A stretch of DNA of 35,464 nucleotides from the NCBI GenBank assembly GCA_030622115.1, contig JAUXGN010000003.1, positions 1-35,464 of the forward strand, written 5' to 3'. The position numbers were made by a program, and so were the translations under genes. The notes under the pieces were generated by a model. It searched no databases and was not told the DNA's origin. It saw only the letters and a list, made by a program, of their open reading frames with translations. Shown piece by piece: positions 1-35,464 of this stretch. How positions within the stretch are numbered: the stretch's first letter is position 1; the number at the start of each line of letters is the position of its first letter. Source of the stretch: Candidatus Eiseniibacteriota bacterium (GTDB lineage: Bacteria > Joyebacterota > Joyebacteria > Joyebacterales > Joyebacteraceae).

Positions 1-2
1 GG

Positions 3-2609
3 ACGACGAAGCTGCGCGTGCGCGAGATGTTCATGGAGAACGCCTACACCCAGGTCGACACTGTGTTCTGGACGTACGCAAAGGGCGGATCAAGAACGCA
101 GACCGAGGACATTCAGAATTCGATCAATGCCGGAGTTACGTTTGTGAACTACCGAGGTTGGGGTGGGGCGCCGGGCTGGTACTACCCGCAGTTCTACACG
201 GATCACATCAACCAGCTTTCGAACGATCGCATGCTGCCGGTCATGACCAGCATCGTATGTGGAACGGGCAACTTCGACAGCGGGACCGACCCGTGCTTCG
301 GAGAGGCGTGGATCCGTGCCGGGAGCCCATTCGCTCTCAAGGGCGGTCCGGCCATGATCGGACCGAGCGAGTTCTGGACGCATACCAAGTGGAACAACGC
401 CATAGACACCGGCATCTACGAGGGTATCCTCAATGAGGGGATCGAGCACTTCGGGCAGTCTCTCTTGCGGGGCAAGATGGAGGTCTACCTGAACTACCCG
501 GAGTACGTGGATCCGGCCTCGTCAGACGAGGATGGGCAGAATGTCGACTTCTACTTCAACGTCTACAATCTGATCGGCGACCCTGAACTCGTCCTCCGCA
601 CGGAGCGGCCCGGGACGATTGTTGCCACACACGATGTAAGCGTGCCGTTCGGACAGAACATGCTTACGGTCCACGTCGAGGATGAGAACGGCAGTCCGGT
701 TCCCGGCGCCGAAGTCGTCATCTGGAAGGGCGATGAGGTATACGAGATCAGGACCCTGAGCGGTGAGTACAACGTAGACATACCGCTTGGCGCGACGACA
801 CAGGGTGATGCTCATGTCACCGTGTGGGCCACCAACATGAAGCCCTATGTGGGTGACGTGTCGGTCGATCAGGAAGATGAGTTCGTAGGCTGGTACAGCC
901 AGACCATCGATGATGATGGCTCGGGCGCCTCAAGCGGAGATGGCGACGGCGTTGTGAATCCCGGTGAGACGATTGAGCTCAATGTTGACCTCAAGAACTA
1001 CGGCCTCCTGACCGCGACGGGCGTGACTGCAGGCTTCGACAGCGGACCGCCGAGAGCCAACAGCCAATGGGTGACGATCACGCCGGGTCAGACCGCCGGT
1101 TACGGCACGATGGCCCCGGGCGCGACCGCTTCCGGCTCGAGTCCGTTCGTCTTCACGATAGACGACGGATGTCCGAATGGGACGGAGATAGGTTTTGAAT
1201 TCACGGTGATCGAGGGGAGCCGGGCCACGTCCATCAGCTACGCTCGCATCGTCGTCGGCGCGCCCTCTCTGGAGTACTACTCCATCGCGATCGGTGGCGA
1301 CGGTATCCTGAACCCAGGCGAGACCGCGACACTGACTGTAACGCTTTCGAACGGCGGGGAGATGGACGCAACATCGGTGACAGGGACGCTCGTCGGACCA
1401 TCATCGGGCCTGCTTGTTCCCGATGACCATGGATCGTATGCCACTGTCGCAGCTGGTGGGATAGCCTCGAATTCAGGGAATCCATTCCAGGTGCAGGCCG
1501 AGTCGGATGTGGCTGTAGGGCACGAGTTCACGATGATCCTCGAACTGGCGGGAGACAACGGCCTCTCGCAGTTCGTCCTCTTTCCACTTACCGTGGGAGT
1601 TCCATCGAGCGACGACCCGATCGGTCCGGATGACTATGGCTACTACGCCTACGATGATACCGACACGGCGTACGATGAGGCCCCCACGTACTCCTGGGTC
1701 GAGATCGACCCAAGCTATGGCGGCAGTGGGACTGACCTGGGAATCGCCGACGACCAGACGATGACCGTGAGTCTCCCGTTCACATTCACCTACTACGGCG
1801 ACGATTACACCGAGATAGGTGTCTGCTCGAACGGGTGGATCGGGATGGGTGACACCCCTCCGTTCCATCACGAGTTCCGCAATTGGTTCATCCCCGGCGC
1901 TCCGGGACCGGATGCGATGATAGCCGGGTTCTGGGATGATCTGGATCCGTCCGCAGGAGGCAAGGTCCTCTATCGGAACATGGGAGACGGCAGGTTCGTC
2001 ATCGAATGGAGCAGAGTGCCGACGGCGTACGAGCCGTACGCAGATGAGATCTTCGAGATCATTCTCTACGACCCAGCTGTCTACACGACGGAGACCGGAG
2101 ACGGGGAGATCCTGTACCAGTACCACACGATCTCGAACACGGACGCAAATGCCAACTATGCCACAGTAGGGATAGAGAACCACCCCCAGACTGACGGCGT
2201 ACTCTACACGTATGCGAACATATACGACGACGCGGCAGCGACGCTCGCGGGCGGACGCGCCATCAAGTTCACAACCGACCGGCCGGACGGGCACGATTCC
2301 ACGGACGTTCCCGATGAATCGATCGTGCCGAGAGCCGTGATTCTGGCGGGCAATCAGCCGAACCCGTTCAATCCATTGACGACGATCAACTACGGAGTGC
2401 CGAGCAGGACCAACGTCAAGCTTGAGGTGTTCGACGTGACTGGTCGTCTTGTGAGCACGCTTCTGGAGGGTGAAGTTGACGCCGGCTACCACAATACGGT
2501 GTGGAATGGAACCAATGCGGCCGGTGACAGGGTTGCGAGCGGCGTCTACTTCGCGAAGTTCTCAGCGCTCGGCGAGGAAATGTCGGCCAAAATGGTGCTT
2601 CTCAAGTAG
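3..2609 (+). CDS. C25 (gingipain-like) peptidase with C-terminal sorting domain, 5' end missing
   Basis: The reading frame is open to the window edge (upstream codons read T-T-K-L-R before the GTG at 18), so the signal peptide and N-terminal part lie outside. Numbering from that GTG, residues 1-195 match the end of a C25 peptidase domain: the nucleophile region S-I-V-C81-G-T-G-N-F and the typical closing N-L-I-G-D-P-E-L-V-L. The family's catalytic His, expected 33 residues before the Cys, is Trp48 (Y-R-G-W-G-G). Next come an Ig-like domain (about 200-285), two N-P-G-E-T beta-sandwich modules (about 300-510), a YYAYDDTDTAYDEAP-type beta domain (about 535-750), and a FlgD-Ig-like sorting domain (about 775-863) beginning N-Q-P-N-P-F-N-P and ending M-V-L-L-K. 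It is exported by inference. The next gene follows after 20 bp. The peptidase family is quite sure; activity is not. Confidence 0.85.
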   Translation, partial: TTKLRVREMFMENAYTQVDTVFWTYAKGGSRTQTEDIQNSINAGVTFVNYRGWGGAPGWYYPQFYTDHINQLSNDRMLPVMTSIVCGTGNFDSGTDPCFGEAWIRAGSPFALKGGPAMIGPSEFWTHTKWNNAIDTGIYEGILNEGIEHFGQSLLRGKMEVYLNYPEYVDPASSDEDGQNVDFYFNVYNLIGDPELVLRTERPGTIVATHDVSVPFGQNMLTVHVEDENGSPVPGAEVVIWKGDEVYEIRTLSGEYNVDIPLGATTQGDAHVTVWATNMKPYVGDVSVDQEDEFVGWYSQTIDDDGSGASSGDGDGVVNPGETIELNVDLKNYGLLTATGVTAGFDSGPPRANSQWVTITPGQTAGYGTMAPGATASGSSPFVFTIDDGCPNGTEIGFEFTVIEGSRATSISYARIVVGAPSLEYYSIAIGGDGILNPGETATLTVTLSNGGEMDATSVTGTLVGPSSGLLVPDDHGSYATVAAGGIASNSGNPFQVQAESDVAVGHEFTMILELAGDNGLSQFVLFPLTVGVPSSDDPIGPDDYGYYAYDDTDTAYDEAPTYSWVEIDPSYGGSGTDLGIADDQTMTVSLPFTFTYYGDDYTEIGVCSNGWIGMGDTPPFHHEFRNWFIPGAPGPDAMIAGFWDDLDPSAGGKVLYRNMGDGRFVIEWSRVPTAYEPYADEIFEIILYDPAVYTTETGDGEILYQYHTISNTDANANYATVGIENHPQTDGVLYTYANIYDDAAATLAGGRAIKFTTDRPDGHDSTDVPDESIVPRAVILAGNQPNPFNPLTTINYGVPSRTNVKLEVFDVTGRLVSTLLEGEVDAGYHNTVWNGTNAAGDRVASGVYFAKFSALGEEMSAKMVLLK

Positions 2610-2629
2610 CGCCGAACACGGAGGAACGA

Positions 2630-4225
2630 ATGAACCTGCACTGCGCGGCAGCGGGCATCAAGACCCGTTCGATCGCGGCACGGAGGGCGGCGGGCGTCCT
2701 GGTACTCGCATGCCTTCTCGTTGCCGGTATCGCTCCCAATGCTTCTGCATTGCATGAGCGCTACCATACCCATGCGGAGGTAGGCGCTGAGCTTGCGGCG
2801 GTGGCGGCGGCCTATCCGGAGATTACGAGGCTAGGGACGCTGGGCTACTCCACCACGGATGGGCAGCCTATATGGGGGCTCAAGATCTCGGACAACGTGG
2901 ATGTCGATGAGGACGAGCCCGTAGTGCTCTTCGATGGGTTGCACCATGCAGAGGAAGTTGTGGGGCTTGAGGTGTGCATGTGGATGATCGACGAACTGAC
3001 GAGCAACTACGGCGTGGTCGATTCGATCACACAGTGGGTCGATGATATCGAGATCTGGTTCATTCCTCTCCTGAATCCGGATGGACACTGGGTGGTTACG
3101 TCGGGATTGGACACGACGTATCGAAAGAACATCCACGACAACAACGGGAACGGCACGCTCGAACTGGATCTGGATGGAGTCGATCCAAACTACAACTACG
3201 ATTTCAACTGGGCCGTGGGCGGTTCCGGCGAGTGGACGTCGCCCTACTATCGAGGAACGGCTCCCTTTTCCGAGAATGAGTCTCAGATCGTGCGGGATCT
3301 GTGCATGGCCGAGAAGCCCGTCTTCTCGCTCAACTACCACAGTCCTCTTGTCTCAATGGGGGACTGTATCTACTACCCCTGGTACTGGCCGACGATCGGG
3401 TTCTGTCCTGACTACGACGTTGTCTACAGCATAGCACTCGGCCTGGCGGGGAAGACCACGAAGCTGGACGACACTTCCTACACTGCCATCTACGGATACG
3501 CGACGGCCGGCAAGGCCCGAAACTGGCAGTACGGAGTGCTCGGGACCATCGGTCTTACGATGGAGATCATGAGCCAGATGTGTATTCCTCCCGCGGCAGA
3601 TGTTGATGAGTATTGTGAGAGGGTGTCCTTGGGTTCGTACTACTTGCTGGACCGCGTCTATGGTCCCGGTCTCACGGGTCACGTGACAGACGGGACAACA
3701 GGGAGTCCGCTTGTCGCCGAGGTCAAGGTCATAGAGAATTCGTCGGATGAGATTGAAGCGAGACTGACCGACGCAGCCTACGGCCGATACTGGCGAATGC
3801 TGGTCGAAGGAACGTACACGGTTGAGTTCTCCCGCGCCGGGTACGACACGCAGACCTTCTACGACGTCGCGATTGGTGCGACTGGTCTGGCCGAACTCGA
3901 CGCGGTGCTCTGGCCGACCGGAACCGGTGTCCCCGACATGGAGACGCGCGCGGTGAGGATTCGCTCGGTCTCACCGAATCCGTTTCACGGAAGCACGACA
4001 GTCAGTTTCGTCGCCCCCGGTTCTGATGCCGTCACTGTGGAGATCTACTCCGTGTCGGGACGGCTGATCAGCCGGATGAGCACAAGTGCAAGCTCGACGG
4101 GTGAGGGCGAGAGTGTCTGGACGGGGAGGGACCTTGGTGGCCGACTCGCGCCGTCGGGTGTCTACTTCGTGCGGCTTGTGACGGAGGCAGGAACCGACCA
4201 GCAGAAGGTCGTGTTCATAAGGTAG
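2630..4225 (+). CDS. Exported M14 zinc carboxypeptidase-like protein with sorting domain
   Basis: A 531-aa protein with ATG start and SD GGAGG 6 nt upstream. The signal peptide probably cleaves after A-S-A at residue 40. The M14 domain spans about 45-355: zinc ligands H106-x-x-E109 (H-H-A-E-E) and H237 (N-Y-H-S-P), catalytic Glu312 (T-M-E-I), and Y-R-K-N matching the Arg127 region of carboxypeptidase A. The substrate motif D-x-N-R-N-F reads D-P-N-Y188-N-Y, so the Arg that grips the peptide C-terminus is Tyr. A carboxypeptidase-regulatory-like beta domain follows (about 360-430), then a FlgD-Ig-like tail (about 445-531) ending V-V-F-I-R. It lies 20 bp after the C25 gene and 23 bp before the next gene, so the three probably form one operon for extracellular protein breakdown. 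The fold is clear; exo- versus endopeptidase activity is uncertain. Confidence 0.9.
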   Translation: MNLHCAAAGIKTRSIAARRAAGVLVLACLLVAGIAPNASALHERYHTHAEVGAELAAVAAAYPEITRLGTLGYSTTDGQPIWGLKISDNVDVDEDEPVVLFDGLHHAEEVVGLEVCMWMIDELTSNYGVVDSITQWVDDIEIWFIPLLNPDGHWVVTSGLDTTYRKNIHDNNGNGTLELDLDGVDPNYNYDFNWAVGGSGEWTSPYYRGTAPFSENESQIVRDLCMAEKPVFSLNYHSPLVSMGDCIYYPWYWPTIGFCPDYDVVYSIALGLAGKTTKLDDTSYTAIYGYATAGKARNWQYGVLGTIGLTMEIMSQMCIPPAADVDEYCERVSLGSYYLLDRVYGPGLTGHVTDGTTGSPLVAEVKVIENSSDEIEARLTDAAYGRYWRMLVEGTYTVEFSRAGYDTQTFYDVAIGATGLAELDAVLWPTGTGVPDMETRAVRIRSVSPNPFHGSTTVSFVAPGSDAVTVEIYSVSGRLISRMSTSASSTGEGESVWTGRDLGGRLAPSGVYFVRLVTEAGTDQQKVVFIR

Positions 4226-4248
4226 AGCATCCAATCGAGGGCCATCAG

Positions 4249-7062
4249 ATGAGATCAGGCGACCACCGACTCCGGTTGTGGGCGCCGCCGCCCCTTTTCG
4301 CATTCATTCTCGTTGTCGCGGTCGCGGTGGTTCTTACGCCGGTGTGCGTGGCAGCGGAACCGTGGTCGGCCGTTTCACAGATGCCGTTGCTCAAGCAGTT
4401 TGGGGATGGTGGCAGGCATTTCGATGAGATCGCCGTCAGCGACGGTGTGGCCGTTCTGTTTCACCAGCGGATGCTCGACGGTGCCATCGTCGAGAAAAAC
4501 TACGTGGTCTACCAATTCAACCGCCATACTGGGGAGCTTCTGGCTCGCAAGAGCCACTGGCGCGATGATCTTCCCTCGAGTTTCCCAGTGATCTCTCTTT
4601 CCGACCTCGATGCGGAGGCCATGATCGAGGGTGAGATCCTCTTCACCGGTCTTTTCGTCATCTCTCCGGATTCGGACGTCTTCCCGTTTGACCCGACACC
4701 CACGAACCCCTGCTGGGCCGTTCACAGTGTGAATATCGACGGGGTCCGCACGGTGTCCGTCATTGATGCGGTCACAGGCGCTATCGTAGGCCCTGGGATA
4801 CCGCCACCGTCTACCGGTTTCTCACTGACAGGGCCGTGGGAAGAGGGGCCGTGCAGCGGAGCCTGGAGTAGCTGGTCGGGTAACGCAGAGACCTGGTTCG
4901 AGGCCATGGGCTACCCCACAGAGGAGATTATCTGGCCGACGGAGGCTGAAGTCAGGAGCCACATCCAGGACAACGATGTGACGCTTTTCTATGAACTGGC
5001 ACACGGGGGCAGCGACTACTTCGGCAGTGGGTGTGATGGCGGTACGTCGATCCATTACACGACAGCGAACAGCATCGAAGCGTGGATCGAGAACTACGGT
5101 CGAATGCCGTTCGCGTTCATCGGCAGCTGCGCAGGGATGTGTTCGGTTGGAGACGGCACATTGGCGAACGAATTTCGCAAGGGCGCTTCGGAAGGCGCCT
5201 CCGTCGTCGGGTACTGCGGCATGGGGGAACCGCAGTGCGCCACGTGTTGGGGCTACTCCCTCGATTGGCAGACCTCTCTATTCAGCTACATGGACCAGGG
5301 CTGGACCGTGCGCGCCGCCTACGATCAGGCGAATGCCGACTGGCCTATCTGCGCCGGCAGCAACAACTGCATGCGCTTCCAGGGCGACGAGACTGTGACA
5401 GTGGTCCCCGTCATCTCACGGGAGCAAGCGCCTTGGATCCGGGTCATGAACCCGGTTCTTGAGACCAACACAAGGGATGGAGGAGCTGCCTGGGGCGATT
5501 ACGACGGTGACGGCGACCTCGATCTCTACGTGTCTGATACCGAGTCCGCGAGCAGTCTCTATCGAAACGATGGTGGGGTCTTCGTGGATGCGACTACTCT
5601 TCCACTTGGTGATGCCGGGTACAACACTGGTGTCGCGTGGGCCGACTACGACAACGACGGAGATCTCGATCTCTACGTGGGATCCTCCTTCGGAACGAAC
5701 AACCTCTTCAGGAATGAAGGAGGCGGCGTCTTCGTCGACGCTTCGGTCGGCGCGCTTGCCGACGCCGGCGACTGCTGGACGGTTGCGTGGGCGGACTATG
5801 ATCTCGACGGGTATGTTGACATCTTTCTCGCGAACTACGAGTTCAATGTCCTCCTCAGAAATGGTGGACCTCCGTCGTGGGAGTTCACGGCGGTCGGCGG
5901 TGTGGTCTCAGCGGTCTCCGCCTACTCGCAGGGAGCCGCCTGGGGGGACTACGACAACGATGGCGACGCGGATCTCTACGTCGCCAATAGAGGAAGCGCC
6001 AACAGGCTGTTCCGAAATGACGGCGGCGTCTTCGTGGATGCAACGGTGGCGCCCCTTGACGATGGCGGCAGCACAATCGGCTGCGCCTGGGGCGACTACG
6101 ACAACGATGGGGATCTCGACCTCTTCATTGCGAATCTGGGCAGCGCAGATCGTTTGTTCCGCAACGACGACGGCGTCTTCGTGGATGCCACCGCAGCTCC
6201 GCTCGGGAGCACAGGACAGGGGACCGGCGTGGCGTGGGCCGACTGGGACAATGACGGAGATCTGGATCTGTACGTCGGGCGCTACGGCGAACCCAATATC
6301 CTGTATCGGAATGAGGGTGCTCCGGACTGGAGCATCTTCGATGCGTCGATCAAGCCGGCCAGCTCCGACCGTACGACGTGGGGTTTCTCATTCGGCGACT
6401 TCAACGGCGACGGGACCAACGATCTCCACATCGTGAACGGCTCCGCGAATAGACTCCTTGAGAACCACACAGGCGGCTCCAACCACTGGCTGCACGTGGA
6501 ACTCACGGGGACCATCTCGAACGCATCAGCGATAGGCGCGCGCGTGAGGATGGTCGCAGGCGGGATCTCACAGATCCGTGAGGTTTCAGGCGGCTCAGGC
6601 TACATGAGTCAAGGCTCGCTTCCAGTTGAGTTTGGCCTCGGGGCGACGGCGATCGTCGACACGCTCGAGATTCTGTGGCCGTCAGGCATCGTGGAGCGGG
6701 CCGTCGGCGTGTCCGTCGACCAGATGCTCCACGTGGTCGAAGGCACGTGGACGGGGATGCCGGGTGATGGCAGCTTGCCGCGAGACACGGTGCTCCACGG
6801 GAACTACCCGAACCCGTTCAATCCGGTGACACTCATCCAGTACGAGCTTTCTGCCCCAACCAGCGTAAGACTCGTCGTGCACGATCTCAGCGGTCGAGTC
6901 ATCCGAACGCTCGAGCATGCGGTCGTGAAGTCTGCTGGAGATCACACCACACCGTGGGACGGATGCGGTGACGACGGTAGGCGCGTCGCCTCCGGAGTCT
7001 ACTTCTACAGGCTCGAGACGGGAGATGATGTGCTGCTGAAGAGGATGCTGCTCTTGAAGTAG
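4249..7062 (+). CDS. Exported caspase-like / FG-GAP repeat / ASPIC-UnbV protein with sorting domain
   Basis: A 937-aa protein with a signal peptide near residues 10-36 (long hydrophobic run, A-A-E-P). Residues about 60-400 contain E-L-A-H252-G-G and, 42 residues later, F-I-G-S-C294-A-G-M-C. Each follows a hydrophobic beta-strand, the His/Cys pattern of clan CD cysteine peptidases (caspase, gingipain, clostripain). Seven FG-GAP/VCBS-type repeats with Ca-binding D-x-D-x-D-G-D-x-D loops begin at W415, W464, W514, W565, W614, W663 and F715, a period of about 50 residues, and would form a beta-propeller. Residues about 745-835 form an ASPIC/UnbV domain (G-A-R-V-R, S-G-G-S-G-Y-M-S-Q, L-W-P-S-G). 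A FlgD-Ig-like tail (about 850-937, N-P-F-N-P-V-T, ending M-L-L-L-K) closes the protein. It is third in the exported-protein operon. The repeats, UnbV domain and tail are certain; the peptidase call is inference from two motifs. Confidence 0.85.
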   Translation: MRSGDHRLRLWAPPPLFAFILVVAVAVVLTPVCVAAEPWSAVSQMPLLKQFGDGGRHFDEIAVSDGVAVLFHQRMLDGAIVEKNYVVYQFNRHTGELLARKSHWRDDLPSSFPVISLSDLDAEAMIEGEILFTGLFVISPDSDVFPFDPTPTNPCWAVHSVNIDGVRTVSVIDAVTGAIVGPGIPPPSTGFSLTGPWEEGPCSGAWSSWSGNAETWFEAMGYPTEEIIWPTEAEVRSHIQDNDVTLFYELAHGGSDYFGSGCDGGTSIHYTTANSIEAWIENYGRMPFAFIGSCAGMCSVGDGTLANEFRKGASEGASVVGYCGMGEPQCATCWGYSLDWQTSLFSYMDQGWTVRAAYDQANADWPICAGSNNCMRFQGDETVTVVPVISREQAPWIRVMNPVLETNTRDGGAAWGDYDGDGDLDLYVSDTESASSLYRNDGGVFVDATTLPLGDAGYNTGVAWADYDNDGDLDLYVGSSFGTNNLFRNEGGGVFVDASVGALADAGDCWTVAWADYDLDGYVDIFLANYEFNVLLRNGGPPSWEFTAVGGVVSAVSAYSQGAAWGDYDNDGDADLYVANRGSANRLFRNDGGVFVDATVAPLDDGGSTIGCAWGDYDNDGDLDLFIANLGSADRLFRNDDGVFVDATAAPLGSTGQGTGVAWADWDNDGDLDLYVGRYGEPNILYRNEGAPDWSIFDASIKPASSDRTTWGFSFGDFNGDGTNDLHIVNGSANRLLENHTGGSNHWLHVELTGTISNASAIGARVRMVAGGISQIREVSGGSGYMSQGSLPVEFGLGATAIVDTLEILWPSGIVERAVGVSVDQMLHVVEGTWTGMPGDGSLPRDTVLHGNYPNPFNPVTLIQYELSAPTSVRLVVHDLSGRVIRTLEHAVVKSAGDHTTPWDGCGDDGRRVASGVYFYRLETGDDVLLKRMLLLK

Positions 7063-7070
7063 GTGTGTTT

Positions 7071-7086
7071 CAGCGCGCTGGCGCTG
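7071..7086. terminator. Short hairpin between convergent genes
   Basis: A perfect 6-bp stem (CAGCGC/GCGCTG) with a GCTG tetraloop lies 8 nt after the stop of the FG-GAP gene and 76 nt after the stop of addA on the other strand. There is only a weak T-rich stretch downstream (CGGTTGTTCC), so intrinsic termination is uncertain. The rest of this 99-bp convergent gap shows nothing else convincing. Confidence 0.35.
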
Positions 7087-7161
7087 CGGTTGTTCCGAAG
7101 GAAGTGTCTGGGCTATTTCCCCGGGGGGCGTCACCGGAGCTACTCTTACGGGATGGGCTAC

Positions 7162-10100
7162 CTAGGGAAGAAACTTTCCGAGCCTGGTATTGAGTTCGCG
7201 GCCGGCGGAGATCGGGTCAATCCCCACGGGGATCGATCGCTCCGCCGGTCTTTCGTTCTCACCGCCTCGCATGAACAGCAGAATGACTTCCTTGACGGGT
7301 CTCCTGAGGATCTTCGTGAGAGCCAGCCCGTAGGTGAGGGCCTGAACCGTATAGTGCTTCTCGAGCGTGTCGAGTCCACCGTGGCCGGGGAGGTTGGTCT
7401 TGTAGTCCACGACGACGAGCTCTCCGTTCTCCTCGAAGACGAGATCGAGTGAGCCTTCGAGGAACCCGTCACCGTGGGGGAGGCAGAACGGCATCTCCTT
7501 AACCACTAGATCGGCATTCGCTGCGCGGATCATAACATCCGACTTCAGAGCGTGTTTGATGAGGGCCGCGGCAGCTTCTGCATTGTTCTTGTCGAGTCCC
7601 TCTGCTATCGCAAGAGAGTGAGCTACTGCCGTCACGTCACCGGGGGTTCGAAGATCGATCCGTTCAAGTACGCGATGCACCAGGGTGCCGAACTCCCGTC
7701 CGGAGAATCTGTCCGGCGAATCAGCGGGCCCGGCGGCCGTGTCCGCGAGGCCCTCGGCCCCGGAGAACTCGTGTTGTGAGTCTTCGGCCCCGGAGCATGC
7801 GTGTGGCGAGTCCTGGGGAGCCGCCGCGCTGCTGCCGTAGTCCAACGAAGACGGCGTGACTGTGGAAAGTGGGGAGTGGCGCTTACCTGCGTAGCCGGCA
7901 AGCCAGTCCCGCCAGCGCTCCTTCTCCAGAAACGCCTCAGTCTTCTCGTAATCGACACCCTTTGCGGCTTCGAGGTCAAGCCGGACTTCGGAGCGCCGCA
8001 AGCGCGTGAGGTCGAGTTCAGCGATGTCGTAGCTTACGACGGCGGGGTCGCCGGCAATGCCGGATACGGCTCCGACCGGTGCGCCGGCCATCTCTCTCAG
8101 AGCGGAGAGCTTCGTCAGGAGGCCGGAATCGCTCCCGTCCTGTGTGAACCACGGGACGACAAGGAGATCGCGTGACCGTGTCGCCGCAACGTAGAGAAGC
8201 CGTATGAGTTCAGCCTCCCGCCTGCAGTCCTCGAGCTTCGACGCCTCCACAAACTCTTTCGTGCAGAACTTATTGTTCTTGTTTCCAATACCCAGATCGA
8301 TGCGCCCCGTCCCGCGGTCGATGATGATGCGCTCGCTCCTATTCCGGAATCGGCCGAGATCCGCCAGTACTGTGATCGGGAATTCGAGTCCCTTCGCTTT
8401 GTGAATCGTCAGAAGGCGTACGAAATTGTCTCCCTCCTCGGAGAGGGGGGACTCCGCCTCCTCGGGTGTGAGCTGCGAGATGTCGCGAAGCCACCTCACG
8501 AACCCGCCGAACGACATGAGCTCGTCCTGCTCCATCGACGTAGCCAGCTCCACGACCTTGAGCAGGTTTGCGTGGCGTTGTTCCCCCGATGGCTTCAGGA
8601 GAAACAGTTCGAGTGCCGACGTTCGATCGAACAGCCGCAGTATCACGCGCACGATACCGTCGGCGTTTCTGGCGGCATTGAGTTCTCTCAGGAGCGAAAA
8701 GGCCTCCTCGACCTCAGGGACTCCGTCCGGTGAAGGCGAGAGGTAGCTGAGCGCTCCGGTCTGCCATTTCTGCAGGACTATCGCATCGTCGGAGATCCCG
8801 AAGAAGGGGGTTCTGAGAGCACCGACAATGGCTGCGGCATTGTGAGGGTCCTCGATAGCGGTGAGTACCGTGGCCAGCTCCTGGACCTCCCGGCGTATGT
8901 AGAATTTCTTGCCACCGAGGATGCGGTACTCGATCCCGTAGTTGTTGAGCGCATCCTCGTAGGCGTCGAGGGCGGTCATGGTTCTGAAGAGAATGGCGAT
9001 GTCCCTGAGTTCGGGAGCGCGCCAGGCCTCCGTGTCCCTGTCATAGACGAGCTCGCCGCTCGTGGGCAGCCGCTCAATAAAGGCGGCGACGGCTGCAGCT
9101 TCGAGAACACGGATCTTGCTCGCGGACGGTTTCTCACCGTCTGGGTGGGCGGGTCCGAGGACGACGATACCTGCGCCTGCCGTGTCGGAAGGGCGGTGCG
9201 GGACGAGAGGAGCGTAGTCCGGCTGGTAGTGCCGCCCGTCGCTGGGAGGCTTCATGATGTCCGAAAAGACGACGTTGACGCCCTCGATGATGGCCGGTCG
9301 CGTTCTGAAATTCTCCACGAGTTCGAGAACCTCGCCGGCAGCTCTCACGATCTCCTTGGCCTGTTCGTAGGTTTCGATGTCGGCCCGGCGGAATCGATAG
9401 ATGGACTGCTTCGGATCTCCGACTATGAAGAGCTTCCCGGGTTCGAGGTCGATTCTCGTCCAGTCACGTGCGGAAGATCCCTTCTTCTCCGCGAGAAAGA
9501 AGGCTATCTCACACTGGAGCGGGTCGGTGTCCTGAAATTCATCCACGAGAATTCTGTCGAACGCTTCCTTGAAGTGATTGCGAACCTCAATGTTGTCTCT
9601 GACGAGATCACGGGCTTTTGTCAGAAGGTCCTGAAAGTCGAGAACTCCGGAGCTCCGCTTCTTCGCCTCGTAGGCAGCGATGAACCCCGCGAGCCAGTCG
9701 AGCAGTTCTACGGCGGTGTTGTGAGAGATGTCCTGTTGCAGCAGGTCTCGCGTTTCTGCGAGATCGCCCGCCCGCTCTCTAAGGGTGGCAAGGACGTCGT
9801 CGTCCCAGTTGTCCTTTCTTCCCTTGCCGCTCTTTGGGAAGAGCTTCACGTGTTTGAGGGCGTGTGGGGCCCTGGCTTCCTCCGGTAGCATGCCGAGCTC
9901 ATCGACCTGCCGGGCGAATGCCCGGATCGCGATTGCACCCTTGTCGTCCGGGTCTGCGCAGTGTCGTTCCGAGAGGTCAAGAAACTCGCGAGCAGTCGTC
10001 TCCAATTCACTGAGGAAGGTGTCTGTGTCCGGGGGGGTGACTGGATCGGGCATCAGTTCGATATCATCTCTGTTCTTGATGAGCATGAACGCCAGGTTTC

Positions 10101-10653
10101 TGATGCCGGAGAGCGTTAGACCGAGCGCCTGGCTCTGGCCAACTGCGTCCGGCGGCCTCCCGGCCAGCTCCGCCCGGAGCCACTCCTCCCATGCCTCATC
10201 CAGAAGCACCGTTTGCTTGAGAGCGTCGGCGACGCCGAAGTTGGGGTCTACGGCCGCCTCCACTGGACGCTCCTTCAGAAGGCTTGTGCAGAAGCCGTGA
10301 ATGGTCGAGACCTGCGCGCGGTCTATCTCGTGGAGGGCGGTCCGGAACCGTTCCTGCTCTTTCGTGGCGAGGGCGCCTGCTTCCGAATCATCACGTTCAG
10401 CCGCGAGCGCTTCCTCGAGCCCTGAGCGCAGTCTGATGCGCAGCTCACCGGCTGCCTTCTCCGTGAACGTGATGGCGACGATCCTGGTGATTCCGACACC
10501 GGTCCGAACGAGGGCAAGGAGTCGGTCAACGAGGACGCTTGTCTTGCCTGTCCCCGCGCCGGCCTCGACCAGGTAGGTGTAGGCAAGGCCTCCGTCGAGT
10601 CCGGAGGCGAGGCGTCGAGCGCGCGCGTCTATAGTCGGTTTGCAGTTCGTCAC
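7162..10653 (-). CDS. addA: AddA-type UvrD/Rep helicase with RecB-family nuclease domain
   Basis: A 1163-aa protein of the usual AddA size, forming with AddB a double-strand-break resection enzyme. Superfamily I helicase motifs are intact: Walker A A-G-A-G-T-G-K-T (31-38), T-F-T-E-K-A-A (Ia), D-E-F-Q-D-T (about 370), G-D-P-K-Q-S-I-Y-R-F-R (III), L-L-T-I-H-K-A-K-G-L-E-F (V) and L-L-Y-V-A-A-T-R-S (VI). The C-terminal PD-(D/E)XK nuclease has its His in L-V-H-R-V-L-E (about 991), Asp in G-S-L-D-L-V-F (about 1068) and D-Y-K-T-N (about 1082), so it looks active. Translation starts at GTG in a GTGA overlap with the addB stop, implying coupling. The linker before the nuclease holds a 10-residue tandem repeat (see the repeat entry). 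The helicase-nuclease family is certain; AddA is chosen over RecB from the AddB partner and the gene order. Confidence 0.93.
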   Translation of the reverse strand: MTNCKPTIDARARRLASGLDGGLAYTYLVEAGAGTGKTSVLVDRLLALVRTGVGITRIVAITFTEKAAGELRIRLRSGLEEALAAERDDSEAGALATKEQERFRTALHEIDRAQVSTIHGFCTSLLKERPVEAAVDPNFGVADALKQTVLLDEAWEEWLRAELAGRPPDAVGQSQALGLTLSGIRNLAFMLIKNRDDIELMPDPVTPPDTDTFLSELETTAREFLDLSERHCADPDDKGAIAIRAFARQVDELGMLPEEARAPHALKHVKLFPKSGKGRKDNWDDDVLATLRERAGDLAETRDLLQQDISHNTAVELLDWLAGFIAAYEAKKRSSGVLDFQDLLTKARDLVRDNIEVRNHFKEAFDRILVDEFQDTDPLQCEIAFFLAEKKGSSARDWTRIDLEPGKLFIVGDPKQSIYRFRRADIETYEQAKEIVRAAGEVLELVENFRTRPAIIEGVNVVFSDIMKPPSDGRHYQPDYAPLVPHRPSDTAGAGIVVLGPAHPDGEKPSASKIRVLEAAAVAAFIERLPTSGELVYDRDTEAWRAPELRDIAILFRTMTALDAYEDALNNYGIEYRILGGKKFYIRREVQELATVLTAIEDPHNAAAIVGALRTPFFGISDDAIVLQKWQTGALSYLSPSPDGVPEVEEAFSLLRELNAARNADGIVRVILRLFDRTSALELFLLKPSGEQRHANLLKVVELATSMEQDELMSFGGFVRWLRDISQLTPEEAESPLSEEGDNFVRLLTIHKAKGLEFPITVLADLGRFRNRSERIIIDRGTGRIDLGIGNKNNKFCTKEFVEASKLEDCRREAELIRLLYVAATRSRDLLVVPWFTQDGSDSGLLTKLSALREMAGAPVGAVSGIAGDPAVVSYDIAELDLTRLRRSEVRLDLEAAKGVDYEKTEAFLEKERWRDWLAGYAGKRHSPLSTVTPSSLDYGSSAAAPQDSPHACSGAEDSQHEFSGAEGLADTAAGPADSPDRFSGREFGTLVHRVLERIDLRTPGDVTAVAHSLAIAEGLDKNNAEAAAALIKHALKSDVMIRAANADLVVKEMPFCLPHGDGFLEGSLDLVFEENGELVVVDYKTNLPGHGGLDTLEKHYTVQALTYGLALTKILRRPVKEVILLFMRGGENERPAERSIPVGIDPISAGRELNTRLGKFLP
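7693..7812 (-). repeat. In-frame 30-bp tandem repeat in the AddA linker
   Basis: Four consecutive 30-bp units lie on the coding strand: 7812-7783, 7782-7753, 7752-7723 and 7722-7693. They encode D-S-P-H-A-C-S-G-A-E, D-S-Q-H-E-F-S-G-A-E, G-L-A-D-T-A-A-G-P-A and D-S-P-D-R-F-S-G-R-E. Units 1, 2 and 4 are clearly related in DNA and protein; unit 3 is strongly diverged or unrelated. The block joins the helicase core to the nuclease domain and probably forms a flexible linker. Confidence 0.75.
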
Positions 10654-13600
10654 TCGATTCCCCCCAGTCCCTTTACGAAGGATGCTGCCTTGGGGTCACC
10701 GTTCTTCATGAGGGCCAGAGGGAGACTTGTGGACGCACAGGCGTCCGCATAGTCGCAGTTCTTACACCGTCGTTCATCACTCGGGTACGGGAAGAAGAGA
10801 CCACGGGAGATCGAATGGATGATGAAACCGATGGCCTTCGAGAGATCCTCCATGCGTTCTTCAAGATCCGCGGACGTGAGTACAGTCGAAGTGACACCGC
10901 CCGGGGAGGAGATGTATCGGTATTCGGCCAGCTCGATCTTGGCTCCAGGATCTCCATCTGCGAGCATGCGCTGAGCGGCGAGGATGTAGACGGGAAGCTG
11001 CAGGCGCTTGCCCTGCTCAAACATCTTCGCGCCCTTCTTGCCGCGCGACCACGGTCTTCCGGTCTTGTAGTCGATCACCCGGGCCTTTCCCTTGCTTGGA
11101 ATGATGTCTATTCTGTCTATCTTGCCGCTGAACTCCACTCTAACGCCGCCGAAAGCCTCGAAAGACACCCCGTCAGAGAAAGAAAGTTCCGGGTCGTCAC
11201 CCTTCTGCGGATCACCGCCGAATCGAGTCTCGAAATAGGTTGGCACGAAACCGCCCTCTTCTCTCAACTCGGCAGCCAGCCACAGGGCCAGGTTGACCCT
11301 CAGCCGCTTGGATTCCAGATCCCGTGCTCCGGGGTATCGGGACAGGTACTGCTCATTCGCCTCCATCATCCGCCCGGCCATCCGGAAGAGTTCCTCAAGA
11401 TCGTCCGCCGAGGGTGGAAGCCTATCTGAGTCGCGCAGACTCCTCATGAACTTTTCGAGAATTCCATGGTAGAGGCTGCCTCGTTCAAGCGGTGAGAGTT
11501 CAAGCGCTTCCTCCGGTTCGTCGAGCGGCTCGATATCGAGTACGCGCTCAAGGAAGTACTTGAATGGACAGGATGCGTAGCTCTCAAGTGATGTCGGCGA
11601 GACGCGCCTTCCGGGCGCGAGTCCGTCCTTCTGGAAGCCCGAGAGTTCGCGCGCGGCGGCCAGAGCTTCCTGCGATTCGAGAGCGCCGTCGAATCGCGTG
11701 AATCCCGGCGTCGTCCACCGTGTTGTTTCCATTTCGATACGTCTCGGGAGCGGTCCGGCCTCGCGAAGAAGATACGCGATCTCTTCGGACCCGGCGCCTT
11801 CCAGGGCGTTGAGAATTGAACACCCGTTGAATTCGTGCTCGGTCAGTGCGTGCGCTCGCTCCTTCGGGAAACGCCTCGCGAGAGGGATTCTCGTCGCGAG
11901 AGGACTGGATTCGAACGACTTGTAGTCCTGTGGTTTGCGCGTCATCGCCTCAAGCGTTCGCAGCATGAAGACGGATGGGATCCGTGGTCGGGCAGTGGCC
12001 GGATCCAAACGAGGGTAACTCAGGATGAGGAGCTCGGTTGCGGCGGAGACTGCGAGTCTGAAGAGCAACTTCTCTTCGCCCGTGCTCTCTCCCTTGATGG
12101 GAAGGAGGTGGAGCGGATCATTCTGCAGGGTTGCGTTCAGCACCATGCGCTCGCGGTCGAGCAGAATGGGATCCTGACGGTGACCGAGGGGGAACTGCTT
12201 CTCTACCAGGCCCGGAACGATGACGACGGGATAGGGGAGTCCTCTGGCTGACATGAGGTTGAGAACGGTCGGTCCGCCTTGTCCGAATCTCGCAGAGCGG
12301 GGTCCGGGTTCATCGAGAGCCACGCGCACAAGCTCGCCGAAGCGCGCCAGTGTGATTCTGCCCGCTATCTTCGACAGGGGCTTCAGTCCCTCTATCGCAG
12401 CAAGAACGGATTCCTTCTCTCTCGTGTCCCTTGTCCAGGCAGTCAGCATCTTTGAGAATTTGCTGGCATATCCTTCCACTGTGGATCGCGACGGTATGGC
12501 CTCGAGCTGGGGGAGAAGCGCTTCAAGAAGAGAGAGAAGCGAGTGTATGGCGCTGCCTATGTGAGCGTGCCTGCCTCCGAATCTGCTGTCCGGAGAAGCT
12601 CCTTCCAGGCGAGTGAGCAGCGAGCGGAGCCTTCGTGGCCAGGATGCAGCTCCGGTGGTGATGCCCGCGAGCGCGGCGGCCTTGGCCCAGTCTGCGACCG
12701 GCACGGAATCGCCCTCGAATACAACACTGTCGGGGTCGAAGTCGGCGACACTCAGAAGCTCGATGATCTCAGTTCGGTCAAAGTCGGATTCCACGGCTCT
12801 TATGAATCTGACCAGACTCATGCCTGAACGTGTGTGTGCGAGTGGTTGCGGAGTCTCGATGTACGGCTCAGCGCTGAGGAGCTTAAGTTCCTCGTCAAAG
12901 AGCCCGGAGTAGAGAGATGGTGTGCGTGTAAGGACAGCGGAGCTCTGAAAAGGCGCTCCGCGGTCATCCAGAGCGACCGCGAGCGTTCGCACGTCTTCCC
13001 TTACCTCCCTGGCCTCACCTGGCGCTGAGATGATCAGGGTCCTGGCCGGAAGTGGAACACCACGCGCGCCTTCCTCGGGAAGTGGACTCCGTTCGAACCC
13101 AAGGGAGAGGAACCAATCGAGAGTTGGTCGAGCGTAGGTCCAGTCATCGACATCAAGGTAAGGGAAGAAGACGGTTACTTCATTGCCGGCAATGCACGCA
13201 GCAACCAATCGTTTCTGGAGGGAGTTCAGGTCGTAGAAGCCGTAGAGAGTGAGAGGGGAGGGAACGATCCCTGGTTCGGCTCTCAAACGGTCCACTGCCG
13301 TCGACATCATATCGGTGTGGTCGATCCATCCGCCATTGTGAAGCTCGCGCTCGTACGCCTTCCATATCCTCGCGATCTCCGTGATCTTGTCCGGTTTCGA
13401 TCTGCCTGTCAGATGGGCGAGCTTTGCGGATCTGCTTAGCGAGTCCGGTTCGTAGCCTGCGTCCTTGAGATTCGCAATGGTGTCTCTCAGGGCTGTAGCG
13501 AGACCCGGCCGATCCGCGATCGCAGAGAAGTAACCATTGTCTGCGATTCCCTCATCGAGGAGGCGACGGATGATCAATTCGTCGCCCCGTTTCGGAAGAA

Positions 13601-13907
13601 GCGCCCGTTCTCCGGACACCGTGCTTCCGGATGCCCCGCTTTCGTAGATCGCACTCCCGGACATCGAGAGAGCAAGGTCCTTGAGCGTGACGAACCTTAC
13701 GTTCGCATGGCCATTGGTTGCCAGAGCCAGCTCACGCGAGAGCCTGATCCCAAGAAGGTTGCCCGGGACAACGACGGTGCCGACGTGGAGCGGCGCGGCA
13801 TCCACGGCTTTCTCGAGGTGCGCAAGGAGCGCGCTCTCAAGTCCCGAATGGAACTCACCGGTGATGAGCAGCGATCCGGGCTGGGTTCGGTCATGCTTGT
13901 CTGTCAT
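10650..13907 (-). CDS. addB: AddB-type nuclease subunit with 4Fe-4S cluster
   Basis: A 1085-aa protein with ATG start, encoded immediately before addA. The N-terminal helicase-like region lacks Walker A: the expected site reads I-T-G-E-F-H-S-G, with no G-K-[ST]. This is typical of inactivated helicase folds in AddB-like subunits. The C-terminal PD-(D/E)XK nuclease has L-Y-H-G-I-L-E, G-K-I-D-R-I-D and V-I-D-Y-K-T-G. Four cysteines match the AddB iron-sulfur nuclease: C780 in Y-A-S-C-P-F-K-Y and C1048-x2-C1051-x5-C1057 near the C-terminus. AddB from Bacillus does carry a Walker A, so an AdnA- or RexB-like classification is possible. The role in recombinational repair with AddA is well supported by domain content and the 4-nt gene overlap. 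Confidence 0.9.
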   Translation of the reverse strand: MTDKHDRTQPGSLLITGEFHSGLESALLAHLEKAVDAAPLHVGTVVVPGNLLGIRLSRELALATNGHANVRFVTLKDLALSMSGSAIYESGASGSTVSGERALLPKRGDELIIRRLLDEGIADNGYFSAIADRPGLATALRDTIANLKDAGYEPDSLSRSAKLAHLTGRSKPDKITEIARIWKAYERELHNGGWIDHTDMMSTAVDRLRAEPGIVPSPLTLYGFYDLNSLQKRLVAACIAGNEVTVFFPYLDVDDWTYARPTLDWFLSLGFERSPLPEEGARGVPLPARTLIISAPGEAREVREDVRTLAVALDDRGAPFQSSAVLTRTPSLYSGLFDEELKLLSAEPYIETPQPLAHTRSGMSLVRFIRAVESDFDRTEIIELLSVADFDPDSVVFEGDSVPVADWAKAAALAGITTGAASWPRRLRSLLTRLEGASPDSRFGGRHAHIGSAIHSLLSLLEALLPQLEAIPSRSTVEGYASKFSKMLTAWTRDTREKESVLAAIEGLKPLSKIAGRITLARFGELVRVALDEPGPRSARFGQGGPTVLNLMSARGLPYPVVIVPGLVEKQFPLGHRQDPILLDRERMVLNATLQNDPLHLLPIKGESTGEEKLLFRLAVSAATELLILSYPRLDPATARPRIPSVFMLRTLEAMTRKPQDYKSFESSPLATRIPLARRFPKERAHALTEHEFNGCSILNALEGAGSEEIAYLLREAGPLPRRIEMETTRWTTPGFTRFDGALESQEALAAARELSGFQKDGLAPGRRVSPTSLESYASCPFKYFLERVLDIEPLDEPEEALELSPLERGSLYHGILEKFMRSLRDSDRLPPSADDLEELFRMAGRMMEANEQYLSRYPGARDLESKRLRVNLALWLAAELREEGGFVPTYFETRFGGDPQKGDDPELSFSDGVSFEAFGGVRVEFSGKIDRIDIIPSKGKARVIDYKTGRPWSRGKKGAKMFEQGKRLQLPVYILAAQRMLADGDPGAKIELAEYRYISSPGGVTSTVLTSADLEERMEDLSKAIGFIIHSISRGLFFPYPSDERRCKNCDYADACASTSLPLALMKNGDPKAASFVKGLGGIE

Positions 13908-13960
13908 CTTGCGGAACTTCCGATGGGTGGGGGCGCGCTTCGACCTGCTGGAAACGGATT

Positions 13961-14485
13961 CTATCCGTCTTCGCGCAGGATCGTCTTTCGGTCAACGAAC
14001 CACTGCTCAGGGTCGATCAGGTAACCCCGCATGTCCTCCAGCAGCTTCAGGTGTTCGGCCTCTTCTCGACGGAGGACATCGAAGAGATGTTTGGCCTCGT
14101 CAGTATCGCATTCCTTCGCGCACTGTCCGTAGAGATCAATGACTCTCGTCTCGATCTCTATCGCCTCGGCGTACGCCTCGGCCGCATTCATGCTGCCATC
14201 GAGGTCCTCTGGCGATGCAGCGCTGTAGATCGTGTGAATCGTCGTGTTGAGCGACCCCGGGTCAGTTGGGTCGAGGTCGATGGGTTTACCCTTGCCATCG
14301 AGGAATCTGGCCAGCGACTTGATGGTGTCGACGTGGCGCTCTTCCTCACGGGCCAGCATCGTGAACGCCGCCCTCGCGAGTTTGTGAGCGATGTGCCGGG
14401 AAGCGTGCTCGTAGAAGTTGATCCCATCCCGTTCCGTTTGCAGGGCGTACTCGACTCGGCCCCTGTCCGATGTAGGTTTAAGCAT
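13961..14485 (-). CDS. Ferritin-like (rubrerythrin-type) diiron protein without rubredoxin domain
   Basis: A 174-aa protein with ATG start and SD AAGGAG 6 nt upstream. It is an all-helical four-helix-bundle sequence with two E-x-x-H iron-ligand motifs, E48-x-x-H51 (E-E-E-R-H) and E142-x-x-H145 (E-E-A-E-H), and further Glu in the first and third helices (E18, about E104-E110). This is the rubrerythrin/ferritin-like pattern. The C-terminal rubredoxin Cys4 domain of classical rubrerythrin is absent. A role in peroxide reduction or iron handling is inferred from the family. It lies 53 bp upstream of addB on the same strand and could be co-transcribed. A 6-bp hairpin (13954-13968) spans its stop codon. 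Family certain, substrate unknown. Confidence 0.88.
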   Translation of the reverse strand: MLKPTSDRGRVEYALQTERDGINFYEHASRHIAHKLARAAFTMLAREEERHVDTIKSLARFLDGKGKPIDLDPTDPGSLNTTIHTIYSAASPEDLDGSMNAAEAYAEAIEIETRVIDLYGQCAKECDTDEAKHLFDVLRREEAEHLKLLEDMRGYLIDPEQWFVDRKTILREDG

Positions 14486-14626
14486 ACCCGCTCCTTACAC
14501 AGTTCAACATGTCTGACACTAAGCATGGTACTGCAAGGCCACTCCGTAGACAATAGCGACGATGTGGGGCATATGGGCCGCTATTCGCACCTTGGATCCT
14601 CGAATGTGATGGGCACGAGGGTAGTG

Positions 14627-14644
14627 AATCCGCTGCAGCGGATT
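14627..14644. promoter_or_regulatory. Perfect 18-bp palindrome in a divergent promoter region
   Basis: AATCCGCTG followed directly by its exact complement CAGCGGATT, in the 220-bp gap between the divergent ferritin-like gene (starts 14485, -) and the ferredoxin gene (starts 14706, +). A perfect 9+9 inverted repeat with no spacer in such a place suggests a dimeric regulator's operator. The regulator is unknown and there is no second copy in this gap. Confidence 0.45.
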
Positions 14645-14705
14645 GGCATCAGACTACACGGACCATGCCAGTTGACCGAAGCATAGACGGGAACAAGGGG
14701 GCTGT

Positions 14706-14891
14706 ATGAAGGCGAGTGTTGACAGGGATACGTGCATCGGATGCGGGGTCTGTCCCAGCATCTGTCCCAGTGTGTTCGAAATGGACGGAGACAGGTCGAG
14801 TACGAAGGTCGATGTCGTGCCTGAGGGTGATGAGAACGCTGCACGCGAAGCGGCAGAGAGCTGCCCTGTGGAGGCCATAACGGTCGAGTAG
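14706..14891 (+). CDS. Small single-cluster 4Fe-4S ferredoxin
   Basis: A 61-aa protein. C10-x2-C13-x2-C16 plus C53 (in S-C-P-V-E-A-I) supply one [4Fe-4S] cluster, as in Desulfovibrio- and Thermotoga-type ferredoxins. C20 occupies the position that forms a disulfide in some of these, but no partner Cys is present. The acidic, low-molecular-weight sequence is that of a soluble electron carrier. It is transcribed alone, convergent with nth. The neighbouring iorAB genes encode an enzyme that reduces ferredoxin, so this protein is a plausible acceptor (inference). SD is weak (A-AGGGGG about 6-9 nt before the ATG). Confidence 0.93.
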   Translation: MKASVDRDTCIGCGVCPSICPSVFEMDGDRSSTKVDVVPEGDENAAREAAESCPVEAITVE

Positions 14892-14914
14892 ACGGCGTGC
14901 GGTGGGAATCGAGA

Positions 14915-14953
14915 GGGGTCGGGACTGTATGTCCGGCCCTTCGTCATTTCTTT
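14915..14953 (+). terminator. Likely intrinsic terminator of the ferredoxin gene
   Basis: A GC-rich hairpin with arms GGGGTCGGGAC (14915-14925) and GTCCGGCCC (14931-14939), a 5-nt loop and two bulges, followed by the T-rich TTCGTCATTTCTTT. It begins 23 nt after the ferredoxin stop. It overlaps the end of the convergent nth gene by about 10 nt. Confidence 0.5.
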
Positions 14954-15669
14954 ACGTTCCACACGATCTCACCGAGCGACTCCCGCGCGGGACAGTCTCC
15001 TGCTATGACACAACGACTGCACGCAGGCTTCCGGGCGTAGCACGTCTCACGGCCGTGCCAGTTCACAAAGAGAGAGAAGTCGGACCATCGGCGCTTCGGA
15101 ACGATCTCCCGCAGCTCGAACTCGATTCTGACCGGGTTCATCTCCGCTGTCATGCCGAGTCGCCGCGAGATGCGTCTGAAGTGCGTGTCAACGATGATGC
15201 CCTGGTTGCCGAACGCATGAGCCAGGAGCACGTTGGCGGATTTCCTCCCGATGCCCCGGAGCGCCGTCAACTCCTCCATCGTATCCGGTACCTCGCCGCC
15301 GTGGTTCTCGATGAGGTCTGCCGTGCTTTCTCTGATTGCTCTGGCCTTGTTCCGAAAGAATCCGGTCGTGCGTATCTCATCCTCGAGAACATCCTGCGAG
15401 GCAGCCGCCCAATCGGACGGCCTGCGGTACTTCTTGAACAGGGGAATCGTGACTTCATTGACCCGCTTGTCGGTGCACTGCGCTGACAGGATGGTCGCCA
15501 CCAGGAGTTCAAGGGGGGATGAGTAGTTGAGCGGGACGCGAGCGTCGGGGTACGTTCTCTTGAGGGCACGCAGGACTCTGAGCGCACGTTTGCGCGTGTC
15601 AGATGGGGTCTCATCCCACGGTCCCCGTGCATCGTCCGAACCGTCAGTCCTGCCGGGCTTCCCTGTCAT
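14944..15669 (-). CDS. nth: Endonuclease III (DNA glycosylase/AP lyase)
   Basis: A 241-aa protein from the ATG at 15669, chosen because GGAG sits 5-6 nt upstream. An in-frame ATG at 15693 and a GTG at 15711 would add 8 or 14 residues. It removes oxidised pyrimidines in base-excision repair. The HhH motif L-R-G-I-G-R-K143-S-A-N carries the catalytic Lys and V-D161-T-H the catalytic Asp, with the same 18-residue spacing as E. coli K120/D138. The C-terminal iron-sulfur loop is C210-x6-C217-x2-C220-x5-C226, exactly the Nth pattern. It has an extra charged N-terminus of about 20 residues. It is last in the iorA-iorB-nth run, 59 bp after iorB. Confidence 0.95.
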   Translation of the reverse strand: MTGKPGRTDGSDDARGPWDETPSDTRKRALRVLRALKRTYPDARVPLNYSSPLELLVATILSAQCTDKRVNEVTIPLFKKYRRPSDWAAASQDVLEDEIRTTGFFRNKARAIRESTADLIENHGGEVPDTMEELTALRGIGRKSANVLLAHAFGNQGIIVDTHFRRISRRLGMTAEMNPVRIEFELREIVPKRRWSDFSLFVNWHGRETCYARKPACSRCVIAGDCPARESLGEIVWNVKK

Positions 15670-15728
15670 CGCATCTCCACGACTCTCGGGCATCGGCCCC
15701 GGGCCGTCCACCCGGCCGGCGCGAGCAG

Positions 15729-16304
15729 CTACCCGGAGACGGCCGCTCGGCCAAGCTCGAAGGCCTTGAGGTTGATCTCGATCGTCTTCTTAGGCACGCG
15801 CGCCTTGATGGCCGACTTCCACTCGTCCTCGCTGAATCCGAGGAAATGAGAAAATGCGCCGAGCATGACGATATTGACCGCGCGCAGGTGACCCGCCTCC
15901 TTGGCGAGCTTGAGGGCGTCGATGAACATGGTACCTGGAACGCGTTCGCTGATCTTGCGATCGATGGCCGGAGGGTAAGTCTCCATCCCGCTGGGAACGA
16001 TCTCCTGCGAGTTGACGATGACCTTGCCGCCGGGCTTCACAAACTGAATCCAGCGGAGGGCCTCCATTTTCTCGAACGATGCGAGGATGTCGGCCTCTCC
16101 CTCAGCGATAACGGGCGAGTGGATCGTCTCGCCGAACCTGACGTGACTCACTACAGAGCCGCCCCGCTGCGCCATCCCATGAACTTCACTCTTCTTGATG
16201 TCGAGTCCCTTTGCGAGCGCCACGTCCGACAGGATCTCACTGGCAAGGAGGATTCCCTGCCCGCCGACGCCGCAGATGAAAACGTCTGTTGTCTTGTTCG
16301 CCAT
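15729..16304 (-). CDS. iorB: Indolepyruvate ferredoxin oxidoreductase, beta subunit
   Basis: A 191-aa protein. The start at 16304 (M-A-N-K-T) is preferred over the upstream in-frame codon at 16352 because AAGGAG lies 7 nt upstream, giving the usual IorB length. The sequence is the gamma-type domain of 2-oxoacid:ferredoxin oxidoreductases: G-V-G-G-Q-G near the N-terminus, S-E-V-H-G-M-A-Q-R-G-G-S-V and H-V-R-F-G. With IorA it oxidatively decarboxylates indolepyruvate and other aryl-pyruvates to aryl-acetyl-CoA, reducing ferredoxin. It follows iorA with 25 bp between them. Highly sure. Confidence 0.95.
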   Translation of the reverse strand: MANKTTDVFICGVGGQGILLASEILSDVALAKGLDIKKSEVHGMAQRGGSVVSHVRFGETIHSPVIAEGEADILASFEKMEALRWIQFVKPGGKVIVNSQEIVPSGMETYPPAIDRKISERVPGTMFIDALKLAKEAGHLRAVNIVMLGAFSHFLGFSEDEWKSAIKARVPKKTIEINLKAFELGRAAVSG

Positions 16305-16329
16305 CTGAGTCTCCTTCACGTGACGTCGG

Positions 16330-18075
16330 TCAGGACTTGTCAGGAACCGCAATGCAATCTACCGGGCACACCTGGGTACACATCGAGCAGAACTCACCGA
16401 CGCAGAAGAGCGGGTTGATCGTAGCCTTGCCGTTCTCGTCCTTGCTGATGGCAGGGCACCCGAGCCTCAGGCAGAGCCCACAGGCCGTGCACTCTTCGGA
16501 ATCGACCACGAGCGCCGGTCCCCACTGGCTTCGGGCCTGCAGGGCGCACGGGCCTTCCATGACGAGCAACGTTGCTTCATCACTGCCGGTTGCCTCTTTG
16601 ATGGCGGTCTTAACGGCCTCCATGTCAAAGGCATTCACGCGTCTGGCGTCCTTGACCCCCACGCTTTCGGCGAGCTTGATGTAGTCGAGCTTGGTGGTCG
16701 ACTCGCCCATGAGCGTCGTCCCTGTTCCCGCGTGATCCTGGTGCCCCGTCATCGCTGTGATCGAGTTATCGAGGACGATAACTGTTGTGGCGCCCTTGTT
16801 GTAGGCCACGTCAGCCAGGCCGGTCATGCCTGAGTGCACGAACGTCGAGTCGCCGATGACGGCGACCATCTTCTTCGCGAACTCCTTGCCGATCGCCTTC
16901 TCCATACCGAGCGAGTTGCCGATGGACGCGCCCATGCAGATGCACGTATCGATTCCCTCAAGTGGCGGCATAACGCCGAGCGTGTAGCACCCGATGTCGG
17001 ACGTCGAGCCGATCTTGAGGCGGTTGAGAGTGTAGAACGTGCTTCTGTGGGGGCAGCCCGGGCAGAGTACCGGCGGGCGAGGCGATACGGAGGTCTTCTC
17101 TCCTGCAGTGTCCTCGCCGGAGATCGAGTCGCGCACAATCCGCTGGTTGAGCTCTCCGCAGGCCGGGATCTTCTCTCTCCCGATGATATTGGTGATGCCC
17201 GCGTACCTCAGGAACTCCTCGATGAAGGGTTCGTTTTCCTCAACCACATACACGGTCTCAAACCGCTCGCAGAACTTCTTGGCGAGTTCGATGGGGAAGG
17301 GATAGCTGAGACCGAGCTTGAGGAACGTGGCTTCGGGAAGTGCATCGTGCGCGTACTGGTACGAGATACCGCTCGATATGACGCCGACTTTGGGGTCGCC
17401 CTCGATGACCTTGTTGAGAGAGCTCGTCTCGGCATACTCGCGAATCGATTCGAGACGTTTCTCAACCTTGACATGGAGCTTGCGGGCGTGGGCGGGGATG
17501 ACGACGCGGAAGGACGTGTCCTTCACATACTCCTTCTGTGCCACTTCCGTGCGCGTGCCCAGCTCAACCGGGGTCTTCGCATGCGAGAGACGGGTTGTGA
17601 GGCGGAAGAGCACGGGTGTTCCGAACTGCTCGGAGATTTCGTAGGCGGTGCCGAGGAAGTCAAGGACCTCCTGTGAGTCGGACGGCTCGATGAGCGGGAT
17701 CTTCGCGAACTTGGCGTAGTAACGATTGTCCTGCTCATTCTGCGACGAATGCATGCCGGGGTCGTCTGCCGTGACGATCACAAACCCACCGTCCCCGCCG
17801 ACGGACGTCGATGTCATGAGAGGGTCGGCGGCCACGTTCAATCCGACGTGCTTCATCGCCACAAGTGTTCTGACACCACCGAACGAGGCGCCCATTGCCA
17901 CCTCGAAAGCGACCTTCTCATTCGGTGACCACTGACAGTAGATGTCGTCCTTGTACTTGACGACGTTCTCCAGAATCTCCGTGGAGGGGGTGCCAGGATA
18001 GGCCGTGGCGACCTTAACACCGTGCTCGTAGCAACCGCGAGCTACGGCCTCATTGCCTGAGAGTAGAACGCGCAT
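16330..18075 (-). CDS. iorA: Indolepyruvate ferredoxin oxidoreductase, alpha subunit
   Basis: A 581-aa protein with ATG start and SD GGAGG 4 nt upstream. The N-terminal pyrimidine-binding half begins L-L-S-G-N-E-A-V-A-R-G with A-Y-P-G-T-P-S-T-E. The TPP-binding half includes C-P-G-C-P-H-R and G-D-S-T-F-V-H-S-G. A C-terminal ferredoxin domain binds two clusters: the first motif is C-T-A-C-G-L-C-x4-C-P. The second reads C-x4-C-x2-C-x3-C-P, with two more residues after the first Cys than the standard C-x2-C-x2-C-x3-C. The oxygen-sensitive enzyme catabolises aromatic amino acids after transamination. It lies downstream of glnA on the same strand with a 220-bp gap that has its own candidate promoter. 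Confidence 0.96.
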   Translation of the reverse strand: MRVLLSGNEAVARGCYEHGVKVATAYPGTPSTEILENVVKYKDDIYCQWSPNEKVAFEVAMGASFGGVRTLVAMKHVGLNVAADPLMTSTSVGGDGGFVIVTADDPGMHSSQNEQDNRYYAKFAKIPLIEPSDSQEVLDFLGTAYEISEQFGTPVLFRLTTRLSHAKTPVELGTRTEVAQKEYVKDTSFRVVIPAHARKLHVKVEKRLESIREYAETSSLNKVIEGDPKVGVISSGISYQYAHDALPEATFLKLGLSYPFPIELAKKFCERFETVYVVEENEPFIEEFLRYAGITNIIGREKIPACGELNQRIVRDSISGEDTAGEKTSVSPRPPVLCPGCPHRSTFYTLNRLKIGSTSDIGCYTLGVMPPLEGIDTCICMGASIGNSLGMEKAIGKEFAKKMVAVIGDSTFVHSGMTGLADVAYNKGATTVIVLDNSITAMTGHQDHAGTGTTLMGESTTKLDYIKLAESVGVKDARRVNAFDMEAVKTAIKEATGSDEATLLVMEGPCALQARSQWGPALVVDSEECTACGLCLRLGCPAISKDENGKATINPLFCVGEFCSMCTQVCPVDCIAVPDKS

Positions 18076-18202
18076 GCGGCCTCCTTAACGGCGTCCGCTC
18101 GATTGAATCAGGCGGACTCTGCCAGGCGCCTTCGCCGATATGGTGAGGGGGAAGGCGCAAGCCTTTGTGAATCGCATTTGGGAAAGAATCGTTAGCCCGT
18201 TG

Positions 18203-18231
18203 AGTCTATAGGCTCCCGGGAGGGATGTAAA
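18203..18231 (-). promoter_or_regulatory. Candidate sigma70-type promoter of iorAB
   Basis: On the minus strand, TTTACA (18231-18226), a 17-nt spacer and TAGACT (18208-18203). The predicted start near 18196 gives a leader of about 120 nt before iorA. The leader contains a 6-bp inverted repeat GTCCGC/GCGGAC with a 13-nt loop close to the SD. The remainder of the 220-bp gap holds only weak short hairpins after the glnA stop. Confidence 0.4.
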
Positions 18232-18295
18232 GCTGCATCAGGCCTGGCGCCTGGAGCGCTGTCTACGGTGTGGCCGGACCCATCCATCTGCGGAA

Positions 18296-19612
18296 CTACA
18301 GCACTGGCAGATCCTTCTCCATCTCGTACGGTGTGACGATGCTCCTGTAGTTGTCCCAGAGCGCCGTCTTGTTTCTGAGAAGTTTCTCGAACGTTTCATC
18401 CCCAAGAGTCTCACGGAGGATTTCGCTCTTCCGGGCTGCCCCTATCGCTTCCCCGAGGCTGCCGGGAAGCGTGCTGATGCCCCTTTCCTTCCGTTCATCT
18501 GCCGTCATCGTGTAGATGTTGGCCTCAGTGGCGTCTCTCAGCTCGTACTTCTTCTCGATTCCCTCAAGACCGGCGGCGAGCATGGCCGCGAAGGCCAGGT
18601 ATGGGTTGCAGGCCGAATCGGGGCACCTGAGTTCGATCCTTGTTGAGAGGTCGTGGCCTGGCCTGTACTGGGGAACACGGACGAGCGTGGAGCGATTGCG
18701 CTGCGCCCATGAGATGTAGACGGGCGCTTCGTATCCGGGCACGAGACGTTTGTACGAGTTCACCCACTGGTTGGTGACGAGCGCGATCTCTCTTGCGTGC
18801 CTGAGGATTCCCTCGACGTACGCTCTCGCCATGGACGACAGGTGCTGCGGGTTGTTCTCGTCGTGGAAGAGGTTCCTGCCACCGTCGAAGATCGACTGAT
18901 GAGTGTGCATCCCGCTTCCGTTCTCGCCGAACATCGGCTTCGGCATGAACGTGGCGTAGACTCCCTCTTTTCGCGCGACCTCCTTGACGACCAGCTTGCA
19001 GAGCATTGTGTCGTCGGCCATCGCAAGGGCGCCCTTGTATTTGAGATCGATCTCATGCTGGCTGGGCGCCACTTCGTGGTGCGAGTACTCGACCGGAATA
19101 CCGAGCGAGTGAAGCGTCATCATGGTCTTCTTCCGAAGCTCCTCACCGAGGTCCGGCGGCGTGAGGTCGAAGTAGCCGGCGTGATCCAGCACCTCCGGAT
19201 ACTCCGAGCTTCTGAAGTAGAAGTACTCGATCTCCGTGCCGATATTAAACGTCCACTTGCGATCTCCGACTCTCTCGAGGACGCGCTTGAGTACGAATCG
19301 TGGGTCGCCTGGATATGGACTGCCGTCCGGAACGAGGATGTCGCAGAAGAGTATCGCCTCTTCGTCTTCGCCATCCCATGGGACCATCTTGAACGTCGAA
19401 GGATCGGGCATTGCGATCATGTCGCTCTCGTGGATTCGCGTGAACCCCTCGATAGACGAACCGTCGAAGCCCTTGCCGTTCTCGAGCGCCTCTTTGAGCT
19501 CGCGGCTTGGTATCGACACGCATTTCGGGAAGCCGGCGATATCGGCGAAGAGCAGGCGTACGAAGCCGATCTTTCGCTCCTCAACCTTGGCGAGCACATC
19601 ATCTCTCGTCAT
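18296..19612 (-). CDS. glnA: Type I glutamine synthetase (alpha subtype)
   Basis: A 438-aa protein from the ATG at 19612 (SD GGAAGGAGA 7-8 nt upstream). The longer frame to 19756 runs through a promoter and terminator and is not coding. It makes glutamine from glutamate, ammonia and ATP. Signature segments are G-F-D-G-S-S-I-E-G-F, N-G-S-G-M-H-T-H-Q-S, and a R-L-V-P-G-Y-E-A-P-V-type substrate loop followed by R-x-P. The length and the C-terminal N-I-Y-T-M-T...R-G-I-S-T-L-P-G-S-L region match GSI-alpha. The adenylylation Tyr motif and 25-residue insertion of GSI-beta are absent, so control is probably by feedback or transcription rather than GlnE. Confidence 0.96.
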   Translation of the reverse strand: MTRDDVLAKVEERKIGFVRLLFADIAGFPKCVSIPSRELKEALENGKGFDGSSIEGFTRIHESDMIAMPDPSTFKMVPWDGEDEEAILFCDILVPDGSPYPGDPRFVLKRVLERVGDRKWTFNIGTEIEYFYFRSSEYPEVLDHAGYFDLTPPDLGEELRKKTMMTLHSLGIPVEYSHHEVAPSQHEIDLKYKGALAMADDTMLCKLVVKEVARKEGVYATFMPKPMFGENGSGMHTHQSIFDGGRNLFHDENNPQHLSSMARAYVEGILRHAREIALVTNQWVNSYKRLVPGYEAPVYISWAQRNRSTLVRVPQYRPGHDLSTRIELRCPDSACNPYLAFAAMLAAGLEGIEKKYELRDATEANIYTMTADERKERGISTLPGSLGEAIGAARKSEILRETLGDETFEKLLRNKTALWDNYRSIVTPYEMEKDLPVL

Positions 19613-19675
19613 CTGAACAGTCTCCTTCCGCGCCAGGGCGGTTCCCCGTTTCAGTCGTGTCCTGTGCCGATCGTA

Positions 19676-19715
19676 CAAAAAGAAGTCGGCGAAACCCAAA
19701 GCGAGCTTCGCCGAC
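19676..19715 (-). terminator. Rho-independent terminator after rfbB
   Basis: On the minus strand, a perfect 9-bp stem GTCGGCGAA (19715-19707) / TTCGCCGAC (19693-19685) with a 13-nt loop, followed directly by TTCTTTTTG. It is the strongest intrinsic terminator in the window and lies 85 nt after the rfbB stop and 64 nt before the glnA start. Its 5' arm begins directly after the -10 box of the candidate glnA promoter. Confidence 0.8.
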
Positions 19716-19744
19716 ATGATATGGTCGCGGGCATGGATGTTCAA
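19716..19744 (-). promoter_or_regulatory. Candidate sigma70-type promoter of glnA
   Basis: On the minus strand, TTGAAC (19744-19739), a 17-nt spacer and TATCAT (19721-19716). Predicted transcription starts near 19709, inside the first arm of the terminator hairpin, so glnA transcripts would lack a complete stem and escape it. Confidence 0.6.
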
Positions 19745-19800
19745 GGTGTTTCGCACGCAGCGTTGGAATCAGGACTCGGCTCTCTCGGAGCCGCTTCTTC

Positions 19801-20817
19801 CTATGTCCCGGCTTCCTTCAGGCGGGAGCGATACTGGCGCTCGTAGAACTCGCGGAACTCACCTGATTTGATCGGCTCCCACCAGTCGCGGTTGGCCGCG
19901 TACCAGTGGACGGCGTCGAGGATGGCCGCCTTCGTGCCGAACTCGGGTTCCCAGCCGAGCGCCCTCATCTTCGATGAGTCGATGGCGTATCGGATATCGT
20001 GACCCTCGCGGTCTCTGACGTGGGTGATGAGACTCTCGGGCTTCCTGAGTTCATCGAGGATGAGCTTCGCCATCTCAATATTCCGCATGTGGTTGCCCGC
20101 ACCGATGTTGTATATCTCGCCGGGCTCACCCTTCTCGAGCAGGATCTCTACTCCGGAGCAATGGTCGAGGACATGCATGTAGTCGCGCTCCTGGTTCCCG
20201 TCTCCGTAGAGGGGGAGGGGTTTGTCCTCGATGGCATTCGTCACGAAGAGCGGGATGACTTTCTCCGGATACTGGTTCGGTCCGATGTTGTTGGCTCCGC
20301 GCGAGATGATGACGGGGAAGCCGTACGTGATGAAGTACGACCGCGCGAGGAGTTCGCCGCCCGCCTTGCTCGCTGAGTATGGGTTCCTGGGTGTCAGGAC
20401 ATCGCCTTCCCTGAACGGCTTGTCGGGGGCGGGGCCGTAGACCTCGTCGGTGCTTATCTGGATGAAGCGACCGACACCGTGCTTCTTGGCGGCTTCCAGC
20501 AGAATGTGGACTCCGAGTACGTTCGTTTTGAGGAAGGCATCCGGATCGCCGATCGAGCGATCGACGTGCGTCTCGGCGGCGAAGTTCACGACAGCGTCCA
20601 CTCGCTTCATCACATCATCGACCACGCCGGCGTCACAGATGTCCCCCCTGACGAACGAGTAGCGTGAGTCGTTCTCGACCTTCTTCAGGTTCTCGAGGTT
20701 GCCCGCGTACGTCAGTTTGTCGAGGTTGACGATCTCGGAATCCGGATGGCGCGCCAGATACATGCGTATGAAGTTGCTGCCGATGAAGCCGGCGCCGCCG
20801 GTGACGAGGATGCGCAT
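19801..20817 (-). CDS. rfbB: dTDP-glucose 4,6-dehydratase
   Basis: A 338-aa protein from the ATG at 20817 (SD AGGAGG 4 nt upstream). The long upstream in-frame extension to 21006 is Arg-rich and not coding. It converts dTDP-glucose to dTDP-4-keto-6-deoxyglucose, a step in making deoxysugars such as rhamnose. It is an extended SDR enzyme: T-G-G-A-G-F-I-G NAD site (6-13), catalytic T123-D124-E125, and Y147-x-x-x-K151 in P-Y-S-A-S-K-A. The G-A-N-N-I-G-P-N-Q-Y-P-E-K motif fits RfbB specifically. No other dTDP-sugar genes are nearby. It is transcribed away from the beta-helix gene at 21121. Confidence 0.94.
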   Translation of the reverse strand: MRILVTGGAGFIGSNFIRMYLARHPDSEIVNLDKLTYAGNLENLKKVENDSRYSFVRGDICDAGVVDDVMKRVDAVVNFAAETHVDRSIGDPDAFLKTNVLGVHILLEAAKKHGVGRFIQISTDEVYGPAPDKPFREGDVLTPRNPYSASKAGGELLARSYFITYGFPVIISRGANNIGPNQYPEKVIPLFVTNAIEDKPLPLYGDGNQERDYMHVLDHCSGVEILLEKGEPGEIYNIGAGNHMRNIEMAKLILDELRKPESLITHVRDREGHDIRYAIDSSKMRALGWEPEFGTKAAILDAVHWYAANRDWWEPIKSGEFREFYERQYRSRLKEAGT

Positions 20818-21120
20818 GATGCCTCCTGTGGGGTGCTGGTGCGGCCGGGCCGCGCGCGTGTTCGTATGAAGATCCATGGCTGCCATTCTACGACGGCGAA
20901 CGCGGGACAGCGAGCGGAAACAGGCCGGCCTCAGGTGGTGCATGCGGACACGGCGCCCCGCCCTGCTGCGTTTGCGACGATGCATCCTTGTATTACCGTG
21001 TCTCACTCATTATGGTCTTGACGGGATCCGCGGGGAAGTGGTATCCTCTATGCGCTGGAAAGTTAGACTGATCGAGAGGACTGGCTTGTCTCGTGCAGAG
21101 ACAGGAGGAAGGCGCTGGGA
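20818..21120. other. Divergent intergenic region, no gene
   Basis: 303 bp between rfbB (-) and the beta-helix gene (+). It holds the plus-strand promoter at 21018-21047. On the minus strand a TAGAAT -10-like element at 20890-20885, about 70 nt before the rfbB start, lacks a convincing -35. The frames crossing the region encode only Arg/His-rich shadow peptides. Confidence 0.6.
21018..21047 (+). promoter_or_regulatory. Candidate sigma70-type promoter of the beta-helix gene
   Basis: TTGACG (21018-21023), an 18-nt spacer, TATCCT (21042-21047). Predicted start near 21054 gives a leader of about 67 nt. The SD AGGAGG lies about 12 nt before the ATG at 21121, slightly long. Confidence 0.55.
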
Positions 21121-22689
21121 ATGAGACGCGGCAAGTGGCAGGAGTGGGGGACGTGCGCGCTTGTGGCAGTGGCACTCGCTGCGGTTGCAGGTAGTGCGTC
21201 GGCGGATGTCATCCAAGTACCACTGGAGGCCCCTACGATCCAGACCGGTGTCGATCTTGCAGCAGCCGGCGACACCGTTCTCGTGGCGCCGGGCGTCTAC
21301 GACGGTATCGGCAACACGAGCATCGACTTCGGGGGAGTGAACCTTGTTCTCAGGTCGTCAGGTGGAAGCGCCGTGACGGTCATCGTCTGCACCGGGACTG
21401 ACACCTGCTTCTTCCTGCACTCCGGCGAGGACACGACGGCGCTCATCGATGGGTTCACCGTGGAGACTGCCGGGTGCGGCTTCTTCCTGGAGGACGCCGG
21501 CGCGAAGCTCCTGGATTGCAGAACGGAGTACTGCAAGAGGGCCGTGCGCGCGATCCGCTCGGGCGCCTTGATCGAGGGCTCGGTATTCGCGGGCGAGACG
21601 TACGAGACCGACCACAAAGGAGTCTGGGCAGAGGGACTGCCGGGGATCACGGTCAGGGACTGCCGGTTCGAGGGCGTCCTGGAGGGCTTGGTCGTGAGAT
21701 CGAGCTCGGTGGTTGTGCGGGGAGCCGTCTTCAACTGGGTCACCGGATACGTCTACGGAGCTGCCATCTACTGCGAGTACTCGGAAGTTGACATCCGCGA
21801 CATCGTGGTCGAGAACTGCATGGGAATGAGCGCCTTCGGCGGACTCGGTCACGGGCTCTATGCTGATTGCTGCACGGGCGTACTTGACGGAGCAGCGTTC
21901 GTATTCAATTCCGGCTGGGGGCTCAATGACAGAGGACTCGTGTATCTGGATCACTTCAATCTTGGTACCAGCGTCTTTGAGATCCGAAACGTGGTCTTCT
22001 ACAGTAACTTCGCGAGCGAGGACATACGGACCGCCGCTGACACCCTGACCATCGCCGATGTGACTATCGTCGGCGGTAGGGGAGGCATATGGGCTTGGAG
22101 CGGTGATGCCACATGCATCGAGCGCACCATTCTCGCGTTCAACGACTGGGCCGTCCGCAACGATGTGGGTGACGCACTGACGGTCACACAGTCCTGCGTT
22201 TTTGGCAATGCCGGCGGCGACAGCTTGCCGGGTCATCATTACGACAACCTCTTCGTCGACCCTCTATTCTGTGATCTTGGCGGCGGCGATCTTACGCTCC
22301 GCGACGACTCGCCATGCCTGCCGGGCGGCAATCCCTGGGGCGTCTCGATCGGGGCGCTTGGCGCGGGAGATTGCGGCACAGATGTTCCCGCTGAGGAGCC
22401 GCTGCAGGCGAGCTTCCGCCTCCACCGTCCGACTCCGAACCCGTCGTGCGGTCCATTTTCACTGGCGTTCGATGTTCCCATAGTCGGGTGTTCGGTCGAG
22501 ATCTCGATCTACAATGCCCGAGGAGCGCTCGTACGCCGCCTGATCCCGATGCCGCCGGGGCCAGGCCGTCACGAGGTGACTTGGGACGGGTGCGGGACGA
22601 ACGGGACGAGGGCCGCCGCAGGCGGCTACTTCGTGCGGGCAACGTGCGGCGACGAGGTGAGCCGGACTACACTGGTGCTCATCCGCTAG
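21121..22689 (+). CDS. Exported right-handed beta-helix protein with sorting domain
   Basis: A 522-aa protein with a signal peptide that probably ends S-A-S-A (about residue 28). Residues 30-410 are a pectate-lyase-like or NosD/DUF1565-type parallel beta-helix. It opens with I-Q-V-P-L-E-A-P-T-I-Q-T-G-V and A-A-A-G-D-T-V-L-V-A-P-G-V-Y, as in many polymorphic surface proteins, followed by short V-x-x-C-x-F-type coils and a closing D-P-L-F-C-D-L-x-x-G-D-L-T-L-R-D-D-S-P-C. It is unusually rich in Cys. The C-terminal FlgD-Ig-like tail (about 435-522) starts P-T-P-N-P-S-C-G rather than N-P-F-N-P and ends L-V-L-I-R. No catalytic residues of a lyase or hydrolase could be assigned, so the substrate, probably a carbohydrate or surface polymer, is unknown. 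Confidence 0.85.
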   Translation: MRRGKWQEWGTCALVAVALAAVAGSASADVIQVPLEAPTIQTGVDLAAAGDTVLVAPGVYDGIGNTSIDFGGVNLVLRSSGGSAVTVIVCTGTDTCFFLHSGEDTTALIDGFTVETAGCGFFLEDAGAKLLDCRTEYCKRAVRAIRSGALIEGSVFAGETYETDHKGVWAEGLPGITVRDCRFEGVLEGLVVRSSSVVVRGAVFNWVTGYVYGAAIYCEYSEVDIRDIVVENCMGMSAFGGLGHGLYADCCTGVLDGAAFVFNSGWGLNDRGLVYLDHFNLGTSVFEIRNVVFYSNFASEDIRTAADTLTIADVTIVGGRGGIWAWSGDATCIERTILAFNDWAVRNDVGDALTVTQSCVFGNAGGDSLPGHHYDNLFVDPLFCDLGGGDLTLRDDSPCLPGGNPWGVSIGALGAGDCGTDVPAEEPLQASFRLHRPTPNPSCGPFSLAFDVPIVGCSVEISIYNARGALVRRLIPMPPGPGRHEVTWDGCGTNGTRAAAGGYFVRATCGDEVSRTTLVLIR

Positions 22690-22712
22690 CCGCCCGACGC
22701 CGATCATGCTGA

Positions 22713-22776
22713 TGGGGCGTGGTGTCTGAGAGCCACTTCCCATCCTGACGGAGAACGAACCGAAGGACACGCCCCA
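22713..22776 (+). other. Long-range inverted repeat abutting a ribosome binding site
   Basis: TGGGGCGTG (22713-22721) and its exact complement CACGCCCCA (22768-22776) are separated by 46 nt in the 101-bp gap before the next exported protein. The 3' arm ends directly at the SD GAGAGGA (22777-22783). If it folds in the mRNA it would set the SD next to a stable 9-bp helix. Confidence 0.4.
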
Positions 22777-22790
22777 GAGAGGAAACCACC

Positions 22791-24356
22791 ATGCGTGCAC
22801 CATGGATGATGGTCGGACTCCTCGTGCTCCTCACTCTCCTTGCCGCTTCACCGGCACGCGCGGTTGAGGCCCGCTCCGAGACGCTCTGGATCTTCGATGC
22901 GGACTTCGAGGATCTCGAGGGGGACAATGCCGGCTGGGTGTCGGAGGACAACTCCGGCACTCTTGGTGACGAGAACTACTGGCACAAGGACACGATACGC
23001 ATAGGCTCGTTCGAGCACCTTGGCGACTCGACGTGGTGGTGTGGGACCGTCAACCCGTGCTGGCCCCAGCCGCGCGGGTACGGGAACGACTGGTATCAGC
23101 TGATGTGGCGCGACTTCCCTCTCTCGGAGTGGAGCGAACAGGGTGACGGGGTGACGCTCGAGTGGGACCAGCGGTTCGCGATGGAGAACGACTACGACTA
23201 CGGCTATGTCGATGTCTCCAGCGATGGCGGACTCACCTGGGACACCCTCGCATCCTATGACAACCCCGGCTTCGCAGGCAAGCCCGGGATGCCACCCGAC
23301 TGGGACTACCAGCCCTACTCGCATCCGCAACTTACCCTGACGGCGTACGCACACACTGACGTGCGGCTCCGCTTCCGATTCGAGTCCGACTGTGCGTATT
23401 CGTGCCAGGACGAGTACGAGAACCCTCCCTGGTACTCCGTGAGAGACGGCGCGTGGCAGTTGGACAACGTCGAATGGAAGGTAAATGGCGCCAGCGTCTG
23501 GCTCGACGACTGCGAGTCTGCCGGTGACAATGGATGGCAGCACCCGGACATTCCGGCAGTCGGTCAGACCGGCGTCGCGTTCCGGCGCTCGCTCGAGACC
23601 GTGATGGGTGACCCGCGCTGGATGATGGTCGCCTACGACGAGGGAAGTGGGGTGATGGTGGACGGCCAGCGCTCGTGGCTCACCTCCCCGGCGATCGCTG
23701 TCGCAGGAGCCCTCAACCTTGTCGGCGAGTGGACTGGGTGGATGGACATGCCGCCCTGTGCCAACGACGTCCTTGATGTGTACCTCGCCTGCGGGGACGT
23801 GCCGGAATGCATTGACTTCTGGCTTTGGGAGCCTCCCATCTCACATTACGGTGGCCCGTTCGCCTATTCGATACAGGAGGATTGGAGCTGTTTTACCGGC
23901 TCGGACTGGCTCAAGGTACAGTTCAGGGCGCACAACCACGATCCTGAGGACTCGCTCGGCTGCCACGGCGTCGGGTTCATGCTCGATCGTCTGCGCGTCG
24001 GTGTTCCGCTCGAGACGCAGGTGTCTGACGAGCCTGTCTATGCAACGCGCCTGCTCGCTCCGAGTCCGAATCCGTTCAATCCAACGACGACGGTCGCGTA
24101 CAGCGTTGCCTCGCCCGGTCGCGTGACGCTTAGGGTCCACGATCTTGCCGGGCGCGTAGTTCGCACGCTCGTCGATGTTTCTCATGACGCGGGTGAGTTC
24201 AACGTCATCTGGGACGGCCGTACGGACACGGGCTATCGGTCCGCAAGCGGCGTCTACTTCGTGCGAATGACGACAGCCGGCGACGACCCCGGCGATGCTG
24301 CTGAACGCGGCCTCGGAGCCGAATTGAGAGAGCAGAAGCTTGTGCTTTTGAAGTAG
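22791..24356 (+). CDS. Exported protein with two jelly-roll modules and a sorting domain
   Basis: A 521-aa protein with SD GAGAGGA 7 nt before the ATG and a clear signal peptide ending A-R-A (about 24). Two tandem beta-sandwich modules are visible. The first (about 27-232) runs from F-D-A-D-F-E-D-L-E-G-D-N-A-G-W to W-Q-L-D-N-V-E-W. The second (about 235-415) runs from L-D-D-C-E-S-A-G-D-N-G-W to F-M-L-D-R-L-R-V-G. This F-E-D...G-W opening with an L-D-x-[VL]-x-[VW] closing strand resembles the MAM-like/immune-inhibitor-A accessory domains, but no protease motif is present. A FlgD-Ig-like tail (about 430-521, N-P-F-N-P-T-T, ending L-V-L-L-K) follows. It lies 101 bp after the beta-helix gene. Function unknown; an adhesive or binding surface protein is plausible. 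Confidence 0.8.
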   Translation: MRAPWMMVGLLVLLTLLAASPARAVEARSETLWIFDADFEDLEGDNAGWVSEDNSGTLGDENYWHKDTIRIGSFEHLGDSTWWCGTVNPCWPQPRGYGNDWYQLMWRDFPLSEWSEQGDGVTLEWDQRFAMENDYDYGYVDVSSDGGLTWDTLASYDNPGFAGKPGMPPDWDYQPYSHPQLTLTAYAHTDVRLRFRFESDCAYSCQDEYENPPWYSVRDGAWQLDNVEWKVNGASVWLDDCESAGDNGWQHPDIPAVGQTGVAFRRSLETVMGDPRWMMVAYDEGSGVMVDGQRSWLTSPAIAVAGALNLVGEWTGWMDMPPCANDVLDVYLACGDVPECIDFWLWEPPISHYGGPFAYSIQEDWSCFTGSDWLKVQFRAHNHDPEDSLGCHGVGFMLDRLRVGVPLETQVSDEPVYATRLLAPSPNPFNPTTTVAYSVASPGRVTLRVHDLAGRVVRTLVDVSHDAGEFNVIWDGRTDTGYRSASGVYFVRMTTAGDDPGDAAERGLGAELREQKLVLLK

Positions 24357-24386
24357 TACCGCTACATATGGAGGCTCACGAAGAGA

Positions 24387-24420
24387 CAGGCAGAACTGGC
24401 GCCACAGCTGGTTCTGCCTG
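24387..24420 (+). terminator. Strong hairpin after the jelly-roll gene
   Basis: A perfect 10-bp stem CAGGCAGAAC (24387-24396) / GTTCTGCCTG (24411-24420), extendable by T.G, G.T, G-C and C-G pairs to about 14 bp, lies 30 nt after the stop. There is no T tract after it, so it is an mRNA 3' stabiliser or a non-canonical terminator rather than a textbook intrinsic one. Confidence 0.5.
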
Positions 24421-24477
24421 CCTCGCAGGGGTTCCACACTCCCCACCGCTCAGGCACCCTCGCAGCCTGACTTGCCC

Positions 24478-24506
24478 TTGAAACACCCCCTCTACTGGTG
24501 TACCAT
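24478..24506 (+). promoter_or_regulatory. Candidate sigma70-type promoter of pruA
   Basis: TTGAAA (24478-24483), a 17-nt spacer, TACCAT (24501-24506). Predicted start near 24513 gives a 5' leader of about 97 nt carrying the hairpin at 24531-24553. Confidence 0.5.
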
Positions 24507-24530
24507 CTTGGGCTGACTCTTGACCTCGGT

Positions 24531-24553
24531 ACGCGACGCTGATGACGTCGCGT
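24531..24553 (+). promoter_or_regulatory. Hairpin in the pruA 5' leader
   Basis: ACGCGAC (24531-24537) pairs perfectly with GTCGCGT (24547-24553); one further G-C pair closes a 7-nt loop. It sits between the candidate promoter and the SD AAGGAG (24597-24602). There is no T tract and no recognisable riboswitch core, so any regulatory role is a guess. Confidence 0.35.
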
Positions 24554-24609
24554 GCGGAGTCTTGCCATGATCACACTAACCATAGGACGCTACCCTCAAG
24601 GAGCGAACC

Positions 24610-26166
24610 ATGAGACCGGAGTTCAGGAACGAACCAGTCTACACATTCGAGGATGATTCCCTTAAGAAGCAGATGACGGCAGCGATCGCGAAGCTCGAGG
24701 CAGAAACGGGGAAGGAATACGATCTCGTCATCGGTGGCGAGCACATGAAGGGCGACGGCACGTTCGATTCGCTCAACCCTTCCGACAAGAGTGTTGTGGT
24801 CGGGCGCTTCCAGAAGGGCACGCCCGAGCTGGCGGATAAGGCCATCAAGGCCGCCGACAGTGCGTTCGAGCAGTGGAGCAGGAAGCTGCCCGAGGAGCGC
24901 GCGGAGTACGTCTTCAAGGCTGCGGAGGTCTTGAGACGACGCAGGCTGGAGTTCGTTGCTGCCATGGTGCTCGAGGAAGGCAAGAACTGGATCGAGGCCG
25001 ACGGCGACTTCTGCGAGGCGCTGGACTTTCTGGAGTTCTACGCGCGCGAGGCGATTCGCTACGGCCAGGACCAGGGACTGACGCCATTCCCGGGAGAAGA
25101 GAACTCGTACTTCTACATCCCCCTTGGAGCCGGTGTTGTCATTCCGCCATGGAATTTTCCCTTGGCCATCCTTGTCGGAATGACCACGGCAGCGTTCGTT
25201 TCGGGCAACACCGTTGTGCTCAAGCCTTCGAGTGATTCACCTCTTCTCGGTTATATGTTCATGGAGGTTCTCGAAGAGGTAAAGCTTCCGGCCGGCGTCG
25301 TGAATTTCTTCACGGGGCGGGGTGGAGCAGTGGGTGACACGCTCGTCGGTCACGAGCGGACGAGGTTCATCTCCTTTACGGGTTCCCGCGAGGTTGGTCT
25401 GCACATCGTTGAACTCGCCGCGAAGACGGCTCCTGGGCAGATCTGGATAAAGCGCATAGTCGCCGAGATGGGTGGCAAGGACGCCATCATCGTCGATTCC
25501 GAGGCTGACGTCGATGCGGCGGCCAAGGGCACGGCCATAGCCTCATTCGGTTTCCAGGGCCAGAAGTGCTCGGCCTGCTCACGCGCCATCGTGGACGCCG
25601 CGGTCTACGACGAGTTCCTCGAGAAGCTCGTCGCTGAGACCAAGAAGATCACGGTCGGTCCGGTCAAGGACCTTTCCAACTACATGGGTCCCGTCATTAA
25701 CAAGAAGGCGATGGACTCGATCCTCAAGTACATCGAGGTTGCTCAGACGGAAGGTGGACGCCTGATGTGCGGCGGCAAGCCGGCAGAGAAGGCCGGTGAC
25801 GGCTTCTATGTCGAGCCCACCATCATTGCGGACGTCAAGTCACGCGACACGATCGGGCAGGAGGAGATCTTCGGTCCGGTCTGCGCCGTCATCAAGGCTC
25901 AGGACTACAATGACGCTCTGAGGATCGCCAACGACACGGAGTACGGTCTCACTGGCGCCGTCTATTCGGCGAACAGAGAGAAGCTCGACCGAGCGAGAAG
26001 GGAATTCCACGTCGGCAATCTCTATCTCAACCGGAAGTGTACGGGAGCGCTCGTCGACGTGCATCCGTTCGGCGGATTCAACATGTCCGGCACGGATTCG
26101 AAGGCGGGAAGTCGCGACTACCTGCAGCTCTTCATGCAGGGCAAGTCGGTCTCGGAGAAGGTCTAG
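24610..26166 (+). CDS. pruA: 1-pyrroline-5-carboxylate (glutamate semialdehyde) dehydrogenase
   Basis: A 518-aa protein with SD AAGGAG 7 nt before the ATG. It oxidises L-glutamate gamma-semialdehyde to glutamate with NAD, the last step of proline and arginine catabolism. It is a full-length aldehyde dehydrogenase of the monofunctional P5CDH (RocA/PruA) type: P-P-W-N-F-P NAD-binding segment, F-T-G-S-R-E-V-G, general base E286 in E-M-G-G-K-D and nucleophile C320 in F-Q-G-Q-K-C-S-A-C-S, with the 34-residue spacing of Thermus P5CDH. No proline dehydrogenase gene is in the window. The converging gene encodes a lysine 6-dehydrogenase-like enzyme, so alpha-aminoadipate semialdehyde is an alternative substrate (inference). 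Its last codons are part of a 30-bp tandem repeat. Confidence 0.93.
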   Translation: MRPEFRNEPVYTFEDDSLKKQMTAAIAKLEAETGKEYDLVIGGEHMKGDGTFDSLNPSDKSVVVGRFQKGTPELADKAIKAADSAFEQWSRKLPEERAEYVFKAAEVLRRRRLEFVAAMVLEEGKNWIEADGDFCEALDFLEFYAREAIRYGQDQGLTPFPGEENSYFYIPLGAGVVIPPWNFPLAILVGMTTAAFVSGNTVVLKPSSDSPLLGYMFMEVLEEVKLPAGVVNFFTGRGGAVGDTLVGHERTRFISFTGSREVGLHIVELAAKTAPGQIWIKRIVAEMGGKDAIIVDSEADVDAAAKGTAIASFGFQGQKCSACSRAIVDAAVYDEFLEKLVAETKKITVGPVKDLSNYMGPVINKKAMDSILKYIEVAQTEGGRLMCGGKPAEKAGDGFYVEPTIIADVKSRDTIGQEEIFGPVCAVIKAQDYNDALRIANDTEYGLTGAVYSANREKLDRARREFHVGNLYLNRKCTGALVDVHPFGGFNMSGTDSKAGSRDYLQLFMQGKSVSEKV

Positions 26167-26233
26167 CTCCCGGAGTCGGTCTCAGAAAAGGTCCAGCTCC
26201 CGGAGTCGGTCTCGTAGAAGGTCTGCGGCCGGG
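26144..26233 (+). repeat. 30-bp tandem repeat spanning the pruA stop codon
   Basis: Three head-to-tail 30-bp units: 26144-26173, 26174-26203 and 26204-26233, each starting AGTCGGTCTC. Units 1 and 2 differ at 3 positions and units 1 and 3 at about 6. The period is 10 codons in the pruA frame, S-V-S-E-K-V-stop-L-P-E. The stop of unit 1 ends the protein, the same codon is CAG in unit 2, and a new TAG appears in unit 3. The array fills the gap to the stop codon of the convergent gene at 26236. Confidence 0.9.
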
Positions 26234-26235
26234 AA

Positions 26236-27384
26236 CTATGGCGTTGCGAGCGATACCTTGAGCGGCATGCCGCGCTTCAGGAATTCCTCGATGAACCTCT
26301 CGCTGTCGACTGCGAGTTCCTGCGGGATCGCTCCAGCAGGAGTTTCCCCGCGTGCCATCATGAGGGTGATGATGGACGCGGGGAACGATGTTCCCCGCAT
26401 CATGGCCGAGAGGCCGATCTTGTCGTCAGCGTAATCTATCATCTCGTAGACGGCGACGGCGTGATTCCCATTTCTTGTTCCCTCGACGGTGACTCTGAGA
26501 ACCACCAGGTCGTTATCATCGCCCGAGAGGCTTCTCTCGAGACACGTTTCAAGAACGTCGCGGGGCGCCACCGAGACTGCGCCCACGTTGACCGGTATGT
26601 CACTCGCGAGGCCGACCTCAAGCATGGTCTTCATCTTTGTCATATGCCCTGGGTACCGGATAGTCTTGTAGTCGAGGTCCCGCACCTTCCCGAGAAGCGT
26701 CGTCGGCAGCGTTGACGATCCACCGGAAGTGTGGAATGCCTCGAGGATACCGAGCGGCTCGGGAAACTCGATCTCCTCTACCTCTGTCAGAGGCTCTGCG
26801 GTCACGATCTCCCCGTCGCGAATGGCGAGGCAGGGCTCGATGTACTCGTTGATGAGTCCGTGCACCGAGAATACGATCATGTACTCGAGCGGCGGCTTCG
26901 GGTGGACGGGCAGGCCGCCGACCCGCAAGCGTACCCTGTCGGTCGTGTCGAGCTGGTTCATGCCCGCCATCGCAAGTAGGCTCACCATGCCCGGTGCGAG
27001 TCCGCAGTCGGGTATCAGCGTGACGCCTTTCTCCTTGGCCTCACGGTTGAGGGCCAATTCTCCCTCGACCACGGTGTTGTTCCCACCCAGATCGCAGAAG
27101 TGGACGCCTGCCGCGACAGCGAGCTGAGCCAGCTCCAGATTGAACCTGTAGCTCACCGCACTCAAGACGGCGTCGGTACCCTCCATGGCATCGAGAACTG
27201 CGGCATGATTGGTGACATCCAGGAGGTGGGGGACGGCCTTCTCTGAGTCTGCGAAGCGAGCGGCATCCTCCGCCACGGCGCGGTCGACATCGGCGACGAT
27301 GACCTTCTCAACATCACTCTGCCTGACCATGTCATAGGCGGCCGCTCTTCCCATCAGACCGCCGCCCAGGATGAGCATTCTCAT
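26236..27384 (-). CDS. Lysine 6-dehydrogenase-like (saccharopine dehydrogenase family) enzyme
   Basis: A 382-aa protein from the ATG at 27384 (SD GAGAGGA about 6 nt upstream, inside the end of putP). Starts at 27402 or 27405 lack an SD. An N-terminal Rossmann motif L-I-L-G-G-G-L-M-G-R and V-A-D-V-D place it in the saccharopine dehydrogenase family. The middle matches what I recall of Geobacillus lysine 6-dehydrogenase closely: P-D-C-G-L-A-P-G-M, V-G-G-L-P-V-x-P-x-P-P-L-E-Y, L-E-A-F-H-T-S-G-G-x-S-T-L and Y-K-T-I-R-Y-x-G-H. Such enzymes deaminate lysine at the epsilon-amino group to alpha-aminoadipate semialdehyde. It lies 10 bp after putP, so the two are co-transcribed. Substrate (lysine versus saccharopine or another amino acid) is inferred. 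Confidence 0.8.
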   Translation of the reverse strand: MRMLILGGGLMGRAAAYDMVRQSDVEKVIVADVDRAVAEDAARFADSEKAVPHLLDVTNHAAVLDAMEGTDAVLSAVSYRFNLELAQLAVAAGVHFCDLGGNNTVVEGELALNREAKEKGVTLIPDCGLAPGMVSLLAMAGMNQLDTTDRVRLRVGGLPVHPKPPLEYMIVFSVHGLINEYIEPCLAIRDGEIVTAEPLTEVEEIEFPEPLGILEAFHTSGGSSTLPTTLLGKVRDLDYKTIRYPGHMTKMKTMLEVGLASDIPVNVGAVSVAPRDVLETCLERSLSGDDNDLVVLRVTVEGTRNGNHAVAVYEMIDYADDKIGLSAMMRGTSFPASIITLMMARGETPAGAIPQELAVDSERFIEEFLKRGMPLKVSLATP

Positions 27385-27394
27385 CTGCTTCCTC

Positions 27395-28837
27395 TCAGTC
27401 ATCAAGGACGACGTCGGATGGTGGTTCGGTCATGAGACTGACCACCACGACAGTCACGAAAGCCAGTATGAAGGCAGGAACGAGTTCGTACACGAACCCC
27501 TTGAGCACCGGGACGTTGTGCCACACAACGGCGACCACCGAGCCGACGATCATGCCGCCGAGGACTCCCCACTTCGTGGTTCTCTTCCACCAGAGCGACA
27601 GGATCATCCCGGGCCCGAAAGGGGCGCCGAGCCCGGCCCAGGCGTAGAGGCCGAACCAGTAGACTCTCTCGGATGCACGCATCGCGAGCACGAACGCGAC
27701 GATGCCGATGACGATCGTGCCGATGCGGCTCAAGGCGACCAGGAGCTTCTGCGAGGCCTTCCGGTTGATGAGCTGGTGGTAGATGTCTTCCGAGAGGGCG
27801 GATGTGGCCACGAGGAGCTGGGAGTCGGCCGTCGACATCATAGCAGCGATGGCCGCGGAGATGACGATGCCGGCAACACCAAGGGGAAGCGCCCAGAGTG
27901 CTAGTTCCGGCATCACGTGCTCTGCGTCGGTGAGTCCGTCGACGCCGAACTTCGCGAGCCCGGCGATACCGACCAGGATGGCGCCCCAGAACGCGATGAC
28001 AACCCAGCTCATCGCGATGAGCGTGCCCTTGCGAAGCTCGTCCGGCTTGCGGATGGCCATGAACCGCGTGAGCAGATGTGGCTGCCCGACGTAGCCCAGT
28101 CCGATGCCGAGGCTGCCCACGATCAGTCCCATCACCAGGGCATGGCCGGTCTTCCCTCCGGTCACGAGGAGGAGGTTGGGGTCGATGGCGCCGATCCTCT
28201 CCGCCACTCCGGCGACGCCCCCAAGCATGATGAAGGCGGCCACAGGGAGAACGATCATGGCCGCCGCCATCAGGATGCCCTGCACCAGATCGGTCCAGGC
28301 CACCGCGAGGAAGCCGCCCATTATCGTGTAGAAGAGGATGACCACTGCCCCGATTATCATGCCGTGGATCGGTTCGAGACCGAAGGTCGCGTGGAGCACC
28401 TTGCCGGCCGCCAGGAACTGAGCCGAGACATAGAACGTGAAGAAGAAGACGATGACGGCCATCGAGACGATGCGAAGCGTGTGCGAACTGTCCTCGAAGC
28501 GGGCCTCGAAGTAGTCGGGGAGTGTCAGAGCTCCAAGACGTTCGGTTTGGATCCTGAGCCTCCGGGCCACGAGCGTCCACGAGGCCAGGATCCCGATCGC
28601 GCATCCGATTGCCGACCATATGGCCGAGAATCCCGAGACCAGAGCGAGACCGGGAAGACCGATCAGGAGCCACGCGCTCTCGCCGCTGGCTCGCTCGCTG
28701 ATTGCAACGACCCACACTCCGAGTCGACGACCGGCCAGCAGGAAGTCCGCGAGCGTCTTGGTGTAGCGAAATGTGATGAGTCCCACGACCACGACAACGA
28801 AGAGGTATCCGATGAAGCCGACGAGAACCGGGTCCAT
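27395..28837 (-). CDS. putP: PutP-type Na+/solute symporter
   Basis: A 480-aa solute:sodium symporter with about 13 predicted transmembrane segments. It aligns along its length with E. coli PutP: A-G-R-R-L-G (PutP Arg40 region), L-T-L-P-D-Y-F-E-A-R-F-E-D, G-G-F-L-A-V-A-W-T-D, G-L-G-Y-V-G-Q-P-H-L-L-x-R-F-M-A and M-M-S-T-A-D-S-Q-L-L (PutP Ser340/Thr341). In TM II, PutP A-S-D55-M reads A50-S-G52-E53, so the essential Na+-site Asp is replaced and an acidic residue sits one place later. SD AGGAGA lies inside the preceding 31-aa ORF, whose stop is 2 nt before this ATG. Proline is the default substrate from family and the nearby pruA; the lysine dehydrogenase gene downstream leaves lysine possible. 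Confidence 0.9.
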   Translation of the reverse strand: MDPVLVGFIGYLFVVVVVGLITFRYTKTLADFLLAGRRLGVWVVAISERASGESAWLLIGLPGLALVSGFSAIWSAIGCAIGILASWTLVARRLRIQTERLGALTLPDYFEARFEDSSHTLRIVSMAVIVFFFTFYVSAQFLAAGKVLHATFGLEPIHGMIIGAVVILFYTIMGGFLAVAWTDLVQGILMAAAMIVLPVAAFIMLGGVAGVAERIGAIDPNLLLVTGGKTGHALVMGLIVGSLGIGLGYVGQPHLLTRFMAIRKPDELRKGTLIAMSWVVIAFWGAILVGIAGLAKFGVDGLTDAEHVMPELALWALPLGVAGIVISAAIAAMMSTADSQLLVATSALSEDIYHQLINRKASQKLLVALSRIGTIVIGIVAFVLAMRASERVYWFGLYAWAGLGAPFGPGMILSLWWKRTTKWGVLGGMIVGSVVAVVWHNVPVLKGFVYELVPAFILAFVTVVVVSLMTEPPSDVVLDD

Positions 28838-28839
28838 CG

Positions 28840-28935
28840 CTAGTTTCTCCTGTTTGGGGTGAGGAAGCAGATGATCGCAATCGCGATCAGGACTGCAGGT
28901 GGGAAGATGAACCAGAAGACGGTAGATGCCGGCAT
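28840..28935 (-). CDS. 31-residue single-pass membrane peptide, candidate symporter accessory subunit
   Basis: The ATG at 28935 has SD AAGGAG 6 nt upstream, better placed than most in the window. The product is M-P-A-S-T then a hydrophobic stretch of about 22 residues (V-F-W-F-I-F-P-P-A-V-L-I-A-I-A-I-I-C-F-L) and a basic end P-N-R-R-N. This gives one membrane helix with a positive C-terminal tail. Its TAG is 2 nt before the putP ATG, and the putP SD lies within its last codons, so the two are translationally coupled. Small single-helix proteins are known to accompany several Na+ symporters (for example MetS with MetP), which makes an accessory role likely. I do not recognise the exact family. 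Confidence 0.75.
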   Translation of the reverse strand: MPASTVFWFIFPPAVLIAIAIICFLTPNRRN

Positions 28936-28986
28936 AAGCGTCTCCTTATTGAGGGAGCGCCGGGCCGCGCACGCGTGCCACCGCTC

Positions 28987-31710
28987 CTATTTCAGAACAA
29001 CCAGCCTTCGCATTATGGACTCGTCCGCTGCCTCGAGACGGCAGAAATAGACCCCGGCCGCCACGCGGCGGTGAACGCTGTTCTCAAGATCCCAGACCAC
29101 ATCGCGTGACCCCGGTTCAACCACCTCATCGAGAAGAGTGCGAACCCTCCTCCCGGTGAGATCGTAGATCTCAAGCCTCGCCACTGACGCGGAGGGTATC
29201 ACAAACGAAAGAGAAGTGCGAGTGCGGGCGGGATTCGGGTATGGTCGGTCAAGCGCGAGCATCGATAGCTCGGTCGTGTCTGGGACGTCCGTTGTAGGCG
29301 CGATATTGACGTACTCCGTGCTGTTTGCGGAGAGCGGAATGTCGACGTAGCACATGGCCACATCGCCATCCACGATGGTCTGGGTTAGCGTTCCGTTATC
29401 AACGACGTACGGCATCGAATCGGTAGGTACCTGGAACTTGATTCTAGCGTGCTCGAACGACTCCGGGTAGTTATTCAGGATGACGGCCCCCATGATCGCC
29501 GCGGTGCCGTCATTCTCGGGGTAGTACGTGACCCTGAGTTCTTCGCCGCTACTGCCCGCGGCGAGCGGCTCGGATGGGATGATCGTGTTGCCCGAGACCC
29601 GCACGAGTCTGAATTCCCGACCGCCGTCGCAGATTGCTTCGCACGAGAGGTCGTACGGGTGCTGAGTTATCGATCCTGAAGTTGAGTGGATGTGGCCCCA
29701 GAGGGCACAGTCGACGCCGAGGGTCTCGAGATCGATCTGCCATGAGAAGTCGTAGTGGTAGAACAGGACCTTGGCCGCGCTGGGGTCAGCGAGCGCAAGA
29801 TCGTCGTACAACCAGTTCATCTGGCGGCTTGTGAAGCTGTCCGGACCGTAGATCGAGTAGCGCCAGCTGTCGTAGTTGTCGTACGCCTCCATCCCTGTGA
29901 AATGCGCCTGGCCGTAATCGAACGAGTAGTTCTGCGTGAAAATGTACTCGTCGGGTGGCGGGTCGGCCAGATAGCGCCAGCCGAAGAAGCTCCACCAGTC
30001 GCGCCTGGAAGTGCCGTCCGGTGGAGGTGTGCTGTCCCATCCACCGAGGTCGTGATTGCCGCCTACGATGAATACCGGGACGTCGAACTCGCAGGAGATG
30101 CGATACGCCCTCGTGAAAACGTGCCACCCCAGGTAGTCTTCAAGCTCGCCCTCGTTCACGAGATCGCCCGTGTGAATTACAAAGGCGGGGTTGATGATGT
30201 TCACGTCATCGATGACGGCTCTGTAGTCGTCCATCTCTGTTGAGTCTGATTCCGCGCCCTGCTGGTAGTTGAACATGTGGGTCGGCAGATGCGTGTCGGT
30301 GACGTGGATGAAGTAGAAATCGTCCTCTATTGCCGACTTGACAGCTACGGCGTGAGCGACCGTGTCGGAGATCCCGCCCGATGCCTCGACGACGAGGTCG
30401 TACACCTCGGCGGGCATATCTGGAGGCACTGACGCGCTCATGAACCAGCGCTCGTGCCCGTAGCTGTAGTTCTCATTCCAGATGCCAAGCGTATACTCAT
30501 TTGACCCGTGCGCCAGGTGGGCCGACCAGCTTGTGGTCGACACTGGGGCAATCGCCTCGATCGCAAAGCTCGAACCTGTCGTCGTGATGGCAGGAACCGA
30601 CATGATCGGGCGCATGACAACGGTAAGCGTGTCGCCACGCCCCTCTGAAGTGGGTGCCGGAAGAAGGCGGAATTCTATCTCCGTCGTTACCCCGGCGATC
30701 ACGAATACGTTTTCCTCGCCGAGGAAGTAGCCGGGAGGTGAGGCCTCAAGCTGGTAGTTCGCCTGTGGCAGCGTCAGGTCAGAGAAGCCACCCGGTCCCG
30801 AGATGACCTCGGTGTAGGGGGCTACGCCGCTCACCGCAAGCGAGATCAGGGCATCCTCGATACCCAGGCTGGTGGTGTCGTCCACGAGAGATACCTCGAG
30901 GAGCCCGGTGTTGAGCCCTCTGATCTCGTGCATGGCGTCCGAGACGGCTGCAAGATCCGGCTGCCCCACGGCCATGTAGCGAGTGAATGTGATTGTCTCG
31001 CCGGCCGCGATGTCCGAGTCGAACACAATAGGATCCGACCACGAACCACCATGCGAGACGTTGAAGACTCCCGCAGCCTTGGTGTATGCGTAGCACGTGC
31101 TATCGCCCTTCCCGGCCGTCCACTCGGTCAGGGTCGTCGTGCCCGAGACATCCGTGCCGAAGCCGGGGACGAAGTGCAGCGAGTTCCCCCAGTCGAGAAC
31201 GTCTCCGGCCTCGTAGCCGACCACCATTCCGCCCAGATTCTCGATCGATGTTTCGACGCTCAAGTAGCGCAGTGACTCGCTGAGGGAATAGCGGGTGACG
31301 ACTCTGAGGTCGCTGTCGTCCGAGTCCCAGCCTACGGCTCGTATCACCGCCGTACCCATCGAGCCATCGCTCTCCACGACGACCGAGTCGTAGACTGCCT
31401 GCCGAGGGTAGTCGACCAGGAGCGTAAGGTGATACTCGAACTCATCTATCAGTGTCGCTTCTGGGGCGGCATCGATGATATTGCCGCCGGACTCGCTCGA
31501 CCCATGAGTGTATGTCTGTCCGCTGATGATGACCGCGATCACACCGTTTGACAGGAGGAAATCGCCGAGCCGGCCGTCGGCGGCCGCACCGGTTAGAAGA
31601 TCGGCCTCATCATCAATGATGTGAGCCACTACGTCCGCGCGGGCTGCACCCGCGCAGACCAGGATCAACATGAATAGCGTGGAAATAGACAATGCCCTGA
31701 GCGTTTTCAC
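28987..31710 (-). CDS. Exported metallophosphoesterase with large N-terminal beta region and sorting domain
   Basis: A 907-aa protein from the GTG at 31710, preferred because GGAG lies 9-10 nt upstream and a signal peptide follows at once (M-K-T-L-R...A-R-A). An in-frame ATG at 31740 lacks an SD. Residues about 25-270 are an unassigned beta-rich domain, 270-360 a carboxypeptidase-regulatory-like domain, and 370-460 another beta domain. A calcineurin-type phosphoesterase follows (about 465-690): D472-x-H474, H-T-G-D-L-V-N, G-N552-H553-D554, F-Y-H-Y and G-H673-x-H675, the complete two-metal set. A FlgD-Ig-like tail (about 830-907) begins P-Y-P-N-P and ends L-V-V-L-K. The substrate is not deducible. 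It ends 51 bp before the start of the small membrane peptide. Confidence 0.88.
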   Translation of the reverse strand: MKTLRALSISTLFMLILVCAGAARADVVAHIIDDEADLLTGAAADGRLGDFLLSNGVIAVIISGQTYTHGSSESGGNIIDAAPEATLIDEFEYHLTLLVDYPRQAVYDSVVVESDGSMGTAVIRAVGWDSDDSDLRVVTRYSLSESLRYLSVETSIENLGGMVVGYEAGDVLDWGNSLHFVPGFGTDVSGTTTLTEWTAGKGDSTCYAYTKAAGVFNVSHGGSWSDPIVFDSDIAAGETITFTRYMAVGQPDLAAVSDAMHEIRGLNTGLLEVSLVDDTTSLGIEDALISLAVSGVAPYTEVISGPGGFSDLTLPQANYQLEASPPGYFLGEENVFVIAGVTTEIEFRLLPAPTSEGRGDTLTVVMRPIMSVPAITTTGSSFAIEAIAPVSTTSWSAHLAHGSNEYTLGIWNENYSYGHERWFMSASVPPDMPAEVYDLVVEASGGISDTVAHAVAVKSAIEDDFYFIHVTDTHLPTHMFNYQQGAESDSTEMDDYRAVIDDVNIINPAFVIHTGDLVNEGELEDYLGWHVFTRAYRISCEFDVPVFIVGGNHDLGGWDSTPPPDGTSRRDWWSFFGWRYLADPPPDEYIFTQNYSFDYGQAHFTGMEAYDNYDSWRYSIYGPDSFTSRQMNWLYDDLALADPSAAKVLFYHYDFSWQIDLETLGVDCALWGHIHSTSGSITQHPYDLSCEAICDGGREFRLVRVSGNTIIPSEPLAAGSSGEELRVTYYPENDGTAAIMGAVILNNYPESFEHARIKFQVPTDSMPYVVDNGTLTQTIVDGDVAMCYVDIPLSANSTEYVNIAPTTDVPDTTELSMLALDRPYPNPARTRTSLSFVIPSASVARLEIYDLTGRRVRTLLDEVVEPGSRDVVWDLENSVHRRVAAGVYFCRLEAADESIMRRLVVLK

Positions 31711-31802
31711 AGTTGCTTCTCCAGATGAGGGGCGGAGCATCAGGGGTGGAAATCAGCTTCGATTTCCATTCTAACACGTGAACGGACGGAATCACAGCAT
31801 AC

Positions 31803-31831
31803 TTGCCACATCCACGCTCGACTGCTAGACT
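31803..31831 (+). promoter_or_regulatory. Candidate sigma70-type promoter of the DUF4870 gene
   Basis: TTGCCA (31803-31808), a 17-nt spacer, TAGACT (31826-31831), 43 nt before the ATG at 31875. On the opposite strand TAGAAT (31773-31768) could be the -10 of the metallophosphoesterase gene, but no good -35 goes with it. Confidence 0.5.
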
Positions 31832-31874
31832 GCAAGCAGGAACTGGTAGTGTACTTGAGGCAGGAGGAGCAGTT

Positions 31875-32297
31875 ATGGAGAAGGAGATTCAGGGACAGGA
31901 GCTGGAGAAGCCGGCAGAGCCGAAGAGCGAGCCGACAAGTGCGCCGGACGAGAGCATTCCGGAACAGGCGCGCACGTGGGCGATGGCATGTCACCTAATG
32001 GCGCTTTCCGGGATCGTTGTTCAGGGAGTCGGGTTTGTCCTGGGCCCACTGATCACATGGCTCATCAAGAAGGACGATCACCCATTCATTGATGAACAGG
32101 GCAAGGAGGCCACCAACTTCCAGATCACGATGCTGATAGCCATGGTCGTCTCAGGATTGCTCTGCTTCGTTTTCGTCGGGTTCATTCTCCTGCCGGTGAT
32201 CGCGATAGGGGATATCGTTCTGACCATCATCGCATCGCTCAAGGCGAAGGAAGGCGTGCACTACCGCTATCCGTTCACGTTCCACTTCATCAAGTAG
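31875..32297 (+). CDS. DUF4870 (Tic20-like) small membrane protein
   Basis: A 140-aa protein from the ATG at 31875 (SD AGGAGG about 7 nt upstream). An upstream frame extension to 31803 overlaps the promoter. The N-terminal 30 residues are charged and Pro/Glu-rich. Then A-R-T-W-A-M-A-C-H-L-M-A-L-S-G opens the DUF4870 pattern, with G-P-L-I-T-W-L-I-K-K-D-D-H-P-F-I-D-E-Q-G-K-E-A-x-N-F-Q and hydrophobic helices around residues 40-62 and 80-122. It ends in the typical Y-R-Y-P-F-T-F-H-F-I-K. The molecular role of DUF4870 proteins is not established. It appears to be transcribed alone. Confidence 0.9.
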   Translation: MEKEIQGQELEKPAEPKSEPTSAPDESIPEQARTWAMACHLMALSGIVVQGVGFVLGPLITWLIKKDDHPFIDEQGKEATNFQITMLIAMVVSGLLCFVFVGFILLPVIAIGDIVLTIIASLKAKEGVHYRYPFTFHFIK

Positions 32298-32728
32298 GCT
32301 GGGCGAACGCGAAGGCAGGGGCGTCATCGCTGCATCCGGACTGCGCTCAACTGCTGCTCCACGGAACCATCACGTCCCTCCTGTTGCTCGGGCACATCCT
32401 CGTAGCGCGTGGGCGCTTCGGGGATGTGTTCCGAGCGTTACGGCATGAGCAGGTCCTCGTACGATCACTGTCGTTCGCACGGAGGTTCCGTGCTGCGGGG
32501 GGCTCGGCAAGCTGGTCACAGCGGCCAGAAACGAGACAGCACCAGATGTCCCCGTCGAGGTTCAGACGATCGGTATCCGCGGAGAGATCCAGAGAATCGA
32601 GAGGTTCGGCCCGGGGCAGACCGGCTGGAAAGGCCGGAGGCATGGTTGGCGTCCGGCAGGGCTAATACGCTTCACATCTACAGATTCAGGAATCAATCGG
32701 GTTCCCTCAGGGAAAGGAGAAAAGGACG
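32298..32728. other. 431-bp intergenic region carrying a gene remnant
   Basis: Nothing intact is visible on either strand; no tRNA, SRP RNA or RNase P core was found by eye. Its middle carries the ferredoxin-like remnant described separately. The last 30 nt hold the SD (AAAGGAG) of the amidohydrolase gene. Confidence 0.6.
32370..32601 (+). pseudogene. Decayed C-terminal remnant of a 4Fe-4S ferredoxin-like protein
   Basis: From 32458 to 32601 the plus strand reads R-T-I-T-V-V-R-T-E-V-P-C-C-G-G-L-G-K-L-V and then P-V-E-V-Q-T-I-G-I-R-G-E-I-Q. This is very like the C-terminus of the roughly 240-aa iron-sulfur proteins with two N-terminal 4Fe-4S motifs, which end I-T-V-V-x-M-E-V-P-C-C-x-G-L...I-P-V-x-x-V-T-I-G-I-x-G-E. 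There is no start codon and an in-frame TGA at 32446-32448. Just upstream another frame reads G-D-V-F-R-A-L-R-H...V-L-V-R-S, consistent with a frameshift at about 32460. The frame runs on past the normal end into the amidohydrolase gene, and the ferredoxin motifs are missing. The similarity is from memory, not from a search. Confidence 0.6.
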
Positions 32729-33880
32729 ATGCAGAGCTGCATCCATGGCAAGATCATCTACACCGGCAAGAAGATCGTGGAGAACGCGTATCTCGTCTTT
32801 GACGGCAAGAAGATTGTCGGCGTGTCCAAGACGAAGAAAGGCAAGCTCCTGGGCAAGTTCCCGGTCGTTGTCCCAGCGTTCATAGACGCGCACAGCCACA
32901 TCGGGATGGTGCGCTCCGGGGAGCCGATGCAGGAGGCTGAGGCGAACGAGCACATGGACTCACTCATGGCTCTTCCCGATGCGCTCGATTCCGTGCAGAT
33001 GGACGACGTAGCGCTCCGTGATGCGGTCGAGCAGGGAGCCCTCTACTCGTGCGTTCTCCCGGGAAGCGGGAACATCATGGGTGGTCGATCGGCCTTCATC
33101 AGGAACTACGCGAAGAACACGACAGACGCTCTCATCTCTCGCGCCGGCATCAAGGCGGCATTCGGATACAACCCGATGTCCACAGTCGATTGGAAGGGAA
33201 AGCGTCCGAGTACGAGAATGGGAGCTTTGGCCATTCTCCGCGCGAAGCTCGACAGCGTGCAGCAGAAGATGGCGAAGCAGAAAAGGGCCAAGGGGAAGAA
33301 AAAGGGCGAGATCACGTTCACGGCGGAAGAGGCCGTGTTGAAGAACCTGCTCATCGGCAAGGAGCGACTCAGGGTCCACGTGCACAAGATAGACGATATT
33401 GCATCTCTTCTCCGCGTGGTGGATGAATTCAATCTAAAGGTGACAGTCGAGCATGCAGGGGACGTTCACCAGCCGGAGATATACGACGAACTCAAGAAGC
33501 GGAAGATTCCCGTGGTCTACGGTCCGATAGATTCGCTTGCGTACAAGGTTGAACTTAAGCACGAATCGTGGCGTCACGCCAGGCATGTGATCGAGTCCGG
33601 CGTCAAGTGCGGGTTCATGACCGATCATCCCGTGACGCCCGCGAGGACGCTTCTGCTTCAGACACGCTGGTTCGTGCGCTGCGGCTACAGTAAGCAGCAG
33701 GCGATCGAGCTCATCACGAGGAAGAACGCCGAGATCCTCGGTGTGGCCGCAATACTGGGCACGCTCGAGAAGGGCAAGTGGGCATCTTTCTCATGCTGGA
33801 ATGGTGACCCGTTCGATCTGGCGTGCTATCCTGTCAGGGTCTACGGAGAGGGAGAACTCCTCTTTGAGGAATCCGAGTAG
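32729..33880 (+). CDS. Amidohydrolase-superfamily metal-dependent hydrolase
   Basis: A 383-aa protein with SD AAAGGAGA about 10 nt before the ATG. It has a small N-terminal beta domain (I-H-G-K-I-I-Y-T-G-K-K-I-V-E-N-A), then the TIM-barrel metal site I-D-A-H55-S-H57. Further ligands are in V-H-V-H-K-I-D-D, V-E-H-A-G-D-V-H and M-T-D-H-P-V-T-P, and a closing L-G-T-L-E-K-G-K-W-A-S-F segment is typical of imidazolonepropionase/dipeptidase-like amidohydrolases. A Lys-rich insertion at about residues 175-192 (K-Q-K-R-A-K-G-K-K-K-G-E) looks like an exposed loop. No signal peptide is present. It is followed after 40 bp by an M20 peptidase, suggesting a shared role in cytoplasmic breakdown of N-blocked amino acids or dipeptides. 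Substrate unknown. Confidence 0.88.
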   Translation: MQSCIHGKIIYTGKKIVENAYLVFDGKKIVGVSKTKKGKLLGKFPVVVPAFIDAHSHIGMVRSGEPMQEAEANEHMDSLMALPDALDSVQMDDVALRDAVEQGALYSCVLPGSGNIMGGRSAFIRNYAKNTTDALISRAGIKAAFGYNPMSTVDWKGKRPSTRMGALAILRAKLDSVQQKMAKQKRAKGKKKGEITFTAEEAVLKNLLIGKERLRVHVHKIDDIASLLRVVDEFNLKVTVEHAGDVHQPEIYDELKKRKIPVVYGPIDSLAYKVELKHESWRHARHVIESGVKCGFMTDHPVTPARTLLLQTRWFVRCGYSKQQAIELITRKNAEILGVAAILGTLEKGKWASFSCWNGDPFDLACYPVRVYGEGELLFEESE

Positions 33881-33920
33881 TCGGGGAGTCAAAAACGGAC
33901 GTCGGTCCGGGAGTGAGCAC

Positions 33921-35285
33921 ATGCCACAGCACCTGGAAGATGCGCTTCAGCACACGAGGGAGAACCGCGATGAGGTTCTCGCTCAGCTCAGGGAGTTCCT
34001 GACCATCGCGTCCATCTCAGACGATCCTGGTTCGAAGGGGGAGGTGCGAAGGGCGGCTGAGTGGCTTGCTGACCGGCTCAGATTGCTCAAGCCCGACCGC
34101 GTGGATGTCTTTGAGACGGAGGGGCATCCAGTCGTTTTCGGCGAGATCCTCTGTCCGGATCCATCTGCTCCCACGGTCCTTCTCTACGGGCACTACGATG
34201 TCCAGTCTCCCGAGCCGCTGGGATCATGGGACACGGATCCTTTCCAGCCGGTCATTCATGGCTACAACCTTTTCGCCCGTGGATCGTCGGATGACAAGGG
34301 ACAGATCATGGCCATGATCGCCGCGGTCGAGGCAGTTCACACGACGGGGCCACTGCCTGTCAGTGTGAAGTTCCTCTTCGAGGGCGAAGAGGAGATTGGA
34401 TCTCCGAGTCTCGGGCAGTGCCTCAAGGACCACCGTGGTGAGTTCGCGTGCAACCTTGTGCTGAACACCGACGCGGGGATGCTGGGACCCGACACTCCCA
34501 CGCTGGTCTACGGTCTCAGAGGAATGTGCCGGTTCATTCTTCGTGTGACAGGGCCGACGAGCGACCTGCACTCGGGAGGATACGGTGGGGTGATCCACAA
34601 TCCGATCCATGCGCTCTGTGAACTCGTCGCCGGTATGCACGACAAGGATGGTCGTGTCACGTGGCCCGGCTTCTACGACAGCGTGCGCGAGATGACGCCC
34701 GAGGAGCACGATGAGATGGCCGCGTTGCCGCTCAACGAGGCGAGCTTCATCGAACAGTCCGGCGTCTCGAAACTGTGGGGAGAGCCTGGGTTCACACCGC
34801 TTGAGCGGCAGGGTGTGCGACCGGCGCTCGATGTCATTCAGATCGACGCGGGGAGTCCCAAGGCGGCCATTCCAGTTGAAGCGCGGGCTCTCGTGACCGT
34901 TCGTCTGGCGCCGTTCCAGGATCCCGACGAGGTCAGGAAGCAGGTCGTTAGCTACCTCGAGGCACAGGTTCCTCCGACAGTGGGATGGGAGATCCTCGAA
35001 TGGAGTGGCTTCCCCGCCACACTGACAGAGCGGGACGCGCCTGGAGTTGCAGCGCTTCTCAAAGCTTTCGAGACCATCTGGGGTGTCCACCCGGCCTACT
35101 ATCCTAGTGGCGGCAGCATCGGAGCGGTGGGGCAGATCAAGGAGATGCTTGGGGCGCACTCGCTTCTCACCGGTTTCTCTCTGCCTGGTGATCACATTCA
35201 TGGGCCGAACGAAAAACTGCATCTCCCGACATGGGAGAAAGGAGCGATGGCGCTCGTGCATTTCCTGTACAACCTGGCGGAGTAG
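33921..35285 (+). CDS. M20-family dipeptidase / metallopeptidase
   Basis: A 454-aa cytoplasmic protein from the ATG at 33921 (GGGAGTGA just upstream). The longer frame into the amidohydrolase gene is not coding. Motifs of the M20 dinuclear zinc site are complete: L-L-Y-G-H91-Y-D93-V-Q, the bridging Asp in G-S-S-D-D-K-G, catalytic Glu pair in G-E-E-E-I-G, Asp in L-N-T-D-A-G, and H427 in D-H-I-H-G-P-N-E. The lid/dimerisation domain includes D-L-H-S-G-G-Y-G-G. This matches the CNDP/PepV-like dipeptidases of about 450 residues. It probably cleaves dipeptides in the same operon as the preceding amidohydrolase. Confidence 0.93.
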   Translation: MPQHLEDALQHTRENRDEVLAQLREFLTIASISDDPGSKGEVRRAAEWLADRLRLLKPDRVDVFETEGHPVVFGEILCPDPSAPTVLLYGHYDVQSPEPLGSWDTDPFQPVIHGYNLFARGSSDDKGQIMAMIAAVEAVHTTGPLPVSVKFLFEGEEEIGSPSLGQCLKDHRGEFACNLVLNTDAGMLGPDTPTLVYGLRGMCRFILRVTGPTSDLHSGGYGGVIHNPIHALCELVAGMHDKDGRVTWPGFYDSVREMTPEEHDEMAALPLNEASFIEQSGVSKLWGEPGFTPLERQGVRPALDVIQIDAGSPKAAIPVEARALVTVRLAPFQDPDEVRKQVVSYLEAQVPPTVGWEILEWSGFPATLTERDAPGVAALLKAFETIWGVHPAYYPSGGSIGAVGQIKEMLGAHSLLTGFSLPGDHIHGPNEKLHLPTWEKGAMALVHFLYNLAE

Positions 35286-35320
35286 ACTGCGCGGGACGTG
35301 AAGAACGGAGCCACGATTCC

Positions 35321-35464
35321 ATGGTCGACCTCAGCAGGCACGAACTCGAGCTCTCGTACCCGTGTAGCTGGTCGTACCGCGTCGTTGGACGCGACGAAGG
35401 AGCCGTCCGCCGCGCCATCGCCGAGGTCGTTCAGACGAGGAATCACTTGGTAGAGCACTCGAAT
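35321..35464 (+). CDS. DUF493 (YbeD-like) protein, 3' end cut by the window
   Basis: An ATG at 35321, with ACGGAG 8 nt upstream and 35 bp after the M20 stop, opens a frame that runs to the last base. The 48 visible residues (M-V-D-L-S-R-H-E-L-E-L-S-Y-P-C-S-W-S-Y-R-V-V-G...) fit the start of E. coli YbeD/DUF493, where L-x-[FY]-P-x-x-[FW]-x-Y-[KR]-V-[MV]-G is the signature. Full proteins have about 85-95 residues. YbeD is a small ACT-like-fold protein of unclear function. Being partial, the call rests on that motif. Confidence 0.75.
   Translation, partial: MVDLSRHELELSYPCSWSYRVVGRDEGAVRRAIAEVVQTRNHLVEHSN

Follow-up and report, generated by a model that had tools for sequence, protein, structure and literature searches.

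Animals have a single-helix partner of transporters in the sodium:solute symporter (SSS) family, MAP17, and annotation points to one prokaryotic family of such partners, NF045580. MAP17 (PDZK1IP1) is an auxiliary subunit of human SGLT1 and SGLT2, and its single helix sits on TM13 of SGLT2, which it is thought to stabilise (PMC10803289). NF045580 is annotated as a "symporter small accessory protein", and at most of its loci that we read the short frame immediately precedes an SSS gene. Sodium symporters of the NSS type also have a small membrane peptide encoded next to them, the MetS-type small subunit. In the literature searched, we found no paper that tests the function of single-helix SSS partners in microbes, and none on the peptide family described here.

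The window, which is the whole stretch of DNA that was analysed (35,464 nt), contains a reading frame for a 31-residue peptide directly in front of the gene for a PutP-like symporter. The features of this region are as follows:

24610..26166, plus strand: delta-1-pyrroline-5-carboxylate (L-glutamate gamma-semialdehyde) dehydrogenase, a convergent neighbour (TIGR01237, 681 bits; cut-off 659.65)
26236..27405, minus strand: saccharopine-dehydrogenase-like protein, overlapping the end of the symporter gene and kept downstream of the symporter in the family
27395..28837, minus strand: PutP-like sodium:solute symporter, 480 aa, the putative partner of the peptide (PF00474, 299 bits, which places it in the SSS family; TIGR02121 (PutP), 478 bits, just below the equivalog cut-off of 515.5)
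28840..28935, minus strand: gene for the 31-aa predicted single-helix membrane peptide, product MPASTVFWFIFPPAVLIAIAIICFLTPNRRN (comparative data, AlphaFold)
28847..28851, minus strand: symporter ribosome-binding site AGGAG, within the final codons of the peptide
28942..28947, minus strand: peptide ribosome-binding site AAGGAG, 6 nt upstream of the peptide ATG
28987..31740, minus strand: secreted metallophosphoesterase with a sorting-type tail, a conserved upstream gene in the family, its stop 51 nt before the peptide start

The symporter is distantly related to SGLT1 and SGLT2, and its named relatives come from Candidatus Eisenbacteria MAGs. Its substrate is likely to be proline or a close relative, because the adjoining delta-1-pyrroline-5-carboxylate dehydrogenase gene stays beside the symporter in relatives. 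Residues D55-M56 of E. coli PutP, in the region tied to sodium binding, are replaced by G-E (SERASGES) in the window symporter (27395-28837), and many of the related symporters share this replacement whether or not they have the peptide. On the other side of the peptide, a search for a terminator between the metallophosphoesterase gene and the peptide gene found none. In one Zixibacteria clade (L020, L021, L025), the gene just upstream of the peptide encodes a conserved membrane protein, about 400 residues long.

The peptide frame runs on the minus strand from an ATG at 28935 to a TAG stop ending at 28840; after a gap of 2 nt, the symporter ATG follows at 28837. The initial annotation had argued that this is a real gene on the basis of a good Shine-Dalgarno sequence ahead of it, a stop 2 nt from the symporter ATG, and a symporter Shine-Dalgarno sequence inside its last codons, and the coordinates bear out all three. 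It had also called for a search for short frames upstream of PutP-like genes, and had named conservation of such a frame before orthologues and constraint at the protein level as the observations on which the gene depends; a conserved frame was found in several phyla, and protein-level constraint was seen as well. In 11/11 distinct Eisenbacteria loci for which there is upstream DNA, the same peptide occupies the same position; its start is ATG or GTG, and an AGGAG-type site is kept before it in every one of the 11. The in-frame pN/pS is 0.47 compared with 1.04 (sd 0.23) for column shuffles, none of 200 being as low, although over 31 codons this is a coarse measure and column shuffles ignore the tree. 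In the relatives, the tail codons AGG AGC TAG double as the symporter ribosome site, so conservation of the tail alone is not evidence for a protein. For this reason the calculation was repeated on codons 2-24, leaving out the overlapping tail, and gave 0.41, a value that none of 300 shuffles (mean near 1.0) reached. The symporter has a pN/pS of 0.15 over its first 200 codons, and to judge from these substitutions the peptide is constrained, though less tightly than the symporter.

AlphaFold, run on the peptide alone, predicts one helix spanning residues 3-25 with a mean pLDDT of 87, and the hydropathy of 2.79 over 17 residues is that of a single transmembrane helix, in keeping with the hydrophobic helix and basic tail first recognised in the sequence. 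The family consensus is MPFWTxFWxxVPPxVLxxxxxIFF, in which P12 is invariant and P13 and W8 are nearly so. We dropped the idea of one conserved helix face, as conservation along the helix showed no significant pattern of this kind (p = 0.23 to 0.49). A Pfam-A scan of the peptide returned zero families (MetS-like, DUF485, DUF4212, and others included) and an NCBIfam scan returned no family match, so the remark in the initial annotation that the peptide fits no known family holds for both collections. The gene is uncatalogued.

A profile built from 36 peptides matches 12 of 61 related genomes, and every match lies directly upstream of the cognate symporter. Conversely, all 12 genomes among the 61 that hold the cognate symporter start have the peptide directly upstream, and the other relatives have none; close relatives that lack the cognate symporter, such as G001, G002, and G005 (99-100% complete), also lack the peptide. 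In a sample of 132 genomes from the phylum Zixibacteria, the peptide lies directly upstream (within about 60 nt) of 24 of the 28 symporters with at least 50% identity. The exceptions are the symporters of G062, G063, and G093, which have no peptide, and G070, in which the peptide is on another contig. Another 26 Zixibacteria symporters, which form a separate clade in the tree and carry SASASSES or SASASAES motifs, have no peptide upstream. The peptide or a diverged form of it also precedes symporters in KSB1, Krumholzibacteria-like, and Myxococcota bins. A wide spread in Myxococcota is ruled out, as only 1 of 379 genomes has the peptide, and the "Deltaproteobacteria" case is thus a lone transfer or a misbinned contig. 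None of the 30 Marinisomatota symporter loci examined has the peptide upstream. Since these symporters and those of G062, G063, and G093 belong to the same clade, the peptide is not universally required by the symporter, bearing in mind that the genomes are mostly MAGs and some absences may be gaps.

The initial annotation had further proposed that an A-S-G-E motif in TM II marks the symporters that carry the peptide. This we reject, because Marinisomatota symporters have SERASGES and no peptide, while archaeal symporters with a companion helix, described below, have SDMS; the SGES motif is not a marker. At several Marinisomatota loci (L165, L177, L181, L182, L185, L190, L193), the gene that ends just ahead of symporters of the same clade is one for a different membrane protein, which by eye looks like the undecaprenyl-diphosphatase type. 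Hydrophobic frames before the Marinisomatota symporters were rejected as kin of the peptide (profile match only 0.2%). A second SSS paralogue (SFVAAYFSS type) is also directly preceded by a short frame, of 40-46 residues, which reads MxGPFGxxWxTFxALLV... and has an acidic GGDE tail. It is present in all 16 loci seen (L002, at G000:C24:49409-50803, and 15 more, e.g., L072, L073, and L149-L160), and the members scanned have no Pfam or NCBIfam match. Kinship of the window peptide with this acidic-tailed peptide is not established (7-15%).

A counterpart is found in archaea. In 10/10 Thermoplasmatota loci with readable upstream DNA (L031, L032, L035, L038, L115-L119, L122), a symporter of the same superclade has a gene ahead of it that overlaps the symporter start by ATGA. 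Complete copies of this gene are open frames of 880-909 codons, and its 3' end codes for a C-terminal helix that carries a basic tail. The copy scanned (L032) starts with hydrophobic residues resembling a signal peptide and contains PF04916, a phospholipase-B-like domain (45.5 bits), and PF13360, a beta-propeller of the BamB/PQQ type (210 bits). Compared with the bacterial peptide profile, the archaeal tail profile gives 92% probability and a score of 28.3. Convergence can easily produce profile matches between single helices, and for this reason controls were run: the best of 200 column shuffles scored 18.1 and the best of 200 core-only shuffles 23.4, while among 76 transmembrane windows drawn from three symporter alignments the highest score was 12.6. 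Only the profile-profile comparison separates the match from background, as archaeal sequences scored one at a time against the bacterial profile do not exceed the best random transmembrane windows. The archaeal helix and the bacterial peptide are therefore likely to share ancestry, although this is not certain for so short a helix; shared position, orientation, and tail add weight. No description of the archaeal fused form was found in the literature searched.

Five Zixibacteria genomes (G202, G204, G206, G207, G070) have a family peptide (MPFWTAFWAVVPP... type) that is not followed by an intact symporter. In the first four, all SSS genes are distant ones and a cognate symporter is lacking; the cognate symporter of G070 lies elsewhere. 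In G202, a decayed PutP-like symporter start (tblastn E 4e-5) is found directly behind the intact peptide gene, at about 709-857 of locus L221. In the other four, a PF12674 zinc-ribbon gene, itself preceded by a conserved stretch, lies about 300 nt beyond the orphan peptide (L222, L223, L224, L225). Across these four genomes the peptide has a pN/pS of 0.26, and none of 500 shuffles was as low. As copies with no symporter behind them are more strongly constrained than the family (0.26 vs 0.47), the peptide matters as a protein and not merely as a cis-acting leader.

Several explanations of the frame need to be weighed. It is very short and has no match in Pfam or NCBIfam, as could be expected of an open frame arising by chance or of an annotation artefact, but its sequence, start, and ribosome site are kept in all 11 family loci and in other phyla, and its substitutions are of the coding type. 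The comparative data have already refuted this explanation, the probability of which we regard as negligible; on the same data the frame is a protein-coding gene, far beyond chance, as first proposed. The arrangement of the two genes raises a different question. The spacing between peptide and symporter mostly falls between -4 and +4 nt, and 21 of 44 distinct pairs, counting the archaeal loci, overlap by the 4 nt of ATGA, a layout that would suit termination-reinitiation. The translational coupling claimed in the initial annotation draws support from this arrangement, which is the basis for it. Very tight spacing, ATGA overlaps, and a symporter ribosome site inside the frame might also be features of a cis-acting leader, in which translation of a short hydrophobic frame would open the symporter ribosome site and carry the mRNA to the membrane while the product itself has no job. 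This is distinctly improbable, since T5, F7, W8, P12, P13, and L16 are preserved across phyla, the strongest constraint is seen where no symporter follows, and archaea fill the same place with the anchor of a large protein. Searches around the frame also found no Rfam match, terminator, or attenuator, and control by an attenuator, riboswitch, or terminator was rejected accordingly.

A protein-level role need not involve the symporter. The peptide could be an independent small membrane protein, with another partner or a general role in the membrane, that merely shares the symporter operon. The persistence of symporter-free copies in G202, G204, G206, and G207, the unlinked peptide of G070, and the several related symporters that do without a peptide all speak for this. 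Against it, the link to one symporter clade is held across several phyla despite varied surroundings, and peptide and symporter are jointly absent in close relatives. The decayed symporter start in G202 makes the orphans look like leftovers of a pair that were later retained. We therefore consider full independence rather unlikely, although the peptide may also act in trans or with another partner, as the four Zixibacteria genomes with a peptide and no cognate symporter suggest that it may have, or may have gained, one.

Conservation across several bacterial phyla, together with the apparent archaeal fusion to a large secreted enzyme, points to a helper helix that probably binds the transporter. 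The reading we favour, with reasonable confidence, is that the peptide is a one-helix inner-membrane microprotein that serves as an auxiliary helix of the PutP-like symporter, similar to MAP17. The accessory-subunit role put forward in the initial annotation would agree with this. The peptide would be made from the symporter mRNA, just ahead of the symporter, which would itself probably be translated by stop-and-restart after the peptide. The archaeal layout, with a signal-peptide-like N-terminus, extracytoplasmic domains, and a C-terminal helix, suggests that the N-terminus of the helix lies outside and the basic tail inside. In the membrane, the helix may pack against the symporter, and this contact would influence transport, aiding the folding, stability, or activity of the symporter as MAP17 does for SGLT2. 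More tentatively, and with somewhat less than an even chance of being right, the peptide may be the free, bacterial version of a modular docking helix that serves this symporter clade. Thermoplasmatota would then use that helix as a C-terminal anchor tethering a secreted phospholipase-B-like/beta-propeller enzyme, which may release substrate to the importing symporter.

The comparison with described systems is closest in arrangement for NF045580, as both are short single-helix frames directly before an SSS gene. NF045580 has 33 positions and a core of about 33 residues, compared with 31 aa for the window peptide, but it differs in sequence (MLGxxDxxxxxAYxLCxxxxxxCxxYGxxNWN), in its acidic tail, and in the SSS subfamily that it accompanies. 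By hmmscan at the curated 35-bit cut-off, neither the window peptide nor the relatives scanned match NF045580, and scans of the window's genome and of 28 genomes around related symporters found no copy of the family. Kinship was rejected after the peptide alignment, compared with 10 members by hhalign, gave 0.6% probability and a score of 9.3. The shared arrangement thus speaks for working alike and not for membership; the peptide is of the same kind as NF045580 but by sequence belongs to a different, unnamed family. MetS-type subunits have NSS transporters as partners, whereas the probable partner of the window peptide is of the SSS family. E. coli PutP aligns with the window symporter along its whole length, yet the sole short frame upstream of its gene is YmdG, 8 residues long and about 160 nt away, and there is no adjacent hydrophobic short frame. 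MAP17, like the peptide in its putative pairing, is a single helix with an SSS-family symporter, but it is an animal protein with soluble ends and is not operon-linked, so the likeness is one of analogy only. As this case shows, likely subunits of ordinary transporters can be overlooked in gene catalogues. The unnamed family offers a clear motif, a tight link to its symporter, losses and orphans that arose naturally, and what appears to be a fusion to an extracytoplasmic enzyme in archaea, which together make the role of such helices for LeuT-fold symporters directly testable.
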